Assembly: GCF_002210345.1 (NCBI RefSeq)
Contig: NZ_MWQI01000003.1
Location: forward strand, 124,001-188,000
Length of the DNA stretch: 64,000 bases
From: Fibrobacter sp. UWB4
GTDB lineage: Bacteria; Fibrobacterota; Fibrobacteria; Fibrobacterales; Fibrobacteraceae
Direction: 5' to 3'
A program made the position numbers and the translations under genes. Shown piece after piece: positions 1 to 64,000 of the stretch. How positions within the stretch are numbered: the stretch's first letter is position 1; every line of letters begins with the position of its first letter. The notes below the pieces were generated by a model, which saw only the letters and a list, made by a program, of their open reading frames with translations, was not told where the DNA came from and made no database searches.

Positions 1-2
1 GA

Positions 3-209
3 ATGCCTATCAATAAAAATCTTTGTAAAAATAAAATGATTCAAATTGGTGATGCTTGTGTTATGCTTCAGACTGCATCTCTCTTCACTCAAGGTGATGG
101 TCGACGTTGGAGCATCAAAGATGAAATTAAGATTATGCTTGATGTTGCGAAAACATCTTTGAAAATGCTTGGACGAGACTTGTTTAATCAATTGACGAAA
201 TCGAATTAG
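3..209 (+). CDS. C-terminal end of an unidentified protein (cut by window edge)
   Basis: This open frame runs from the window edge to a TAA at 207-209, eleven bases before the downstream methyltransferase. The ATG at position 3 is unlikely to be the real start, because the frame is open to the edge and no ribosome binding site can be seen. The 68 visible residues are mixed and soluble, with a basic C-terminus. I do not recognise a family. Its position directly ahead of a DNA methyltransferase means it could belong to the same restriction-modification or phage-derived unit, but that is only inference. Base composition is AT-rich like its neighbour. Confidence 0.4.
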   Translation: MPINKNLCKNKMIQIGDACVMLQTASLFTQGDGRRWSIKDEIKIMLDVAKTSLKMLGRDLFNQLTKSN

Positions 210-219
210 AGGGTTCTGT

Positions 220-1176
220 ATGGTTCGAAAAATTGATCATTCCTTGTTGGATAAAGCTAAGATTAACAAAAAAGATGAATTCTATACTCAACTTTCAGAT
301 ATTGAGAGGGAATTGCAGTATTATAAGAAGCATTTTAAGAATAAAACTGTTTTTTGCAATTGTGATGATGCTCGAATTAGTAATTTTTACAAATATTTTG
401 TAGAAAATTTTAAATCATTGGGCCTGAAAAAGGTTATTTGTGCGTGTTACAAAAAAGTCGATTTCGAAGAATCTTTGAAATCGAAATCCGCATTTTACTA
501 TGAATATACGGGGATAGAAAAAAAACGTCCATCATTGAAAGATGTGACTTATTTTGAAGGTGATGGTGATTTTCGTAGTAAAGAAAGTATAGATCTTTTA
601 AAAAAATCGGATATTGTCGTTACAAATCCTCCATTTTCGTTGTTTAGGGACTTTATTTCACAGTTAGATAAATTCAAAAAAAAGTTTTTGGTTATTAGTA
701 ATATCAATGCGATTACCTATAAAGAGGTTTTTGCTTTGATAAAGGAAAATAAGGTTTGGATGGGTGTAAACATGGGACGAGGTATATCTGGTTTTATCGT
801 TCCCAAACATTATGAACTCTATGGTCTTGAAACGAAAATAAATGATTTAGGTGAAAGAATCGTATCTCCCAATAACTGTATGTGGCTTACAAATCTCGAT
901 AATGCGCAAAGACATGAGTTTATTCCATTGACTAAGGAATACAACGGTAATGAACGCGATTATCCTCGTTTTGACAATTATGATGCGATTAATGTGAATA
1001 AAACACAAGATATCCCTGTGGATTATAAGGGAATTATGGGCGTTCCCATAACATTCCTTCATAAATTCAATCCAAACCAATTCAAAATCATCAAGTTCCG
1101 CAAGGGGGATGATGATCGGGATTTGGCTATTAACGGTAAACCGACTTATTTTAGAATTTTGATTCAGGGCTGCTGA
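220..1176 (+). CDS. EcoRI-type adenine-specific DNA methyltransferase
   Basis: Predicted to transfer a methyl group from S-adenosylmethionine to adenine N6 in a specific DNA site. At 318 residues it is close to M.EcoRI in length. The catalytic motif NPPF lies at residues 136-139 inside VVTNPPFSLF, and a likely cofactor-binding motif I (TVFCNCDD) lies near residue 43. The C-terminal half (WMGVNMGRG, NCMWLTNLD, GVPITFLHKFNP) is characteristic of the EcoRI methylase family. The ATG at 220 follows GAGGG with suitable spacing. No endonuclease gene lies downstream; a partner could only be upstream, off the window. The gene is clearly more AT-rich than most of the window, which suggests transfer. 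Family call is firm; target site unknown. Confidence 0.85.
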   Translation: MVRKIDHSLLDKAKINKKDEFYTQLSDIERELQYYKKHFKNKTVFCNCDDARISNFYKYFVENFKSLGLKKVICACYKKVDFEESLKSKSAFYYEYTGIEKKRPSLKDVTYFEGDGDFRSKESIDLLKKSDIVVTNPPFSLFRDFISQLDKFKKKFLVISNINAITYKEVFALIKENKVWMGVNMGRGISGFIVPKHYELYGLETKINDLGERIVSPNNCMWLTNLDNAQRHEFIPLTKEYNGNERDYPRFDNYDAINVNKTQDIPVDYKGIMGVPITFLHKFNPNQFKIIKFRKGDDDRDLAINGKPTYFRILIQGC

Positions 1177-1299
1177 ATATTTGAATTTTTCCTGTATTTT
1201 CTACCTCCATTCCTTTTTGTCAATTCTTCCTTTTTTGTGACATCGCCTTTTTGCGAATCTTTTGATTATATTCATAGTGGGGGTATTTAAGGAGATGTT

Positions 1300-2967
1300 A
1301 TGGTTCAATCAAAATTTTTTGGAATTGCCTGTGGCGTAGCGATGCTTGCAGGTGCAGTTTCTGCAGCGACTCTTCCGACCGCAAAGGATGTTCAGGCCAA
1401 GATGGGCATGGGCTTCAATATCGGTAACTCGATGGAAGTGCCGAACAACCCGACCTTGTGGGGCAACCCTTACCCGACTCAGGCTTTGCTGGATTCCGTG
1501 AAGGCGGCGGGCTTCAATACGGTGCGCATTCCTTGCGCTTGGGATAGCCATACGAGTGGCGGCAAGGTCACCGAGACTTGGCTCGATTCCGTGAAGACGG
1601 TTGTCGATTACGCCATGCGCGCTGGTCTCTACACGATTTTGAATATCCACCATGAAGGTGAAGGCGGCTGGTTCCAGAGCAACATCGGCACGAGCGTTGA
1701 TAACACTATCGACAACAAGATGAAAACTTACTGGACGCAGATTGCGAACAAGTTTAAAAACTACAACGAACGCTTGCTCTTCGCCGGCGCAAACGAACCT
1801 GGCCCGAATGTGAATACGTGGACCTCGCAGCATGTGTCTACGCTTATGCATTACTATCAGACGTTCATTGATGCTGTCCGCGCTACGGGCGGCAACAACG
1901 AAACCCGAACCTTGATTATCCAGGGCCTCAATACTGACATCGACAAGTCCGTCGCAAGCGCTCCGGTAAGCACCTTCCCGAAGGATAAGGTCGAAGGTCG
2001 CTTGATGTTCGAAGTGCACTACTACGATCCGTACCAGTACACGCTTATGACGAGCCAACAGGACTGGGGCGCTAGCGAACCGATTCAGCCGCAGTATTAC
2101 TATGGCGACTACACCAAGGCTAGCGAACCCAAACGCAACGCGGGTTACAATGCCTGGGCGGGCTCTGTCGATTCCAAGCTTGGGAGCATCGTGCATCCGC
2201 AGGAACAGTTCGCCAAGATGAAGACGAATTACGTGGACAAGGGTTACCCGGTCATTGTCGGCGAATTCGGTGCAAACGTCCGCTCTCCGGAATTGAGCGG
2301 TTCAGATCTGAATCTCCACAAGCAGGGTCGCGTGCAGTGGCACAAGGATGTTGTTTCTGCCGCAAAGCAGTATGGCCTCACCCCGATTCTTTGGGATATG
2401 GGCAACGAAAGCAATTCGGGCTACGACAACATGGCTTACCTCCGCCGTCAATCTTCGCCGGTGGGGAAGGTCCTCGAAACGGACGTTATCAATGCTATGC
2501 GCGGTGTGTATGGCCTCGGCAATTACGTGAACAATGGCGTCACCCACGTGGAAGACTTTATCAATGGCGGCTCGGAAACGCAGTCTAGTTCCAGCAACGG
2601 CGCTGAATCTAAATCGAGCAGTTCCGGCACAACCCCTCAATCAAGTAGCTCTGTAGAGAAAAATTGTGATGCTATGATGCCGGAATGTGGCTGGTCCCCA
2701 GAAGAACTTTGTAAGGCTGGCTTTGCGGAATATTGCGATGGCACTGCATTGCCGACCGTCCTTGTTAGGGATCCGGTGAAACTCCACCGCGACGGCAACA
2801 CGCTTTACGGCTCCGGCAAGATTATGCTGTTCGATATGAACGGAAATCTCGTCCGCTTCACGAATAACGTGTCCGCCGGGCAGGTCCAAATGCAGCTGCA
2901 TGGTCTCCGCCAAGGCAATTACATCGCCAAATGCAAGAATAGTGTTTTGCAAGTCAAGATTCGCTAA
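1300..2967 (+). CDS. Secreted GH5 endoglucanase (cellulase) with C-terminal sorting domain
   Basis: Predicted to hydrolyse beta-1,4-glucan chains outside the cell. A signal peptide occupies residues 1-22 (ends VSAA). The GH5 barrel spans about residues 30-405 and shows MGFNIGNSME, TVRIPCAW, NIHHEGEGGW, the acid/base glutamate E166 in GANEPG and the nucleophile E322 in VIVGEFGA. A serine-rich linker follows (about 425-455), then a short Cys-containing segment and a beta-rich tail (about 485-555; KIMLFDMNGNLV, GLRQGNYIAK) that resembles T9SS type A sorting domains. The ATG follows AAGGAG. It stands alone, 150 bp before the FISUMP lipoprotein. Endoglucanase is the likeliest activity, but GH5 also contains mannanases and xyloglucanases, so substrate is inferred. 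Confidence 0.88.
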   Translation: MVQSKFFGIACGVAMLAGAVSAATLPTAKDVQAKMGMGFNIGNSMEVPNNPTLWGNPYPTQALLDSVKAAGFNTVRIPCAWDSHTSGGKVTETWLDSVKTVVDYAMRAGLYTILNIHHEGEGGWFQSNIGTSVDNTIDNKMKTYWTQIANKFKNYNERLLFAGANEPGPNVNTWTSQHVSTLMHYYQTFIDAVRATGGNNETRTLIIQGLNTDIDKSVASAPVSTFPKDKVEGRLMFEVHYYDPYQYTLMTSQQDWGASEPIQPQYYYGDYTKASEPKRNAGYNAWAGSVDSKLGSIVHPQEQFAKMKTNYVDKGYPVIVGEFGANVRSPELSGSDLNLHKQGRVQWHKDVVSAAKQYGLTPILWDMGNESNSGYDNMAYLRRQSSPVGKVLETDVINAMRGVYGLGNYVNNGVTHVEDFINGGSETQSSSSNGAESKSSSSGTTPQSSSSVEKNCDAMMPECGWSPEELCKAGFAEYCDGTALPTVLVRDPVKLHRDGNTLYGSGKIMLFDMNGNLVRFTNNVSAGQVQMQLHGLRQGNYIAKCKNSVLQVKIR

Positions 2968-3054
2968 CAAAACCACCCCGCGGGCATTTCAAACAATGTC
3001 TTTTGCGGGCTTTTCCTAGCGTCGTTTTGAATAAAAGCTAAGCTTCGGTATAAT

Positions 3055-3086
3055 AAGGGACGGCATAAACCGCCCCTTTATTTTGT
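3055..3086 (+). terminator. Hairpin with T-rich tail, AAGGGACGG type
   Basis: AAGGG and CGG pair with CCG and CCCTT around a CATAAA loop with one mismatch, followed by TTTATTTTGT. It probably ends cellulase transcription. A similar hairpin (AAAGGG/CCCTTT) lies at 4912-4937, so the two flank the FISUMP gene. Confidence 0.5.
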
Positions 3087-3132
3087 CCTATATATGATTA
3101 TTTTGTATTTTTGGACAAAAAAGGAGTGAGTC

Positions 3133-4896
3133 GTGAAATTTAAATTTTCTGCAGGCATTATTGCCACATTTTCCGCTATTGCACTAATGATTTCTGCCTG
3201 TGGTGGCGATTCCGGCAGCTCGGCTAATGACGAACTCCCCGAGCGTGTTGAACAATTCAGCGACATCAAAAATATTGAATGTAACGAAGAACGCGAATGC
3301 GCCCAAATTTACATCAAGGAACACGACGACTACGTGCAATGTATTGATTCCAAATGGGAAACGGTCATTGCCTCCAAACCGAACGACGCATGCGCCGAGG
3401 TCAAAGCAAAATCTAGTAGCAGTAAAGCCAAGTCCAGTTCTAGTGGGAAAACTCCATCGAGCAGTAGTGAAAAAAACAGTTCGTCTTCTAAGAAAAATAC
3501 TGCAAGTTCTAGTAGCGTAAAAAAATCAAGCAGTAGCGTCAGGAGTGACTTGGTTGGGAAAGTGAATTGGCAATATCTAAACCCCAATAGAGAGTATGGT
3601 GAGATAACGGATGAACGCGATGGTCAGGTCTACAAAACTGTGAAAATATATGATCAGGTGTGGATGGCGGAAAACCTGAATTTTGAATACAATGAAGGCT
3701 CAGCAAAAAGTTCTTGCTACAAAGATGATGCGGATTCTTGTGCCTATTACGGGCGTCTGTACACTTGGGCTGCTGCTATGGATTCTGCCGCAAAGTTTAG
3801 TCCTGCTGGTGAGTTTTGCGGTAATGGAATCTTATGCAATCCAGAAGGTGTAGTTCGCGGTGTTTGTCCAAGTGGTTGGCATTTGCCGACGAAAGATGAA
3901 TGGAACATTTTGGAGACAGAAGCTAGAGATAGCGATGGTTATAATCGCTCTAGTAGTAAAGTATTGAGATCTGCTAATGGCTGGGATGTTAGTTGGTGGA
4001 CTGATAGAATAGGGGAAGACCTTTTTGGCTTTTCTATGGTGTCTGTAGGTGGGTGGGCTCATTTTTGGACTGCGAGTGAGCATGAGTATGATCGGCGTTG
4101 GGCGTATTATATATCTTATGCCGATGTCTTTAAAGATTCGGATGTACAATGGACTGATAAGGATGATTTATACTCTGTGCGTTGCATAAAAGATGCTGAA
4201 TACGTAGATCTTTTGTCGAGTTCTTCTGAAAAGAGTAGTTCGTCTAGTGTCACCTTGGTTGATCCATCAACTGTTATAAAAGGAACGATGACGGATGAAC
4301 GAGATGGTAATACTTACAAGACTGTAACTATTGGGACTCAGACTTGGATGGCGGAAAACCTGAATTTTGAATACAATGAAGGCTCGGCAAATAGTTCTTG
4401 CTATGAGGATGTTGCGGACTCTTGTGGTAAGTATGGTCGTCTGTATAGTTGGCCCGCTGCTATGGATGCTGCTGCTATTTTCAGCGATGCTGGTAAGGGA
4501 TGTGGAAATTATTCAACATGTAAGGTGGAGGGGATTGTTCGTGGAGTTTGTCCAAGTGGTTGGCATTTGCCGGATAGCACTGAATGGGGAGCTTTGTTTG
4601 CCGTTGTAGGGGGTGCCCGTATTGCTGGAGTAAAACTAAAATCCAATAGTGGGTGGGAAAAGTATGGTGAAAAAGGATTAGATTCTTATAGTTTTACTGT
4701 TTTACCTGCGGGCTATAAGCGTGATCCTTCTTATGATGGTGTTGGAAAATTTTCGTCTTTTTGGATGCCCAAATCGGTTGATCAAGAAAATGCATGTGTT
4801 TGGTATTTTTATTATGATCAAATTAAAGCTGGATATGGCTGTTCATCGAAAAGAATTGGAAGGCGCTCCGTCCGTTGTATTAAGGATGAAGACTAG
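3133..4896 (+). CDS. FISUMP-domain lipoprotein with two tandem FISUMP domains
   Basis: A surface or periplasmic lipoprotein of unknown function from the Fibrobacter succinogenes major paralogous domain family. The signal peptide ends in a lipobox at LMISAC (Cys near residue 23). A Cys-containing segment (about 50-88) is followed by a serine/lysine linker (about 92-135) and two FISUMP domains, about residues 150-355 and 382-587, joined by a second serine linker. Each domain has TDERDG..YKTV, WMAENLNF, a GRLY(T/S)W motif, VCPSGWHLP and a closing SVRCIKD. Start is GTG at 3133 preceded by AAGGAG. The two domains share a 41-base identical stretch (3661-3701 and 4345-4385), a sign of recent duplication or gene conversion. 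FISUMP proteins resemble bacterial lectin-like or fibre-forming domains, but no activity is established. Confidence 0.85.
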   Translation: MKFKFSAGIIATFSAIALMISACGGDSGSSANDELPERVEQFSDIKNIECNEERECAQIYIKEHDDYVQCIDSKWETVIASKPNDACAEVKAKSSSSKAKSSSSGKTPSSSSEKNSSSSKKNTASSSSVKKSSSSVRSDLVGKVNWQYLNPNREYGEITDERDGQVYKTVKIYDQVWMAENLNFEYNEGSAKSSCYKDDADSCAYYGRLYTWAAAMDSAAKFSPAGEFCGNGILCNPEGVVRGVCPSGWHLPTKDEWNILETEARDSDGYNRSSSKVLRSANGWDVSWWTDRIGEDLFGFSMVSVGGWAHFWTASEHEYDRRWAYYISYADVFKDSDVQWTDKDDLYSVRCIKDAEYVDLLSSSSEKSSSSSVTLVDPSTVIKGTMTDERDGNTYKTVTIGTQTWMAENLNFEYNEGSANSSCYEDVADSCGKYGRLYSWPAAMDAAAIFSDAGKGCGNYSTCKVEGIVRGVCPSGWHLPDSTEWGALFAVVGGARIAGVKLKSNSGWEKYGEKGLDSYSFTVLPAGYKRDPSYDGVGKFSSFWMPKSVDQENACVWYFYYDQIKAGYGCSSKRIGRRSVRCIKDED

Positions 4897-4911
4897 CTTT
4901 AATCTTCTTTA

Positions 4912-4937
4912 AAAGGGACGGTGTTTTGCTGCCCTTT
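4912..4937 (+). terminator. Hairpin after FISUMP gene
   Basis: AAAGGG (4912-4917) pairs with CCCTTT (4932-4937) around a 14-base loop. No long T-run follows on the + strand, so termination is uncertain. Its left arm and ACGG match the hairpin at 3055. Confidence 0.35.
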
Positions 4938-5003
4938 CCCGCTATTATACAAACTGTATAATATAGACTTTGCTGCTCCTAAAAAATCGAAAATATTGTT
5001 TTC

Positions 5004-5033
5004 CTGACAGCAAAATAACATTTCCCGTATAAT
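5004..5033 (+). promoter_or_regulatory. Sigma-70-like promoter for the TIGR02147 gene
   Basis: CTGACA at 5004-5009 and a consensus TATAAT at 5028-5033 are separated by 18 bases, predicting a start near 5040 and a leader of about 37 bases. A competing pair (TTGACT 5041-5046, TATTTT 5064-5069, 17-base spacer) would give an almost leaderless transcript. A perfect 7-base inverted repeat (ATTATAC/GTATAAT, 4944-4962) lies just upstream and could be an operator. Confidence 0.5.
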
Positions 5034-5076
5034 ACGAATGTTGACTTTTGTATTGTGAAAATTTATTTTAAAATCC

Positions 5077-5910
5077 ATGAAGTCGATTTTCGAGTACCGC
5101 GATTACCACCTCTATTTGCAGGATTACTACGATGAGCGCAAACGTCAAGGCTCTTTTTCGTGGCGTGAATTTTGCGGGAACGCAGGCTTTTCTTCGCCGA
5201 ATTTTTTGAAGCTTGTTGCTATGGGGCAAAGCAAGCTCAGCAAGGTTAAGGCGTGTCAAGTTGCCAAGTCGATGGGACTTGTTGATTACGAAGAACAGTA
5301 TTTTTATCAGCTTGTTGTTTTGGGTAATGCAGAAAACAGCGAAGTCCAGAGAGCGGCTCTTCTTGAAATGCAGCGAATCGCGTTAGAACACCAGGTTCGT
5401 GTTGTTGACAAGGAAGCGTTTCAGTATTATGAATCCTGGAAATACCCCGTTATTAGAGAACTTGCTCCGCTAATGCCTGGGGCGACCCCCCGTGACCTTG
5501 CTGAAGAATGCAAGGAATATGTTTCTGCTGAAGAAGTCCGCGATGTTTTGGAATTTCTTGTGAAGGCGGGATTCCTGAAAAAGGAAGGCGAAAAAAACTA
5601 TGTGCAGACGGAACAGACTGTCATTGGTTCCAAGGACGCTCTCCCAATCGCCATCCGTGCGATGCACAAGGAAATGGCCATTATGGCGGCCCGGGCTGTT
5701 GATCGTTATACTGCAAATGAACGTTTTTTTAATGGTGCAACGCTTAGCGTCGACCAGGATGCGTATAATAAAATAGTCGAAGAAATAAAGGCTTGTTGCA
5801 AGAAGGCTGTAGCCATTGCTAACGAGTGCGGAAACTATAATCAGGTTTGCCGAATCAATTTTCAGTTCTTTCCACTCACAGACAAAATAACAGGTAACGG
5901 CCGTGCTTAA
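5077..5910 (+). CDS. TIGR02147 family protein (Fibrobacter-type, regulator-like)
   Basis: A 277-residue soluble protein of the TIGR02147 family, which is expanded in Fibrobacter. It begins SIFEYRDYHLYLQDYYDERK, then a probable helix-turn-helix region (SWREFCGNAGFSSPNFLKLVAMGQSKLS, about residues 28-57), followed by helical segments with DYEEQYFYQLVVLGNA and a winged-helix-like part (about 145-180). Family members often sit next to a lipoprotein gene, as here: the next gene overlaps its end by 8 bases. A DNA-binding regulator role is inferred from the fold, not shown. There is no clear ribosome binding site before the ATG at 5077, so translation may start in an unusual way. Confidence 0.75.
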   Translation: MKSIFEYRDYHLYLQDYYDERKRQGSFSWREFCGNAGFSSPNFLKLVAMGQSKLSKVKACQVAKSMGLVDYEEQYFYQLVVLGNAENSEVQRAALLEMQRIALEHQVRVVDKEAFQYYESWKYPVIRELAPLMPGATPRDLAEECKEYVSAEEVRDVLEFLVKAGFLKKEGEKNYVQTEQTVIGSKDALPIAIRAMHKEMAIMAARAVDRYTANERFFNGATLSVDQDAYNKIVEEIKACCKKAVAIANECGNYNQVCRINFQFFPLTDKITGNGRA

Positions 5911-6583
5911 GAATCTCTATTTAATAGTCCTTCCTTTACTTGTTCTTGTTGCTTGCTCTAGTGATAATTACGCCACTGGAACGGTGGACCCCAATGCAGG
6001 TCCGGGAATAGCGCAAGGCGACAAGGTTTCAAGTAGCTCTGTGTATGATAGCTCTGACTCAAATAGCAGTTTGGGTAGTAGTTCGTCTGTTGGTGAAATT
6101 TTTGTTGTGAAATACAAGAGTGTCGTGAATAAAGATGAAGAAATGCTGAGCGTCAGTTTTGAATGCGGGATTTCGGCGACATATACAATTGTCGAAGAAT
6201 CAAAGGGAAATGTTGAAAAAAATAAGGGCCAAATAGATGTGTACTCCGAAGAAAAGGGCGCCTCGGCATCTTGTACAATTGGCGAAAAAAAATATTTGTC
6301 CCAGTTTAAGCTTGGGCGGAATAACCGCATGGAAAGAAGTATAAAACTTGAGAATTTTGGCAGCGGCTGCGACGGGCTTTTCGAACAGTTCAAAAATCTT
6401 TGCTTGCTCCAAAATGCAAGTGATGAATTTAGTGGCGCCTGCGACGAAAGCGGAACCCTCGAAGCCTATTGCGCCTATTTTGACGAGTCGGCCGTATTCG
6501 ACACCCTTTTGGACGATTTTACCGATGAATCCAAAGTCAATTGCGGTGAAAGTGGCGTCCATATTGATTCTTTTGGAATTTAG
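5903..6583 (+). CDS. Hypothetical lipoprotein with serine-rich linker
   Basis: A 226-residue predicted lipoprotein with no recognised domain. The signal peptide ends in LLVLVAC (Cys near residue 18). A serine-rich stretch (about 43-64, SSSSVYDSSDSNSS) follows, then a beta-rich segment and a Cys-containing C-terminal half (several Cys between residues 80 and 220, probably disulfides). Start is GTG at 5903, overlapping the TIGR02147 gene by 8 bases, so the two are probably translationally coupled. Pairing of a TIGR02147 gene with a small secreted protein suggests the first controls or accompanies the second. Function is unknown. Confidence 0.65.
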   Translation: MLKNLYLIVLPLLVLVACSSDNYATGTVDPNAGPGIAQGDKVSSSSVYDSSDSNSSLGSSSSVGEIFVVKYKSVVNKDEEMLSVSFECGISATYTIVEESKGNVEKNKGQIDVYSEEKGASASCTIGEKKYLSQFKLGRNNRMERSIKLENFGSGCDGLFEQFKNLCLLQNASDEFSGACDESGTLEAYCAYFDESAVFDTLLDDFTDESKVNCGESGVHIDSFGI

Positions 6584-6683
6584 TCCTTTGTCAAATCAGC
6601 AAAACTAATTGATTTATTCCCATTCCTAACGCCCACTCTGCAATCTATTTTCTAAGCAGAGACGGTACTTTTTCTTTGAACTT

Positions 6684-6713
6684 GTCATGCCTGCCGCCGA
6701 GCAGGCATCTCCT
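6684..6713. repeat. Intergenic palindromic repeat
   Basis: ATGCCTGC and GCAGGCAT form a perfect inverted repeat around a 6-base loop, flanked by GTC and CTCC. It belongs to the same broad type as elements near 39063, 53650 and 60317 and lies between the lipoprotein gene and the GH127 gene. Confidence 0.6.
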
Positions 6714-6754
6714 TTATGACAAAAAAGATGAAGTCGCAAAAAAAGGTGGCTCTT

Positions 6755-9448
6755 ATGAAGTTAGGATGGTTTGGTAAACATTTTCGCACGGCTCTCGCGC
6801 TGACGGGGCTTGTGTGCGGTCTCGGATTTTCTCAGGATGTGCTTTACCCCGACATGTTCGCTTTGTCGGATGTGCAGCTTTTGGACGGCGTCTTGAAGGA
6901 ACGCCAGGACTTGAACGTCGAAACGCTCCTCAGCTACGATGTGGACCGCTTGCTCGCGCCTTTTTACGAAGAAGCGGGCATGAAGCCGAAGGCGAGCAAG
7001 TTCCCGAACTGGGCAGGCCTCGATGGCCATGTGCTCGGGCATTATCTGAGCGCTCTCGCGATGCATTACGCGGACAATGACGATGTTCAGGTCAAGGAGC
7101 GCCTCGAATACATCTTGAAAGAACTCAAGACGATTCAGGACCAGAATTCCAAGGACAACAACTTCAAGGGCTACATTAGCGGTGTGCCGAATGGCAAGCA
7201 AATGTGGCTCAAAATGAAGAATGGCGATGCCGGCGCACAGAACGGTTATTGGGTGCCGTGGTACAATATCCACAAGCTCTATGCGGGCCTCCGTGACGCT
7301 TACGTTTATGCTGGTTATGAACAGGCAAAGACGATGTTTTTGGCACTTTGCGACTGGGGCATCACGATAACGAACGGCCTGAACGATTCCAAGATGCAGC
7401 AGATGCTTGGCACGGAACACGGCGGTATGCCCGAAGTTTACGCCGACGCCTACAAGCTCACGAAAGACGAAAAGTACCTGAATGCGGCCAAGAAGTGGTC
7501 GCACCAGTGGCTTTTGAATCCGATGTCGCAGGGCAATGACAACTTGACGAACGTCCATGCGAATACGCAGGTGCCGAAGGTTGTGGGCTTTGCGCGAATT
7601 GCGGAACTCTCGGGCGATGAAAAGTACCAGAAGGGTTCCGATTTCTTCTGGCAGACGGTCGTGAACAAACGCAGTATCGCGATTGGCGGCAACAGCATTT
7701 CTGAACATTTCCCGGCGCTCAACAATCACAAAAAATTCATCGAAGAACGTGAAGGACCGGAATCTTGCAATACTTACAATATGCTCAAGTTGACGGAACG
7801 TCTGTTCAACATCAAGCACGATGCGCATTACACCGACTTTTACGAACGCGCCCTTTTCAACCATATCCTTTCGACGATTCATCCGACGCATGGCGGCTAT
7901 GTCTACTTCACGCCGGCTCGTCCGCGCCATTACCGCGTGTATTCCAAGGTCAATGCGGGCATGTGGTGCTGCGTGGGTTCGGGCATGGAAAATCCTGCCA
8001 AGTACAATCAATTTATTTATACGAAAGATGGCAACTCGCTTTACGTGAACCTCTTTGCCGCATCCATCTTGAATTGGAAAGACAAGAGCGTGAAAATCAA
8101 GCAGGAAACGGCGTTCCCGAAGGGTGAAAGTTCCAAGTTCACGATTACCGGCAGCGGGGAATTCGATATGCAGATTCGCCATCCGTACTGGGTCAAGGAA
8201 GGTGAATTCAAGGTCATCGTCAATGGCGATACCGTCGTGAAAAAATCGACACCGTCGAGTTACGTTTCTGCCGGAAAATCCTGGAAGTCGAGCGATGTCG
8301 TCGAAGTGCTTTACCCGATGTACACGCATGTCGAAGATTTGCCGGGCGTGACGGATTATGTGGCGCTTTTGCATGGCCCGATAGTACTTTCGGCAAAGAC
8401 GGGAACGGCGAACTTGAACGGCCTTGTTGCTGATGATGGCCGCTGGAGCCACATTGCATCCGGTGCGCTGGAATCGCTCGATCAGGCGCCAATGCTTGCT
8501 AGCAAAAAAGAGGATATCCCGTCGAAAGTGGAACCCGTGAAAGGCGAACCGCTGCACTTTAAGGCGCCTTATCTTTTTGCGAAGCAAAAGGACGCGAACC
8601 TGCTTTTGCAGCCCTTCTACGAAGTGCATGACGCGCGTTACATGATGTATTGGATGGTGCTTACGGACCCGAGCATTCTCGACCGCTTGGAAAAAGAGCA
8701 AAAAGAAGCTTTGGCGCTTGACGAAAAGACTGTCGATAAAGTTGCTCCAGGCGAGCAGCAGCCAGAAGTCGATCACAAGATGAAAATCGAAAATTCTACT
8801 TCGGGTACGCACCAAGGCGAATTCTATCGCGACGCGGGCAAGTGCTCTGGCGGCGATGGCGGCCTCATCAGCTACGAATTCGAGACGAACAGCGAAGATT
8901 CCCTCAGCCTCATGGTGCGTTACTGGGGTAACGAAGGTTGCACGCGCACTTTCGACATCTCCATTGACGGCGAAAAGCTCACGACCGAAACGATTTCGAA
9001 CCGCTGGAAAAAGGATGAATTTGTAAATGTCACATACCCGATTCCGGACGCGATGATCAAGGGCAAAAAGATTGTGCGCATCTCGTTTACGGCAAGCTCG
9101 GGTATGGTGGGCGGTATCTTTGGCGTACGCCTCCTTCGCAACAAGCCAAAGCCCGTCGTAGAAGATCCTCCGATAAGCATCAAGCCGGTTGCAGCCGTAA
9201 AACAGGGACTCCGTGTACGCGCAACATCGCAAACGCTCCAAATCGCATCTCCGAGCGTTCTTGCCCGCACGATGAACGTGAAAATTTATTCCATGGATGG
9301 GCGCCTCAAACTCACGCAAATGCTCCCCGCCGGCGCAAACGAGTTTAACGTCGATATTGCAGGCCTCAAGAACGGTAACTACGTCGTACGCCTCTTCCAA
9401 GACGGTCTCGTGCGCGGTTATACGCTGTTCAATAAAAACAGCCTATAA
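6755..9448 (+). CDS. Secreted GH127 beta-L-arabinofuranosidase with sorting tail
   Basis: Predicted to release beta-L-arabinofuranose from plant cell-wall glycans or glycoproteins. The GH127 (DUF1680) catalytic part covers about residues 30-620. Compared with the Bifidobacterium enzyme HypBA1 (zinc ligands E338, C340, C417, C418; acid/base E322), this protein shows E336 and C338 in PESCNTYN, C405 and C406 in MWCCVGSGME, and a likely acid/base at E317 in SEHF, so it should be active. A beta-sandwich domain (about 670-795) and a T9SS-like tail (KIYSMDGRLK, GLKNGNYVVRLF) follow. I prefer the ATG at 6755 because AAGGTGG lies just upstream; an upstream ATG at 6716 abuts a palindromic repeat and has no such site. 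Confidence 0.88.
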   Translation: MKLGWFGKHFRTALALTGLVCGLGFSQDVLYPDMFALSDVQLLDGVLKERQDLNVETLLSYDVDRLLAPFYEEAGMKPKASKFPNWAGLDGHVLGHYLSALAMHYADNDDVQVKERLEYILKELKTIQDQNSKDNNFKGYISGVPNGKQMWLKMKNGDAGAQNGYWVPWYNIHKLYAGLRDAYVYAGYEQAKTMFLALCDWGITITNGLNDSKMQQMLGTEHGGMPEVYADAYKLTKDEKYLNAAKKWSHQWLLNPMSQGNDNLTNVHANTQVPKVVGFARIAELSGDEKYQKGSDFFWQTVVNKRSIAIGGNSISEHFPALNNHKKFIEEREGPESCNTYNMLKLTERLFNIKHDAHYTDFYERALFNHILSTIHPTHGGYVYFTPARPRHYRVYSKVNAGMWCCVGSGMENPAKYNQFIYTKDGNSLYVNLFAASILNWKDKSVKIKQETAFPKGESSKFTITGSGEFDMQIRHPYWVKEGEFKVIVNGDTVVKKSTPSSYVSAGKSWKSSDVVEVLYPMYTHVEDLPGVTDYVALLHGPIVLSAKTGTANLNGLVADDGRWSHIASGALESLDQAPMLASKKEDIPSKVEPVKGEPLHFKAPYLFAKQKDANLLLQPFYEVHDARYMMYWMVLTDPSILDRLEKEQKEALALDEKTVDKVAPGEQQPEVDHKMKIENSTSGTHQGEFYRDAGKCSGGDGGLISYEFETNSEDSLSLMVRYWGNEGCTRTFDISIDGEKLTTETISNRWKKDEFVNVTYPIPDAMIKGKKIVRISFTASSGMVGGIFGVRLLRNKPKPVVEDPPISIKPVAAVKQGLRVRATSQTLQIASPSVLARTMNVKIYSMDGRLKLTQMLPAGANEFNVDIAGLKNGNYVVRLFQDGLVRGYTLFNKNSL

Positions 9449-9481
9449 AAGTTCCTTTTACACTACACTCCTAATCCAAGA

Positions 9482-9508
9482 AGTCCTCGCAACCGCGAGG
9501 ACTTTTTC
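9482..9508 (+). terminator. Rho-independent terminator after GH127
   Basis: A perfect 9-bp stem (AGTCCTCGC/GCGAGGACT) with an AACC loop is followed by a T-run. The hairpin at 12182 is a related copy in which two C bases have become T, keeping the stem through G-U pairs. Confidence 0.9.
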
Positions 9509-9599
9509 GTATTCCTAGTTACATTGCATGTAAAAAAAATTGCACTTAAATTTTTCGCATGTTTATTTGTGTATATTATTAAAATGAAGGAGTGTCTTT

Positions 9600-12137
9600 A
9601 TGTTGTGCTGCTTCCGTAGAATTTGGGTGCTGTTTATTTGTTTGGTATTGGTGACCTCTTTTGCTGATGCTAGAACCATCACGTACATATTGAATGGTGG
9701 AACGAATCATCCGGATAATCCAACAAGCTATGGCAATGAAATCACTAAAAAAATCGAATTAAAGCCTGCTACACGTGAAGGCTATGCTTTTTTGGGATGG
9801 TATATCGAGTCTGCTAGTGCATGCACTGTTAGCCCGAATTTGAATTTTGAGCGTTCTTTTAAAGGGGATCCGGAATCATATATTTCTCATATTCTCGGTG
9901 ACTTTACGGTCTCGGCAAGATGGGGACTTGTTCCCAAAACGCCGCAAATAGATGAACGTGGCTGTTATTTAATCCACTCTGCCGAGGAACTTTATGGACT
10001 TAGAGATGTTTTTTATGTTGATGGCCGGTATTCTATCGTTGATCCCGTGTGTGTCTCTCTCCAAAATGACATTGTTGTGAACAAGAATCTTTTGGATGCA
10101 GAAGGGAATCTATCTTTAGATGATTATGTGTGGTGGCCGAGTTTGAACTTCTTTGGAACGTTTGATGGCAATGGTTTTTCAATATCGGGCTTGAGAGGCG
10201 AAGGGGGCTTGTTTGATTTTTTGGAACGCAGAAGTGTCGTGAGAAATTTGGGAATCAAAGACTCCTATTTTTCTGCGAATACGGCTGGCGGCTTAGTCGG
10301 AACGGTTGATTGGGAAACTTGGATATATAATGTTTATTCTGAAGCGTCTGTTCATGGAACTCAATATGCAGGGGGCTTGGTTGGAAAAGAAGTTATAAGT
10401 GAAAATTGTGTTTTGACTGCTCCAGCAATATCGGCGGACTATGTTCATGTTCTGGATAGAAAACGCTCCAATGCGTCTTCGATTGAGAACGCTTATAGTT
10501 TAGGCATTGTCGAAGGTGGAACTGTTGGTGGAATCGCTGCTAGCATGAATCAAGCTGTTTTGAATAATGTCTTTTTTCTCGGAAAACTGCAGGGCTTGAA
10601 ATCGGACTGCATCGTTGCTGTAAAGGAACCTGTTTGCTCTGCGGGTGATTCTGTTTTTGTGATAGAAAACGCCTTGTGCATGGATTCCAAGGATACTTCT
10701 GTTTCAAAAGCGACTTCGCTAAGCAAAGAACAATTTGCTGATGGAACGGCGTTGAATATTTTGTCTAAGAATGACGATTTGCGATGGACTCAAAAAATCG
10801 GTACGGATCCGCATCCCGTTTTCGATGGGGTAAAAGTCGAAATTCGTTATGTTTTGAATGGCGGCGAGAACAATGAAAAGAATCCTCGTTATTTTACGGT
10901 TGGCGACAAGCCGATCGCTTTAAGTGAACCGCATAAGGCGAACGATGTGTTTGAAGGTTGGTTTTTGGATAGCGCCTTTACAAATAAAGTGGATTCCATA
11001 GATACAAGGAATCTCGATGATAGAATCTTGTATGCAAAATGGAAAAGCCGTTTTATTATCACTTTAGAGATGGGACTGTATCGTGGCTCTTATGACAGAC
11101 AATACTGTTATGGTTTGTGTAAAATTGAATGGTCAACGGATTCATCAACGTTTGTTTTAGAAAAGGCGTATTCTGATGGATATACTTTTGACGGCTGGTA
11201 TGTGGATTCTCTCTTCACGAAAGAAATTAAAGAAATTCCTGAAGATAATACAGATGATATCACCGTGTATGTCAAGTGGAAACCTGTCGTATATACGATT
11301 ACGTATCACCTAGTTGGTGGTGTAAATCATCACGATAACCCGACAACTTATACGGTTCTCGAAAGCCCCAAAGTAAAAGATCCAACTCGTGAGGGTGCCG
11401 TATTTTTGTCTTGGCGGGTAGAAAAACCTTATGAATGGGCGAATCCGACTTGGCCGGAACCGCCTACTAATAGAGATTATTATGCACAGTGGATTCCTGT
11501 TCCGCAAAAACCATTAAAAGATTCAACAGGGTGTTATCTAGTTACCTCAAAAGAGGAATTGTATTGGATTGAACAATCCGCCGACAGAAAATGGTGTGCG
11601 TCTCTTCAGAACGATATTGTTGTCAATGAAAACATGATAAAGGATTCTAAACTGAATCTTGATACAAATAGTTATTTTGTTTGGAGACCGATAGCGTATT
11701 TTGAAGGAAAATTTCTGGGGAATGGACATTCCATTTCTGGTTTGTACCTAAAGTCCGGTGATGGGTATGAATCGTATGATGCGTACAAATATGGGGGACT
11801 GTTTAAATCTGTTCAAAGGGATGCAAAAATCTTTAATGTAGAAGTAAACGACTCGTATTGTGATGGCCTTGTAGAGCATCTGGTTATTGCCTCGGTCGTT
11901 AATAATAAAATTGCTCTTCCGAAAATATTGCCGAAAAGCACTTGGCGTATTGCCGTAAGTGGAAACGTTGTCGCCATGTCAGGGCTAATGCCGGGCAAGA
12001 CACTCCTCGTGATGGATGTCCAGGGGAGAGTTCTTCGCAAGTTGCGTACGGAATCTTCGATGAATATCGATTTTCCCAGTGCAGGAAGGTTCTTAGTCCG
12101 TTACGGGAATGAAATTAGGGCTATTTCTATCCGATAA
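9600..12137 (+). CDS. Secreted InlB-repeat protein with GLUG-like segments and sorting tail
   Basis: An 845-residue surface protein, probably adhesive or binding. The signal peptide ends near residue 24 (TSFADA). Listeria-Bacteroides (InlB B) repeats with ITYxLNGG, N.P..Y and GW motifs lie at about residues 28-105, 417-480, 485-560 and 562-640. Between them are segments resembling GLUG repeats (FDGNGFSISGLRGEGGLF, GGLVGTVDWE, GNGHSISGLYL). The last 75 residues (LLVMDVQGRVLRKL, AGRFLVRYGNEIRAISIR) look like a T9SS-type sorting domain. The ATG follows AAGGAG with 7-base spacing. The last GLUG-like region is shorter than the first. Ligand unknown; the base composition is more AT-rich than the enzymes nearby. 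Confidence 0.75.
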   Translation: MLCCFRRIWVLFICLVLVTSFADARTITYILNGGTNHPDNPTSYGNEITKKIELKPATREGYAFLGWYIESASACTVSPNLNFERSFKGDPESYISHILGDFTVSARWGLVPKTPQIDERGCYLIHSAEELYGLRDVFYVDGRYSIVDPVCVSLQNDIVVNKNLLDAEGNLSLDDYVWWPSLNFFGTFDGNGFSISGLRGEGGLFDFLERRSVVRNLGIKDSYFSANTAGGLVGTVDWETWIYNVYSEASVHGTQYAGGLVGKEVISENCVLTAPAISADYVHVLDRKRSNASSIENAYSLGIVEGGTVGGIAASMNQAVLNNVFFLGKLQGLKSDCIVAVKEPVCSAGDSVFVIENALCMDSKDTSVSKATSLSKEQFADGTALNILSKNDDLRWTQKIGTDPHPVFDGVKVEIRYVLNGGENNEKNPRYFTVGDKPIALSEPHKANDVFEGWFLDSAFTNKVDSIDTRNLDDRILYAKWKSRFIITLEMGLYRGSYDRQYCYGLCKIEWSTDSSTFVLEKAYSDGYTFDGWYVDSLFTKEIKEIPEDNTDDITVYVKWKPVVYTITYHLVGGVNHHDNPTTYTVLESPKVKDPTREGAVFLSWRVEKPYEWANPTWPEPPTNRDYYAQWIPVPQKPLKDSTGCYLVTSKEELYWIEQSADRKWCASLQNDIVVNENMIKDSKLNLDTNSYFVWRPIAYFEGKFLGNGHSISGLYLKSGDGYESYDAYKYGGLFKSVQRDAKIFNVEVNDSYCDGLVEHLVIASVVNNKIALPKILPKSTWRIAVSGNVVAMSGLMPGKTLLVMDVQGRVLRKLRTESSMNIDFPSAGRFLVRYGNEIRAISIR

Positions 12138-12181
12138 ATCGAATTGTAAAAATCATAAAACAGAAAAAGCTCCAAACTGAA

Positions 12182-12209
12182 AGTTTTCGCTCCGCGAGGA
12201 CTTTTTTGT
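12182..12209 (+). terminator. Rho-independent terminator after InlB-repeat gene
   Basis: AGTTTTCGC pairs with GCGAGGACT (two G-U pairs) around a TCC loop, followed by six T. It is the same terminator type as at 9482. Confidence 0.75.
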
Positions 12210-12557
12210 CATGGAATACCTCTTTCGTCTCTCGTCTGTAGGGGCGAAGTCCCGTTCTCTCGTCTAATTTATGTTACCGAAAATAAACATACGTTGCGAC
12301 TTCTACAATGCGTTGTTAGAGTAACCAACGTGTAATTATTTTTTTCAGAATTGAAAAAACTAGTTTTATTATTTTTAGCGTGGGTTATACGGCCTGGAAT
12401 AAGAAAAATGGGTGATTTTCGCCCAAATCCGAAATAAAAAAGCGGATTGTATTTTTTTTGTTAGTCCATTATTTACAAAAAAGCGAGTGTGAAAAGCCTG
12501 TTTTTAAGTAGATTTTGGGTGAACAGGCGAAAAAAAGAATTAATTAACGGAGTTATT
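12210..12557 (+). promoter_or_regulatory. Long structured leader upstream of the DUF4956 operon
   Basis: About 350 bases with no convincing gene. It contains an inverted repeat GGG/CCC at 12410-12424, a terminator-like hairpin AATCCG/CGGATT at 12426-12448 followed by eight T (12452-12459), and a further perfect stem GCCTGTT (12496-12502)/AACAGGC (12532-12538). A hairpin plus T-run about 100 bases before the first start codon could act as an attenuator, or it could end read-through from upstream. No known riboswitch consensus was recognised. Confidence 0.45.
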
Positions 12558-13241
12558 ATGCTTGACCTTCTTGCTGTCCAGTCCAGCTCAACAAACGCAA
12601 CGATTATTACGCTTGCATACACCTTGATCCTCGCATTCGTCCTCTCTTCGACAATTGCATGGACCTACGAAAAGACGTTCCTCGGACTTTCGTACTCGCG
12701 AAACTTTGTGCAGGGCATCGTGCTCAGTGCTGTTGTCGCTGCCATGGTGATGCAGGCTATCGGCGATAACGTTGGCCGTGGTCTTGGCATGATGGGCGCT
12801 CTCTCGGTTGTCCGCTTCCGTACGAGCTTCAAGGATCCGCGCGATATCATGTTCATCTTCGCCGCTCTCGGCGCCGGTATCGGTTGCGGTGTTTACGCCT
12901 GGGGTGCTGCCGTCGGTGGAACGATCGCTTTCAGCTGTGTCGCATTCCTCCTCTCTCGCACAGGTCTTGGCACCAAGCACTTCTTTGACGGCATGCTCCG
13001 CTTTGCCCTCCCGAACGAACCGAAGGTCCGTGGCCAGGTTGAAGATATCATGAAGGGCAACTTAAAGACGTTTATTTTGATCACGATGCGCGAAGTCGAT
13101 GGCGGTGCCCGCTTGGATGTCGCCTACCAGATCCGCCTCCGTGCGACAAAGCCTGCTGCCGAAATCCTCACGATGCTTTCGAAGATCGAAGGCATTTCGG
13201 ATGTCCAGTTCATGATGCAAGACGCAACGACGGAAATGTAA
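12558..13241 (+). CDS. DUF4956 integral membrane protein
   Basis: A 227-residue inner-membrane protein of unknown function (DUF4956). Hydrophobic helices cover about residues 12-33, 48-66 and 92-128 (probably two), with the family signature around GLGMMGALSVVRFRTSFKDPRD. The C-terminal 80 residues are soluble with a ferredoxin-like pattern. Start is ATG 12558 after ACGGAG; an in-frame GTG at 12489 lies inside a predicted leader hairpin and is less likely. It heads a tight operon with an adaptor, a TolC-like protein, a VTC-domain enzyme and a lamin-tail lipoprotein. DUF4956 genes commonly neighbour VTC-domain genes in other bacteria (from memory), which supports a shared role. It may be the inner-membrane part of an export machine; that is inference. 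Confidence 0.85.
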   Translation: MLDLLAVQSSSTNATIITLAYTLILAFVLSSTIAWTYEKTFLGLSYSRNFVQGIVLSAVVAAMVMQAIGDNVGRGLGMMGALSVVRFRTSFKDPRDIMFIFAALGAGIGCGVYAWGAAVGGTIAFSCVAFLLSRTGLGTKHFFDGMLRFALPNEPKVRGQVEDIMKGNLKTFILITMREVDGGARLDVAYQIRLRATKPAAEILTMLSKIEGISDVQFMMQDATTEM

Positions 13242-13254
13242 GGAGGTTTGAAAA

Positions 13255-14364
13255 ATGAATAAGCTCGAAGATCTTCTCGACAATTTCTGGAATACCCACA
13301 AGAACAATGCGGGTGTCGCTTACGTCTATACCCACAAGCTTTCTATTGCTTGGATTCTCTGTGTGCTCTTTGCCGTGATGCTTGGCTTTATCTACCAGGG
13401 CAAGGCCGCCATGTTCCGTGGCATTGCTGAATCTAGCGAAACGATTATCAGCCTCCCGTCTCCGACCGAAATCGTCAAGATTTACGTGGTTCCGGGCCAG
13501 GAAGTCAAGCCGGGCGACACTATCGTGGTTATCAACCGTCCGGACCTCACGCTCCGCGTTGCCGAACTCACCCGTGAACTCGACGCTCTCGAAGGCCGCA
13601 GCAACTTGAGTTCTGCCGAAATCGACCAGAAGGTGGCCGAAGTCAAGGCTAACCTCGAATCTCGTCGCCTCACACTTTTGGCTGAAATTCGCAACCTCGA
13701 AACGGAATACGAAAGCAACAAGGCTATTTCTGCCAAGCTCAAGAGCCTCTCGAACTCCAAGTCCAAGGCCGATGGCAACGATGCCATGGCTATGCGCATC
13801 AAGAGCCTCAAGAACGAACTTGCTGTTGCAACCAGGAGCGCCAACGAACAGATTGCCCTCCTCCGCGGCAGCAACAAACTCCAGAAGTCTAGCGGCAAGA
13901 CCGAAGCTGCAAACATCCGCAAGGAACTCGCCGAACTTCGCAAACAGCAGAAGGAACTCACTCAGATTGCCAAGGAAAACTGGGTTGTCGGTGATGTGAA
14001 TGTGCGCGATGGCGAAAAGGTCTCTAGCTTTGCCCCTATTGTGACGCTTGCCCACAAGTCCCCGACGCTTATCCGCGGCTACATCAACGAACAGATTTAC
14101 GAAAACACTAACCTCGGCGAAGCCGTGAAGGTCACCTCTCTTACCGGTAAGGGCAAGGCCGTGATTGGCGAAGTGGTTGGCCTTTCGAGCCGCATCGTGC
14201 CGTTCCCGACCCGCATGTGGAAGATGCCCGAAATTCCAGTCTACGGTCGCGAAGTGACCATAAAGATTCCCGAAGAAAATATGTTCTTGCTTGGCGAAAT
14301 GGTGACCATCACCGAAACGAGCAAGCGCAACTTGGAAAAGCAGCAACAGAAGGCTAAGAAGTAA
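13255..14364 (+). CDS. HlyD-like periplasmic adaptor (membrane fusion protein)
   Basis: A 369-residue adaptor predicted to bridge inner and outer membranes. One membrane helix lies at about residues 28-48, followed by a biotinyl-lipoyl-type half-motif (SLPSPTEIVKIYVVPGQEVKPGDTIVVI, about 62-95), a long coiled-coil hairpin (about 100-245, rich in Leu/Glu/Lys), and a second half-motif plus beta-barrel (VVGDVNVRDGEKVSSFAPIVTLAHKS, about 245-275 onward). The ATG follows AAGGAGG. It starts 13 bases after DUF4956 and ends exactly where the TolC-like gene begins. No dedicated ABC or RND pump is in the operon, so DUF4956 is the only inner-membrane candidate partner. Confidence 0.82.
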   Translation: MNKLEDLLDNFWNTHKNNAGVAYVYTHKLSIAWILCVLFAVMLGFIYQGKAAMFRGIAESSETIISLPSPTEIVKIYVVPGQEVKPGDTIVVINRPDLTLRVAELTRELDALEGRSNLSSAEIDQKVAEVKANLESRRLTLLAEIRNLETEYESNKAISAKLKSLSNSKSKADGNDAMAMRIKSLKNELAVATRSANEQIALLRGSNKLQKSSGKTEAANIRKELAELRKQQKELTQIAKENWVVGDVNVRDGEKVSSFAPIVTLAHKSPTLIRGYINEQIYENTNLGEAVKVTSLTGKGKAVIGEVVGLSSRIVPFPTRMWKMPEIPVYGREVTIKIPEENMFLLGEMVTITETSKRNLEKQQQKAKK

Positions 14365-15738
14365 ATGAAAAAAGTAACGCTAATAACACTGGGGCTTTCC
14401 GCAGCTGTTTTTGCACTCCCCCTCAATTGGGAGATGCTTATCGAATCCGCTAAGGCAGATCCGAGGTATGAGGCTGCCGCAAAACGCGCCGAGGCAACAG
14501 CGAAAGAACGCAACCTCAAGCTTTGGGACAAGGTGGAACTCCGCTACCAGATGGACGGCTTTAGCTTTGCCAAGCACGACTTTGAACTTCGCGTGACTCC
14601 GCAAGCTTTTGGCGAACGCGCTGCCGACAAGGCACACTATGAGGCCGTTAAGAATTACCAGCAGGCTACTTTTGCCGTTGAACGTTCAATCCTCCTTTAC
14701 GACCGTTACGAACGCGGCGTGCGCTATGTGCTTCGCCAGAAGATTAACGAAATCAACAAGCAGCTTTTGCAGGTTACCCAGGACCGTATCGAGGTTCTCC
14801 ACCTTAAGTCTGGTTCTGCTTCGTTCAATGCCGAAGACTTGATGACTTCACTCGAAAAAAGCGCCTCGCTTAAGGCAAATCTGCTTTCGGACAGCACGGC
14901 GCTCCGCGATGCCGAACTCAAGATGTTGAGCTGGGCTCCGGATTATGACAACGTTGCCTTGGATTCGTCGTTCCTCCCGTCGATGGAAGAACTTGCCGAA
15001 TTCTTGAAGAATGGCGTGACTGTTGACGAAAACTTCCCGCTCGTGGCTCTCGCCAAGGGCAAGCGCGATTCCGATATTTCCAAGGCTCAGCAGGACGCCA
15101 GCAAGGACCGCAACTACATTTCTCATGTCGGTATTGGCTATTCGCTCCAGATTGAATCCTTGATGGAAAAGTACAAGGACTTGAATTGCACAGATGTGTT
15201 AAAGCCTGAATACCAAAAATATCAAGGGGAACTCTTCCAGAAGAGTGGTGATTGTGTGGCAGACCCGAATGCCATGATTCGCAAGCTTGTTCCGGAACAG
15301 GACAACCGTAAGACTTCAGACAAGTTCTTCCTGAATCTCGCTTTCCGCTTGCCGTTCTTCGACAGCAATAAGGATGCGTCGCTCCGCGAACAGGTCGAAA
15401 AGCTTGATGCTGAAAGCAAGTACTTGGACGAAGTCCGCGAAGTGAACCAGAAGGTCGCCCGCCTCACCGAAGAAGTCCTTACGCTTATCGACCAGTGGAA
15501 GGTCTTGAAGGACTATGCCGAACAAGTGAACGCCAGTGGCTTTATGGAACAGTTTGCGCACAAGGCTGGTTCCGACCCGCTCCTGCTCCTCCGCGCCCGC
15601 GAAAGCGCTCTCGAAAGCGACTTGAAGGCTGCAAAACTTGAATACGATATCTTCGTTCGATATTTGGCTTTGCTGGATTACTCCGGCGCGCTTGCCCGTG
15701 AGGATGTCGTGAACCATCTTCGTGAAGGAATCAGGTAG
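14365..15738 (+). CDS. TolC-like outer-membrane channel protein
   Basis: A 457-residue secreted protein with a signal peptide (residues 1-18, ending VFA) and long helical segments typical of TolC-family channels (about 60-160 and 350-450, high coiled-coil content). Sequence identity to classic TolC is not obvious by eye, so the call rests on architecture and on its place next to a HlyD-like adaptor. The stop of the adaptor and this ATG abut (TAAATG), which indicates coupling. The next gene starts 3 bases after its stop. An alternative is a periplasmic helical scaffold rather than a channel. Confidence 0.65.
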   Translation: MKKVTLITLGLSAAVFALPLNWEMLIESAKADPRYEAAAKRAEATAKERNLKLWDKVELRYQMDGFSFAKHDFELRVTPQAFGERAADKAHYEAVKNYQQATFAVERSILLYDRYERGVRYVLRQKINEINKQLLQVTQDRIEVLHLKSGSASFNAEDLMTSLEKSASLKANLLSDSTALRDAELKMLSWAPDYDNVALDSSFLPSMEELAEFLKNGVTVDENFPLVALAKGKRDSDISKAQQDASKDRNYISHVGIGYSLQIESLMEKYKDLNCTDVLKPEYQKYQGELFQKSGDCVADPNAMIRKLVPEQDNRKTSDKFFLNLAFRLPFFDSNKDASLREQVEKLDAESKYLDEVREVNQKVARLTEEVLTLIDQWKVLKDYAEQVNASGFMEQFAHKAGSDPLLLLRARESALESDLKAAKLEYDIFVRYLALLDYSGALAREDVVNHLREGIR

Positions 15739-15741
15739 TTT

Positions 15742-16560
15742 ATGGCTGAAGCCCGTGGATTTAGTCTTCTTGAACGCTTCGAACTGAAGTACCATATCCC
15801 CGTCGAATGGGCGGACCGGATTGGTGCGTTCTTGGCGCCGTACTGCGAAGAAGACTACTATTCCAAGATTACTCCGGGTGGATTCTACTGGATTACGAAC
15901 CTTTACCTGGACTCTCCGACGTGGACGTTCCTTGGCTGGAAAAAGAAACAGCTCCTGGACCGTTTCAACATGCGTATCCGCACGTATGGCGAACACCCGG
16001 CCCAAGATGGTACGTTCCACTTCGAGTGCAAACGCAAGATTCGCAACATCTGCTACAAGAGCCGTGCGACGATCAAGGGAATCAACCCTGGTGAAGTCTG
16101 GCACATGAAGCCCGAAGAATGGCCATGCAAGGGCGAAAAAGACCGCATGTACCTCAAGGACTTTTTGTACAAGACGGAACTCCATAACGCCCATCCGCGA
16201 CTCCTCACGCAGTACAAACGCCGCGCCTGGTTCGGGCTCCGTGAAGAGTATTCCCGCGTGACGATTGACACGGGCATGCGCTTCCGCGAAGAGAACGGCT
16301 TTGACTATACCGTGGATCCGCACTACATGCACTCCACGGGACTCCCGCGATTCTTCCAGCCGGGTGCCGATGCTGTGCTCGAACTCAAGTGCCCGGCCGC
16401 ACAGATGCCGTACTGGATGTTCGACTTGATTCGTGCATTGAATTTAAAGCATGGAGCATTTTCCAAGTTCGGAAATGCCGCTGCGGAATGGAAAAGGGTT
16501 TACGAAAATCCGCGTCGATTCAAGAGTCCGTACTGGACTTCTCTCGCCGGAAATTTCTAA
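15742..16560 (+). CDS. VTC-domain (polyphosphate polymerase-type) protein
   Basis: A 272-residue cytoplasmic protein of the VTC family, the catalytic fold of yeast Vtc4, which makes polyphosphate from ATP in a basic tunnel. Visible tunnel-type strands are RFELKYHI (about 11-18), RFNMRIRTYG, FHFECKRKI, KSRATIKG, TQYKRRAWFG, SRVTIDTGMRF and AVLELKCP, keeping the alternating Arg/Lys and Glu residues expected for binding phosphate chains and metal. Start is ATG, 3 bases after the TolC-like stop. Being inside an envelope operon with DUF4956 suggests the polymer is made at the membrane and delivered outward or onto a surface protein. Activity on ATP is predicted from the family, not shown; a CYTH-type triphosphatase is the alternative. 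Confidence 0.8.
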   Translation: MAEARGFSLLERFELKYHIPVEWADRIGAFLAPYCEEDYYSKITPGGFYWITNLYLDSPTWTFLGWKKKQLLDRFNMRIRTYGEHPAQDGTFHFECKRKIRNICYKSRATIKGINPGEVWHMKPEEWPCKGEKDRMYLKDFLYKTELHNAHPRLLTQYKRRAWFGLREEYSRVTIDTGMRFREENGFDYTVDPHYMHSTGLPRFFQPGADAVLELKCPAAQMPYWMFDLIRALNLKHGAFSKFGNAAAEWKRVYENPRRFKSPYWTSLAGNF

Positions 16561-16594
16561 CATAGGTTTAAACAATTAAATAAGGAAGGCGCTC

Positions 16595-18310
16595 ATGAAT
16601 ACTAAAAAATGGCTTGCCGTTGGCACTTGTGCTTCTATGCTCGGCATGTTTTCAGCCTGCTCCGATGAAAAAAAGAATCCCGTCATTCCGGATGATCCGG
16701 AATCGAGCAGCTCTGCGGAAGTAGTTCCGAATAGCAGTGGCGAAGTCAATCCGAATTCTTCTTCGGTAACAACGGCTTCTTCGTCGTCTGTAACAAATTT
16801 GATGTCTTCCAGTTCGAATCCCGAGGATACTATCCTGGATTCGAATGCTACCTATATGGGCGTTTCCGAAATCATGTACAATGCGCCAGGTGGCTCTGTA
16901 TTGGAGTGGGTTGAAGTCTACATCAAGAACGGCCCGGATCTGACCAACATGCAGTTGAGCAATGTTCGTCTGGATGGTGCCGTCTCGTTCGCTTTCCCGG
17001 CTGAATCTTTGAAGAAAGACGAATATGTTATCGTCACTAATGATGTGGCTTTGTTCAAGCAGACTTATCCGAGCTTGCCTGCCGGCTGCCGCGTGTTTGG
17101 CCCGTGGGGTAAGGATCCCAAGACCAACGCCGTTGCAAAACTTGTGAACGAAGGTGATGTCGTTGATGTCAAGGTTAGGGGCGAAGGTGACGTGAGCGCT
17201 GCCTTTAGTAGTAATCCGCCTTGGCCAAGCCTTGCAGATGGCAAGGGTCGTACGCTTGTCTATAAAGGCTCGGGCAACGAAGCTGATCCGACTTCCTGGG
17301 GCGCAAGCGCTGTTGAAAACGGTAATCCGTGTGTCGGTGGTGACAAGGTTATCGATGGTTCGACCGTTCGCCTGAATGAAATCAAGCCGTATGACATTAA
17401 TGCTACAGAAAATAAGGACGGCTGGATAGAACTTTACAACATTGGCTCTGCTCCTGTCGATGTTGCCGGTTGGGAACTTGAATCCAAGCTGAAAGGCAAG
17501 AAGTGGACAATCGGTGGTGCAAATACGGTTGTTCCTGCCAATGGCTACTTGCTCCTCGAAGCGAGTGCGACCGTGTTTGGCGAAGGTCTTTTCCTGAGCG
17601 ACAATGGCGATGACATTTATCTGTACGAAGCCGCAGCCGGTGTCCGCACGGGTAAGGAATCGAGCTTGCTAATTTCTGCGGGTAAGCAGTCTAGCGGTGT
17701 TGTTGAAGTTGCTGGCTCTGTTGCTCAGGGCGCTATGGCCACTGAAACGCCGGGTGCTGCAAACTCCGCACTCAAGGCTGGCCCGATTTTCATCAGCGAA
17801 ATTCATTATCACGAAAATGAACAGGACCTCAAGGATCTGGAATTCCTGGAACTTGTGAACAAGGGTGCTACTGACGTTGCCTTGGTTGAAAGCGTCAATA
17901 ATACTCCGCAGGGCTGGAAGATTGAAGGCATCAATATGGAATTTGTTTCGGGCGATGTCATTCCTGCCGGTGGCAAGATGGTCCTGTTCGATGATTCCCT
18001 GAAGGCTTATGAAGCACAGCTTCGCGATCGTTATTCCATCGATGCTGCTGTTCCTATTCGCTTCTATGCGGGTAAGCTCTCGAACCGCGGTGAAACGGTC
18101 GCTGTCAAGAAACCGTATTCTTACGTGACGAAATCCGATGGTACAAAGCAGTGGTATTATGAACTTTCCGATGCGACACTTTATAGTGACCGCTGGCCGA
18201 ACATGTATGCTGCCGATGGTAAGGGCATGAGCCTCAACCGCAAGGACTTCACCACGATGGGCTACGGTTATACTGCTTGGGAAGTTAAAGCTCCGACTCC
18301 GGGCAAATAA
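16595..18310 (+). CDS. Lipoprotein with three lamin-tail domains
   Basis: A 571-residue surface or periplasmic lipoprotein. The signal peptide ends in GMFSAC (Cys 22), followed by a serine-rich linker (about 35-75). Three lamin-tail (LTD) immunoglobulin-like domains can be seen: about residues 87-190 (VSEIMYNAPGG..LEWVEVY), 257-350 (VRLNEIKPYD..GWIELYN) and 390-505 (IFISEIHYHE..LEFLELVN). It ends the DUF4956-VTC operon, 34 bases after the VTC stop, behind AAGGAAGG. LTD domains are found in many secreted bacterial proteins and often near CotH-type kinases; here none is present. It could be the acceptor or anchor for the polymer made by the VTC protein, which is speculative. Confidence 0.75.
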   Translation: MNTKKWLAVGTCASMLGMFSACSDEKKNPVIPDDPESSSSAEVVPNSSGEVNPNSSSVTTASSSSVTNLMSSSSNPEDTILDSNATYMGVSEIMYNAPGGSVLEWVEVYIKNGPDLTNMQLSNVRLDGAVSFAFPAESLKKDEYVIVTNDVALFKQTYPSLPAGCRVFGPWGKDPKTNAVAKLVNEGDVVDVKVRGEGDVSAAFSSNPPWPSLADGKGRTLVYKGSGNEADPTSWGASAVENGNPCVGGDKVIDGSTVRLNEIKPYDINATENKDGWIELYNIGSAPVDVAGWELESKLKGKKWTIGGANTVVPANGYLLLEASATVFGEGLFLSDNGDDIYLYEAAAGVRTGKESSLLISAGKQSSGVVEVAGSVAQGAMATETPGAANSALKAGPIFISEIHYHENEQDLKDLEFLELVNKGATDVALVESVNNTPQGWKIEGINMEFVSGDVIPAGGKMVLFDDSLKAYEAQLRDRYSIDAAVPIRFYAGKLSNRGETVAVKKPYSYVTKSDGTKQWYYELSDATLYSDRWPNMYAADGKGMSLNRKDFTTMGYGYTAWEVKAPTPGK

Positions 18311-18357
18311 ACTAGACTGAAAAGTCCCGAAAACGGCCTTTTTTGAATTTTAAGCCA

Positions 18358-18389
18358 AAAGTTCCGACATTTTGTCGGAACTTTTTTTA
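18358..18389 (+). terminator. Rho-independent terminator of the DUF4956-VTC operon
   Basis: GTTCCGAC (18361-18368) pairs with GTCGGAAC (18374-18381), extended by AAA/TTT, followed by seven T. It separates this operon from the tolC operon. Confidence 0.92.
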
Positions 18390-18457
18390 TTACTTGAGTG
18401 GATTGCGCCGTTTTGGAATTGCTGCTGTTGACGTCTTTTTGTATTATTATTGTAGTT

Positions 18458-20260
18458 ATGAAACGGTACTTTGCTTTTATTCTCAGTGGTTGCGTGGCTG
18501 CTAATGCGACAGCTCTTTCTTTGCAGGATGCGCTGGACATGGCCATGGCTAATAATTCAAAAATTAAGGCAGAAAAGGCTAAAGTGGATATTGCTGAAAG
18601 CGGCAAGGACGAAGCTTTTGCCCGTTTCCTTCCAACGGTGAGTCTGTCTGCAGGCATCACTAAAATCGACGATCCCATCAATATCGATCTTGGGCGCATC
18701 CAGCAGCCTCTAACTGATATTGCGGGGGCCGCTGCCTACTCGAAGGCTTATCTGGCAACGTACAACGGCGCCTATGCCAAAGCCTACCAGGAAGCCTTGA
18801 CTCAGGCTAAGAGCGCGGGACTGGATGACAAAACCGCAAAAGCCGCTGTGGATGCCAAGGCCGCTGAAATCTGGAAAGGCGTTGTCAACAGCAAGGACGC
18901 TAATGACGCTGCCATGCAGATGGCGGAGAGCAAAGAGAAGGAATCTTCGGATAAAATCAAGAACTCCGATTTCAACATGAAAGTGCAGGACGACTGGTTC
19001 TTTAATGCCCGTCTCACTGTTGTGTGGCCGATCTTTACCGGTCTCAAGATTTATTCCGCTTACGATGCCGCCAAGGAAAATGTGAACGCGCGCAAGGCCG
19101 AATTCGAAATGGCGCAGAATACGGTCCTCATGGATGTCGCGACCAAGTACTTTACGCTCCGCCTGTGCGAAGAGCTTGTTGTGATGCGCGAATCGACCAA
19201 GAGAGACCTTGCGGAACATCTCGAACGCTCCAAGAAGCTTGAAGAAGGTGGCCAGATCAGCAAGACCGAGCGCCTCCGCGCCGAAGTGGCCCTTGCCGAA
19301 GCCGAGAACGCTTATGAAGATGCTCTCCGTGACCAGTCCTTGGCCCGCATGGCTCTTGCAAGCCTCTTGCATACGGATACAAGCCTCACGGCGACGACCC
19401 CGGTGGAAGCACCTGAAGGGGTTCGACCGATGGAAGAATTCAAGCAGCTGGCTATAGAACATCATCCGGGACTCCGTCAATTGCGCATCGAGCGCAAGCG
19501 CAACCAGAATGCCATTAGCGCTGCCCGTGCCGACTATTTCCCGACAATCGCTCTGTTTGGCTACAAGGAACTTTATACTAAGGATTTGACGCTTCTCGAA
19601 CCGGAATGGGCGGTTGGCGCCAAGTTGCAGTGGGATATTTTCAAGGGTGGCGACACCCGTGCAAAGGTAAGCTCTGCAAAGGCCATGGACCGTTCCTTGG
19701 GGAGCCTCGAAGAAGAGACTATTGACAACTTGAAGCTCCTTGTTGAAAAGCGCTGGCGCGAACTGGAACACGCAAAGGGAAGGCTTTCGAGCCTTGTCAA
19801 AACGCGTGAGCTTGCAGTTGAAGCTTTGCGTAGCCAGAACAAGGCGTACGAAGCAGGTCTTGCGACTGGTCTAGAAGTGGTGGATGCTGAACTCGCACTT
19901 TCCCGCTTGCAGGTCGCTGACATCAAGGCTCATTACGATGCCGTTATTGCTTGGCTTGGACTCCTTGAAGCCGCCGGCGAAGTTTCCACCGCAGGGAATG
20001 TCCTTGTGTCCAAGCAGCTTGTTGTTGAAAAACCTGTCGCTGCTTCGACAAGCTCAGCAACCGAGTCCGCGGAATCCGCGACAGACGCTCGTCTTTCTGA
20101 GCAGGGCGAAGGATCTAGTGAAGCGTCTGATGCAACTCGTCATCCTGAGCAGGGCGATATACGAGACTTGGGGCTTCAGCCCCTTAGTGGAGTTAGGTTC
20201 GAAGGAGCAGGATCCAGTGAAGTCTCGGCTGAACAGAATTTAGAAACGGAGAATAAATAA
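18458..20260 (+). CDS. TolC family outer-membrane efflux protein with repeat-derived tail
   Basis: A 600-residue outer-membrane channel. The signal peptide (residues 1-21) precedes LSLQDALDMAMANNSKIKAEKA, a classic OEP start. A second OEP half begins near residue 325 (EEFKQLAIEHHPGLRQLRIERKRNQNAISAARADYFPTIALFG). An Ala/Lys-rich insertion (about 90-170) lengthens the first half. Residues about 528-600 are low-complexity and coded by sequence resembling the intergenic palindromic repeats (CATCCTGAGC and GAAGGATC motifs), so the C-terminus seems to have grown by repeat capture. I chose ATG 18458 because it starts the signal peptide; an in-frame GTG at 18398 would give a poor leader. The stop overlaps the next ATG by one base. 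Confidence 0.87.
   Translation: MKRYFAFILSGCVAANATALSLQDALDMAMANNSKIKAEKAKVDIAESGKDEAFARFLPTVSLSAGITKIDDPINIDLGRIQQPLTDIAGAAAYSKAYLATYNGAYAKAYQEALTQAKSAGLDDKTAKAAVDAKAAEIWKGVVNSKDANDAAMQMAESKEKESSDKIKNSDFNMKVQDDWFFNARLTVVWPIFTGLKIYSAYDAAKENVNARKAEFEMAQNTVLMDVATKYFTLRLCEELVVMRESTKRDLAEHLERSKKLEEGGQISKTERLRAEVALAEAENAYEDALRDQSLARMALASLLHTDTSLTATTPVEAPEGVRPMEEFKQLAIEHHPGLRQLRIERKRNQNAISAARADYFPTIALFGYKELYTKDLTLLEPEWAVGAKLQWDIFKGGDTRAKVSSAKAMDRSLGSLEEETIDNLKLLVEKRWRELEHAKGRLSSLVKTRELAVEALRSQNKAYEAGLATGLEVVDAELALSRLQVADIKAHYDAVIAWLGLLEAAGEVSTAGNVLVSKQLVVEKPVAASTSSATESAESATDARLSEQGEGSSEASDATRHPEQGDIRDLGLQPLSGVRFEGAGSSEVSAEQNLETENK
20091..20222. repeat. Intergenic-type repeats embedded in tolC 3' coding region
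   Basis: Two copies of a CTGAGCAGGGCGA-type element occur at about 20097-20109 and 20144-20156, each followed by a GGATC(T/C)AGTGAAG end (20110-20123 and about 20210-20222). The second copy contains a perfect inverted GGGGCTTCAGCCCC. The same motifs (TCATCCTGAGC, GAAGGATCT) form the intergenic element at 60317-60359. Here they are read in frame. Confidence 0.65.
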
Positions 20261-21258
20261 TGAACGCATTAAAGATGATTGGAAAAGTTGTTGTAGTACT
20301 TGCCTTGATAGTGCTTGTCATTATGGGCATCTCCCAGCTTCAACAGTTTGCAACGCAGCCGCGAGAACAGTTCTTGCAGGGCCAGATGGAAGCAAGGCGT
20401 GTTCTTGTGGCCGGAAAGGTGCCTGGGCGTATTGAACGCTTGTATGTGCACGAAGGCGATGTAGTCTACAAGGACTCCTTGATTGCCGTGATCAGCAGTC
20501 CTGAAATTGAGGCCAAGAAAATGCAGGCCCGTGGTGCCCTTGGGGCTGCAAAGGCCCAGGCAAGCAAAGCCCGTAATGGTGCCCGTAGCGAAGATATTGC
20601 AGCCCTTAAGGCTATGGCCGATCGCGCACAGGAAGCCGCAACGCTTGCCAAGAACACTTACAACCGTGTGCAGAAGCTTTACAACGAAGGCGTTCTTCCG
20701 CTCCAAAAGCGCGATGAAGCCGAAACGCAGATGAAGGCTTCACAGTCCGCAGCTGATGCGGCTCGCGCTCAGTACAACCAGGCTGTTGCTGGTGCCCGCA
20801 GCGAAGACAAGGCAGCTGCAAACGCTCTCGTGATGCAGGCCAAGGGTGCCAACGCCGAAGTCGATGCCTACCTTGAAGAAACCAAGATCCGTACGCCGAT
20901 CACGGGTGAAGTTTCTCTCAAGCTTGCCGAAGAAGGCGAAGTCGTTGGCTCTGGCATGCCGATCATCGCTGTGACGGACTTGAGCGATTCCTGGGCTGTG
21001 TTCCACCTTCGCGAAGATTATCTCAAGAATGTCTACAAAGGTAAAAAGTTCAAACTTCATATCCCGGCACTAGACAGGGATGCTGAAATGACCGTAAGCT
21101 ACATTGCTTCTGTTGGCGACTATGCGACATGGCGTAGCTCTAAGGAAAGCTCTGGCTTCGATCTTAAGACTTTCGAAGTTCGCATGCGCCCGGTAGAAAA
21201 AGTTCCTAATCTCCGTCCGGGCATGAGCGTCCTGTTCCCTGTCGAAGCGTTCAAGTAA
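20260..21258 (+). CDS. HlyD family secretion protein (membrane fusion protein)
   Basis: A 332-residue periplasmic adaptor for an ABC-2 type exporter. One membrane helix lies at about residues 5-25, then a lipoyl half-motif (GKVPGRIERLYVHEGDVVYKDSLIAVI, about 49-75), an Ala/Lys/Gln-rich coiled coil (about 85-200) and the second half with barrel (IRTPITGEVSLKLAEEGEVVGSGMPIIAVTDLS). Two near-identical GARSED segments in the coiled coil (about residues 108 and 181) are a signature of YhiI/YbhG-type adaptors. Start ATG overlaps the tolC stop (TAATGA), so the pair is coupled. The two permeases downstream are its likely inner-membrane partners. Confidence 0.88.
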   Translation: MNALKMIGKVVVVLALIVLVIMGISQLQQFATQPREQFLQGQMEARRVLVAGKVPGRIERLYVHEGDVVYKDSLIAVISSPEIEAKKMQARGALGAAKAQASKARNGARSEDIAALKAMADRAQEAATLAKNTYNRVQKLYNEGVLPLQKRDEAETQMKASQSAADAARAQYNQAVAGARSEDKAAANALVMQAKGANAEVDAYLEETKIRTPITGEVSLKLAEEGEVVGSGMPIIAVTDLSDSWAVFHLREDYLKNVYKGKKFKLHIPALDRDAEMTVSYIASVGDYATWRSSKESSGFDLKTFEVRMRPVEKVPNLRPGMSVLFPVEAFK

Positions 21259-21281
21259 TACTCGGATAGAGGTTTGTTGTC

Positions 21282-22493
21282 GTGCTGAAAGGTCTTTTAA
21301 GGACAATCGGGAAAGTTTACTTTGGCCACAAAATTGTTTTGTGGATGATTCTTACTGTGCTCCCCGTAGGCGTCTCCGTTTTTATGCTGGAGATGTTCTC
21401 GTCCGAAATTGTACAGCATGTACCGATAGGTGTGCTAAAGCAAGATAAAAGCTTACTTGCGGATCGTCTTGAAAGGGCGCTTGAAGCTAGCCCTGTACTT
21501 GACATAAAAATGAATTGCCATGACATGAATGAGTGCGAACATGCTGTCATACGTGGCGATTTGCAGACTTTTATCATAATCCCGACCGAACTTGAACGTC
21601 GTGCTTTGCGCCTTGAAGCTCCTGTAATTCCGGTTTATTCTAGTGGCCAGAACTACCTTACGAACATGTTTGCTACAAAGGAAATTCGAGCGGTCATTAC
21701 GGATGTGGGTGCAAAACTTTATACAGCATCTTTTGAAGATCCGATTAAGACCGAAATTCATTCTGTAGGGAACATCGAAGGCAATTATCAGGGATTCTTG
21801 GCACTTGGGCTTGTTTCTGCAATGTTTCACCTGGCCGCGATGCTTGTGGCCGTTTATGTGGGGTCGTTCCCGCTTCGCGATCGCCGCGTAAGAGAGCTTT
21901 ATCACAGTGCGGAAGAATCTTGGGTGACTCTGGGGACGGCCCTGTTTATTCCGATGATTGTAATACTTTGGCTTGAATACATGGGCTGCTATGCTTATAC
22001 GCACCGTATGCTTATGCCGATGGGCTTTAATGAATTTGTCCTGGTTTCTGTAGCCCAGCTTTTGATGGTGGTTTGCTGTGTCGGTGCCGGCATGACATTT
22101 GTGGGTGTGACTGGCGTGATGCGTATTGCAACAGGTGTTGCCGGCGTGATCGGCGGCCCTGCCTTTGCTTTTGCCGGTCAGACGTTCCCCGTGATGGCGA
22201 TGCCGTTTGCCGTGCGTTGCTTTGCGTTTGTGCTCCCGCTGACGCATGTGCTTCGTGTGCAGTCCATGATGCTTCTTGGGGATGTCGGCATGGCTGAATC
22301 CTGGGAAGTAATTAAGCTTATGGGAGGGATGGCGATATTTTGGGCGCTTCTTGGATGCTTCACGATTTCATATCGCTGGAAATACCGATTGGAGCATGCT
22401 TCTATGTTGCCCGTGATTGTTGATGAAACTCCCATTGACGTTGAACGTGCTTTACAGGAAGCTCGTAAGCAGTATCAGGAGGCGAAAAAATGA
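21282..22493 (+). CDS. ABC-2 type transporter permease (first)
   Basis: A 403-residue inner-membrane permease with the ABC-2 layout: an N-terminal helix (about 17-38), a large periplasmic domain (about 40-165) and five helices (about 168-375) including LALGLVSAMFHLAAMLVAVYVG and GVAGVIGGPAFAFAGQTFPVMAMPF. Start is GTG at 21282 after AGAGG. Its stop overlaps the start of the second permease by 4 bases. Related permeases work as heterodimers with an ATP-binding subunit, which is not encoded next to them here. The tolC-hlyD-permease-permease order suggests export of a small molecule or lipid across both membranes; substrate unknown. Confidence 0.85.
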   Translation: MLKGLLRTIGKVYFGHKIVLWMILTVLPVGVSVFMLEMFSSEIVQHVPIGVLKQDKSLLADRLERALEASPVLDIKMNCHDMNECEHAVIRGDLQTFIIIPTELERRALRLEAPVIPVYSSGQNYLTNMFATKEIRAVITDVGAKLYTASFEDPIKTEIHSVGNIEGNYQGFLALGLVSAMFHLAAMLVAVYVGSFPLRDRRVRELYHSAEESWVTLGTALFIPMIVILWLEYMGCYAYTHRMLMPMGFNEFVLVSVAQLLMVVCCVGAGMTFVGVTGVMRIATGVAGVIGGPAFAFAGQTFPVMAMPFAVRCFAFVLPLTHVLRVQSMMLLGDVGMAESWEVIKLMGGMAIFWALLGCFTISYRWKYRLEHASMLPVIVDETPIDVERALQEARKQYQEAKK

Positions 22494-23671
22494 TTAGTCG
22501 TCTTTTGAAAGTGACATTGACTGAATGGAAGCTGTTTGTAACGGATCCAGCTGCGGTGCTGTTGCTTGTGGTTGCGGGAATCCTTTATGCTTTCTACTAT
22601 CCGACCGCGTATGTGAACCAGACTGTTTCCCGTGTGCCTGTTGCCATTGTGGACTTGGATCATTCTGCAAAGTCCCGTGAACTTACAAGAATGGCCTCGG
22701 CAACGCAGCAGGTCGAAGTTAAGGCTGTCTATAATGACATTCTTGAAGCTGAAACAGCGATGGCTCGTGAAGATGTTTTCGGGTTTATGGTCATTCCCGA
22801 GAATATGGAAAAGGATTTGTTGAAAAAGAAGCCGACGACCATAAACATCTTTACGCATGGCGCCTATGTGATGTTGCATGGAACTATTGGAACGGCTTTT
22901 TCAACATGCGCTTTGACAGTTGGTGCTGTAAGCAAGGTCAAGGCAATTGCGCTCAGTAAGCACGTGCCTTCGGCGAAGGCTATGGCCATGCGCGACCCAA
23001 TTCCGATATCGGTCCAGACGTTGTTTAATAATACAGGTAGCTATTCTAATTACGTTGTTCCGAGCGTACTTGTGATCATTTTGCAGCAGTCCCTGATTAT
23101 CGGTATTTGCATTATGGGTGGCGCCCGTGGGCATCGCAGATTCCGCAAGAACAACCGTTACTCGGCTGTAGAAAATGAGAGCATGCCTTATCGCTACTTA
23201 GGGCGTTCTCTTGCGTATTTCTTGCATTATTGCTGCTTCATTTTGTTCTATCATTGCTTTATTTACAATCTTTTTGATTTCCCGCGTCGTGGAGAACTTT
23301 TGCCGATGACCGTATTTGCAGTCGTATTCCTTGCGTCGGTTATCAACTTTGGCATGTGCCTCTCGCAGGTCTTTTTGCATCGTGAATCAAGCATGCAGCT
23401 GTTTCTCAATCTTTCGATTCCGATACTTTTCCTTGCGAACTTCAGCTGGCCGAGTTATTTGATGCCTGGCTGGATGGTGTGGCTTTCGTATGTCCTCCCG
23501 AGTACGTTTGCTGTGCCGGCGTGGCTCTCGATTGAACAGATGGGTGGCGACATTTACGATGTAGCGCCAAAGCTATACTTGCTTGCTCTTCAGGCTGTTA
23601 TTTACCTAGTGCTTGGAATGATTCTCACGCATTTCCGTGACCGGACTCATTTTAAGACTGGTGATATGTAA
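22490..23671 (+). CDS. ABC-2 type transporter permease (second)
   Basis: A 393-residue paralogue of the preceding permease, with an N-terminal helix (about 22-40), a periplasmic domain (about 45-175) containing VPVAIVDLDHSAKSREL, and C-terminal helices (about 180-385). The motif NTGSYSNYVVPSVLVIILQQSLIIGICIMGG is typical of YhfK/YbhS-like ABC-2 permeases. The ATG overlaps the stop of the first permease (ATGA). It ends the operon, before a terminator at 23699. The missing ATPase must be supplied from elsewhere or the pair uses another energy source. Confidence 0.85.
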   Translation: MISRLLKVTLTEWKLFVTDPAAVLLLVVAGILYAFYYPTAYVNQTVSRVPVAIVDLDHSAKSRELTRMASATQQVEVKAVYNDILEAETAMAREDVFGFMVIPENMEKDLLKKKPTTINIFTHGAYVMLHGTIGTAFSTCALTVGAVSKVKAIALSKHVPSAKAMAMRDPIPISVQTLFNNTGSYSNYVVPSVLVIILQQSLIIGICIMGGARGHRRFRKNNRYSAVENESMPYRYLGRSLAYFLHYCCFILFYHCFIYNLFDFPRRGELLPMTVFAVVFLASVINFGMCLSQVFLHRESSMQLFLNLSIPILFLANFSWPSYLMPGWMVWLSYVLPSTFAVPAWLSIEQMGGDIYDVAPKLYLLALQAVIYLVLGMILTHFRDRTHFKTGDM

Positions 23672-23698
23672 AAATCGGCGATAACAAGCATGAAAAGA

Positions 23699-23734
23699 GT
23701 GACGAAGTCACAGACGCTTTCGTCATTCTTTTTG
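23699..23734 (+). terminator. Terminator of tolC-hlyD-permease operon
   Basis: TGACGAA (23700-23706) pairs with TTCGTCA (23719-23725) around a 12-base loop and is followed by a T-rich run. Confidence 0.7.
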
Positions 23735-23754
23735 TAAATTGAATAATGAAAAAT

Positions 23755-23862
23755 GAGGCCAATGGTCATTAGTCCATAGTCATTAGAATTAATGATTTAT
23801 AACCAATAACTATTGACCAGTAACTAATTACTAATAACCACTGACTAACAACTAATAACTAT
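23755..23862. repeat. Low-complexity TAACTA/TAATAACT tract before yugP-like gene
   Basis: About 105 bases of degenerate repeats of AGTAACTA, TAATAACT and related words run up to the start codon of the next gene, leaving no recognisable ribosome binding site. A smaller tract of the same character lies at 39096-39130. Confidence 0.6.
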
Positions 23863-23863
23863 T

Positions 23864-24580
23864 ATGATGTTCGATCCTTTATACATGATGATTCTCGTGG
23901 TGACGCTCGTGCTTTCGGGCGCCGTTTCCCTGTTGGTCAAGACGCGTTTTGCCGCTGGCCAAAAAGTTGCGATTTCTAGCGGCCTCACCGGTGCCGATGT
24001 CGCCAAGGCGATCCTTATGGAAGCGGGCATTACCGATGTGAAAATCCTTAAGCACCAGGGGTTCCTTTCGGACCATTACAATCCGCTGAACAAGACGCTC
24101 AACTTGTCACCCGAAGTCTATTCTGGCCGTAATGCGAGTGCCGCAGGCGTTGCCGCTCACGAAGTCGGTCACGCCATCCAGCATGCTGAAGGCTATTTCC
24201 CGCTGTGGTTGCGTTCTGCCATTGTGCCTGCCGCAAATATCGGTTCTAATCTTGGACCGTGGCTTGTGATTATCGGCATTATGCTGATGGGCATGGGCAA
24301 GGCTCTTGGACACTCTCTCGCGGTTGTTGGCGTAGTGCTCTTTGCACTTGCGACGCTCTTTACGCTTGTGACCGTGCCTGTAGAATTTGACGCTTCTGCC
24401 CGTGCCAAGAAGGCTCTTGCACGCATGGAAGTTGTAGCCGCAGGTCGCGAATACAATACCGTCTCGGGTGTGCTTTTTGCCGCAGGCCTTACGTATGTCG
24501 CGGCTGCAATTTCTTCTATTTTGCAGTTGCTCTACTGGGCGTACCGCGCGGGGCTTCTCGGCGGCCGCAACGACGATTAA
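23864..24580 (+). CDS. YugP-like zinc metallopeptidase (membrane)
   Basis: A 238-residue membrane peptidase of the Zn_peptidase_2 (YugP/DUF2268-like) family. A helix lies at about residues 5-24, then a soluble part with the zinc-binding HEVGH at about residue 102 (AAHEVGHAIQHAEGYFPLW), and helices at about 130-150, 154-175 and 205-225. A conserved VPVEFDASARAKKAL region carries the likely third ligand. Start is ATG 23864 or 23867; the upstream repeat tract hides any Shine-Dalgarno site. Substrates of this family are poorly known; it probably takes part in membrane protein quality control. Confidence 0.85.
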   Translation: MMFDPLYMMILVVTLVLSGAVSLLVKTRFAAGQKVAISSGLTGADVAKAILMEAGITDVKILKHQGFLSDHYNPLNKTLNLSPEVYSGRNASAAGVAAHEVGHAIQHAEGYFPLWLRSAIVPAANIGSNLGPWLVIIGIMLMGMGKALGHSLAVVGVVLFALATLFTLVTVPVEFDASARAKKALARMEVVAAGREYNTVSGVLFAAGLTYVAAAISSILQLLYWAYRAGLLGGRNDD

Positions 24581-24590
24581 CGGTCAATTT

Positions 24591-24672
24591 GTCATTCCGG
24601 ACTCTAATCTCTTTGACTACTTGCTGTTTTGCTGCTTAGTAGTCATGATCCGCGAATGGGGACAGAATCTCC
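24591..24672. repeat. Intergenic repeat element
   Basis: Begins GTCATTCCGG and ends with CCGCGAATGGGGACAGAATCTCC. The ends resemble the GTCATTCCCGG...GGGAATCTCC palindrome at 53650, with extra sequence between. It lies between the YugP-like gene and the terminator at 24676. Confidence 0.45.
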
Positions 24673-24675
24673 TTT

Positions 24676-24704
24676 AAGCCTCGCTTCGGTGGGGCTTTTT
24701 TTCT
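24676..24704 (+). terminator. Rho-independent terminator
   Basis: AAGCCTC (24676-24682) pairs with GGGGCTT (24691-24697, one G-U pair), followed by TTTTT and more T-rich sequence. Confidence 0.8.
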
Positions 24705-24765
24705 TTTTTGCCGAAAAAGTGATATCTTTATAAAGAGAGGACTTTTTTCTGGGGAGCAATAAAGT

Positions 24766-25614
24766 ATGACTGAAGAAGTTGAAAAAATCAATTTGGATGA
24801 TTATGTCGCGACGGGGGAGGGGGCAACGGCAATTTCGTACACGCACAAGACTCGCGATACGATTGCGAAACTTTACCATCCCGGATTCGAAGCGGACCGT
24901 GCTAAAGCGGATTTCTTGACGTCATGTACTGTTTTTGAATTGGGTATTCCTACTCCAAAGCCAATCCGCTTGGTGACGGATGGTGAACGTTATGGTGCTG
25001 AATATGAGCTTATCAGGAATAAACGTTCGTTTTCGAGAATCATTTCACAGGAACCAGAGCGGCTACAGGAACTTTCTTTGACGTTTGCCGAGATGGCGAG
25101 GAAACTGCATTCGACGAAAGCGGATACGACGAAGCTTGTGTCTGCAAAGGAAAAATTCCGTCGCTTTTATCTTGAAAAGGATTTGGTTCCTGACTTCTAC
25201 AAACAAAAGGCTCTGGAGTTTATCGAAAAAGTTCCCGATACACCAAATTGCGTTCATGGAGACTTGCAAATCAGCAATGTCATTACCGATGGAAAACGTA
25301 CGCTTTGGATTGATATGGGCGATTTCTGCTATGGTGAACCAGGCTGGGATTTGGGAATGCTATGGAGCATGACGAATAAAATGGATGAGCAAAAGGCGGA
25401 TCTTGTTTTTCATATGAAGCAAGAAGAGCTTAAGGCTCATTGGAATATATTCTTCCCTGCTTATTTGGGAACGACTGATCCGCAGAAAATATCCGAAGCC
25501 ACGAAACGGATTTTGCCGTTCGCCGCCGTCAAGATTCCCTATATGTATGACATAGCAAAACATTTCCGGTTGCCGGATAAAGCATTTCCGTATCTTGCGA
25601 AATTGTTTGGATAA
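24766..25614 (+). CDS. TIGR02172 family protein, aminoglycoside phosphotransferase-like kinase
   Basis: A 282-residue soluble protein of the TIGR02172 family (first described as a Fibrobacter paralogous family) with an APH/choline-kinase fold. Visible motifs are a nucleotide-loop-like GEGATAISY (about 17-25), catalytic CVHGDLQISNVI (about 163-174; D is the catalytic base, N binds metal) and the metal-binding IDMGDFCYGEPGWDLG (about 182-197). The ATG lies about 10 bases after GGGGAG. It is predicted to phosphorylate a small molecule. The GNAT gene 89 bases downstream is separately controlled by a hairpin leader. Substrate unknown. Confidence 0.82.
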   Translation: MTEEVEKINLDDYVATGEGATAISYTHKTRDTIAKLYHPGFEADRAKADFLTSCTVFELGIPTPKPIRLVTDGERYGAEYELIRNKRSFSRIISQEPERLQELSLTFAEMARKLHSTKADTTKLVSAKEKFRRFYLEKDLVPDFYKQKALEFIEKVPDTPNCVHGDLQISNVITDGKRTLWIDMGDFCYGEPGWDLGMLWSMTNKMDEQKADLVFHMKQEELKAHWNIFFPAYLGTTDPQKISEATKRILPFAAVKIPYMYDIAKHFRLPDKAFPYLAKLFG

Positions 25615-25631
25615 AGTTATGTCTTTTTGCA

Positions 25632-25703
25632 TATAATTTGTATCAAAATGCGCAACTAGTTAACAATAGTTTCTATTTTATATAAATAGAACGGAGTTGC
25701 GCA
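25632..25703 (+). promoter_or_regulatory. Promoter -10 and self-complementary leader of the GNAT gene
   Basis: TATAAT lies at 25632-25637 with no clear -35 box. The predicted transcript would begin near 25644, just before TGCGCAACT (25649-25657), which is perfectly complementary to AGTTGCGCA (25695-25703) ending at the ATG. Inside lies a second 8-bp stem TTCTATTT (25671-25678)/AAATAGAA (25684-25691). The outer stem would cover part of the CGGAG ribosome binding site (25692-25696) and the bases up to the start codon. Confidence 0.6.
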
Positions 25704-26336
25704 ATGGGATTCGAATTTGGTGTGCTGAAACGGGAAGAGCTAAAAGAGGCTGTGGAACTTTCTTTTAGAGCCTATGAATACTATGAGTACTTTTTAAATT
25801 TTTTCCCAGATCTGGAAATGAGGCGCAAGGTGATACGTTCTGTTCTGTACGGAACGTGGCAAACGATTTTGCAAAAGTCCCATTTCTTGATCGCTAAAGT
25901 CGATGGGAAAGTTGTGGGCTTGGCCGTGCTTGAAGATCCGTGCTACAGGAGACCATCGGATTTGCAGTTCCTGCTTCATGGCTGGTGGAAAGTCTTTTTT
26001 AACGCTGGAATAAAGCGCGTAAAAAACTGGATTGATATGGATGAATCTGCCGGGAAACCTTGTCACGATTATCAGCACAGTGGCGAAAATATTTGGTATT
26101 GTAGTTCACTGACGGTGGACCCGCCATTTCAGGGCAAGGGCGTTGGTACACATCTTGTTGCTTTTATGGAAGAATACATTCGTGAACACGGAGGTAAGCA
26201 GCTGACGTTGTTCACAAATTCAGAGAAAAATCTTGCGTTTTATAAGAATCGCAAATTTGAAGTTTTTGATGAATGCGACATCGCAGTCCGAGATGGATTG
26301 AAAATGAGAAGCTGGAGCGTGAAGAAAACGCTTTAG
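25704..26336 (+). CDS. GNAT family N-acetyltransferase
   Basis: A 210-residue acetyltransferase. The acetyl-CoA binding motif A is seen as SLTVDPPFQGKGVGTHLVAFMEEYI (about residues 135-159; core QGKGVG), followed by motif B LTLFTNSEKNLAFYKNRKFEVFDE (about 169-192). The N-terminal part has the usual helical start and VDGKVVGLAVLE strand. The start ATG at 25704 has CGGAG seven bases upstream, inside a strong inverted repeat that may block translation. Its end is 14 bases from the convergent scpA gene. Acceptor substrate unknown. Confidence 0.85.
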   Translation: MGFEFGVLKREELKEAVELSFRAYEYYEYFLNFFPDLEMRRKVIRSVLYGTWQTILQKSHFLIAKVDGKVVGLAVLEDPCYRRPSDLQFLLHGWWKVFFNAGIKRVKNWIDMDESAGKPCHDYQHSGENIWYCSSLTVDPPFQGKGVGTHLVAFMEEYIREHGGKQLTLFTNSEKNLAFYKNRKFEVFDECDIAVRDGLKMRSWSVKKTL

Positions 26337-26350
26337 TCTGTCATGAAAAA

Positions 26351-28402
26351 TTAATCTTTACCGGCTCCGTAGACAACGGGGCCTTCATCGTCATCATCAT
26401 CGTCGCCGTGCTCGGCGAGGTAAGCCTGGTATTCTTCGTCTGTCATTCCGCCTTCTTCATCTTCGGGCATGAAGGATTTGCGCTCGGACTTTTTCGCAGG
26501 CTTGTTTTCTGTTTGCTTTTCCAGATTCGCCGGAGATGTTGCGGGCTTTTCGGGAACTGCCGCGGACTTTGATTCTTCTTTGCGGCTGGCGCGGGCGCTG
26601 CGGTTCAGGTAGGCGATGTATTCCTCGTCCGTCATTTCGTTGCCGAAACTGTAAGAGGAATAACGGTCTTCTTCTGGTTCGGGCGAACCGTAAGAGGACG
26701 TGCTGCGAGAATCTGCGTAAGTTGGCTGAATGTTGTTTGAATGCGCCGAGACTGATGCGGATTGTTTGTCGCTAGACTGTGCGGATGTTGCGGCGGATTG
26801 TGTGTCGTTTGACTGCGCGGAACTTGCGTTGTTGTAGAAAGCCTGGGCCTTCTGCATAAAGGCGGCAAACTCCTCGTCGCTCATCTGCTGGACGGATTGC
26901 TCGTTCAGTTCCTGGATGTCGTTGATTGAACTGTCTTCCTTGACGTTTGTGCTGCAGGAATCGCCGTAAATTGTATTGCTTGAAATGCTTGCGCTATTGG
27001 AATTGTCCGCGATTTCTTCGGTCTCGTCTACAGGCTCAAATGTGTGGGCGCGTTCTTCTGAATCGTCATCATCGTTAGCGCCGAATTCAGGGATCGAACT
27101 CTTGCTAAGCACAGGGGCTTCGTCTTCGAAGCTTGACGATTCAAATGTCGGAATGTCAGCGCTTTCCAAAATTGCGGACTGCGTGGAATCTTGGTTCGAA
27201 GTTGCGGCATCTTCGCTAGTGGATGCTTCTGCGGACTGCGCGGGAACTTGGATTGTTGACTGCGCTGCTTCAGTTGTGGATGGCACGGATTCTTGATTCG
27301 GTGCAGTTTCTGCACTTTCTGGAGTTGTGGGCTGCTGTGCATCCCCAACGGGTGCGCTTGCAGCCTGCTGCGCACCTTCGGCGGCGTCAGCTTCCGCAAT
27401 CATGTCGGCAAACGGATTGTCCTGCACTTCGGAAATATCTTCGCGACCTTCCAACATCGCGTTGAGGTCTTCTTCGGTGACGTTCCTGCCGCGTTCCGTC
27501 CAAAGCACGGCTTCGCGCATCGTAGCGGCAAGGTCGCCCACGCTCTTTTCCTTGGAACGCGCGATTGCCTGGCTGCGGATTGTTTCCACAAGCCCCGCCT
27601 TGACTTCGGGATCCTTGCTGAAGAACACAGTCTCGTGCGCCATTTCATCGGCGTACTCGGGGTTGTTCTTCTTGCGGTAAATCCAGATTGGTCCGAAAAG
27701 TTCACTCTGACGGAAAACGATATCGTCCGTCTTGATCATTTCAAGCATAGCCATGAACGTCACCGCCGCGACAATCGGGTGCGAATCGTTGTCGAGCAAG
27801 TCTTCAAAAAGCGCACGTCCATGCACGTTCAAAAAGTTGTTGATCGCCTGCTGACGGTCCTGAATCGTCACGTAGTCCAATTCAATGTGGTGGATCGTCT
27901 CGGAAATCTTTGTCTTTAAGCTCTTTTGGTAAGCGCGGAAAAGCTGCCAGATGTTCGCGTCGGCAAGCGTGTCGTCATCGCTCTGTGTCTTTTCGAGGCG
28001 CCCACGGGAATACGTTCCGAAGTTCTTCGCTTCCATTTCCTGGAGACCGCTTGCCACCTGCTTGAAACGCTGGTATTCCAACATTTCTTTCATGAGTTTT
28101 TCGCGGTCTTCGTTGTATTCCTCTTCCATCTCCGGATCGCGTTCTTCGGCCGGGAGCAGTTCCTGCACCTTGAGCGCCATCAGGCGGCTTGCCATAAACA
28201 AGAAGTCGCCCGCCTTGGAAAGGTCTGTTTCGGAATACTCGTTCACCCACTTGAGAAAGTCGTCCGCGATTTCCGCAATGGGAATCTGGTCGAGCGTCAT
28301 TTCCTTTTTCTGAACGAGATAGACGAGCAAATCCATCGGCCCGTTAAACGAACCGATTTTCACCTCGTAGTCATCTTGTTCAAGAACTTCGGAATCAACC
28401 AT
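26351..28402 (-). CDS. scpA: Segregation and condensation protein A with a long disordered tail
   Basis: ScpA is the kleisin that bridges SMC heads and ScpB in chromosome condensation. The first ~250 residues match the family: YEVKIGSFNGPMDLLVYLVQKKEM (about 12-35), DLSKAGDFLFMASRLMALKVQELLP and a C-terminal winged-helix part (about 165-250). The protein is 683 residues long against the usual 240-290. The extra ~400 residues are acidic and Ser/Ala/Gln-rich and contain three copies of a short motif M(S/T)DEE(F/Y)xA(F/Y)(L/M) at residues 507, 590 and 653. I chose the ATG at 28402 (MVDSEV); a longer start at 28477 adds a hydrophobic stretch atypical of ScpA. No scpB is adjacent. Confidence 0.88.
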   Translation of the reverse strand: MVDSEVLEQDDYEVKIGSFNGPMDLLVYLVQKKEMTLDQIPIAEIADDFLKWVNEYSETDLSKAGDFLFMASRLMALKVQELLPAEERDPEMEEEYNEDREKLMKEMLEYQRFKQVASGLQEMEAKNFGTYSRGRLEKTQSDDDTLADANIWQLFRAYQKSLKTKISETIHHIELDYVTIQDRQQAINNFLNVHGRALFEDLLDNDSHPIVAAVTFMAMLEMIKTDDIVFRQSELFGPIWIYRKKNNPEYADEMAHETVFFSKDPEVKAGLVETIRSQAIARSKEKSVGDLAATMREAVLWTERGRNVTEEDLNAMLEGREDISEVQDNPFADMIAEADAAEGAQQAASAPVGDAQQPTTPESAETAPNQESVPSTTEAAQSTIQVPAQSAEASTSEDAATSNQDSTQSAILESADIPTFESSSFEDEAPVLSKSSIPEFGANDDDDSEERAHTFEPVDETEEIADNSNSASISSNTIYGDSCSTNVKEDSSINDIQELNEQSVQQMSDEEFAAFMQKAQAFYNNASSAQSNDTQSAATSAQSSDKQSASVSAHSNNIQPTYADSRSTSSYGSPEPEEDRYSSYSFGNEMTDEEYIAYLNRSARASRKEESKSAAVPEKPATSPANLEKQTENKPAKKSERKSFMPEDEEGGMTDEEYQAYLAEHGDDDDDDEGPVVYGAGKD

Positions 28403-28764
28403 TTGGGCTGAAATATAGAAATTAGATGGGAGGAGATTGGGGGAATTGTTGCCTGCTATTACGGAAATGAACCACAAATAGAAAGTTCATAGGAATGTTC
28501 ACAGAAAAAGCGTGGATGTCGCAATTTGCGATTTCCATTTTTTTTTCGTCACTTACTAACCAAAAGACCATTTCCCATGGTGTGGGAATGTAAGTAGATG
28601 TGTTTAGGTGATTGTTTGTTCTTTTGTTTGCTTTATCTAGCGTTTTTTTATATAAATTTAGAGTGGTTGATAAAATCTAAAAACTCATGGCTGTATCTAT
28701 TGATTGTGGTAATAAAAATTTGATTAATTTATTTAAGAGAAATCGTTGACCCCGTTTTATAAGT
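28403..28764. other. Gene-free AT-rich intergenic region
   Basis: No gene is visible in this 360-base divergent region. It holds two hairpins on the + strand: GGA..TCGC/GCGA..TCC at 28514-28536 followed by a run of nine T, and CATT(T)CCCA/TGGGAATG near 28569-28590. The first looks like a terminator but no + strand gene precedes it, so a short untranslated RNA or chance structure are both possible. Confidence 0.4.
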
Positions 28765-31700
28765 ATGTTCGTTTTAATAGTTTTATTGTTTGTAATATTT
28801 GCTGTTTTTTACGTAGTTCGCCGGAGACGACTTGCTAAAGAATTTGAAGAAAAAATAAAGAGCTTCATAGAAGTCTGTGATTCTTTTTTCGTAGAATTTG
28901 ATGGAATCTTTAATCACTATATTGAAGATGCAGAAAGGGACGTTTTAATTTTTAAATATAAAGCGCTATATCATGAGTTGCAAAGATATAGTGGTATTCC
29001 GTCAAAAGTTGATGATTTTGTAAAGTTAGAAGATTTTAAGAAGAAGTATAAGGATTTCCCGAGGCTTGTCTTAGAATCAAATGTGGACATCAAATGCCAA
29101 AAGCTTTTAATCAAAGTTGAATTATTTTTTATTGAATTCGACGGATTGTTTAAACATTATATTCACGATACTGAAAGAGATACTTTCATTCTAAAATATC
29201 AGGCTTTGTATTTTGAATTGTTAGAGTGTAGTCGTATTTCTTCAAAAGTAAAAACTTATGTAAAACTAGAAGAATTTAGAAGAAAATACGAAAATTTCTC
29301 AAGACTTGTTTTAGAATCAAATGCAGAGATTAAACGTAAAGAAAATCTCAAGTTGCTTTTGCAGTTTGTGAATATTTTTTTTGATGAACTTGATTTCTTG
29401 ACTAGTCGTTATGTTACAGACTCTGATGGAAAAATATTTTATCAGAAATGGAAAAAATTGTCTCAAGATGTTGCTATTTGTAATTTGAATGTGAATGATG
29501 AAGAGTATGGGAAAATAAGTCATTTTGAAATAATCTATGATGATCTTTTTAATTATTTAGAAAAAGCGAATAAATCGTTTATTGAACAAGAATCCCAAAA
29601 GTATGATTCCCTATTTTCCAACATAGATGGAAAGTCTTTGGATATGCAACAAAGAGAAGCGATCATAACTGATGAAGATAGAATTCTTGTGCTTGCCGGA
29701 GCTGGTAGTGGAAAAACTCTTACGATTGCAGGCAAGGTAAAGTATCTATGTGATGTAAAGAACATAAGTCCAGAAGATATACTCCTTATTTCGTTTACGA
29801 AAAAATCAGCTCAAGAAATGACCGATAGAATTCAGGGAAAGTTGGGTATCCCTGTGAAATCGACTACTTTTCACAAATTGGGTCTTGATATAATCAAAAG
29901 TGCTGATGGAAAAAGACCCGACGTTCTTGATGAATCTCTCTTTAATAAATTTATACATGATTTTTTTGAAAAAGATCTTGTAAATTATCCTGAATTGGTG
30001 AAAAGTTTAATTGAGTATTTTGCGTACTATATTGATATCCCTAAAAATATGGAAGATTATTCGTCGTTGGGCGAACTGTATGAGGCTGAAAAGAGTGTAG
30101 ACTTAGAAACGTTAAGATCAAAATATGACCAAGAAAGATATATCCATGAAGAAAAAATAGAGAAAGCGCAGAATCATACAACGTTAAAAAATGAAAAAGT
30201 TAAAAGCCTCGAAGAAGTTCAAATCGCAAATTTCTTTTTTCTGAATGGTGTTGATTACGAATATGAAAAGCTCTATCCGTTTGAAAGTCAGGATCCTTTG
30301 CGAAAGGGGTATAAACCGGACTTCTATTTGAAAGATTATGATATTTATTTGGAACATTTTGGAATAACAAGAAATTATACTGTTCCGTGGCTTTCACCTA
30401 TTGAAGCTCAAAAATATTTAGATGGAATTGATTGGAAAAGAGAATTTCATAAGCAGAATAATACCAAGTTGATAGAAACCTATTCATACTACAATTCTGA
30501 AGGAGTGCTTTTACAAAAACTTGAAGAGATTTTGAAACAAAATGGCGTTATTCTGAAATCACGAGATTTCATGGATGTTTTCAATACTGTTTATGCGACC
30601 AAAACGAATAAGTATTTCTCTGAGTTTGTAAAGTTATGTGGAACTTTTATTGTACTTTTTAAGTCTAATAATTATACGTTAGAAACGATTGATGATTGGA
30701 AAGATTGGTTTTCGTTGGAAGAGAATTGTTTCTCGAAAAGAAGAAGCTATACCTTTTTAAATATAATAAAAGTAGTATTAGAAGAATATCAAAAATACTT
30801 AATAGTAAATAATTCAATTGACTTCTCGGACATGATAAATAATGCAACTGAGGATGTTAATAATGGTTGCGAAATTTCTCCGTATAAGTATGTAATTGTT
30901 GATGAATATCAGGATATCTCGAAGGCGAGATTTAATTTGTTAAAGGCGATTGTCGATAAAACAAAAGCGAAATTATTCTGTGTAGGAGATGACTGGCAAT
31001 CTATATATCGATTTGCCGGTAGCGATATTTCATTATTCACCGATATTGCAAAGTATTTGGGAAAAACGAAAATACTGAAGATCGAAAAAACGTATCGTAA
31101 TTCGCAAAAGTTAATTGATGAAGCTTCGCATTTTGTCTTGCAAAATCCACTCCAGCTCAAGAAAAGTTTACGCTCTGATAAAAAGCTGGATTATCCTCTT
31201 GTTTTTTGGGGTTTCGATGATAATCCGAGAATCGCATTGCAGGCGGTAATCAATAAAATTGTTTTGGATTTTGGAACGAACGCGTCTATTTTACTTTTGG
31301 GACGAACAAATTACGATATAGAAATTGCAAAGAATACTGGATTATTTCGAGTAGCTTGGAAGAACGGTGTGGAAACGTTAGAATACATTCAAAATCCGAT
31401 GCTGCCAATACAATTCCTTTCTGTTCACAAATCAAAGGGCTTGGAAGCGGACAATGTTATTCTTCTGAATTTTAGAAATGACAAGCTCGGTTTCCCGAAT
31501 CAGATAATTGATGATCCTGTCTTGAATTTTGTTCTTACAAATGCAGAAGATTACAGATTTGCGGAAGAACGCCGTTTGTTTTATGTTGCTATTACTCGAA
31601 CAAAAAATAGAACCTATGTCCTTGTGGACAACAAGAATCCATCGTCTTTTTTCAAGGAATTTTCAGAATCTACATCAGTGTTCTTTAAATCAACAGGAAG

Positions 31701-31980
31701 ACGAACAAGCGAAAGACAGACAAAATGTCCAGTTTGCAAAACGGGAGACTTGTTGAAAGTTGAGCATGACGGAAAAACTTTTGTGGGGTGCTCTAATTTT
31801 CCGCGGTGTCACTATACACAAAGAGACGTAACTATTTTATCAAGTCCTAAAATATGCCCTGCTTGTGGAGGGTTCCTTATAAAACGCAGGGGCTACAATG
31901 GACATTATTTTGTAGGATGTTCTAATTATCCTGCTTGCGAATATAAGGAAAGGTTGATTTGGAGCGAGTTTGTCAATTGA
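28765..31980 (+). CDS. Membrane-anchored UvrD/HelD-like helicase with nuclease-like insertion and zinc ribbons
   Basis: A 1071-residue superfamily 1 helicase. An N-terminal membrane helix (residues 1-18, followed by RRRR) is unusual. Residues about 35-265 are three ~80-residue repeats (FFxEFDGxFxHYIxDxERD in the first two). The helicase core shows Walker A GAGSGKT at 312-318, DEYQD at 713-717, GDDWQSIYRF, KTYRNS, SVHKSKGLEAD and RRLFYVAITRTKN. Between motifs Ia and II is a PD-(D/E)xK-like segment with PDFYL (D519) and YLEHFG (E530). Two topoisomerase-type zinc ribbons end the protein (from C988). The gene is much more AT-rich than neighbours, suggesting transfer. A DNA repair or anti-phage role is possible. 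Confidence 0.85.
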   Translation: MFVLIVLLFVIFAVFYVVRRRRLAKEFEEKIKSFIEVCDSFFVEFDGIFNHYIEDAERDVLIFKYKALYHELQRYSGIPSKVDDFVKLEDFKKKYKDFPRLVLESNVDIKCQKLLIKVELFFIEFDGLFKHYIHDTERDTFILKYQALYFELLECSRISSKVKTYVKLEEFRRKYENFSRLVLESNAEIKRKENLKLLLQFVNIFFDELDFLTSRYVTDSDGKIFYQKWKKLSQDVAICNLNVNDEEYGKISHFEIIYDDLFNYLEKANKSFIEQESQKYDSLFSNIDGKSLDMQQREAIITDEDRILVLAGAGSGKTLTIAGKVKYLCDVKNISPEDILLISFTKKSAQEMTDRIQGKLGIPVKSTTFHKLGLDIIKSADGKRPDVLDESLFNKFIHDFFEKDLVNYPELVKSLIEYFAYYIDIPKNMEDYSSLGELYEAEKSVDLETLRSKYDQERYIHEEKIEKAQNHTTLKNEKVKSLEEVQIANFFFLNGVDYEYEKLYPFESQDPLRKGYKPDFYLKDYDIYLEHFGITRNYTVPWLSPIEAQKYLDGIDWKREFHKQNNTKLIETYSYYNSEGVLLQKLEEILKQNGVILKSRDFMDVFNTVYATKTNKYFSEFVKLCGTFIVLFKSNNYTLETIDDWKDWFSLEENCFSKRRSYTFLNIIKVVLEEYQKYLIVNNSIDFSDMINNATEDVNNGCEISPYKYVIVDEYQDISKARFNLLKAIVDKTKAKLFCVGDDWQSIYRFAGSDISLFTDIAKYLGKTKILKIEKTYRNSQKLIDEASHFVLQNPLQLKKSLRSDKKLDYPLVFWGFDDNPRIALQAVINKIVLDFGTNASILLLGRTNYDIEIAKNTGLFRVAWKNGVETLEYIQNPMLPIQFLSVHKSKGLEADNVILLNFRNDKLGFPNQIIDDPVLNFVLTNAEDYRFAEERRLFYVAITRTKNRTYVLVDNKNPSSFFKEFSESTSVFFKSTGRRTSERQTKCPVCKTGDLLKVEHDGKTFVGCSNFPRCHYTQRDVTILSSPKICPACGGFLIKRRGYNGHYFVGCSNYPACEYKERLIWSEFVN

Positions 31981-32021
31981 TTGTTTTTTACTAACAAAAT
32001 CCCCTCTACATCTCTCTAAAA

Positions 32022-32056
32022 ACAAACAAATCCCCTCCCGTTAGGGAGGGGTTTGC
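32022..32056 (-). terminator. Terminator of glmS (possibly bidirectional)
   Basis: CCCCTCCC (32032-32039) and GGGAGGGG (32044-32051) form a perfect 8-bp stem with a short loop. Read on the minus strand it is followed by ATTTGTTTGTTTTT, suited to ending glmS; on the plus strand only TTT follows. Confidence 0.8.
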
Positions 32057-32086
32057 GCTTTGGTAATTCTTAATTCCGAATTAGCC

Positions 32087-33916
32087 TTATTCCACCGTCA
32101 CGCTCTTGGCGAGGTTTCTCGGCTGGTCCACGTCGTTTCCGCGCAACACGGCGATGTGGTAGGCGAGCAACTGGAGCGGGATGCAAGTGAGGATCGGCAT
32201 GAGCATCGGGCGGGTCTTCGGGACCGTGATGATGTGGTCTGCGATTTCGTCGAGCGGGTGGCAGTCTTCCGTTGTGACGGCGATGACCTTACCACCGCGG
32301 GCCTTGATTTCGCGGATGTTGCTGATGATCTTGTCGAAGAGTGAATCCTTCGGGGCGATGACCACGACAGGCATGTTTTCGTCGATGAGGGCAATCGGGC
32401 CGTGCTTCATTTCTGCAGCGGGGTAGCCTTCAGCGTGGATGTAGCTGATTTCCTTGAGCTTCAAAGCACCTTCCATGGCGACCGGGTAGCAGAAGTGGCG
32501 ACCGAGGTACAGGAAGTTGTTTGCCTTGCAGAGCGTCTTTGCAATTTCGGCGATGCTGTCGGAGAGCTTGAGCGTTTCCGTCACGAGATCTGGGAGTTCC
32601 AGGAGGTCCTTCACGATGTCGGCGCCTGTTTCAAAGCTGAGTCTGCGCTGGCGACCGAGCAGGAGGGCTATCATGGCGAGCACGGTGACCTGGCTTGTGA
32701 AGGCCTTGGTGCTGGCCACGCCGATTTCCGGACCGGCGTGCAAGTAAACGCCACCGTCGCTTGTGCGGGCGATTGTGGAGCCGACGCCGTTACAGATGGC
32801 AAGTGCGGTTGCGCCTTTCTGCTGGGCTTCGCGCAGTGCTGCGAGCGTGTCTGCGGTTTCACCGGACTGGCTGATAGCAATGACGAGCGTACCCGGCTTG
32901 ATGATCGGGTTCCTGTAGCGGAATTCCGAAGCGTATTCGACTTCGACCGGGACGCCGGCCAAGTCTTCGATCATGTATTCACCGACCATGCCTGCATAGT
33001 AGCTTGTACCGCAGGCGGTGATGATGATGCGGTTGATGTTACGGAGTTCCTTGATGTTCGTGTCGAGGCCGGCGAGCTTTGCGTTACCTTCGGCGGTGAG
33101 CAAGCGTCCGCGCATGGTGTTGCGCAGCACTTCGGGCTGTTCGAAAATTTCCTTGAGCATGAAGTGCGGGAATCCGCCTTTGGCTACGGCGTCAGCATCG
33201 AACTCGACGTCCTGGACTTCGCGTTGCACTTCGTGGCTGCTCATGTTCACGATGGAATATCCGTTGTCCTTAATTTGGACAACGTCATTATCGTCAAGAT
33301 AAACGACTTTCTGCGTGTGGTTGATGATGGCAGAGACATCGCTTGCGAGATAGAAGTCACCTTCGTTTCCGATACCAAGAATGAGCGGACTTCCACGGCG
33401 GGCTCCGATCAATACATTCGGTTCTTCGCTGCAAATGACTCCAAGTCCGAATGTGCCTTCAATTTGCTTGAGCGTCTTGAGAACTGCGGACTTCAAATCG
33501 CCGTTATAATAGCGGGCAATGAGGTGCGCTACGACTTCGGTGTCGGTCTCGGACTTGAATTCGATGCCCTCGGAGATGAGCTTTGCCTTGAGGCTTGCGT
33601 AGTTCTCGATGATGCCGTTATGAACAATTGAAATTTTTCCGTCATAACTTGTATGTGGATGGGCGTTGGCTTCGGTCGGCGCACCGTGCGTTGCCCAGCG
33701 GGTGTGGGCTATGCCTACGGAACCTTTAAGCGGAGTGCCTTTTAGTTTGTCTTCTAGGGCTTTTATTTTACCTGAAGCACGAACAACTTTTATTGTGTCG
33801 TGGTCTAAAACGGCTACACCCGAACTATCGTAACCGCGGTACTCCATTTTTTTCAGTCCTTCAACAAGAACCGGTATAGCTTCCCCTTTGCCATTGTATC
33901 CGATTATTCCGCACAT
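32087..33916 (-). CDS. glmS: Glutamine-fructose-6-phosphate aminotransferase (isomerizing)
   Basis: Makes glucosamine-6-phosphate from fructose-6-phosphate and glutamine, the first step towards UDP-GlcNAc for peptidoglycan and lipopolysaccharide. At 609 residues it is full length. Cys2 of the N-terminal amidotransferase (MCGIIGYNG), the YRGYDSSG motif and HTRWATHG are visible. Two SIS domains follow (ACGTSYYAG about 300; SQSGETADTL about 348; second SIS about 455-590) and the C-terminus ends DQPRNLAKSVTVE as in the family. The start has AGGATC upstream. It is a single gene, divergent from the FKBP gene. No glmS ribozyme was recognised in the short upstream gap. Confidence 0.97.
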   Translation of the reverse strand: MCGIIGYNGKGEAIPVLVEGLKKMEYRGYDSSGVAVLDHDTIKVVRASGKIKALEDKLKGTPLKGSVGIAHTRWATHGAPTEANAHPHTSYDGKISIVHNGIIENYASLKAKLISEGIEFKSETDTEVVAHLIARYYNGDLKSAVLKTLKQIEGTFGLGVICSEEPNVLIGARRGSPLILGIGNEGDFYLASDVSAIINHTQKVVYLDDNDVVQIKDNGYSIVNMSSHEVQREVQDVEFDADAVAKGGFPHFMLKEIFEQPEVLRNTMRGRLLTAEGNAKLAGLDTNIKELRNINRIIITACGTSYYAGMVGEYMIEDLAGVPVEVEYASEFRYRNPIIKPGTLVIAISQSGETADTLAALREAQQKGATALAICNGVGSTIARTSDGGVYLHAGPEIGVASTKAFTSQVTVLAMIALLLGRQRRLSFETGADIVKDLLELPDLVTETLKLSDSIAEIAKTLCKANNFLYLGRHFCYPVAMEGALKLKEISYIHAEGYPAAEMKHGPIALIDENMPVVVIAPKDSLFDKIISNIREIKARGGKVIAVTTEDCHPLDEIADHIITVPKTRPMLMPILTCIPLQLLAYHIAVLRGNDVDQPRNLAKSVTVE

Positions 33917-34045
33917 AATGATCCTGATATTTTAATTGTCAGCTGGAAATATACTAAAAGTAAAGGTAAAAAGAAAATTATTGTAAGCTTTATTGGGATT
34001 GTTTTACTATTTTAAGTAACGTCTATTTTTTCATAGAGGATAAAA

Positions 34046-34858
34046 ATGAAGACTAAATTGATTGTTGCAGCTGGCGCTCTTGCCATGCTTATGACGGGTT
34101 GCGAACCTTGCAAATCCGCATCTACCGAAAAAACATCGCTTGTGACTGAAAAGGACAAGTACAGCTACGCTCTTGGTGCCCATTTTGGTAACCAGGCTCG
34201 TTTCCAGCTTGTTACTCGTGATTCCATTGATCTCGACTTGGATCTCTTTGTTCAGGCTTTCAAGGAACGCTACAATAGCGATTCTGCTAAGTTCTTGATG
34301 AACGATTCCGTCATCATGGAAACGCTCAACAAGCTTTCTCAGGACCGTCAGGCTGAAAAGATGAGAAAGGATAGCCTCGCTGCTGAAAAGAGCAAGGCCG
34401 AAGGTGAAGCATTCCTTGCCCAGAACAAGACTGCCGAAGGTGTCGTGACCACGCAGAGCGGTCTTCAGTACAAGGTCATTACCGAAGGTCAGGGCGCAAC
34501 CCCGACGGATGACGACAAGGTGAAGGTGCACTACACGGGTACGCTTCTCGATGGCACTAAGTTCGATAGCTCTATCGATCGTGGTCAGCCGCTCGAATTC
34601 CCGGTGACAGCCGTTATCCCTGGTTGGACCGAAATGCTCAAGCTCATGAAGGTTGGCGGAAAGGTTATCGCATGGATCCCGAGTGATCTCGCTTACGGTC
34701 CGCGTGGCAACCGCGCTATCCCGGGTAACTCCGTTCTCAAGTTCGAAATGGAACTTCTCGACGTGATCGCTCCGGAAAAGCCGGTCGAAGAAGCTAAGCC
34801 TGCTGCAAAGCCGGCTAAGCCTGCTAAGGCTGCCAAGAAGGCTGCTGCTCAGCAGTAA
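34046..34858 (+). CDS. FKBP-type peptidyl-prolyl isomerase lipoprotein (FkpA/Mip-like)
   Basis: A 270-residue envelope prolyl isomerase and chaperone. The signal peptide ends in LMTGC (Cys 19). Residues about 33-125 are the helical dimerisation domain (YSYALGAHFGNQ, DLDLDLFVQAFKERYN), and about 130-245 the FKBP domain: GLQYKVITEGQG, DKVKVHYTGTLLDGTKFDSS, FPVTAVIPGWTEMLKLMKVGGK, IPSDLAYGPRG and LKFEMELLDV. A basic Ala/Lys/Pro tail (KPAAKPAKPAKAAKKAA, last ~25 residues) is not part of the usual fold and may bind an acidic partner or the cell wall. Start ATG follows GAGGA. It has its own terminator at 34886. Confidence 0.92.
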   Translation: MKTKLIVAAGALAMLMTGCEPCKSASTEKTSLVTEKDKYSYALGAHFGNQARFQLVTRDSIDLDLDLFVQAFKERYNSDSAKFLMNDSVIMETLNKLSQDRQAEKMRKDSLAAEKSKAEGEAFLAQNKTAEGVVTTQSGLQYKVITEGQGATPTDDDKVKVHYTGTLLDGTKFDSSIDRGQPLEFPVTAVIPGWTEMLKLMKVGGKVIAWIPSDLAYGPRGNRAIPGNSVLKFEMELLDVIAPEKPVEEAKPAAKPAKPAKAAKKAAAQQ

Positions 34859-34885
34859 TCCATAGCTTTTCGCTAGAATTTGAAT

Positions 34886-34919
34886 GCCTCGCGCCCACCC
34901 GCGCGGGGTATTTTTTTCG
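34886..34919 (+). terminator. Rho-independent terminator after FKBP gene
   Basis: CCTCGCGC (34887-34894) pairs with GCGCGGGG (34901-34908, one G-U pair) and is followed by TATTTTTTT. Confidence 0.9.
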
Positions 34920-34955
34920 CCGTCATCCTGGAGCCGAAGGCGATAGGATCCATGA
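34920..34955. repeat. Intergenic repeat, CATCCTG...AGGATC type
   Basis: CGTCATCCTGGAGCCGAAGG followed by CGATAGGATCCATGA. The same end motifs (GTCATCCT and GGATC) frame the element at 60317-60359 and occur in the tolC coding tail at 20139-20222. Confidence 0.55.
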
Positions 34956-35035
34956 TACGTTTGGTGCGGGATCACCATCTCGTTGGTGGTGTAAAAATTT
35001 TATCTTTGCTTTTGAAATTTTAAGAGCGGGTGTTT

Positions 35036-36346
35036 ATGTCCAGAATTTTCTTTTTACTGTGCGCTGTTGCTATAGCACTTACCGGATGTAACGAACAGAA
35101 AAAAATTGATGCGCTGATGCAAGAAAATGCGAAGCTTGAAGCTTCGGCCGATTCTTTAAAGGCTTTGATTGCCAAAGCGCAGGGTGCAACTTCTAAGTGG
35201 CTTGTGAAGAACGATACCGTTCGCGCCGGCGATGGACTTTTCCAGGTGCTTTACCGCATGAACATCAACGAAAAGGAACGCGGCAAGATTGTGATTGCCT
35301 TGCAAGACTCTGTTGAATTGTCGGCTCTTCGCGTAGGGCAGGTCTTTTATGCGGCTCTTGATTCCGCAGGCGATGTCCAGCGCTTCCGCTTTGCACCGAA
35401 CCCGGCGACGGTCCACATGTTGAGCAAGGTTGAATCTGGATTTGCCTATAGCCGTATAGACAAGCCTGTGTCGGTTCGTAAGTCTGTTTTTGAAGGTGCC
35501 CTTGAAGCGGGGAGTACATTGAACGGGATTCTCTATAAGGTGGGAATTCCGGGTCGCATGGTAGGTGTCGTGAGTGGCATTTTGCAGTGCAAGGTATCCT
35601 TCCAGCTTGCCCGTCCGGGAGACAAGTTCCGCATCTTGCTCGAAGAAAAGTTCTATCAGGATTCCATCTGGATTAGCGGCAAGGTCCTCTATGCCGAATT
35701 TGACGGCCATACGGTTGGCCATCATGAAGCGTTCCGCTACGAAGACCCGGATCCGAAGAGTACGTTTAACGCCCACTACACTGAAAAGGGCGAAGCTCTC
35801 GTTTTCGAAGGTCTCCGTTACCCGCTCGACCGTTTGCACATCACAAGTCCCTACGGTGCCCGCATCCACCCGATTACGGGCCGTCGCACGGTGCATCACG
35901 GAATCGACTACGGTAGCCCCAAGGGTTCGCCGGTTTACGCTGTTGCAGCCGGTGTTGTGACTGTTTCAGGTTATGACGATTTGAGCGGTAACAAGATTGC
36001 CATCCGCCATAGGGATAATTCCGAAAGCTGGTATATGCACCTTTCTGTGCGAGGCGTCAATGTTGGTGCTAAGGTCGCGCCGCGTCAGGTGATCGGTAAG
36101 GTTGGTTCAACTGGCCGCAGCACAGGGCCGCATTTGCACTTGGGCTTTAAGGACAATCGTGGCAACTGGATGAATCCCGCAAAGAAGACCATGATTGCGA
36201 CTCCGAAGCTTGAAGGTGCGCGCCTCGCTCGCCTCAAAAAGCAAGTGGCTGATATCCGCAAGGAAATCGAGCTTACGCTTGCGTCTCCTGCGGTCAAGGC
36301 GAACGATTCTACCGATGTTCTCGTTCGCATGCGTGTATTGAAATAA
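35036..36346 (+). CDS. M23 family (LytM-type) murein endopeptidase, lipoprotein
   Basis: A 436-residue envelope peptidase expected to cut peptidoglycan cross-links. The signal peptide ends in IALTGC (Cys near 17), followed by a short coiled coil (about 20-45). An OapA/LysM-like middle region (about 60-230) resembles that of MepM. The catalytic LytM domain (about 255-375) shows SPYGARIHPITGRRTVHHGIDYG (zinc His and Asp of HxxxD) and the closing STGPHLHLGF (HxH), so all ligands are present. I prefer ATG 35036 over the GTG at 35030; AGCGGG lies just upstream. It converges with the S41 protease gene, five bases apart. Confidence 0.9.
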   Translation: MSRIFFLLCAVAIALTGCNEQKKIDALMQENAKLEASADSLKALIAKAQGATSKWLVKNDTVRAGDGLFQVLYRMNINEKERGKIVIALQDSVELSALRVGQVFYAALDSAGDVQRFRFAPNPATVHMLSKVESGFAYSRIDKPVSVRKSVFEGALEAGSTLNGILYKVGIPGRMVGVVSGILQCKVSFQLARPGDKFRILLEEKFYQDSIWISGKVLYAEFDGHTVGHHEAFRYEDPDPKSTFNAHYTEKGEALVFEGLRYPLDRLHITSPYGARIHPITGRRTVHHGIDYGSPKGSPVYAVAAGVVTVSGYDDLSGNKIAIRHRDNSESWYMHLSVRGVNVGAKVAPRQVIGKVGSTGRSTGPHLHLGFKDNRGNWMNPAKKTMIATPKLEGARLARLKKQVADIRKEIELTLASPAVKANDSTDVLVRMRVLK

Positions 36347-36351
36347 TTTAC

Positions 36352-37743
36352 CTATTCAAACTTCTTTCTGTACTCTTCCGGTAAGAGGTAGAATCCAGGC
36401 ATTGTATCCTGCGCGACCGCTTGCTTTGCGAAGTGGCCCGTATTGGTCTTGCCATAGCCGGCAATTCGCTTGAATTTCATTTCTTTGGCAAGCTCTGCGG
36501 CTGTTGCGAGTATTAAGTCATTGTCCTGGATGGAAAAGTCTGGCTCGATTCCGTACTTGTGGTAGCTATTACGGTCTTTGTCAATGACCTTCATGCTGGT
36601 AATCGATGCTATAGAGAACGATGGTGTAATCCAGCGTGTTTGTCCAATGCCTTTTCCGTATGAGACTGAACCGACAATGGGATACTTTTTGTTCGATACG
36701 ACTCCTGCAATCATGAGTTCCGAGCAGCTGGCCGTATTGTTGTTGGACAGGAATACGAAATAACGGTCTTTGGCGATTCCGTCGGCGGTGTTGATTTCGA
36801 ATGTCGTGTCGAAAGCTTGCCTTTTGCGGATTGTATCTGCTTTTGTCTCGATGATTCCAATAGCGGTGTCGCCTTTCGAAAGGAGCGCTCTGGTCATCGC
36901 TTTGCACTGGTCGCCATCTCCTCCGCCGTTGTCCCGCAAGTCTATAATTGTAGCTTTGTATTTCTCTGTTTCGCGGAGGTACTGGACAAATTCTCCGTAT
37001 GTGCCGGAATCATTAGATGTATTGGCTACAAATTCGGATATTTTAATGACCGGTATCGAGTCGTAGAATGAAAGTTCAACGGTCGGAGAAAGGTAAGAAT
37101 CGATGACGACAGGTATTGTAATCCGAGTAGAATCGCGCTTGATGGTGTAGGTGATTGTCTCGCCCTTAGAGGCAACGGCGAGCCTTCTGAAGACGGTCTC
37201 GTTTGTTGGGGCGACACCTTCGATTTCGACAATCTCGTCGCCTGCTTTTAAGCCGGCTCTATCGGCTGGAGAATTCTTGGTAACCTTCTGAATAATAAAC
37301 TTGTCTGGAAATGCTAGAGAGTCAAGCCTAAATCCTGCGCCTGTGAGTTCGTCGGATTGCCTTAAACTGTTTAACAAGCTGTATGCTCGTGATGCGTCTA
37401 CATAGTATGTGAAATTGTCGTTCATCATGGCATACATGTAGTAAAGATCGTAATAGTCCCAGGGAATTTCTTTTTCGTACATTTTTTGCATGTCGACTTT
37501 ATCGACATAGTCCTGCGGTTCCCCTAGATATTTATCTTGGTCTACATAGTAATAATAGAGAAGCCTGTAGTTGTACTGAAATTCTCTAGATGTGTTTTGA
37601 AGAGTCTTTTTATCCGACGATGAAACTCCGTTGTCGGACACACATGCTGTAAAAAACAAGCAAAAAACAGAAAGCGAAACTATCGCGTAATTTAAAAAAG
37701 CGAATTTTTGAATGCCTTTAGATAAGTGCTTTCGTTGTTCCAT
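36352..37743 (-). CDS. S41 family C-terminal processing protease (second of pair), lipoprotein
   Basis: A 463-residue periplasmic serine protease. The signal peptide ends in LFFTAC (Cys near 34). A PDZ domain lies at about 140-225 (GAGFRLDS, SPADRAGLKAGDEIVEIEG). The catalytic part shows IDLRDNGGGDGDQ, the likely nucleophile serine in NNTASCSELMIAG (about 335-347) and the lysine in VSYGKGIGQT, matching the Ser/Lys dyad of tail-specific proteases. Its start overlaps the end of the upstream paralogue by 52 bases, so the two are cotranscribed and probably coupled. The pair may work on lipoproteins or cell-wall enzymes. Confidence 0.9.
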   Translation of the reverse strand: MEQRKHLSKGIQKFAFLNYAIVSLSVFCLFFTACVSDNGVSSSDKKTLQNTSREFQYNYRLLYYYYVDQDKYLGEPQDYVDKVDMQKMYEKEIPWDYYDLYYMYAMMNDNFTYYVDASRAYSLLNSLRQSDELTGAGFRLDSLAFPDKFIIQKVTKNSPADRAGLKAGDEIVEIEGVAPTNETVFRRLAVASKGETITYTIKRDSTRITIPVVIDSYLSPTVELSFYDSIPVIKISEFVANTSNDSGTYGEFVQYLRETEKYKATIIDLRDNGGGDGDQCKAMTRALLSKGDTAIGIIETKADTIRKRQAFDTTFEINTADGIAKDRYFVFLSNNNTASCSELMIAGVVSNKKYPIVGSVSYGKGIGQTRWITPSFSIASITSMKVIDKDRNSYHKYGIEPDFSIQDNDLILATAAELAKEMKFKRIAGYGKTNTGHFAKQAVAQDTMPGFYLLPEEYRKKFE

Positions 37744-39020
37744 TCTATAGCTCCTCCCTCTAAATTCGGGCTGGTGTTATAATATACAAAATGGTTAGCT
37801 TGTTTAGCAAGAACTTTGTTGAGGTTGGGAATCTTGACTCCGTAGAGCTTGTTTGCAACTTGTGCGGCGCAATTTTCGCTCGGGCTTCCTTCGCAATCGT
37901 ATTTTGGCTTGATCCCAATGCCGTGATAGGAATTGCCTTTGGGGGTTAGAAATTCAAGGTCGGTGATTGTCGCAAGCCCGCCTGCAAATGTGCTGTAGTT
38001 GGTTTGCCCGATGCCTTTCCCATAGGTCTTCTCTCCGACAAGCGGAATGTCGGTCGTTTCTGTGACGGCGGCAATGAATATTTCGGCGCAGCTTGCAGAG
38101 CCTCGGTTCGCAAGAATTAGGTATTTCCCGGTTTCTCCCGGATCGCCGGCTTTTGCCTTTGCTGTAGATGAATAGTATTGGGATTCGCCGTCGGCTGTTA
38201 ATGCTCGCCAGTTCCTTGATGAAAGCGTTCCCTCTTTTACAAAAAGGTCTGCCATCGCAATGCACTGGTTGACGTGCCCGCCAGGGTTGTTGCGCAAGTC
38301 GAGAACGCGTACGCGTTTGTCCGATGCTGTTGAATCCAGATATGCCTTAAGTTCTCCGTAAGATCCATTTTTCTGGTCGGCTGTCGTGGGCTTAAAACCT
38401 TCGATCGTGATAAACACGATGCCCGGGTTGCCGTTTGCGGAATCGACGAACAACGTATCGACGAAGACCGTTGGCGCGTAGAGGGTTTCTTTTGTGAGAT
38501 TGTATAAGGTGCTTGTGTCGTCATGTTCTACAAGCAAGTCAATCGTTTTACTGTAGCTTAGAATGGAGTCGTAGGTGGCCTTTGCCTTTTCCCCGGTAAG
38601 TTCAATGTCGTTTGCGCTGATGATTTTCCCAAATCTTGGAACTCCGGCCCTTGCTGCCGGACTGTTGGGGTATACCCGAGTGATGATGATGGGGTGTTCT
38701 AAGTTCTTGTTGCTGTAGTAGCGCATCCCGATATCGCCACCGACAATCTTGCTCGTGTTGATGGCAGTAATCGCATCATCGCTTTTGGATGGCGGTGTAT
38801 ATCGCGTGTAGGGGTCTACTAGCGTCCTGTAAAGGACCTGGACTGAATCCCCGTCTTCGGGCAGGTTTGCAAGTTCATCTTCGTACAGATATACTTTTTG
38901 AAGGAGCCAGTAGTTAAATGAGTATTCCGTCGGTTTGGGAGTACTCTCGACCGGATGGATAAAGTCCGAACATCCGAGCAAGCCCAAAAGCGTAGCAGCT
39001 AGAATTATTCGGAGAAACAT
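37692..39020 (-). CDS. S41 family C-terminal processing protease (first of pair), lipoprotein
   Basis: A 442-residue paralogue of the next gene. The signal peptide ends in LLGLLGC (Cys 17). The PDZ region is at about 90-175 (GGDIGMRYYSN, SPAARAGVPRFGKIIS). Catalytic motifs are VLDLRNNPGGHVNQC, NRGSASCAEIFIAAV (serine) and EKTYGKGIGQT (lysine). Both proteins share a tail stating the same substrate-loop pattern (NSYHGIGIKPKYD here, NSYHKYGIEPDFS in the other). ATG 39020 begins a clear lipoprotein leader. It leads a two-gene operon transcribed leftward, 120 bases downstream of the LRR gene and separated from it by palindromic repeats. Confidence 0.9.
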   Translation of the reverse strand: MFLRIILAATLLGLLGCSDFIHPVESTPKPTEYSFNYWLLQKVYLYEDELANLPEDGDSVQVLYRTLVDPYTRYTPPSKSDDAITAINTSKIVGGDIGMRYYSNKNLEHPIIITRVYPNSPAARAGVPRFGKIISANDIELTGEKAKATYDSILSYSKTIDLLVEHDDTSTLYNLTKETLYAPTVFVDTLFVDSANGNPGIVFITIEGFKPTTADQKNGSYGELKAYLDSTASDKRVRVLDLRNNPGGHVNQCIAMADLFVKEGTLSSRNWRALTADGESQYYSSTAKAKAGDPGETGKYLILANRGSASCAEIFIAAVTETTDIPLVGEKTYGKGIGQTNYSTFAGGLATITDLEFLTPKGNSYHGIGIKPKYDCEGSPSENCAAQVANKLYGVKIPNLNKVLAKQANHFVYYNTSPNLEGGAIEWNNESTYLKAFKNSLF

Positions 39021-39062
39021 GGCTTTATCCTTTGAACATTTGGTTTGTGGGATCTCCTAAAA

Positions 39063-39140
39063 AGGAGATTCCCGGTCTATGCCGGGAATGACAATTCTCT
39101 AGTAACTAAGGACTAGTGACTAGTTACTGCGGCGAAGCCG
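39063..39140. repeat. Palindromic repeats between LRR and S41 genes
   Basis: GGAGATTCCCGG and CCGGGAATGAC form an inverted repeat at 39063-39092. It is followed by TAACTA/CTAGTGACTAGTTACT words and GCGGCGAAGCCG, which end directly at the LRR stop codon. The CTAGTTACTG plus GCGGCG(A/T)AGCCG combination recurs at 62253-62284, again touching a stop codon. Confidence 0.65.
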
Positions 39141-39893
39141 TTACTGGTCGATGCTCAGTCCCTTCTTGTCGAGGAGCACACGCGGAATGCCGCCTTCGAG
39201 CGGGTTTTCGATGACGGAGATGGTCTGGAGACTTTCGCATTCGGCAAGGCTTTCCGGGAGGGTGGCAAGCTGGTTTGCATCGAGCACGAGTTCGCGGAGG
39301 CTCTTCAGGTTGCTGAATTCCGACGGAATGGCGCCCAAGCGGTTACCGGAAATCATGAAGATTTCGAGGTTCTCGAGGTGCGAGAGCGTTGCCGGGATGG
39401 TTGTCAGTTCGTTATTGTCGAGGTAGAGCTTCACGAGGCTCTTCATCTTGCCGATGGTCGGCGGGATTTCGGAGAGCATGTTGTCGTGGAGCGAGAGCTT
39501 GACCACTTTCTGCCAGTTGCCGACTTCAAGCGGCAGGTCCAGGAGCTGGTTTTTCGCGATGTTTACCGTCTGGAGGTTTACAAGCTTGCCTACAGATTCT
39601 GGAAGGTCCGACAGGCTGTTGTAGCCGAGGTAGAGGTTTTCAAGTTTTGTAAGTTCTCCGATGGATTCCGGCAGTTCCATGAGGTCATTTTCACTCACGG
39701 AGAGGCTCTTCAGGTTTTTCAAGAGACCGATGTCATCGGGAATCTCGACAAGCAGGTTGCGGTCGAGGTTGAGTTCCTCGAGGGATTCAATTTCAAACAG
39801 TTCTGGGGGCAACAGGCGCAGACCCTTCTGGGAGAGGTCGAGCGTCTTTGCTTTTTCAGCTTTAGCTTTGGCAATAACATCTAGTAAATTCAT
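39141..39893 (-). CDS. Cytoplasmic leucine-rich repeat protein
   Basis: A 250-residue protein made of about nine 23-residue leucine-rich repeats of the pattern LxxLxxLxLxxNxLxxIPxxIGxL (about residues 18-235). A short N-terminal helix (MNLLDVIAKAKAEKAK) caps the solenoid. There is no signal peptide, linker or enzymatic domain, so it is probably a cytoplasmic protein-interaction module. ATG 39893 is preceded on the minus strand by AGGAGC. Its partner is unknown; the nearest genes (S41 proteases, AIPR-like protein) give no firm hint. Confidence 0.88.
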   Translation of the reverse strand: MNLLDVIAKAKAEKAKTLDLSQKGLRLLPPELFEIESLEELNLDRNLLVEIPDDIGLLKNLKSLSVSENDLMELPESIGELTKLENLYLGYNSLSDLPESVGKLVNLQTVNIAKNQLLDLPLEVGNWQKVVKLSLHDNMLSEIPPTIGKMKSLVKLYLDNNELTTIPATLSHLENLEIFMISGNRLGAIPSEFSNLKSLRELVLDANQLATLPESLAECESLQTISVIENPLEGGIPRVLLDKKGLSIDQ

Positions 39894-40093
39894 AAAAAGC
39901 TCCTAATGTTTAAATCATAGCTTTTTTGTCCGAAAAAACGTAAAGTTGGCAAAAAAAAATGTAAAAAATGAGAATTTTGCACATCTGAGCACCTAAAATT
40001 TGCTAGATTAGAAAAAAAAATTAAATGTTTTATCTTTTTTGCACGCAAATATTATGATTTGAAACTATTTTTAAGGAGCAAATTACGAATATT

Positions 40094-40120
40094 CCAATAT
40101 ATAATAATATTGTATATTGG
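40094..40120. promoter_or_regulatory. Inverted repeat (candidate operator) upstream of the AIPR-like gene
   Basis: CCAATATA (40094-40101) and TATATTGG (40113-40120) are a perfect 8-base inverted repeat with an 11-base AT-only spacer that includes a TATAAT (40100-40105). It lies 27 bases before the start codon, so a bound repressor could block the promoter. A transcript hairpin is the alternative. Confidence 0.45.
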
Positions 40121-40146
40121 TTTTCAGTGTAATTATTGAGGAAAAA

Positions 40147-42039
40147 ATGGAACTAACAAAATCGCAGGAACGCCGCTTAGCATTTGTCGCTAGCCTCTTG
40201 AGCTTGAACCCTAACGACCCAAACGATAGAATCAAGGCACTCCGGCATCTGAACCTAGATGAAAATGGATGCTTCCACGGCTTCCAGTATTCACAGGGCT
40301 TCATGGAATTTTTCATCTTCCTGGACGAAGATACTCCGCTCGAAAAGGTCGTTGCTCACCTGAATGCCGACCTGAAACAGCTCCAGATTGCGGTGTTCCG
40401 CACAAGCGATCCTACAAATCCGTTCTTCCTCTCGCTTCGCGAAGAGGCTGACCCGTGGGCCGTCAACAAGATTTCTGACGAAGAAGCTGAAGAAGATGTT
40501 GATGCTCCGGCAAGCCGTCCGTACATGGAAACGCTCGAAATCACCGTGCTCCGCACCCGCGCAAGCCGCGACATCACGGACTCCGAACTCGAACGTACCC
40601 TCAAGGACATGCGCAGAAAGCTCACGCTCTGGAAGGCCGATGTCAAGGCAAAGCTCGAAATCATTGCCGAACACGATGACCTTACCCGCGACTTCCGCAG
40701 CGCAGACGACAAGCTTGAAATCGAGATGGATTCCGAACCGCTCCACCTCACATCGGATCATGGCGAGCTTTTCCTCGGCTTCTGCCCGATCCGCACGATT
40801 TTTGACTACCACGTTGCCCTTGGTAAGCGCCTCAAGACCAAGCACAACATGGCTATTGTAAGTTCTAACATCCGTACTTACCTCGGTAACCTCACTCATA
40901 CGAACGCCGCTCTTATCGATGCCTTCCAGACCATGGAAAGGAATGACGACAAGAACGTGAACGTCGATGACTTCCCGTTCCTCCACAACGGTATGACCCT
41001 TACGGGTGATGACCTGCGCCTCAAGGAACGCGATGGCAAGAAGGTCCTCTTCATTGAACGCCCGAAGATCATCAACGGTGCTCAGTCCCTCTTCACGTAC
41101 GAACAGTATGCCAAGAAGAGCAAGCACCCGGTGAACCCGCAGGTGCTCGTGAAGGTCGTTGTACCGTACCAGGGCGCCGACAACTTCTTGAACCAGGTGA
41201 CCATGGCTAACAACCGCCAGAACCCGGTGTTCAGCTACCATCTGCGTGCCGCTGACGACTTGCAGTTCTTCATTTGGCAGCGTTACCAGGAAGAAGGCTT
41301 TACCTACGTCTATAAGGACGGTGTCCGCCTCAAGGCCCGTACCCGTAAGCTCGAAGTCCGCATGCGTCCGGAACTTGCAAAGACCCTCTTCATGATGGAT
41401 GGCAAGCTCAGCGAATGCCGCTCCAGCGACTGCATCTTCGACAAGGAAACGCTCTACCAGCGCTGCTTCGGTGCGTTTGTGCGCGTTGCCCCTGAAAAGG
41501 AAAAGGATTTTGTCCGTAAGACCATCGCCTTCACGAAGGCATGGCAGCTCCTTAGCCGTCTCCCGATCAAGATCCGCAAGGTTACTCCGGGTAAGGGCGT
41601 GTCTATCGAAGCTAACGACGATAACCCGCTGACCCGCATCACGTGGAATGGCCGCCTCGAAGACAAGTTCATCTTCCGCAGCGCCGTGAAGGACCTCGTG
41701 GTCGCTCTCGCTCTCCGTCACTGGCTCATCTACGGCAATCCGATCCAGGATTTCGAATGGCTCGTCGAAAACGAACTCAACTTCAACGATTCCATCCTCA
41801 AGTACGCATCCCGCATCTACACGGATGACTTGAAGAACATCTTGATTTCTGAATTCAAGGACAACACGGCCTATTACGATACCATCACGACAATCGACAA
41901 GGATTCTGGTGAATCTGTGGAACGTCGCCTGTGGAAGGGCTTCTCCAATACGGCTACTTACGACAAGATGATCGATCTCTTGTGCAAAAAGAACCCGGCT
42001 TGGGAAAAGTGCCGCGGTGGCATTGAAGTATTCCTCTAG
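40147..42039 (+). CDS. AIPR-like protein (abortive phage infection family)
   Basis: A 630-residue soluble protein resembling the AIPR family (PF10592), linked to abortive phage resistance. The signature is split over NIRTYLGN (from residue 241), FPFLHNGMTLTGDDL (about 281-295) and PKIINGAQS (306-314), matching the family pattern N-x-R-x-Y-L-G, NNGITI and P-x-I-(I/V)-NG-x-Q. The remaining sequence is helical with no second domain I recognise. ATG 40147 follows TGAGGA; an in-frame upstream ATG/GTG at 40117 lies within the promoter palindrome. Codon use is like housekeeping genes of the window, not AT-rich, so it seems long resident. It is a single gene with its own operator-like repeat and strong terminator. 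Confidence 0.72.
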   Translation: MELTKSQERRLAFVASLLSLNPNDPNDRIKALRHLNLDENGCFHGFQYSQGFMEFFIFLDEDTPLEKVVAHLNADLKQLQIAVFRTSDPTNPFFLSLREEADPWAVNKISDEEAEEDVDAPASRPYMETLEITVLRTRASRDITDSELERTLKDMRRKLTLWKADVKAKLEIIAEHDDLTRDFRSADDKLEIEMDSEPLHLTSDHGELFLGFCPIRTIFDYHVALGKRLKTKHNMAIVSSNIRTYLGNLTHTNAALIDAFQTMERNDDKNVNVDDFPFLHNGMTLTGDDLRLKERDGKKVLFIERPKIINGAQSLFTYEQYAKKSKHPVNPQVLVKVVVPYQGADNFLNQVTMANNRQNPVFSYHLRAADDLQFFIWQRYQEEGFTYVYKDGVRLKARTRKLEVRMRPELAKTLFMMDGKLSECRSSDCIFDKETLYQRCFGAFVRVAPEKEKDFVRKTIAFTKAWQLLSRLPIKIRKVTPGKGVSIEANDDNPLTRITWNGRLEDKFIFRSAVKDLVVALALRHWLIYGNPIQDFEWLVENELNFNDSILKYASRIYTDDLKNILISEFKDNTAYYDTITTIDKDSGESVERRLWKGFSNTATYDKMIDLLCKKNPAWEKCRGGIEVFL

Positions 42040-42073
42040 TTTATCCTTTAAATAGGGGCTAGAAGCCGATTTT

Positions 42074-42110
42074 GAAGCGCTCACGTTAAATGTGGGCGCT
42101 TCTTTTTTTC
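42074..42110 (+). terminator. Strong terminator after AIPR-like gene
   Basis: An 11-bp stem GAAGCGCTCAC (42074-42084)/GTGGGCGCTTC (42092-42102, one G-U pair) with a GTTAAAT loop is followed by seven T. Confidence 0.95.
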
Positions 42111-42160
42111 TATGTTATCGGTGTTAATTTTTAGTGTTCCGTTTTTGTATTTTGTGACCG

Positions 42161-45100
42161 TTGCGTTTTAGAAAGTATTTTAAATCCGCCCTTTGGGGCT
42201 TTGCTGCATGCAGCTTTGTGGCTGTGGGTTCCGTCTGGTCTCAGGATGGGACGCTTAGCTCGTATGAATCTCTTTTTGACGATGAGCTTTTCCAGGATGT
42301 GCCTGCCCCGAAGTCTTCGTCTCAACCGACTGTGGCGGTTTCGTCTGCGGTGATGTCGTCGTCGTCCGTGGCGATTGCTTCTAGTGCAGCGGAGCTTTCT
42401 TCAAGTGTTGTGCTTCCGGCTTCGAGTTCTGCGGTTCCGGCTTCGTCTTCGGCGAAACCGTTGTCTAGTGCGGCTGAGTCTTCTTCGTCGATTAAAGTCG
42501 AATATTCTTCTGCGGTTGAATTGTCGTCCTCTTCGGTGGCGCCTGCTCCTACCAAGCAGCCGACAGTCCAGGAATCGCGTACGCTTGCAGAAAATCCTTC
42601 CTTGGGCGAACCTGCATCCGAAGGGCAGGCCGATGCATGGACTCCTGCGATTAAGTATATCCCTGTTCCCAAGTCCACGTCCCCGTTGGACGGCCTACTC
42701 CCGCTAGGTGGCATTGGAATGCGTCCGGGGTTGATGAATGCCTCGAAGGGACAAGTCTTTACGCATGATATTGACGTGGCGACTCGTGAAATCGATGTGA
42801 CCGAAAAGCGCGTGAATACGGTTTCCCGTACGGATACGACTGTGCTTTGGACATCGCATTATCCCGAACTTGCGGATTATGTTTCGGACATGTACGATGT
42901 GGGACGCAAGCGTCTTTGGCTCAATGGCCTTGTAGGTCAAAACGACGGCGGTTACGAAGCTCCGGAGACGGGTTCCGTCTTTGACATTACGATCCCGGTG
43001 AACATGCCTGCCTGGATGAAGGACTTCGGCTTCAATAAGCCTAAGCTCATGCTCAAGGGTACGATGGATGTCCGTCTTAAAGGGTATGGCGAAAAGGATG
43101 ATGCCGAGGGTAGCACCAAGACAAGCCTTTGGCCGTCTCCGTCTTTGGACTACAATCCGAGCTTCATGGTTGAAGGTAAGATTGGTCCGTACATCACGGT
43201 TGAAATCAAGAATGTCGATGAAGGTCTCGGTTCGCAGAACGAAGTTCGCGTTGTGTATGAAGAATCGTTCAAGGGCGAATTCGAAGATTACATCTTGCAG
43301 CGCGTTGAAGCTGGTACCACGAACCTTTCGCTTACGGGTACTGAATTTACGGGCTACTCCGAAAACCACCAGGGCCTTTTTGGTATCAAGGCGGACTGGA
43401 AACTTGGCGACTGGAAACTTACGACGATTGCATCCCAGGATGGCGGCGAACAGGAAGAGTATTCCATCAAGGCCAATGAATCGACGACTGAATTCCAGGT
43501 GACCGATAAGCAGTTTGTTGCATACCGCTATTACTTCTTGAACCACGATGTGAGGAACGCTTACATTGACGCTACTGTCAAAAAAGGTTCCATCAATTAT
43601 CCGGTATCCGATCTGAAATTGTACAAGAGAAGTGCGTTGAATGAATCGGACAACGTGTTCAAGAATATTACGGTGGTTTATAAGACTCCGCAGGGCGCGC
43701 CTATTACAAAGACTGTTGACCGCATGGTGGAAATTCCCCGTTCGGACTATAAGTATGATCCTAAGACGGGTGTCCTGAAGATTAACGGTGTTAATCGCAA
43801 TACCCTTATTGCTGCAAACTATAGCAGCGAGAATGAACAGCGCAAGGGTAAGGACTTGCGCAATGGCGGTGAAGCAGTCCTTATCCAGTGGGATGCAACG
43901 CTCAGTGAACTCAAGGATATTGATAAATTGATGCTCCGCAATGTTTATGCCATCGGCATTTCGGATGCAAGCGCGAACAGCTTTGTTCTTCGCATGAAGA
44001 ACAAGTCGGGCATCTCTGGAACTTATCTGAAGACTCTTGGCCTTGCCGATGAAAATGACGGTACTCCTTTAGTAAACGATGCTACGATCTTTAAGAAGGA
44101 TTCTTCGGGCAGCTATACGGGCGAAATGTGGTTGCCCTGTAGGCCGTGGACGGATTCCATTTATAGCGGACTTTCAAACGCAGTGGAGCTTGCCAAGAAA
44201 AACTGTCTTGAACCGTTGCGCAATCTGGATTCTTCGGCGGCTGTGAATCAGCTTTATACTTTGCCGGTCTATAACTTGAACCGTTACACGAGCCAGTTCT
44301 ACTTTGAATCTGTTGGTAAGCGCCGCAATTCCATGATTAGTGTGCGTGACCCGAATTCGAGCTATTCTGTGAACAGCGGAAGCTGCATGGATATCTCTCC
44401 GGGATCCGAAAAGGTGACTGCCGGTTCTACGACTCTTATCCGTGGAACGGACTACGAAGTCAACTATGAACTCGGCCAGATTGAGCTTTTGAGTGAACGC
44501 GCTCTTGACCCGAATAAGGAAATCAAGGTCAAGTTTGAATGCGAACCGATGTTCGAGGTCGATAACAAGCTTCTTCTCGGTGCCCGTGCGGAATTGCCTC
44601 TGGATCTTTACGGTTTTGGTTCAGGTTCTGTGTTCGGTGTTACCGCACTTTATAAGAGCCAGAGCACGACGGCTGAAGTTCCGACGCTTGGTAACGAACC
44701 TTATTCCAGCTTCCTCTGGGGCTTCAACGTCCGCTTGCAGGATTCTGTGCAGGCTCTTACGGACTTGGTGAACGCTATTCCGGGAATCCAGACGACAGTG
44801 GCTTCGAACTGGCGCGTTGAAGCGGAATTTGCGGGTAGCCGTCATAATGCCAATACGAGCAAGACTCGGACCGCCCTTGTGGAAGATTTTGAATCGACTT
44901 CGACGGGCCTTGTTTATCCGTTGTCTAGACTTTCATGGTATCAGGCTTCTCCTCCGGGTGGTGACACCCTGGATTCTAGAACTTACATCGAAAGTCAGGA
45001 TTACAAGCACCAGGGTGAATTTATCTGGCATAGCAACAATACGGAACTTTACAAGTACATCTATGATAATGTCGGCAACTCCGATGTCGATAATCAGCAT

Positions 45101-48100
45101 TTGACTGTCCTTAAGATGACTCTTCGCCCGAATGACAACCTTATGGGTAATTCTTGGGGCGGTATCATGCGCGCGAACAGTTCGTACTACCATGATATGA
45201 GCGAGATGAAGTATATTGAAGTTGTCGCCCGCGGTAATTCGGGTTCCATCTTCCTTGATTTGGGCCTTGTGAGTGAAGACCTTTCAATTAGCGGTTCTGC
45301 ACCTAATGGTCGTTATGATGGCGAAAACCAGATCGGCATGACGACCGCCCAGCATGACCGTGGCCTTGATGGTAAGACTGGTGCCGATGAAACTAGAATA
45401 GAATGGGATTGCCGTGTTGCCGGTTGTAAGGGTAAGGAATACAACCAGGGAAATGTCGATCCATCGACAAGGGACATTGCAGGGGATAACTTCAAGGACT
45501 TTGACGATGAGAGCGATCCGCCGAAGAGCATTAACGGAACGGAAGGTAACCTGGGTGAACGTGCGTATGATACCGAAGATATCAACAAGAATGGTTCCCT
45601 CGACACCGATATTAGCTTTGTCCGTTACCGCATCGACTTGACGGATACGTCATCGTTGTATGTGGATAAGCTGAAGAATGGCTGGCGTAGGTGGCGTATT
45701 CCTCTGAACCAGTACGATACAATTGTATCTCCGACGGGGAACAGTTACAAGGAAATTCTTTCGGAAGCCCAGTATACGCGTATGTGGCTTGGCAGGCTGA
45801 GTCCGGGCGTTTCCGAAGCGAAAGTGCAGATCGTAAGTCTTGGCGTCATGGGTAACGCCTGGGAAGAAACTACGGTTGCCGATTTCTATCGTACTTCTAC
45901 GAATGAAAATTCGCAGATTGTCGAAGTTAATGGTGCTGAAAATAGAATCAGCGAATCTGTTTCGACGCATGATACGACATATGTCAAGGTTTCTACGATC
46001 AATAACCGTGAAAATGCAAAAACGTATTACAAGTCCCCGAATACGGTGACGGAACGTGATGCCGATTCCAATGCCCCGCTCAAGGAAACGGCGCTTGTAT
46101 TGGATTACCACAATATGAATCCAGGCCAGGAAGTTGGCGTGACCCGAATTTTTGATACGGACACGAAAAACTTCTCGTCGTACAAGTCTCTGAAAATGGA
46201 AATTCACTATGTGAATGGCGCAAAGACCGATAAGGTGCCTGTGCGTTTTGCCATGCAGTTTGGTGAAGGCTCGATTGATGGTTCGAAGGACTATTACGAA
46301 TGGAGCTTCCGTCCGAAGGCTTTGCGTTACGACTGCTCCCGTGAAGAAGATTGCCACGAGCAGAACTGGCTTGACAATGCCTTTGCAATGAATTTGTCTG
46401 ATTTCTCGGACCTCAAGCGTGGACGCCACCCGCCGTATTTGGAACCTGTTGTGAAAAAGCTTGATGGCGATCGCGAAGAAGTCATTCGCCTGGTCGGTAA
46501 CCCGTCGATTACCAAGGTCGATTGGATGCGCTTTGTGATTATCGCCGATTCATCGGCTTCGCCCAGTGACCTCAAGGGTACATTCTGGGTCAATGACCTC
46601 CGCCTTTCTGACATGGATACGGAATGGGGTTATGCAGCCCGTGTGAATGCCCAGGTGAACCTTGCTGATTTCATTTCGCTTTCTGGCGCTGTGCGCTACC
46701 AGGATGGCGACTTCGCGACACTTTCCAATTCTGGACGCTCCCCGAAGCCGGATCTTGCAACGGCCGCATCGCAGCTTGACGTCTCGGCGGACATCTCGAT
46801 TGCGCTGAACAAGTTCCTGAACGATTCTCTGGGATTCCATATTCCGATGTCGTTCGGATACCATAGCACGACAAAGCGCCCGTACATGAAGCCTACGGAT
46901 GACATGATGCTTAAAAAGAGCAGCTTTGTGGACCTTACGGGAGACATGTTCCAGAGCGATCTCGCCGTGAAGTCGGACAAGGAAGAGAACGCGCTGCGTG
47001 ACAGTGCGGAATCTAAGGGCTATGAATCTTATGAACAGGACTTGAGCTTTAGCGTTAGCTACCATAAGGATTACAAGGCCAGTGAAACGAAGCTTGGAGA
47101 ATTCTTCTCGCAGGCATTCCTGGAACGTCCGGCCCTTAGCTATTCTTACCACCAGACCGAAGGTCGCGCAACGACTGCGTCGGACTCTACTTATTCGTAC
47201 CACACGATGCTCGAATATAAGCTGGGTACGTTTAGCATGTTTAAGTTCAAGCCGTTCGAAGGGCTTGCTAAGTATTCCTGGTTGAAGGATATTGCAAAGA
47301 CGGAGTTTGAGCCGTGGCCGCAAACTTTCGACTTGACGCTCTTTGACTTTAACTATGTGCGCTATGTGAACCAGACCCGCGATCCGGACTTTGTGGAACC
47401 GCAGGTGGACAAGGTCGTGACCTACACCGCAGAACTCAACCATAAGCTGAATTTGCGCTGGAATATTCTTTCGTTCTTGACGACTAGCTATTCTGTCAAT
47501 ATCAAGCGTGACATGTTTGGCGGCGGTGACCGTGAAGCTTTCACAAAGGAAAACTTCTTTACGTTCTCCGAGGGCGGTCTTTTTGCAAGCGGCTACATTT
47601 TTGACCATGACCATTCTGATAGAAAGGTTTATGTCTCTCGTGACAGCCTTGTGGTTTTCCCGGTCGATACGATTGCTAAGACGGATGCAAATGGCAAGCC
47701 GCTTGCGATTGACATGCAGAATCCGGATTCTTATGAGATTCGTTACGATACGACGGCCTTCTACAAGGTGGATAGCGTCGGACATCGCGAATATGGCCGT
47801 GCTTACGGAATTTTGCGTAATGAACGTTCAAGAAATCAGCAGTTCAGGTTGACCTTCAATCCCAAGCTGATTCCTTTCATTCCGTTCAATATGCAGTTCT
47901 CGTCTGACTTTAACCAGCAGAAGACCATTCCGAATGACTTCAGTTTCAAGGATCCTTCCAATATTGAGAAAAATTACTGGACGATTTCGCAGACGAACCG
48001 TTTTGAGTTTACTCCGGCCCTTAAGATTATGGATCTTGCCAATTTGTTTGGAAAGGAAAATGCGGTTGCCGGTTTCTTTGACAAGCTGAAGTGGCGTGAA

Positions 48101-49330
48101 ATCAAATTCAACTGGAACGCAAGTACCAATACCATCGGTGAAAACTTTACGCTTGCCCAGCTGTATGAAGAACAGGGTGTGACTCCGTTCCAGTATTATC
48201 TCTATGGCCTGGGTCTTGGCGATGGCCATGGCGGCCGTGGCCTCTGGAATATCATGACGGGTAACATGGGTCTTACCGATCGTGGTGATTATACCGGCTT
48301 TGCCCAGTATCGTAACAAGCACGTGGATACTCTTGTCTATCAGGGCAGCTTCCGCAATTCTGTGTCTCGTTCGTTGCAGATCAACACGGGACTCACTTTG
48401 CCGATTTGGGATATTTCATTGACGACTGATTTCCAGTGGAAAGAGGACTTCTCGCAGTCCCGTGAATACCCGTTGTACATTGACACGACGACGACTCTTC
48501 CGAAATTTGGCATCGGTATTTCAATTCCGAATATTTCCCAGAAGGTGTCGTTCCTCAATGACTTCCGCAGTGTGAGCTTGAATAGCCGTTTTGATTATTC
48601 CCGTACTGTGGTTAGGCGTCCGTTCCAGAGTGCCGAAGATTCTTGGGCCAGGGTCTGGAACTTTAACCCGCTTATTCGAGTTTCTATTCTTACGCAGAAT
48701 AATTTGCGTATCGAAAATAGCGTCCGTATGAAAATCGAATCGACAGACCGCCGTCCGAAGCAGGAAGTAATTTCAAATCCGTGCTGGCTGCCTGATGATC
48801 CTGAACGCGAAGATTGTTCTGATACGACGAAGTACTTCCTTGAAACACCGTGGATGCCGACCGCACTTTACAACGACTTTGGTATCAACATCGGTGATGA
48901 TTTCTCGATTTCGTACCCGCTCAAGCTTGACAAGGGATTCCAGCTTTGGAAATGGTTCTTTAAGCTTAAGAACGATATCGACCTGAAGCTTACGGCCGGT
49001 TATGATTACAAGAAGACCATTCGCAAGGAGTATGAACCTGTGAACGGCTACGAGATGACGAACAAGGAATCCGGCACGGATGGAATCTATAAGCAGTGGG
49101 GTGTTGATTTTACTGCCTATAAGCCGAAGCTTGAACTTAGCTATCGCACGGTTCCGTCGAGAACGCATGAATGGTTTATCCGTCCGAGTGCATCTTACAC
49201 GTTCAACAAGATGGCTTCGCTGAGTTCGTACATCGAGTATAGGCAGATCTATGAAAAGCTGGATGACGAAACGGCTCACATGCGCCAGATCCTCCAGTTC
49301 GAACTTGCTTTGATGTTGCGTTTTGACTAG
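42161..49330 (+). CDS. sprA: SprA/Sov-like T9SS outer-membrane translocon protein
   Basis: A 2389-residue outer-membrane protein matching SprA (Sov), the large beta-barrel pore of type IX secretion. The signal peptide ends at VWSQ (about residue 28). SprA-typical segments are VEDFEST (about 907), NSWGGIMRANSSYYHDMSEMKY and FLDLGLVSEDLS (about 995-1040), YDTEDINKNGSLDTD (about 1130), LDYHNMNPGQEVGVTRIF (about 1310), then a long barrel region to the C-terminus. Residues about 45-135 are a serine/alanine-rich linker I do not expect in Bacteroidota SprA. Start is TTG at 42161: an in-frame stop lies at 42155 and the leader fits. It precedes mnmA by 13 bases. Window substrates with sorting tails (GH5, GH127, InlB proteins) support the role. 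Confidence 0.88.
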   Translation: MRFRKYFKSALWGFAACSFVAVGSVWSQDGTLSSYESLFDDELFQDVPAPKSSSQPTVAVSSAVMSSSSVAIASSAAELSSSVVLPASSSAVPASSSAKPLSSAAESSSSIKVEYSSAVELSSSSVAPAPTKQPTVQESRTLAENPSLGEPASEGQADAWTPAIKYIPVPKSTSPLDGLLPLGGIGMRPGLMNASKGQVFTHDIDVATREIDVTEKRVNTVSRTDTTVLWTSHYPELADYVSDMYDVGRKRLWLNGLVGQNDGGYEAPETGSVFDITIPVNMPAWMKDFGFNKPKLMLKGTMDVRLKGYGEKDDAEGSTKTSLWPSPSLDYNPSFMVEGKIGPYITVEIKNVDEGLGSQNEVRVVYEESFKGEFEDYILQRVEAGTTNLSLTGTEFTGYSENHQGLFGIKADWKLGDWKLTTIASQDGGEQEEYSIKANESTTEFQVTDKQFVAYRYYFLNHDVRNAYIDATVKKGSINYPVSDLKLYKRSALNESDNVFKNITVVYKTPQGAPITKTVDRMVEIPRSDYKYDPKTGVLKINGVNRNTLIAANYSSENEQRKGKDLRNGGEAVLIQWDATLSELKDIDKLMLRNVYAIGISDASANSFVLRMKNKSGISGTYLKTLGLADENDGTPLVNDATIFKKDSSGSYTGEMWLPCRPWTDSIYSGLSNAVELAKKNCLEPLRNLDSSAAVNQLYTLPVYNLNRYTSQFYFESVGKRRNSMISVRDPNSSYSVNSGSCMDISPGSEKVTAGSTTLIRGTDYEVNYELGQIELLSERALDPNKEIKVKFECEPMFEVDNKLLLGARAELPLDLYGFGSGSVFGVTALYKSQSTTAEVPTLGNEPYSSFLWGFNVRLQDSVQALTDLVNAIPGIQTTVASNWRVEAEFAGSRHNANTSKTRTALVEDFESTSTGLVYPLSRLSWYQASPPGGDTLDSRTYIESQDYKHQGEFIWHSNNTELYKYIYDNVGNSDVDNQHLTVLKMTLRPNDNLMGNSWGGIMRANSSYYHDMSEMKYIEVVARGNSGSIFLDLGLVSEDLSISGSAPNGRYDGENQIGMTTAQHDRGLDGKTGADETRIEWDCRVAGCKGKEYNQGNVDPSTRDIAGDNFKDFDDESDPPKSINGTEGNLGERAYDTEDINKNGSLDTDISFVRYRIDLTDTSSLYVDKLKNGWRRWRIPLNQYDTIVSPTGNSYKEILSEAQYTRMWLGRLSPGVSEAKVQIVSLGVMGNAWEETTVADFYRTSTNENSQIVEVNGAENRISESVSTHDTTYVKVSTINNRENAKTYYKSPNTVTERDADSNAPLKETALVLDYHNMNPGQEVGVTRIFDTDTKNFSSYKSLKMEIHYVNGAKTDKVPVRFAMQFGEGSIDGSKDYYEWSFRPKALRYDCSREEDCHEQNWLDNAFAMNLSDFSDLKRGRHPPYLEPVVKKLDGDREEVIRLVGNPSITKVDWMRFVIIADSSASPSDLKGTFWVNDLRLSDMDTEWGYAARVNAQVNLADFISLSGAVRYQDGDFATLSNSGRSPKPDLATAASQLDVSADISIALNKFLNDSLGFHIPMSFGYHSTTKRPYMKPTDDMMLKKSSFVDLTGDMFQSDLAVKSDKEENALRDSAESKGYESYEQDLSFSVSYHKDYKASETKLGEFFSQAFLERPALSYSYHQTEGRATTASDSTYSYHTMLEYKLGTFSMFKFKPFEGLAKYSWLKDIAKTEFEPWPQTFDLTLFDFNYVRYVNQTRDPDFVEPQVDKVVTYTAELNHKLNLRWNILSFLTTSYSVNIKRDMFGGGDREAFTKENFFTFSEGGLFASGYIFDHDHSDRKVYVSRDSLVVFPVDTIAKTDANGKPLAIDMQNPDSYEIRYDTTAFYKVDSVGHREYGRAYGILRNERSRNQQFRLTFNPKLIPFIPFNMQFSSDFNQQKTIPNDFSFKDPSNIEKNYWTISQTNRFEFTPALKIMDLANLFGKENAVAGFFDKLKWREIKFNWNASTNTIGENFTLAQLYEEQGVTPFQYYLYGLGLGDGHGGRGLWNIMTGNMGLTDRGDYTGFAQYRNKHVDTLVYQGSFRNSVSRSLQINTGLTLPIWDISLTTDFQWKEDFSQSREYPLYIDTTTTLPKFGIGISIPNISQKVSFLNDFRSVSLNSRFDYSRTVVRRPFQSAEDSWARVWNFNPLIRVSILTQNNLRIENSVRMKIESTDRRPKQEVISNPCWLPDDPEREDCSDTTKYFLETPWMPTALYNDFGINIGDDFSISYPLKLDKGFQLWKWFFKLKNDIDLKLTAGYDYKKTIRKEYEPVNGYEMTNKESGTDGIYKQWGVDFTAYKPKLELSYRTVPSRTHEWFIRPSASYTFNKMASLSSYIEYRQIYEKLDDETAHMRQILQFELALMLRFD

Positions 49331-49343
49331 GAGCGCTTGCATC

Positions 49344-50411
49344 ATGTCTAAAACTAGAGTCGCAGTCGGCATGAGCGGTGGCGTGGATTCGTCTGTGGCC
49401 GCTCTTCTTTTGCAACAGCAGGGTTACGAAGTCGTGGGCGTGACGCTTCGCGTTTTGCCTGATGTCGATGGCGCCTTTGACGCCGAAAACGACCCGAGTG
49501 TCGTTCGTGCACGTGCGATTGCCGAAAAGCTCGGCATCGAGCATCATGTGGCGAATTGCTCCGATGCTTTTACGGGAGAAGTCTTAAAGCGCTGCCATGC
49601 GGATTTTTCGCATGCGCGTACGCCGAACCCTTGCTGCTACTGCAATCGCTTTATCAAGTTCGGCTGGATGATGGATTACGCCAAATCGCTCGGCGCGGAC
49701 TTCTTGGCGACAGGGCATTACGTGCGCATCGAAGAAGTGAACGGTGTGCGCAGGCTTTTGCGCGGGCGAGACCCCGGCAAGGACCAGAGTTACTTTTTGT
49801 TCTGGGTTCCCGATGAACGCCGCAATCACGTGCTTACACCGCTTGGAACGTACGTGAAAAGCGAAGTGCGCGAAATCGCCGAGCAGAATGGCTTTGTGAA
49901 CGCGAAGACGGGCGACAGCCAGGATATTTGCTTTGACATTTACGGCTCGCAATACACCGAATTTTTGAAGGACCGTTTTGGCGAGATGACGCGCCCGGGC
50001 CGCTTCGTGGATGAAAAGGGCAAGGTGTGGAATACGCACGATGGGTTCCACAAGTACACGGTCGGTCAGCGCAAAGGTCTGGGCGTGGCGATAGGTGTGC
50101 CGGCGTTCGTGAAGCATGTGGACCCGGAAACGGGTGACATTCTGGTGACGGGCGACAAGTCGTCGGTCTGCTTTGACCGCGTGGAAATGGTGAACTGCGA
50201 ATGGCACGGCGGCGCGCGGGAGGTCGGGACGACGTTCCGCGCCGAAGGCATGGTGCGTTACCGCCAGCGGGCGGTTGGCTGCGAAATTACCATTGTCGAT
50301 ACAAATAAGGCGGTCGCCGTTTTTGACGAGCCGCTCTTTGCCGTGACTCCGGGCCAGTGTGCCGTCTTTTACGATGGAGACATGGTCCTCGGCGGCGGCC
50401 AGATTGTTTAA
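49344..50411 (+). CDS. mnmA: tRNA-specific 2-thiouridylase MnmA
   Basis: Adds sulfur to U34 of tRNAs for Lys, Glu and Gln, using ATP and a sulfur relay. The 355-residue protein shows the PP-loop GMSGGVDSSVAA (about 8-19), the tRNA-binding TPNPCCYCNRFIKF with a catalytic Cys (about 93-106), ATGHYVR, KDQSYFL and the second catalytic Cys in GDSQDICFD (about 190-198), followed by the central and C-terminal barrel domains (HDGFHKYTVGQRKGLG). I chose ATG 49344 because AGGAG lies 10 bases upstream; a TTG at 49323 would overlap sprA and lacks a site. It is probably cotranscribed with sprA. Confidence 0.95.
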   Translation: MSKTRVAVGMSGGVDSSVAALLLQQQGYEVVGVTLRVLPDVDGAFDAENDPSVVRARAIAEKLGIEHHVANCSDAFTGEVLKRCHADFSHARTPNPCCYCNRFIKFGWMMDYAKSLGADFLATGHYVRIEEVNGVRRLLRGRDPGKDQSYFLFWVPDERRNHVLTPLGTYVKSEVREIAEQNGFVNAKTGDSQDICFDIYGSQYTEFLKDRFGEMTRPGRFVDEKGKVWNTHDGFHKYTVGQRKGLGVAIGVPAFVKHVDPETGDILVTGDKSSVCFDRVEMVNCEWHGGAREVGTTFRAEGMVRYRQRAVGCEITIVDTNKAVAVFDEPLFAVTPGQCAVFYDGDMVLGGGQIV

Positions 50412-50432
50412 CCTTTGTATTTTAAGCGCAAT

Positions 50433-50909
50433 ATGTTTCGATATGTTGTTTCAGTTTTAGTGTTTGCAATATCTTTACTTTTTGTAGGGTGTGCATCTAG
50501 TTATGAGATGTGGGTTTCTGTATCCGATGGCAAAGGAGACTATTCCATTTATTGCGATGGGGAACAGGTTTGCCCGACAAGCGATAATTGCCGCATTAAA
50601 TCTTCAACAAGCGAGGATACGATTTATCTGGAAGCCCGAAAAAATGAAGTTGTTTACGGCAGCTTGCTAGTGAATCGCGGCGAGTCCACATATCACTTTA
50701 GCGCAGGCTTGTTGCGCTACTGGCCGTTCTTTTCTGATGGTCGAGGCCACCCAAGCACTGTGATGACTTTTGCGTTTCTTGATATGATTGCGCTTCCTGT
50801 TGCTGTTGCAACAGCTATCATTCCGACAAAGGAATCAGGAAAATTCCCTGCGGGAGTAACTATTCCTATTACGCGAAATGATTCTACATGGGTTAGTCCT
50901 TGGGACTAA
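50433..50909 (+). CDS. Small hypothetical lipoprotein
   Basis: A 158-residue predicted lipoprotein. The leader ends in SLLFVGC (Cys near residue 19), followed by a beta-rich segment (YEMWVSVSDGKGDYSIYCDGEQVCP) with four cysteines between residues about 40 and 60, and a hydrophobic helix at about 108-128 (MTFAFLDMIALPVAVATAIIP) that may be membrane-associated. I prefer ATG 50433 over the TTG at 50415 because it starts a normal leader. It follows mnmA by 21 bases and converges with batE. No family recognised. Confidence 0.65.
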   Translation: MFRYVVSVLVFAISLLFVGCASSYEMWVSVSDGKGDYSIYCDGEQVCPTSDNCRIKSSTSEDTIYLEARKNEVVYGSLLVNRGESTYHFSAGLLRYWPFFSDGRGHPSTVMTFAFLDMIALPVAVATAIIPTKESGKFPAGVTIPITRNDSTWVSPWD

Positions 50910-50910
50910 C

Positions 50911-51678
50911 TTACTTCACGATCCCGACTTCGCTGAGCTTGACGAAGCCGCGGATTTTTTCACCGAGGCGGATTTCTGCGAAGTTCCCTTGTTCGCCGAT
51001 GACTTCAAAGCTCGTGCCTTCGCTGAGCGTGTTGAGCGTTTGCGACTTGTCGCTCGGGGCGCTTGTCACGTCGGCGCTTGATGCGGTCACGACGCCTGTG
51101 ATGTCCGTTTCGAGCGTGTACATCTTGTAGAGAGCACTTGCGCCAATCGTGCAGAGGATGACGCTCATGCCGAATACGACACCTGTGCAGATGTTCTTGC
51201 CGCGGCTGCCGTTTACGAATCTACGGGCGAGAATCACGAGCGCAATTGCCCAGAAGAGAATGAGCGAAATGTTCATTTGGCTTTTGAGCGAAAGCGCGTG
51301 GTGCAAGTCCATCAAGCCTTCGAGAATCGGGTTCTCTTCTTCGTCACCTTCCTTATCGCGAGTTTTAGTCTGTGCGAAATTCAGGTTGTGCTGGATGTCG
51401 TCATCGCTTGGGTGCAAACGCAGCGCGGACTTGTAGTAGAAAATTGCAAAGCCGAGCTTGCCGCTGCGGTAATAGGCGTTGCCCAAGTTGTAATAGAGAT
51501 CCGCATTGACGATGCCTTCGTCAACGCATGTGCGCCATTCGTCAATTGCGCGTTCAAAGTCGTTCTCGTTATATGCCTTGGTGCCGGCTTCGAGGCCGTT
51601 GCATTTGTCGGCGGCGCTTGCTGCGGATGTGAGGAGGAGCGCTGCGGCGATCGTCAAAATAATTCTATTCAGTTTCAT
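50911..51678 (-). CDS. batE: BatE-like TPR and SH3 membrane protein
   Basis: A 255-residue protein with a signal peptide (residues 1-21), TPR repeats (about 30-105: GTKAYNENDFERAIDEW, NLGNAYYRSGKLGFAIFYYKSALRLHP), a membrane region with two helices (about 135-180) and a C-terminal bacterial SH3 domain (about 190-255). This is the BatE layout from Bacteroides and Leptospira aerotolerance loci. The ATG at 51678 begins the signal peptide; an in-frame ATG at 51690 adds four residues. It follows batD (72 bases) on the same strand. The MoxR ATPase and BatA/B/C proteins that usually accompany it are not in the window. Confidence 0.85.
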   Translation of the reverse strand: MKLNRIILTIAAALLLTSAASAADKCNGLEAGTKAYNENDFERAIDEWRTCVDEGIVNADLYYNLGNAYYRSGKLGFAIFYYKSALRLHPSDDDIQHNLNFAQTKTRDKEGDEEENPILEGLMDLHHALSLKSQMNISLILFWAIALVILARRFVNGSRGKNICTGVVFGMSVILCTIGASALYKMYTLETDITGVVTASSADVTSAPSDKSQTLNTLSEGTSFEVIGEQGNFAEIRLGEKIRGFVKLSEVGIVK

Positions 51679-51750
51679 AAAAGCGTCCATTGGAGATTCC
51701 CGCGCGTCCCCGTCAAGCGAGGACTGGTAGGCGGGACTTGTTAAATGTTC

Positions 51751-53568
51751 TTATAGCTTCAGCGCCTCGCATAGTTTTTCGACATCTGCGAGCATTTGGG
51801 ACTGTTCTTCGGTTGATGCCGTGACCGGAGCAAATCGCACGAACGAGCATTTTTCAAGCCAGCTGTTGATGGCTTCGATCGTTTCTTCCTTGACGCCGCG
51901 CTTTGAAAGTTCCTGCTTCATTTGCGGGCGGGTCATGCCCTTGAATTCGACGTTCGTCAAATTGCTGAGGTAATCGATGAGGCCATTTTCGAGTGCCGCA
52001 AAGAATGCTTTGCCGTCACCGTTCTTGAGGGCGGTGCGGGCGTTCGCGAATTTTTCCTTGAGGAGCTTGTTAGCCTTGCCCTTGCGGACGAGCGCCGTGT
52101 TGCTGTTGCGCTTGCGGTTTCTCGTGATGGCAAAGTTTGCAATCAGGTAGAACGGGATGGCGGCTGCAAATAGAATCCAGAAGAGCACACTCCTGTGCGG
52201 GGCGCTAGATTCGGACTTGTCCGTGATGGCATGGATAAAGCGGATGTCGCTGCCGAGGAATTCAATTTCTTGCTTTTGGACGACTGGTGCCGAGGAGCCA
52301 GTGCCTGCGGAAACCGGAGCTTGGTAAACGGGTTCTGCGGGGGCGTCGCTCTTTTCAACTTCGATGGTCCATGGGCCTGCTGAAGCGGTTTCGTATTTCT
52401 TTTTGGCCGGGTTGAACCAGGAATAGGTAATGGCGGGGATTTCGAAAGTTCCCTTTTTCTTCGGGTAGAGGAAAACCTTGATATCCTTCGAGGTAATGAC
52501 CTTGTTGCCCTTGACTTTCTTGTTGATGCTGTTTTCGGGTGGAACAGAGCGGAATTCGCTAAAGTCGGGGAGTTTCGGGTCCGTGATGGTTCCCGGAGTG
52601 CCATCGCCCTTGATGCTAATCGCAAGTGTGAGCGCTTCGCCGACCTTGAGGTTTGTACGGTCGAAGTTGGCGCTAAAGCTGTAGTTGCCGACCATTCCCG
52701 AGAAATCGGCGGGCTTGCCTTCGGTCGGGAGCGGGAGAACGGTGATGGAAAGCGGGGCGGTGGAGGTTTCCGTTTCGATGGATTCCTGCTTTACGCTGCG
52801 GCTCGAGAACGACATGCCACCCATTTGCTTCTTTTCTTCGACGACTTTGGGTTCACCGAGCTTGGTGTACTTGAACTTGAAGGACGGAATTTGGAGCGTA
52901 CCGCTCTTGGTAGGGCTGAGCCATGCGTATTTGGCGGATGCCTTCATTTCGCGGCGGGCGCCTTCGACCGGCTTGAAATCTAGATTCGAAAGGTCGTTGC
53001 GATGGACGATGAAGTCGTTGCCGGTGCTCATGTCGGTAGCCTGGAGGCCGCCCTGGAAGTGCTCAAAAGTGTGGAGGCTCAAGGTGACGCTGAACTGTTC
53101 ACCTTCGTAAATGGACTTTTTGCTCGGGGTAAGGCTTGCGGCGAGAGCGTCGTCGTTATAGGAGCGCTGCACGGTGACCGGGATTTTGCTGCTGATGGTG
53201 TTGGCTTCGCCGCCAATCATCCATGTGAGTGTACCGAGGTCCTGCGTGCCTGTCTTTTTCGGGGCTTTGACCTTGAACGAATAGACGCGGGCTTTGTAGG
53301 CTCTTCCGCCACCGCCGAAAAACGAGTTGAAAATGTCGTCCATGTCCGGGCGCATCACCTGATCGGCACTGTCGAGCCCGAGGAGCTTAAAGTTATTGCG
53401 TGTTTCGAGGCGGAGCGCGCCTCTGTTTTGCGGCAGTTCCTGAATCGGAACGATGAACTGCAAATTGAATGTCTGACCCGCTTCGATGCGGTCGCTATCG
53501 ACTTGAAGAGATGGCTTTGCGTTTACAAATGCTGTTAAACCGAGACATAAAAGCAAAAATCGTTTCAT
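51751..53568 (-). CDS. batD: BatD-like aerotolerance/membrane protein
   Basis: A 605-residue protein of the BatD family. The signal peptide is residues 1-17 (ends AFVNA). The ectodomain (about 18-440) has the tandem beta-sandwich pattern of the family (VDSDRIEAGQTFNLQFIV, YEGEQFSVTLSLHTFEHFQ, FSANFDRTNLKVGEALTLAISIKGDG). A single membrane helix lies near residue 470-490 (FWILFAAAIPFYLIANFAI), with a cytoplasmic helical tail. BatD is thought to help maintain envelope integrity, originally tied to oxygen tolerance. I chose ATG 53568 because it starts the signal peptide; longer starts add an untypical segment. It precedes batE; no moxR/batAB genes are adjacent, so the locus is partial. Confidence 0.85.
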   Translation of the reverse strand: MKRFLLLCLGLTAFVNAKPSLQVDSDRIEAGQTFNLQFIVPIQELPQNRGALRLETRNNFKLLGLDSADQVMRPDMDDIFNSFFGGGGRAYKARVYSFKVKAPKKTGTQDLGTLTWMIGGEANTISSKIPVTVQRSYNDDALAASLTPSKKSIYEGEQFSVTLSLHTFEHFQGGLQATDMSTGNDFIVHRNDLSNLDFKPVEGARREMKASAKYAWLSPTKSGTLQIPSFKFKYTKLGEPKVVEEKKQMGGMSFSSRSVKQESIETETSTAPLSITVLPLPTEGKPADFSGMVGNYSFSANFDRTNLKVGEALTLAISIKGDGTPGTITDPKLPDFSEFRSVPPENSINKKVKGNKVITSKDIKVFLYPKKKGTFEIPAITYSWFNPAKKKYETASAGPWTIEVEKSDAPAEPVYQAPVSAGTGSSAPVVQKQEIEFLGSDIRFIHAITDKSESSAPHRSVLFWILFAAAIPFYLIANFAITRNRKRNSNTALVRKGKANKLLKEKFANARTALKNGDGKAFFAALENGLIDYLSNLTNVEFKGMTRPQMKQELSKRGVKEETIEAINSWLEKCSFVRFAPVTASTEEQSQMLADVEKLCEALKL

Positions 53569-53649
53569 AGCCCATAATTTACCAAATTTCCACCCCGGAG
53601 ATTGCAATATATATAGAACAATCGCAAGAATTGTGTTCTTTGGGTTTTG

Positions 53650-53722
53650 TCATTCCCGGCTTTGACCGGGAATCTCCTTTTCAATACAAGGAGGAGGTGC
53701 CCGCTTTCGCGGGCATGACAGT
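53650..53722. repeat. Double palindromic intergenic element
   Basis: Two hairpins occur side by side: CATTCCCGG...CCGGGAATC (53651-53673) and TGCCCGC...GCGGGCATGAC (53699-53719). It is the fullest copy of the GTCATTCCCGG/GGAATCTCC family and lies between batD and the micro-gene promoter. Confidence 0.65.
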
Positions 53723-53770
53723 CGTAAAAACGGTTTCGAAAAATTTTCGCGGAATATATACTTTTTCCCC

Positions 53771-53799
53771 TTGAAACGTTAGTAAAAAAATGTTATCAT
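53771..53799 (+). promoter_or_regulatory. Sigma-70-like promoter of micro-gene copy 1
   Basis: TTGAAA (53771-53776), a 17-base spacer and TATCAT (53794-53799) give a good sigma-70 promoter. Transcription should start near 53806, leaving a leader of about 23 bases with AAGGAG. Confidence 0.8.
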
Positions 53800-53828
53800 T
53801 GGCGCCGTCAAAACAAGGAGTCAAAACA

Positions 53829-53891
53829 ATGTACTGCATTCTCGCCGCCCTCTTGATTAAGAGCTTTAAGAAATACGCAAAGCGTGCTTAA
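53829..53891 (+). CDS. 20-residue cationic-hydrophobic micro-protein, copy 1
   Basis: An ATG 8 bases after AAGGAG (53815-53820) opens a 20-codon frame ending in TAA: MYCILAALLIKSFKKYAKRA. Residues 2-10 are hydrophobic and residues 11-20 carry five positive charges, so the peptide probably sits at or in the membrane. A second copy 275 bases downstream encodes the same peptide with one K-to-R change; of the five changed codons four are synonymous, which is strong evidence that the peptide itself is selected. It has its own promoter and terminator. No known family is recognised; size and charge pattern recall small membrane peptides and type I toxins, but that is only a resemblance. Confidence 0.75.
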   Translation: MYCILAALLIKSFKKYAKRA

Positions 53892-53929
53892 TCGAAAAAG
53901 AATTTCTCTCTCCAATTAACGATCGCGAT

Positions 53930-53960
53930 GCCACGGATTTGCCGTGGCTTTGCTTTTTTA
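53930..53960 (+). terminator. Terminator of micro-gene copy 1
   Basis: GCCACGG (53930-53936) pairs with CCGTGGC (53942-53948) and is followed by TTTGCTTTTTT. Confidence 0.9.
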
Positions 53961-54045
53961 AGGGCTAAAATCGTTCAAGGTTGGCGATGCATTTTGGTAT
54001 GGACGAAATGTCCAAAAAAGTTGCCGAAATATATACTAAAATACC

Positions 54046-54074
54046 TTGACGTGTTAGTAAAAATTTGTTAATAT
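54046..54074 (+). promoter_or_regulatory. Sigma-70-like promoter of micro-gene copy 2
   Basis: TTGACG (54046-54051), a 17-base spacer and TAATAT (54069-54074). It is closer to consensus than copy 1 at the -35 box. The spacer shares GTTAGTAAAAA with copy 1. Confidence 0.82.
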
Positions 54075-54103
54075 TGGCGCCGTCAAAACAAGGAGTCAAA
54101 ACA

Positions 54104-54166
54104 ATGTACTGCATTCTCGCCGCCCTCTTGATCAAGAGCTTTAGAAAGTACGCTAAGCGCGCTTAA
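54104..54166 (+). CDS. 20-residue cationic-hydrophobic micro-protein, copy 2
   Basis: Second copy of the 20-codon gene, encoding MYCILAALLIKSFRKYAKRA with AAGGAG at 54090-54095. Changes from copy 1 are at codons 10, 14, 15, 17 and 19; only codon 14 alters the residue (K to R). The 60 bases from the end of the -10 box to codon 10 (54073-54132) are identical to copy 1, so the leader and the first half of the gene are under strong constraint or were recently homogenised. The terminator is unrelated to that of copy 1, so the copies are separately transcribed. It ends 110 bases before malQ, on the same strand. Confidence 0.75.
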   Translation: MYCILAALLIKSFRKYAKRA

Positions 54167-54197
54167 TTTCTATAAAGGTCGATTAAGAATAAGAAAT

Positions 54198-54227
54198 GGT
54201 CTCGGGTTTCCGAGCCTTTTTTTATTT
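54198..54227 (+). terminator. Terminator of micro-gene copy 2
   Basis: GG-CTCGG (54198-54205, one bulged T) pairs with CCGAG-CC (54210-54216) and is followed by TTTTTTTATTT. Confidence 0.85.
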
Positions 54228-54276
54228 GCTAGCAATTTGAAAGATTCTTTTACAAAATTAGAGTTATATTTGAAGC

Positions 54277-56250
54277 ATGCGATATGGTGATTTAACTTCC
54301 TTTCAAACCGGCGTAGCCGTTCCCCTTTTCAGTCTTCACAGCAAGCACAGCATTGGCGTTGGCGAATTTCTGGACTTGATTCCGTTCGCCCAGTGGGCCA
54401 AGTTCTGCGGATTCAATATCATTCAGCTTTTGCCTGTAAACGATACCGGCACCGAGCCGAGTCCTTACAGTGCCCGCAGCGCATTTGCGTTGAATCCGGT
54501 GTTTATCAATGTGCAGTCTGTTGAAGGTGCTTCTAATTTTGAAAATGAAATTGAAAAGGCTCGCGAACAGTTTGCGGATATTGAGCGTGTAGACTACTAC
54601 CGCATTACGACTTGGAAGCGCACCATTCTGCGTAAGATTTTTGATTCCTGTTACGAAAATCTCAAGACGTCAAAGAAATTGCTTGCCTGGATTGAGCAGA
54701 ATGCCTGGGTCAAGTCCTACTGTGTCTATTGCACACTCAAGGCGCAAAACAACGAAGCAAGCTGGAAGGACTGGAAAAAGTTCCAGAATCCCTCCGCTGC
54801 CGATGTCGATAAACTTTGGATGAAAAACTACAGGGACGTGCTGTTCCAGGCGTGGATGCAGTACACCGCCGAAGGTCAGTTTACCGCAGCCGTGAACGAA
54901 GTCTCTAAACTCGGGCTTCGCCTGAAGGGCGACGTGCCTATCCTCATCAACGAGGACAGTGCCGACGTGTGGTTTGACCGCAAGTACTTCTCGCTTGCTG
55001 ACCGCGCGGGTGCACCTCCTGACATGTTCAGCTACGGTGGCCAGAACTGGGGCTTCCCGACTTACCGCTGGGACGTACTTGAAGCCGATGACTTTGGCTG
55101 GTGGCGTCGCCGTTTGGCTCAGGCGAGCAAGTTCTATCACGCTTACCGCATTGACCACGTGCTCGGATTCTTCCGCATCTGGGCGATTCCTGAATCTGAA
55201 TCGACGGGCATCCTGGGCCGCTTCCAGCCGTCCATCCCGCTGACGTGGGACGTGTTGCGCAATGCGGGTTTCTACCGCGAAACGCTTGAATATTTGCGTC
55301 GCCCGAATTTTTCTGTGGACCAGCTCCGCGAATTCCTCGGCAGCGAAACGGACAGGCTTATCTCTCTGTATTTTGAAAATTTGCCGGGAAAGTTCGACCG
55401 CTTTGTTATCAAGTCTGATCTTTTGTCCGAACGCGCAATCCTTGCACTGGATGAACCGCAAGAAGTCAAGGATTCCATGCTCCGCGTTTACTGGAACCGC
55501 GTGTTTATCCCGACGGGTGACGAAAATACATTCTACCCGTACTGGTACTGGTACAACCAGCCGGTGCTCTTTACGCTCCCGCAGAACGAACAAGATAAAT
55601 TGCACGATTTGATTGGCCAGAACGAACAGGCCCAGAACGCACTCTGGGAACAGAATGCCATGAAGCTTTTGTCTGTACTCGCCAACGAAACCGACATGCT
55701 CGTTTGCGCCGAAGACCTTGGCGCTGTGCCGCCGTGTGTGCCGACCGTGCTCAAGAAGCTCGACATCATGTCGCTGCGCATTGAACGCTGGGCCCGCAAC
55801 TGGAGCGTTCCGTATTCTCCGTACTACAGCATGGATGAATACCCGCGTCTCTCCGTTTGCACGACAAGTTGCCACGATACTTCGACACTCCGCGGTCTTT
55901 GGGAAGAGCCGGACTTTGATAGGGCCTTCTACTGGTCTCATGCAGGCTTGCCGGGCGTTGCCCCTGAAAAGCTTACGCCGCCGGTGGTGCACGATATCTT
56001 GTCGCATGTGTTTACTGCAAATAGTTTGTTCTGCATCCCGCCGATTCAGGATTACTTTGCGCTTTCGGCTTCGCTTTCTGATTGTGACCCGAAGGAAGAA
56101 CGCGTCAACATTCCGGGAACGGTCGGTGGCAAGAACTGGACGTATCGCACTCCGTGCAGTGTCGAGGACTTGCTCGCCAATGCGGGCTTGATTTCGGAGA
56201 TTAGCAAACTTGTCGAAGAACGTAAGTCCCGTGCCCTCTGGAAAATTTAA
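54277..56250 (+). CDS. malQ: 4-alpha-glucanotransferase (amylomaltase, GH77)
   Basis: Transfers alpha-1,4-glucan segments between maltodextrins, releasing glucose. The 657-residue protein shows the GH77 start GVAVPLFSLHSKHSIGVGEFLDL, the LPVNDTG and SPYSARSAFALNP motifs, the nucleophile region YHAYRIDHVLGFFRIW (Asp in RIDH, about residue 293), the acid/base Glu in VCAEDLGAVPP (about 480) and the third acid in SCHDTSTLRGLW (about 535). The HDTSTLRG form is typical of Bacteroidota/DPE2-like MalQ. ATG 54277 has no strong Shine-Dalgarno. It overlaps the GH13 gene, so both act on intracellular glycogen or maltodextrins. Confidence 0.93.
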   Translation: MRYGDLTSFQTGVAVPLFSLHSKHSIGVGEFLDLIPFAQWAKFCGFNIIQLLPVNDTGTEPSPYSARSAFALNPVFINVQSVEGASNFENEIEKAREQFADIERVDYYRITTWKRTILRKIFDSCYENLKTSKKLLAWIEQNAWVKSYCVYCTLKAQNNEASWKDWKKFQNPSAADVDKLWMKNYRDVLFQAWMQYTAEGQFTAAVNEVSKLGLRLKGDVPILINEDSADVWFDRKYFSLADRAGAPPDMFSYGGQNWGFPTYRWDVLEADDFGWWRRRLAQASKFYHAYRIDHVLGFFRIWAIPESESTGILGRFQPSIPLTWDVLRNAGFYRETLEYLRRPNFSVDQLREFLGSETDRLISLYFENLPGKFDRFVIKSDLLSERAILALDEPQEVKDSMLRVYWNRVFIPTGDENTFYPYWYWYNQPVLFTLPQNEQDKLHDLIGQNEQAQNALWEQNAMKLLSVLANETDMLVCAEDLGAVPPCVPTVLKKLDIMSLRIERWARNWSVPYSPYYSMDEYPRLSVCTTSCHDTSTLRGLWEEPDFDRAFYWSHAGLPGVAPEKLTPPVVHDILSHVFTANSLFCIPPIQDYFALSASLSDCDPKEERVNIPGTVGGKNWTYRTPCSVEDLLANAGLISEISKLVEERKSRALWKI

Positions 56251-57505
56251 CGCTCCCGCCTGGACTAAGGACGCTGTTTTCTATCAGGTTTTTCCGGACC
56301 GCTTTTGCCGTAGTGCAAAGTACAAGGCGGTCGGAAAGTTTGTGGATTGGGATACTCTCCCGACCCGTGAAAACATGTTCGGCGGAAACCTCGCTGGCAT
56401 TTGCGAAAAGCTTGATTACATTGCGTCTTTGGGCGTGAATGCCATTTACCTTTGCCCGATTTTCAAGAGCAATTCGAATCACCGCTACCATACGGTCGAT
56501 TATTTTGAAATTGACCCTGTGCTTGGAACGCTCAGGGATTTTGATAAGCTCGTCAAGAAGGCGCACAAGCTTGGGCTTCGCGTGATTCTGGATGGCGTGT
56601 TCAACCATTGCTCGCGTGGATTTTTCCAGTTTAACAGCTTGATGGAACTCGGCAAGAACTCTCCGTACGTGGACTGGTTCCATGTGCACGGCTGGCCGCT
56701 CCATGCGTATTCGGGCAAGCCCAATTACGATTGCTGGTGGGGCTACCCTGCGCTCCCGAAGTTCAATACCGACAATCCCGATGTTCGCGATTACCTTTTC
56801 TCGGTGGGCGAGTACTGGATGAAACGCGGCATTGACGGCTGGCGCCTCGATGTTCCGAACGAGATTGACGACGATAGCTTCTGGCAGGAATTCCGCCGCC
56901 GCATCAAGGCGATTAACCCGGATGCCTATATTGTCGGCGAAATTTGGGATGAACCTTCGCGCTGGCTGCAGGGCGACCAGTTTGACGGCGTGATGAATTA
57001 TCCTTTGCGTAAGGCGGTACTTAAGTACCTCTTTGACGAAAGTCCGATTGTGCTTGCTGAGTTTGCGACTCGTTTGCGTGAGGCGTTCCCGGAAGGGCGT
57101 TTCGGTGTGCAGATGAACTTGCTCGGGAGTCATGACACGATTCGGTTGGCGTCGCTTCCGTGCTCAAATTTGCAGCGCGTGAAGCTTGCGCTTACGCTGT
57201 TGTTCTTTTTGCCGGGCGCTCCCTGTATATATTATGGCGACGAAATCGGCATGTTGGGGGGCAAGGATCCTGACAATCGCCGGGCATTCCCGTGGGATAA
57301 ACTTGAGGAAGGCATGAAAAAGCCGATTTTCGGCTTTATCAAGGAGCTGATCGAGCTTCGTAGAAAGTCGCAGGTGCTGCGCGATGGTTCGCTGGAGATT
57401 GCTTATAGTGCTGGGCGCCTGGATATTGTCCGTACCCTCGGCAAGAAGAAGATGACGCTTGCGATTTCGGCGGCAAAACCGGACCCTGCGTTTGAGATAA
57501 AATAA
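56210..57505 (+). CDS. GH13 alpha-amylase family enzyme (neopullulanase/maltogenic type)
   Basis: A 431-residue GH13 enzyme acting on alpha-glucans. Visible motifs are VFYQVFPDRF, GVNAIYLCPIF, region I LDGVFNHC, region II DGWRLDVPNE (nucleophile Asp), region III IVGEIWDE (acid/base Glu) and region IV LLGSHDT, the last typical of neopullulanase and cyclomaltodextrinase. The N-terminal beta-domain of those enzymes is missing and the protein has no signal peptide, so it is a compact cytoplasmic form. TTG at 56210 has GGAG ten bases upstream; GTG at 56231 is the alternative. Either overlaps malQ (41 or 20 bases), so the two are coupled and likely work together. Confidence 0.87.
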   Translation: MSKNVSPVPSGKFNAPAWTKDAVFYQVFPDRFCRSAKYKAVGKFVDWDTLPTRENMFGGNLAGICEKLDYIASLGVNAIYLCPIFKSNSNHRYHTVDYFEIDPVLGTLRDFDKLVKKAHKLGLRVILDGVFNHCSRGFFQFNSLMELGKNSPYVDWFHVHGWPLHAYSGKPNYDCWWGYPALPKFNTDNPDVRDYLFSVGEYWMKRGIDGWRLDVPNEIDDDSFWQEFRRRIKAINPDAYIVGEIWDEPSRWLQGDQFDGVMNYPLRKAVLKYLFDESPIVLAEFATRLREAFPEGRFGVQMNLLGSHDTIRLASLPCSNLQRVKLALTLLFFLPGAPCIYYGDEIGMLGGKDPDNRRAFPWDKLEEGMKKPIFGFIKELIELRRKSQVLRDGSLEIAYSAGRLDIVRTLGKKKMTLAISAAKPDPAFEIK

Positions 57506-57695
57506 GCCGGGCGTTACGGGCTGGCGTTTGAAGCCCGTTTGAAGGGGTGATGGAAGACCCGTAGGGGCTGCAATCAGGGGGACTTCTCCCCCTTTTTAAG
57601 CCTAAAATTACTTCTTACTTCCAACTTCCTACTTCCTACTTTTCTAAATTTGACCCCGCAACTAGTATGTATAATGCCTTATTAAGGGATTACAA
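57506..57695. other. Intergenic region with CT-rich repeat tract
   Basis: Holds a tract of TTCCTACT/CTTACTTCC words (57611-57643) ahead of secDF and a TATAAT at 57670-57675 without a well-spaced -35 box. A comparable tract (TTCCTACCGCC, ACTTCCTACTGCCCAC) lies upstream of corA at 60420-60452. No gene is visible. Confidence 0.5.
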
Positions 57696-60308
57696 ATGAA
57701 AAAAAATAAATTCGGCTTCCGAGAATTCATCATTCTCGCAGTCATCATTCTTTCGGCCTACACTGTATGGCCTTCTATTCAGGTTCACTCCAAGAAGGGT
57801 GAAGCTAAGCAGACCTTCCTCAAGGAAAATCCGAAGCTGGGCACAAAGTCCATCAACTTCGGTTTGGACCTTGCCGGTGGTACGAGCATTACGCTTCAGA
57901 TCGACAAGTCTAGCCTCAAGGATGGCGAAGATATTAAGGACATCCAGGCTCAGTCTCTTGAAATTATTCGTAACCGTGTTGACCAGTATGGTCTTTCTGA
58001 ACCGCAGATTTCTCCGACTGGCGACGACCGCATTGTCGTTGAACTGGCTGGTGTGGATGACTCTACGGCTAAGGCTCTTGTGGGTTCTACGGCTAAGCTC
58101 GAATTCAAGATTCTCGCCGAATCTGAAAAGTTTACGCAGGTTGTTGGCCTTATCGACCAGTACCTCACTCGCCAGACGACCGACATCATTGCTGATTCCG
58201 CTAAGACAGATTCCGTCAAGACTGACTCTGTGAAGAAGGAAACCTTGTCTGATGATGAACTTCTCGCTGGTGGTGTTGCAAAGGCTGAATCCGCTGAAAA
58301 GAAGGACACCGCTGCTGCTGAAGCCGCTCCGGCAGACGTGGTCGGACAGTCCCTTTCCTCTTTCTTCATCTCTTTCGGCAATGGCGGTTTCATTGCTGAA
58401 GAAAGCGTCGAAAAGGTGAAGAAGCTCCTCGCCACTGAAGGTGTCCAGAAGCTCATCCCGCGCGATGTCGCTTTCGCTTTCGGTAGCGGTCTTGAAAAGC
58501 TCCGCCGCGATGCTAACATCAAGGCCAAGCGTCTTTACCTCCTCAAGCGCCGTGCAGAAATGGGCGGTGACGATATCACGGATGCTCGTCCGTACCGCGT
58601 CAGCGATGGTATGAGCGCCGGTGAAGTTGCCGTAAACCTCAAGTTCGGCGGCATCGGTCCTAAGAAGTTCTCTGCTGTTACGGCTGCTAACGTCGGTAAG
58701 CAGATGGCCATCGTTCTCGATAACCAGGTCATCAGCGCTCCGGTTATCCGTGACCGTATCCCGAACGGTGAAGCTCAGATTACGGGTCTCGACGACATGG
58801 CTGAAGCAAACCGCCTCGCTGTTGTGCTCAAGGCTGGTGCCCTCAAGGCTCCGATGCAGATCATCGAAAGCCGTAGCGTCGGTGCAACCCTCGGTGAAGA
58901 AAACATTGTCCAGGGCTTCGGTTCCGGTGCTATCGGCCTCTTGCTCTGCTTGGTGTTCATGGTTGCTTACTATCGCCTCGGTGGTTTCATTGCAAGTATC
59001 GGCGTGATGGTCAACGCTCTCGTGACTGCCGCTGTGATGTCTGTATTTAACGCCACGCTTACTCTCCCGGGTATTGCTGGTTTCATTCTCGTCGTCGGTA
59101 TGTCTCTCGACGCGAACGTGATTATTTTCGAACGTATCCGTGAAGAACTCAAGAACGGCCTCACGGCTCGCGCCGCTGTCGCCAAGGGTTATGAACGTGC
59201 TTTCAGCGCCATTTTGGACTCCAACTTGACGACTGTTTTGACGGGTCTTATTTTGTACAAGATTGGTACGGGTTCCGTCAAGGGTTTCGGTCTTACTCTT
59301 ACGATCGGTATCCTCACTTCTCTCTTCTGCGCTATCACGATTTCCCGCGCCGTGTTCGACTGGAGACTTGCTAAGCGCGACAGAACGACGCTCTCTATCG
59401 GTTCTGGCTTCAAGACTTTGAACAATGCTAACCTCCAGATCATGAAGAACCGCGGCAAGTTCAAGGCTCTCTCTATCATCCTTCTTATTGCAAGCATCGC
59501 TTGCATCGCTGTGAAGGGTTTTGACTTTAGCATCGACTTCACGGGTGGTCAGGTCTATACGATCCAGTATCAGGATGACGCCAAGCACGAAACCGACTTG
59601 AACAAGGCTTTGAGCAAGGCTGGCATCCAGGGTGCTCGCGTCCGCTCTCTCGGCGGTACGTCTGCTAACTCCTACCAGATCAGCGTTCGCGGTGATGACA
59701 CGAGCTTCGAACTCGCCATGGCTAAGGCTTTCGAAGCCGCTAACCAGAAGTGCGAAATCGTGGCTAAGGACGCTGTCGGTCCGACCATCGGTAAGGAACT
59801 CCGCTTCAACGCTATTTTGTCTGTGATTCTTGCATGGCTCGGTATCGCTCTCTACGTGTGGTTCCGATTCGGTAAGCTCGGCCTTGGCTTCGGCGTTGCT
59901 GCTGTGCTTGGCCTTATTCATGATACGATCATCACGCTCGGCTTCATCTCGGCATTCAGCCTTTCTTTCGACGGCGCCTTGATCGCTTCGCTCCTCACGA
60001 TGATTGGTTACTCTGTCAACGACACCATCGTGAACTTCGACCGTATCCGTGAAAATACCGCTCTCTTCGGTTCTGCCAAGTACGAACAGACCATCAATAG
60101 CTCTTTGAACCAGTGCTTCAGCCGTACGGTGATTACCTCTCTCACGACGCTCTTCGTTTGCGTGGTTCTCGCTGTTAAGGGTGGCTCTTCCATCCGCGAC
60201 TTCGGTCTCGTTCAGTGCTTCGGTATCCTCATCGGTACTTACTCTTCTGTGTGCGTCTGCTCTCCGATCGTTCTCTGGTGGAGCAAGAAGTTCAAGAAGG
60301 GTGTGTAA
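57696..60308 (+). CDS. secDF: Fused SecD/SecF protein-export subunit
   Basis: An 870-residue inner-membrane motor that uses proton flow to pull proteins through SecYEG. The SecD part (residues 1 to about 565) has a first helix, INFGLDLAGGTSITLQID, IRNRVDQYGLSEP and a six-helix cluster with VVGMSLDANVIIFERIREELKNG. The SecF part (about 600-870) has FDFSIDFTGGQVYTIQY and MIGYSVNDTIVNFDRIREN. A Lys/Ser/Ala-rich insertion (TDSVKTDSVK repeats, about 165-215) enlarges the periplasmic P1 domain and is unusual. It stands alone, ended by a strong terminator. It should feed T9SS and lipoprotein traffic. Confidence 0.96.
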   Translation: MKKNKFGFREFIILAVIILSAYTVWPSIQVHSKKGEAKQTFLKENPKLGTKSINFGLDLAGGTSITLQIDKSSLKDGEDIKDIQAQSLEIIRNRVDQYGLSEPQISPTGDDRIVVELAGVDDSTAKALVGSTAKLEFKILAESEKFTQVVGLIDQYLTRQTTDIIADSAKTDSVKTDSVKKETLSDDELLAGGVAKAESAEKKDTAAAEAAPADVVGQSLSSFFISFGNGGFIAEESVEKVKKLLATEGVQKLIPRDVAFAFGSGLEKLRRDANIKAKRLYLLKRRAEMGGDDITDARPYRVSDGMSAGEVAVNLKFGGIGPKKFSAVTAANVGKQMAIVLDNQVISAPVIRDRIPNGEAQITGLDDMAEANRLAVVLKAGALKAPMQIIESRSVGATLGEENIVQGFGSGAIGLLLCLVFMVAYYRLGGFIASIGVMVNALVTAAVMSVFNATLTLPGIAGFILVVGMSLDANVIIFERIREELKNGLTARAAVAKGYERAFSAILDSNLTTVLTGLILYKIGTGSVKGFGLTLTIGILTSLFCAITISRAVFDWRLAKRDRTTLSIGSGFKTLNNANLQIMKNRGKFKALSIILLIASIACIAVKGFDFSIDFTGGQVYTIQYQDDAKHETDLNKALSKAGIQGARVRSLGGTSANSYQISVRGDDTSFELAMAKAFEAANQKCEIVAKDAVGPTIGKELRFNAILSVILAWLGIALYVWFRFGKLGLGFGVAAVLGLIHDTIITLGFISAFSLSFDGALIASLLTMIGYSVNDTIVNFDRIRENTALFGSAKYEQTINSSLNQCFSRTVITSLTTLFVCVVLAVKGGSSIRDFGLVQCFGILIGTYSSVCVCSPIVLWWSKKFKKGV

Positions 60309-60316
60309 TTCACATG

Positions 60317-60359
60317 TGTCATCCTGAGCGAAGTGCGTAAGCACGGAGTCGAAGGATCT
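60317..60359. repeat. Intergenic repeat, GTCATCCTGAGC...GAAGGATCT type
   Basis: A 43-base element with GTCATCCTGAGC at one end and GAAGGATCT at the other and an imperfect hairpin between (GTGCGTAAGCAC). It matches the words seen in frame in the tolC tail at 20091-20222. Confidence 0.6.
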
Positions 60360-60367
60360 AAGAAATT

Positions 60368-60392
60368 GCCCCGGCGAAAGCCGGGGCTTTTA
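60368..60392 (+). terminator. Terminator of secDF
   Basis: A perfect 8-bp stem GCCCCGGC/GCCGGGGC closed by a GAAA tetraloop and followed by TTTTA. Confidence 0.9.
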
Positions 60393-60487
60393 CTATTATC
60401 AGCTTTTTTTATTGGCTTTTCTTCCTACCGCCTACTTCCTACTGCCCACTATTTACTATATTGTGCCTGTTCGATAAAGGGGGCGGT

Positions 60488-61420
60488 ATGCTCAAGTATT
60501 ACAAAATCGAATCCGGTCGTCTCTCAGTAGCTCCGAACGAAGAAGCTGCTGACATCGTTATGATGGGTTCTTTAAGCCAGGAACAGCGCAGCATCCTTGT
60601 TAAGGAATATGAGATAACGGAACATACGATTGCCTCCGCATTTGACTCGGACGAACTTTCCCGTATCGAATACGACGATGATTTTACGACCATCGTGTTT
60701 AAGAAGCCCAAGAATTATTCTGCCGAGGATAATTTCCAGTTCCGCGTGGAATCTTTTGGCATTTTCATTTTCAAGGACTGGGTTTTGCTCCTTACGGACA
60801 GCGACATCCCGGTGATGGATGAACGCAAGTTCTCGAAAATCGACAGCCTGAATACGTTTGTGCTCCGTGTGTTGAGTTTTGCTATTGCACACTTCAATGA
60901 ACACTTGAAGATCATCAACCGCATCAACGACGACTTGGAACAGCGTCTGAACACGTCGATGGAAAACAAGTATTTGCTCTCGATGTTCAGCTTGAACAAG
61001 GGCTTGATTTACTACGTGAGCGCCTTGAACAGTAACGATACGCTGCTTCGCAAGTTGCAGCTTGGCCGCAGCCTCAACTGGACCGAAGCTGAACGTGAAC
61101 TCCTGGAAGATATCCAGATTGAAAACGGGCAGAGCCTGCAACAGGCAAACATCTACGCGAACATTTTGACATCTATGATGGATGCTCGCGCAAGCGTGAT
61201 CAACAACAACGTGAACCAGTTGATGAAGAACCTCACTATCGTGACGATTTCTATATCGCTCCCGACGTTCTTCGCAAGCTTGTTCGGTATGAACGTGAAG
61301 CTCCCGTTTGGCATGAACGGCGATGCGACCGTCGGCTCCCCGGTGGCGTTCTGGATTATTATCGCGATCTGCTTCCTCTCCGTGTTTGTTTTCCTTGCTG
61401 TTTGGATGCGCAAGAAATAA
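60488..61420 (+). CDS. corA: CorA family magnesium/divalent cation channel
   Basis: A 310-residue pentameric magnesium channel. The N-terminal two thirds form the cytoplasmic funnel domain, followed by the long stalk helix (about 150-245, NRINDDLEQRLNTSMENKYL to VNQLMKNLTIVT) and two C-terminal membrane helices (about 250-270 and 285-305). The signature GMN is present in LFGMNVKLPF between the helices. ATG 60488 lies behind GGGGGCGG; an in-frame GTG at 60461 would add nine residues. It has its own terminator at 61445. Nickel or cobalt uptake is an alternative for this family. Confidence 0.93.
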   Translation: MLKYYKIESGRLSVAPNEEAADIVMMGSLSQEQRSILVKEYEITEHTIASAFDSDELSRIEYDDDFTTIVFKKPKNYSAEDNFQFRVESFGIFIFKDWVLLLTDSDIPVMDERKFSKIDSLNTFVLRVLSFAIAHFNEHLKIINRINDDLEQRLNTSMENKYLLSMFSLNKGLIYYVSALNSNDTLLRKLQLGRSLNWTEAERELLEDIQIENGQSLQQANIYANILTSMMDARASVINNNVNQLMKNLTIVTISISLPTFFASLFGMNVKLPFGMNGDATVGSPVAFWIIIAICFLSVFVFLAVWMRKK

Positions 61421-61444
61421 ACTGGATTTCGGCATTTGAATTGA

Positions 61445-61473
61445 AAACGCGACCGTTCTGGCCGCGTTTTTTG
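61445..61473 (+). terminator. Terminator of corA
   Basis: AACGCGACC pairs with GGCCGCGTT with one mismatch around GTTCT, followed by six T on the plus strand. Confidence 0.85.
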
Positions 61474-61478
61474 ATGGC

Positions 61479-62159
61479 TTAATTCAGAATTGGAGTCTCT
61501 TCGAGGCTCTTTTTCACAAATTCAGCGACGCATTTTTCCCAGTGCTTGCGGTGCATGGCGTATGGGAACTTGTTGTGGAACGCTTCGTGCCCAAAGGCGA
61601 CTCGTTCGCCGGACTGGTTGTAAATGGCGTAATCGGCGAAGAACCAAAGTCCCCTGTCTGTAATGACGTTTCCTGAATTTTTTACGTAGCTAGAATCAAG
61701 TGCGCTACCGAATAAATAATTTGAATTGCTATAAGCCTGGTAAGCGTATGTTTCTTCTTTGCGGCTGAAGCCCGCATTTGAAATGGCGATGTAGTAGCCT
61801 TCGTTCATGTTTATCGTAGACGGCTTTGGAATGTTGAATTCCGTTGTTCCGACGGAATCGTGCTCAATGCTCATGCCTGCAATATTGACTTGCCTGAAAT
61901 CCACGTCGATGGATTTATGGACGAGGCTGTCGTAGTTTTTCTTAAGTTCAGCCTTGTACCAGTCGGTAAATTTTTCGGTGTATTCTTCTAGATCGTCTTC
62001 GAGGTCGTCAACATTGTCAACAAAAGGTTCTGTAAAGACAACGGTAATTTTTGTTGGTTTTTCAGTCCAGGTCGGGTTTATAGATACGGTTGGATTATTT
62101 TGTGCACAGCCTACAAAGAAAAACGCCAAAACGGCAAGCCCCCAAAGCTTGTTTTTCAT
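61479..62159 (-). CDS. Hypothetical lipoprotein
   Basis: A 226-residue predicted lipoprotein. The leader ends in FFFVGC (Cys near residue 18). After a short acidic helix (DNVDDLEDDLEEYTEKF, about 48-64) the body is mixed alpha/beta, with GYYIAISNAGF and DRGLWFFADYAIYNQSGE. ATG 62159 follows AAGGAG on the minus strand. It lies downstream of the polyprenyl synthase but behind a terminator, so it is probably an independent unit. No family recognised. Confidence 0.7.
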   Translation of the reverse strand: MKNKLWGLAVLAFFFVGCAQNNPTVSINPTWTEKPTKITVVFTEPFVDNVDDLEDDLEEYTEKFTDWYKAELKKNYDSLVHKSIDVDFRQVNIAGMSIEHDSVGTTEFNIPKPSTINMNEGYYIAISNAGFSRKEETYAYQAYSNSNYLFGSALDSSYVKNSGNVITDRGLWFFADYAIYNQSGERVAFGHEAFHNKFPYAMHRKHWEKCVAEFVKKSLEETPILN

Positions 62160-62194
62160 AAAATCTCCTTCTTGCTCCCCATAACACTTGTAAA

Positions 62195-62236
62195 GAAAAT
62201 AATATAAAAGACAACGCATGTCACGTTGTCTTTTTT
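62195..62236 (-). terminator. Terminator of the gyrB-polyprenyl synthase unit
   Basis: An 11-bp perfect stem AAAAGACAACG (62206-62216)/CGTTGTCTTTT (62224-62234). Read on the minus strand it is followed by a T-rich TTTTATATTATTTTC; the plus strand side is also T-rich, so it may work both ways. Confidence 0.88.
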
Positions 62237-62252
62237 AGAAAGCGTTGTAAAA

Positions 62253-62284
62253 AACTAGTTACTGTCTACAGCGGCGTAGCCGCC
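62253..62284. repeat. CTAGTTACTG / GCGGCGTAGCCGCC repeat at a stop codon
   Basis: ACTAGTTACTG is followed by the inverted GCGGCGTAGCCGCC and touches the stop codon of the polyprenyl synthase. The same pair of words lies at about 39117-39140 at the stop codon of the LRR gene. Confidence 0.6.
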
Positions 62285-63289
62285 TTAGTTCCCGCGTTCC
62301 GACATGCTGGCGAACATGGCGGTGATTTCTTCGGTGAAGTTGCTTTTCGGGAACTTGTCGGCAATGGCGAGCGCTTGTTCCAAGTGTTCCTGGGCTTCGG
62401 CTTTTGCCTTCGCAAAGCTCTTCTTTGCAAACAGGCGGTCCTGAATCTTTTCGGGAATGCCTTCTGCAGAAGCCTTTGCGATAAAGCTTTCCATTTCACG
62501 GCGTTCTTCTACGGTGCAGTCCTCGAAGTAATAGAGGAGCGGCAATGTGATGAGGCCGTTAGAAAGGTCGGTGAACTTCGCCTTGTCCATGTTCACGGAA
62601 CCGTAGCCATAGTCCAGCAGGTCGTCGATAATCTGGAAGGCGATGCCAAAGTGCGTTCCCATCTTGGCGCATTCATCAACCATCGGCTGATCGAAACCTG
62701 CCAAAATGCCGCCGATGCGCGCTGCAGCGTCAATGAGCGCTGCTGTCTTTCCATCGATGATTTCGTTGTAAGACTTGCGGGAAAGTCCCATGTCGCCGCA
62801 ATGGTCGAGTTCCATGATTTCACCGATGATGAGCTTGTCTGCGGCATCGGAGATAATGACGGGCACGTTACGGGCTTTTTCGTCAATGACGCAGCGCATA
62901 GACTGCGAAAGCACATAGTCGCCAATCAACACGGCTACTTGAGTACCCCATTCACGGTGAGCCGTCTTTTGCCCACGGCGAACGTCCGTCCCATCGATGA
63001 TGTCGTCATGGACGAGACTGGCGAGGTGCAATAGTTCTACAGCGGCGCAGGCGTGTGCTACACGGTCGATGTCCGGCTTTTGCGTCCCGCAGTTCGCGAG
63101 CAGGCAAAGGAGTGTCGAACGGATGCGCTTGCCTTTGCGGCTAAAAAGTGTTACAAGTCGGTCACTAATCCCTGCGGGGGCGTTTTTGGCCACCTGCATG
63201 ATGACTTGTTCTGTCTTGTCTAGCTCCACTTTAACCAAGTCACGAGCTTGGGATAAAACGGCTTTGAAGTCTGCCTTTGTCGGACTCAT
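62285..63289 (-). CDS. Polyprenyl diphosphate synthase (trans-isoprenyl chain elongation)
   Basis: A 334-residue enzyme that extends isoprenoid chains for quinones or the cell-wall lipid carrier. Both aspartate-rich motifs are present: first LVHDDIIDGTDVRRG (about residue 93-107; DDxxD) and second FQIIDDLLDYGYG (about 222-234), plus GKRIRSTL near the start and GDYVLSQSM. Long-chain (octaprenyl/IspB-like) product is likely from overall length; product length cannot be read with certainty. Its ATG follows the gyrB stop directly (TAAATG), so it is cotranscribed with gyrB, an unusual pairing. Confidence 0.92.
   Translation of the reverse strand: MSPTKADFKAVLSQARDLVKVELDKTEQVIMQVAKNAPAGISDRLVTLFSRKGKRIRSTLLCLLANCGTQKPDIDRVAHACAAVELLHLASLVHDDIIDGTDVRRGQKTAHREWGTQVAVLIGDYVLSQSMRCVIDEKARNVPVIISDAADKLIIGEIMELDHCGDMGLSRKSYNEIIDGKTAALIDAAARIGGILAGFDQPMVDECAKMGTHFGIAFQIIDDLLDYGYGSVNMDKAKFTDLSNGLITLPLLYYFEDCTVEERREMESFIAKASAEGIPEKIQDRLFAKKSFAKAKAEAQEHLEQALAIADKFPKSNFTEEITAMFASMSERGN

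Positions 63290-64000
<711 letters not shown>

What the first reader, a model, noticed from the sequence alone, without database searches (positions are those of the whole stretch)
28765..31980. AT-rich membrane-tethered helicase with 80-residue repeats and a nuclease-like insertion
A UvrD-like helicase that starts with a membrane helix, then three 80-residue repeats, and carries a PDFYL...YLEHFG segment and two zinc ribbons is an unusual combination. Its base composition is far from its neighbours and it sits alone in a long gap, suggesting recent gain. A defence or DNA-uptake role is plausible.
Basis: partly seen in the sequence, partly recalled or inferred. Interest (0 to 1): 0.55.

Follow-up and report, generated by a model that had tools for sequence, protein, structure and literature searches.

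The report
Membrane-tethered helicase-nuclease, likely defence gene
A gut bacterium carries a patchily inherited enzyme that pairs a DNA-unwinding motor with an inserted DNA-cutting fold and seems anchored to the cell membrane; relatives of the gene often sit with anti-virus genes in this genus, so it probably attacks foreign DNA.

Summary
Window 28765-31980 is one intact 1071-aa ORF: N-terminal membrane helix, three ~80-residue helical repeats, an SF1 helicase closest to E. coli DNA helicase IV (HelD), an insertion, and two topoisomerase-type zinc ribbons. The insertion is predicted (pLDDT 95.8) to have a PD-(D/E)XK fold, nearest to Vsr and I-Bth0305I. Among the nearest homologues 60 of 66 have the membrane helix, but more distant ones often lack it (6 of 18 copies in the genus). 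Repeat number runs from 1 to 4. The gene is accessory: 16 of 80 genus genomes, 19 of 167 in the phylum. Relatives carry it in a methyltransferase-HNH-helicase operon, some with a giant double helicase, or beside Wadjet, GmrSD, LlaJI/McrB or Eco57I-type genes. The window copy looks like a remnant of that operon: its leader and about 11 methyltransferase codons survive. A second species has the same solo form; the protein still evolves under constraint. Very recent gain is not supported. Best reading: a membrane-tethered helicase-nuclease that degrades incoming foreign DNA, working like SNIPE but built from other parts. Nuclease activity, membrane location and defence are all untested. New variant of known kinds.

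The parts
28765..31980 (+). helicase-nuclease gene, 1071 aa
   Evidence: ORF; PF00580 E 4.7e-46; hhalign to E. coli HelD probability 100
28765..28824 (+). N-terminal membrane helix (about residues 1-20), ending in RRRR
   Evidence: hydropathy; 60 of 66 nearest homologues, 12 of 18 genus copies; predicted helix 3-50
28846..29088 (+). helical repeat 1 (about residues 28-108)
   Evidence: 45/81 identical to repeat 2
29089..29337 (+). helical repeat 2 (about residues 109-191)
   Evidence: one such repeat fewer in the G013 copy
29338..29613 (+). helical repeat 3, divergent (about residues 192-283), next to the helicase core
   Evidence: 20-25% identity, just above shuffles
29623..29922 (+). helicase core, first part; Walker A K317 at 29713-29715
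   Evidence: K317 in 66 of 66
30172..30600 (+). PD-(D/E)XK-like insertion (residues 470-612): E484, D519, E530, H531, K558, H562, E571
   Evidence: AlphaFold pLDDT 95.8; VIA Z 10.2 to 3r3p, 9.7 to Vsr 1cw0; residues in 66 of 66
30727..31665 (+). helicase core, second part (residues 655-967), Walker B D713-E714
   Evidence: D713 and E714 in 66 of 66
31720..31824 (+). zinc ribbon 1 (C988, C991, C1009, C1015)
   Evidence: PF01396; cysteines in 66 of 66
31849..31953 (+). zinc ribbon 2 (C1031, C1034, C1052, C1058)
   Evidence: PF01396; cysteines in 66 of 66
28598..28686 (+). relic of the operon leader (promoter region)
   Evidence: aligns to sequence upstream of the methyltransferase in G018, G060 and G094; blastn E 3.5e-8 to G018 over 96 bases; score 100 against a maximum of 67 in 300 base shuffles
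28687..28749 (+). methyltransferase gene stub: about 11 homologous codons of a 20-codon frame, then stop
   Evidence: DNA alignment running through the start codon; as protein alone not significant (6 of 11 residues, E 3.3); a like stub in G083

Best explanation
An accessory, membrane-tethered helicase-nuclease that destroys foreign DNA. Proposed steps: (1) the N-terminal helix anchors it in the inner membrane, body in the cytoplasm (inferred from sequence and charge); (2) a rod of 1-4 helical repeats holds the motor at a set reach from the membrane (architecture predicted, purpose inferred); (3) the HelD-type motor, helped by two zinc ribbons, loads on single-stranded or end-bearing DNA near the membrane, as when phage or plasmid DNA enters (inferred); (4) the Vsr-like PD-(D/E)XK insertion cuts that DNA while the motor moves (fold predicted, activity inferred). 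Location and DNA structure rather than sequence would spare the host (inferred). In relatives it is encoded with a methyltransferase, an HNH protein and sometimes a giant helicase; here those genes are gone and this one is kept alone.
For: Nuclease fold with E484, D519, E530, K558, H562 and E571 in 66 of 66. Membrane helix in 60 of 66, net charge +2.5 after it. Accessory: 16 of 80, 19 of 167 and 7 of 101 genomes. Empty site of 198 bp in G013, whose own copy lies elsewhere beside JetABCD. Of 18 genus copies, 6 are in the MTase-HNH operon and 6 have known restriction or defence families in the stretch read (one in both): Wadjet genes twice, LlaJI with McrB-like/AAA twice, a GmrSD pair once, GIY-YIG with an Eco57I-type gene once. 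A GmrSD pair also adjoins a Paenisporosarcina plasmid copy. 81 plasmid records carry the domain. dN/dS 0.148 between the two solo copies.
Against: No activity has been measured. The usual lysine of (D/E)XK is a phenylalanine (F532). The membrane helix is missing in 6 of 66 nearest homologues, in 6 of 18 genus copies and, with the annotated starts, in 5 of 8 plasmid copies read; three of the six genus copies beside known defence families (G031, G077, G080) are among those without it, so the defence link does not depend on the tether. Outside the genus, near (135) and far (99) neighbours both gave only scattered PADLOC hits. Genus neighbours were chosen by eye, without a matched control. The window copy itself has no defence neighbour.
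Confidence: 0.55

Rival explanations
1. It is an accessory DNA-repair or recombination helicase in the manner of E. coli HelD, with a structure-specific nuclease, acting on the cell's own DNA; the membrane helix only parks it.
For: Closest characterised relative is HelD; fold relatives Vsr and Bax1 are repair enzymes (recalled); many copies lie beside genes that look ordinary; several relatives lack the tether.
Against: Patchy in each group tested; at different sites in close relatives and on plasmids; E. coli HelD has neither membrane helix, nuclease nor ribbons.
Confidence: 0.22
2. It is an anti-plasmid or entry-exclusion protein, acting on conjugative or transforming DNA rather than on phage.
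For: 81 plasmid records, 19 conjugative and 29 mobilizable; beside the Wadjet system (anti-plasmid, recalled) in G013 and JetA/JetB in G031.
Against: In the genus five copies lie at the chromosomal gene glmS; other neighbours such as LlaJI, GmrSD and type III Res act on phage DNA (recalled).
Confidence: 0.13
3. It helps DNA uptake (competence), unwinding or trimming DNA as it enters.
For: Membrane helix plus helicase; one CoiA-family competence gene annotated in a plasmid neighbourhood.
Against: No competence gene recognised in the genus neighbourhoods read (by eye); patchy distribution; cutting would spoil uptake.
Confidence: 0.03
4. The window copy is a decaying leftover without function.
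For: Partner genes missing, operon start reduced to a stub.
Against: Intact ORF with motifs kept, dN/dS 0.148 between two solo copies, solo form in a second species.
Confidence: 0.07

Closest known systems
E. coli DNA helicase IV (HelD, b0962)
   Same: SF1 helicase core, 33% identity over 502 columns, including the short stretch before Walker A
   Different: HelD has no membrane helix, no nuclease insertion, no zinc ribbons; the window protein scores 344.5 bits against NCBIfam's helicase IV cutoff of 543
SNIPE membrane-bound nuclease (PMC13190303; abstract, passages and discussion read)
   Same: N-terminal membrane anchor with the nuclease on the cytoplasmic side (shown for SNIPE, predicted here), variable N-terminal part, some homologues without the membrane helix, patchy across phyla
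   Different: SNIPE has DUF4041 and GIY-YIG and the word helicase does not occur in its text; this has a helicase, a PD-(D/E)XK insertion and zinc ribbons
Gabija GajB and other UvrD-like defence helicases
   Same: UvrD-type core; PADLOC RTasHel and GajB models match at up to 149 and 145 bits
   Different: Nuclease in the same chain rather than in GajA; membrane helix; no GajA in the window
Vsr and I-Bth0305I catalytic domains
   Same: Fold of the insertion, Z 9.7 and 10.2
   Different: Inserted in a helicase; 10-13% identity; different active-site letters

Membership tests
UvrD/REP SF1 helicases (PF00580, PF13361) | Pfam gathering scores | tested here: met
   158.1 bits against 23; 52.5 against 25.6
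DNA helicase IV (NF008276) | NCBIfam curated cutoff 543 bits | tested here: not met
   344.5 bits; filed as a relative, not as HelD
DNA helicase IV (NF008276) | Homologous helicase core | tested here: met
   hhalign probability 100, E 2.5e-63, 502 columns
DNA helicase IV (NF008276) | HelD N-terminal domain (PF12462, number recalled) | tested here: not met
   no such match at E up to 1; membrane helix and repeats stand there instead
PD-(D/E)XK nuclease fold | alpha-beta-beta-beta-alpha-beta core | tested here: met
   predicted model pLDDT 95.8; VIA Z 10.2 (I-Bth0305I) and 9.7 (Vsr), with TnsA 7.8, Bax1 7.5, VRR-NUC 7.1 and Hjc 6.3 below; two Toxoplasma mitoribosome chains tie at 9.7; Foldseek alone is weak, best E 0.03
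PD-(D/E)XK nuclease fold | Acidic pair D...(D/E) | tested here: met
   D519 and E530 in 66 of 66; loci were found by patterns covering 483-492 and 524-533, so E530 is partly selected for, D519 is not
PD-(D/E)XK nuclease fold | Lysine two residues after the second acid | tested here: not met
   F532 there; K558 or H562 in the next helix may stand in, both 66 of 66
PD-(D/E)XK nuclease fold | DNA cleavage | not testable with these tools
   needs purified protein
SNIPE | N-terminal membrane anchor | tested here: met
   prediction from sequence only
SNIPE | DUF4041 and GIY-YIG domains | tested here: not met
   no such Pfam match at E up to 1
Gabija | GajA (OLD nuclease) beside GajB | tested here: not met
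   window neighbours are an ScpA-like gene and glmS
HelR RNA polymerase recycling ATPase | NF041254 cutoff 750 bits | tested here: not met
   11.4 bits
RecB/AddA | NCBIfam cutoffs | tested here: not met
   recB 85.5 against 696; addA 83.6 against 708

The most novel reading that the evidence does not exclude
A widespread family of entry-site helicase-nucleases in which the motor-nuclease hangs from the inner membrane on a stalk whose length is set by counting 80-residue repeats (1-4 copies, recently duplicated again in G083), so that foreign DNA is told from self by where and how it appears, and which swaps partner modules (MTase-HNH, giant double helicase, Wadjet, GmrSD) between species, with untethered sister forms.
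Probability: 0.26. Interest if true: 0.8.

Novelty: new variant of a known kind. Interest (0 to 1): 0.55.

Why it matters
Annotation calls most plasmid copies listed only 'UvrD-helicase domain-containing protein'. If the reading is right they are an independently built membrane-placed nuclease beside SNIPE, this one with its own motor, and would make 'location as the self/non-self signal' testable in a different scaffold. The stalk repeats offer a direct handle on reach. The recurring MTase-HNH-helicase operon is a ready candidate defence system: PADLOC-DB 2.0.0 gave only a mad2-like (E 1.3e-12) and a Cas9-HNH-like (E 1.3e-5) match for its two small genes.

Tried and rejected
HNH remnant just upstream of the window helicase: rejected. 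Local scores 18-23 fall inside shuffles, with 29-174 of 300 shuffles as high.

Giant-helicase homology in Treponema loci L096 and L142: rejected. Those ORFs look like the N-terminal halves of split helicases that joined the cluster by similarity (by eye).

General defence enrichment across phyla: not shown. One nearest neighbour per side within 2.5 kb (135 proteins) and one beyond 5.5 kb (99) were scanned with PADLOC at 1e-15: 203 and 114 models matched, at most 2 and 1 members each. The tally does not say how many proteins had any hit. Five loci (L094, L096, L112, L121, L142), ORFs under 100 aa and ORFs of 1500 aa or more were left out before these counts. The ten proteins were hand-picked; L158's had no match.

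Rows dropped from the 66-row alignment A3: from 68 ORFs that passed the filter, L094 and L105 (near copies) and L131 (1178 aa, no ribbon pattern) were left out, so '66 of 66' for the cysteines is after that. Across all 80 loci the ribbon pattern was absent in 5: L101 and L112 (cut by contig end), L126, L131, L139. The 80 loci are the best of 466 confirmed, so A3 samples the near part of the family; a late check of 15 genus copies and 8 plasmid copies showed that many distant members lack the membrane helix.

Very recent import: not supported, though an unsampled recent donor is not excluded and only one other gene, glmS, was compared. HelR role: score far below cutoff. The fold lists do not exclude families that are not listed. 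Two copies (G027's first and G061's) were left out of the tree because a motif filter missed them.

Paper searches listed no title or abstract start on a membrane-tethered HelD-like helicase with a nuclease insertion; they cover only the held open-access library and these terms. Except for the SNIPE paper, only listings were seen.
Full report
What is there. Window 28765-31980 (+) encodes 1071 aa without interruption. The order is: hydrophobic N-terminal helix, three helical repeats of about 80 residues, SF1 helicase core split by an insertion (residues 470-612 modelled), and two zinc ribbons of the topoisomerase I type. GC is 0.326 against about 0.5 around it. It is the only long ORF between an ScpA-like gene and glmS.

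Family. NCBIfam's best match is DNA helicase IV, 344.5 bits, below its cutoff of 543. Profile comparison with E. coli HelD gives probability 100 and 33% identity over 502 columns; HelD lacks the membrane helix, the insertion and the ribbons. The full-length model (pLDDT 81.5) finds UvrD/PcrA structures first, best E 6.4e-18. So it is a HelD relative, not HelD.

The insertion. AlphaFold on the 66-row alignment gives pLDDT 95.8 and the order alpha-beta-beta-beta-alpha-beta. VIA-align puts I-Bth0305I (Z 10.2) and Vsr (Z 9.7) at the top, tied with two Toxoplasma mitoribosome chains (9.7), with TnsA, Bax1, VRR-NUC and Hjc below; Foldseek alone is weak, best E 0.03. E484, D519, E530, H531, K558, H562 and E571 are the same in 66 of 66. 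Two scanning patterns covered residues 483-492 and 524-533, so only D519, K558, H562 and E571 are free of that selection. The lysine usual two places after the second acid is F532; K558 or H562 may replace it (inference).

Membrane helix and stalk. 60 of the 66 nearest homologues have a strongly hydrophobic N-terminus; the 15 residues after it carry on average +2.5 charges, which by the positive-inside rule (recalled) puts the body in the cytoplasm. The trait belongs to this part of the family: in the genus 12 of 18 copies have it and 6 (G027's first, G031, G061, G077, G080, G095's second) do not, and of 8 plasmid copies 3 reach the threshold with the annotated start. The length before Walker A falls in steps: 130-168 in 42, 222-270 in 19, 310-315 in 5 of 66, which fits one, two or three repeats. 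G083 has four (Walker A at 390), and its newest pair is 223/240 identical in DNA. Repeat number therefore changes quickly.

Distribution. The insertion domain is in 16 of 80 genomes of the genus (11 of 40 good ones), 19 of 167 in the phylum (12 of 89), and 7 of 101 in the genus of L149, a Flavobacterium by its record title (two of the 7 only partial). It is on 81 of 72,556 plasmid records, in 18 viral contigs and in 4 short unannotated phage records. In a FastTree tree of 72 rows the Fibrobacter copies fall in several places, the nearest outside kin being Spirochaetaceae and Bacteroidales, and some same-genus copies are far off; starred branches alone do not rule out one origin. Transfer is likely, not proven.

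The locus. In G013 the ScpA-like gene and glmS are 198 bp apart (GlmS 98%, ScpA 99.6% identical over 260 residues), so this interval is the empty site; G013's helicase lies on another contig, in MTase-HNH-helicase followed by JetABCD. In G094 the same interval holds giant-helicase-HNH-MTase (and two further ORFs); G018 and G060 show the same four genes on the glmS side, where the far flank was not reached. G083 has the helicase in the interval with one 196-aa ORF but no match to MTase, HNH or giant. In the window, 28598-28719 aligns to the operon leader and about 11 codons of the methyltransferase (blastn E 3.5e-8 over 96 bases to G018; score 100 against a maximum of 67 in 300 base shuffles), followed by a stop and then the helicase. 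G083 has a like stub. So the solitary gene is most simply an operon remnant, probably reduced once before the two species parted. A search of the window's own genome with G018's HNH protein found nothing (no positive control in that call).

Age and constraint. Helicase dS from the window is 0.43 to G083 and 0.47-0.53 to five other relatives; glmS dS to five of these six is 0.51-0.72. GC is 0.326-0.332 in the five closest copies measured, 0.357 in G001 and 0.460 in G019. Low GC is thus a lasting trait of the near group, not a mark of last-minute arrival. dN/dS between the two solo copies is 0.148; between operon copies it is 0.108-0.234. So the lone protein seems still selected.

Neighbours in the genus, all 18 copies found read. 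MTase-HNH operon: 6 (G018, G060, G094, G071, G013, G095). Known restriction or defence families in the stretch fetched: 6 (G013 JetABCD; G031 JetA/JetB; G019 a MrcB_N/AAA protein and a LlaJI-like one; G001 C5 methylase, AAA, LlaJI and Vsr; G077 two GmrSD_N genes directly upstream; G080 a T5orf172 GIY-YIG gene directly upstream, then HD-CE/HATPase and Eco57I-type genes). G013 is in both sets, so 11 of 18 have one or the other. G031, G077 and G080 belong to the untethered copies. G027's first copy lies near a Fic gene of a PADLOC candidate family, and G092 has a PLD/ResIII/DUF3427 gene in the stretch. The window, G083, G061, G095's second copy and G027's second copy (5-kb contig) show none that I recognised. 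Selected, not all, neighbours were scanned, and there is no matched control.

Neighbours elsewhere. Of 8 plasmid regions read, 4 have restriction or exclusion genes by annotation: a GmrSD (DUF262) pair directly downstream, Lit, a C5 methylase, a restriction endonuclease with an HNH gene. Hand-picked neighbours include GajB, HsdR, a type III Res gene, a DUF262-like protein and a C5 methylase. The unselected scan shows only scattered hits near and far.

Mechanism. Shown by sequence: gene, domain order, conservation, accessory status, operon relatives, constraint. Predicted: nuclease fold, membrane helix. Inferred: tethering, nuclease activity, action on entering DNA, sparing of self by location. 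The best functional parallel is SNIPE, a membrane-bound nuclease that cuts phage DNA during injection and some of whose homologues also lack the membrane helix (PMC13190303: abstract, passages and discussion). The parts differ, so this is 'works like', not 'is'.

Verdict. A new variant of known kinds: a HelD-type motor, a Vsr-like nuclease fold and, in this branch, a membrane stalk in one protein. Defence against foreign DNA is the most likely role, at about 0.55.

Noticed in passing
window 28478-32086; loci L046, L075, L079, L080, L185, L186: The scpA-glmS interval varies within the genus: of 30 glmS loci, scpA lies within 1.5 kb in 19 (14 with a gap under 300 bp) and not in 11; other cargo sits there in G029 and G034.
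   Followed up: partly
L038:417-10390, L075, L185, L184: Operon MTase (196 aa) - HNH_4 protein (about 394 aa) - helicase - giant 1645-aa protein with a DEAD and a UvrD helicase (DpdF-like first half by PADLOC); a DEDD-like exonuclease at its start is my motif reading only, Pfam gave none. In L184 the giant is cut by the contig end.
   Followed up: partly
L190:4234-8683; L164:9854-13713: A pair of GmrSD_N proteins directly beside the helicase in two phyla, upstream in one, downstream in the other.
   Followed up: partly
L042, L044, L188-L191 (genus copies); L164-L171 (plasmid copies): The family has tethered and untethered branches: 6 of 18 genus copies and 5 of 8 plasmid copies lack a hydrophobic start. 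Several untethered genus copies begin with a short basic, aromatic segment such as MFSFIKRFFERR (by eye).
   Followed up: partly
L091, L092, L095, L108 just upstream of the helicase: In Treponema-related loci a 195-196-aa protein with a signal-like start lies 1-21 bp upstream of the helicase; lineage-specific partner or chance synteny.
   Followed up: no
L087:11764-12690, L090:11770-12696: In two Salinivirgaceae a 309-aa gene starting MxIIDAHSHLW overlaps the helicase stop by a few bases.
   Followed up: no
L126, L131, L139: Homologues without the zinc-ribbon pattern, two of them over 1170 aa, perhaps with another C-terminal domain.
   Followed up: no
L188:11249-11899: A T5orf172/MUG113 GIY-YIG gene, of the nuclease class found in SNIPE, ends about 20 bp from an untethered helicase of this family.
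   Followed up: partly
L192-L209: 18 viral contigs carry the domain, several close to a contig end, perhaps host flank or terminal cargo of proviruses.
   Followed up: no
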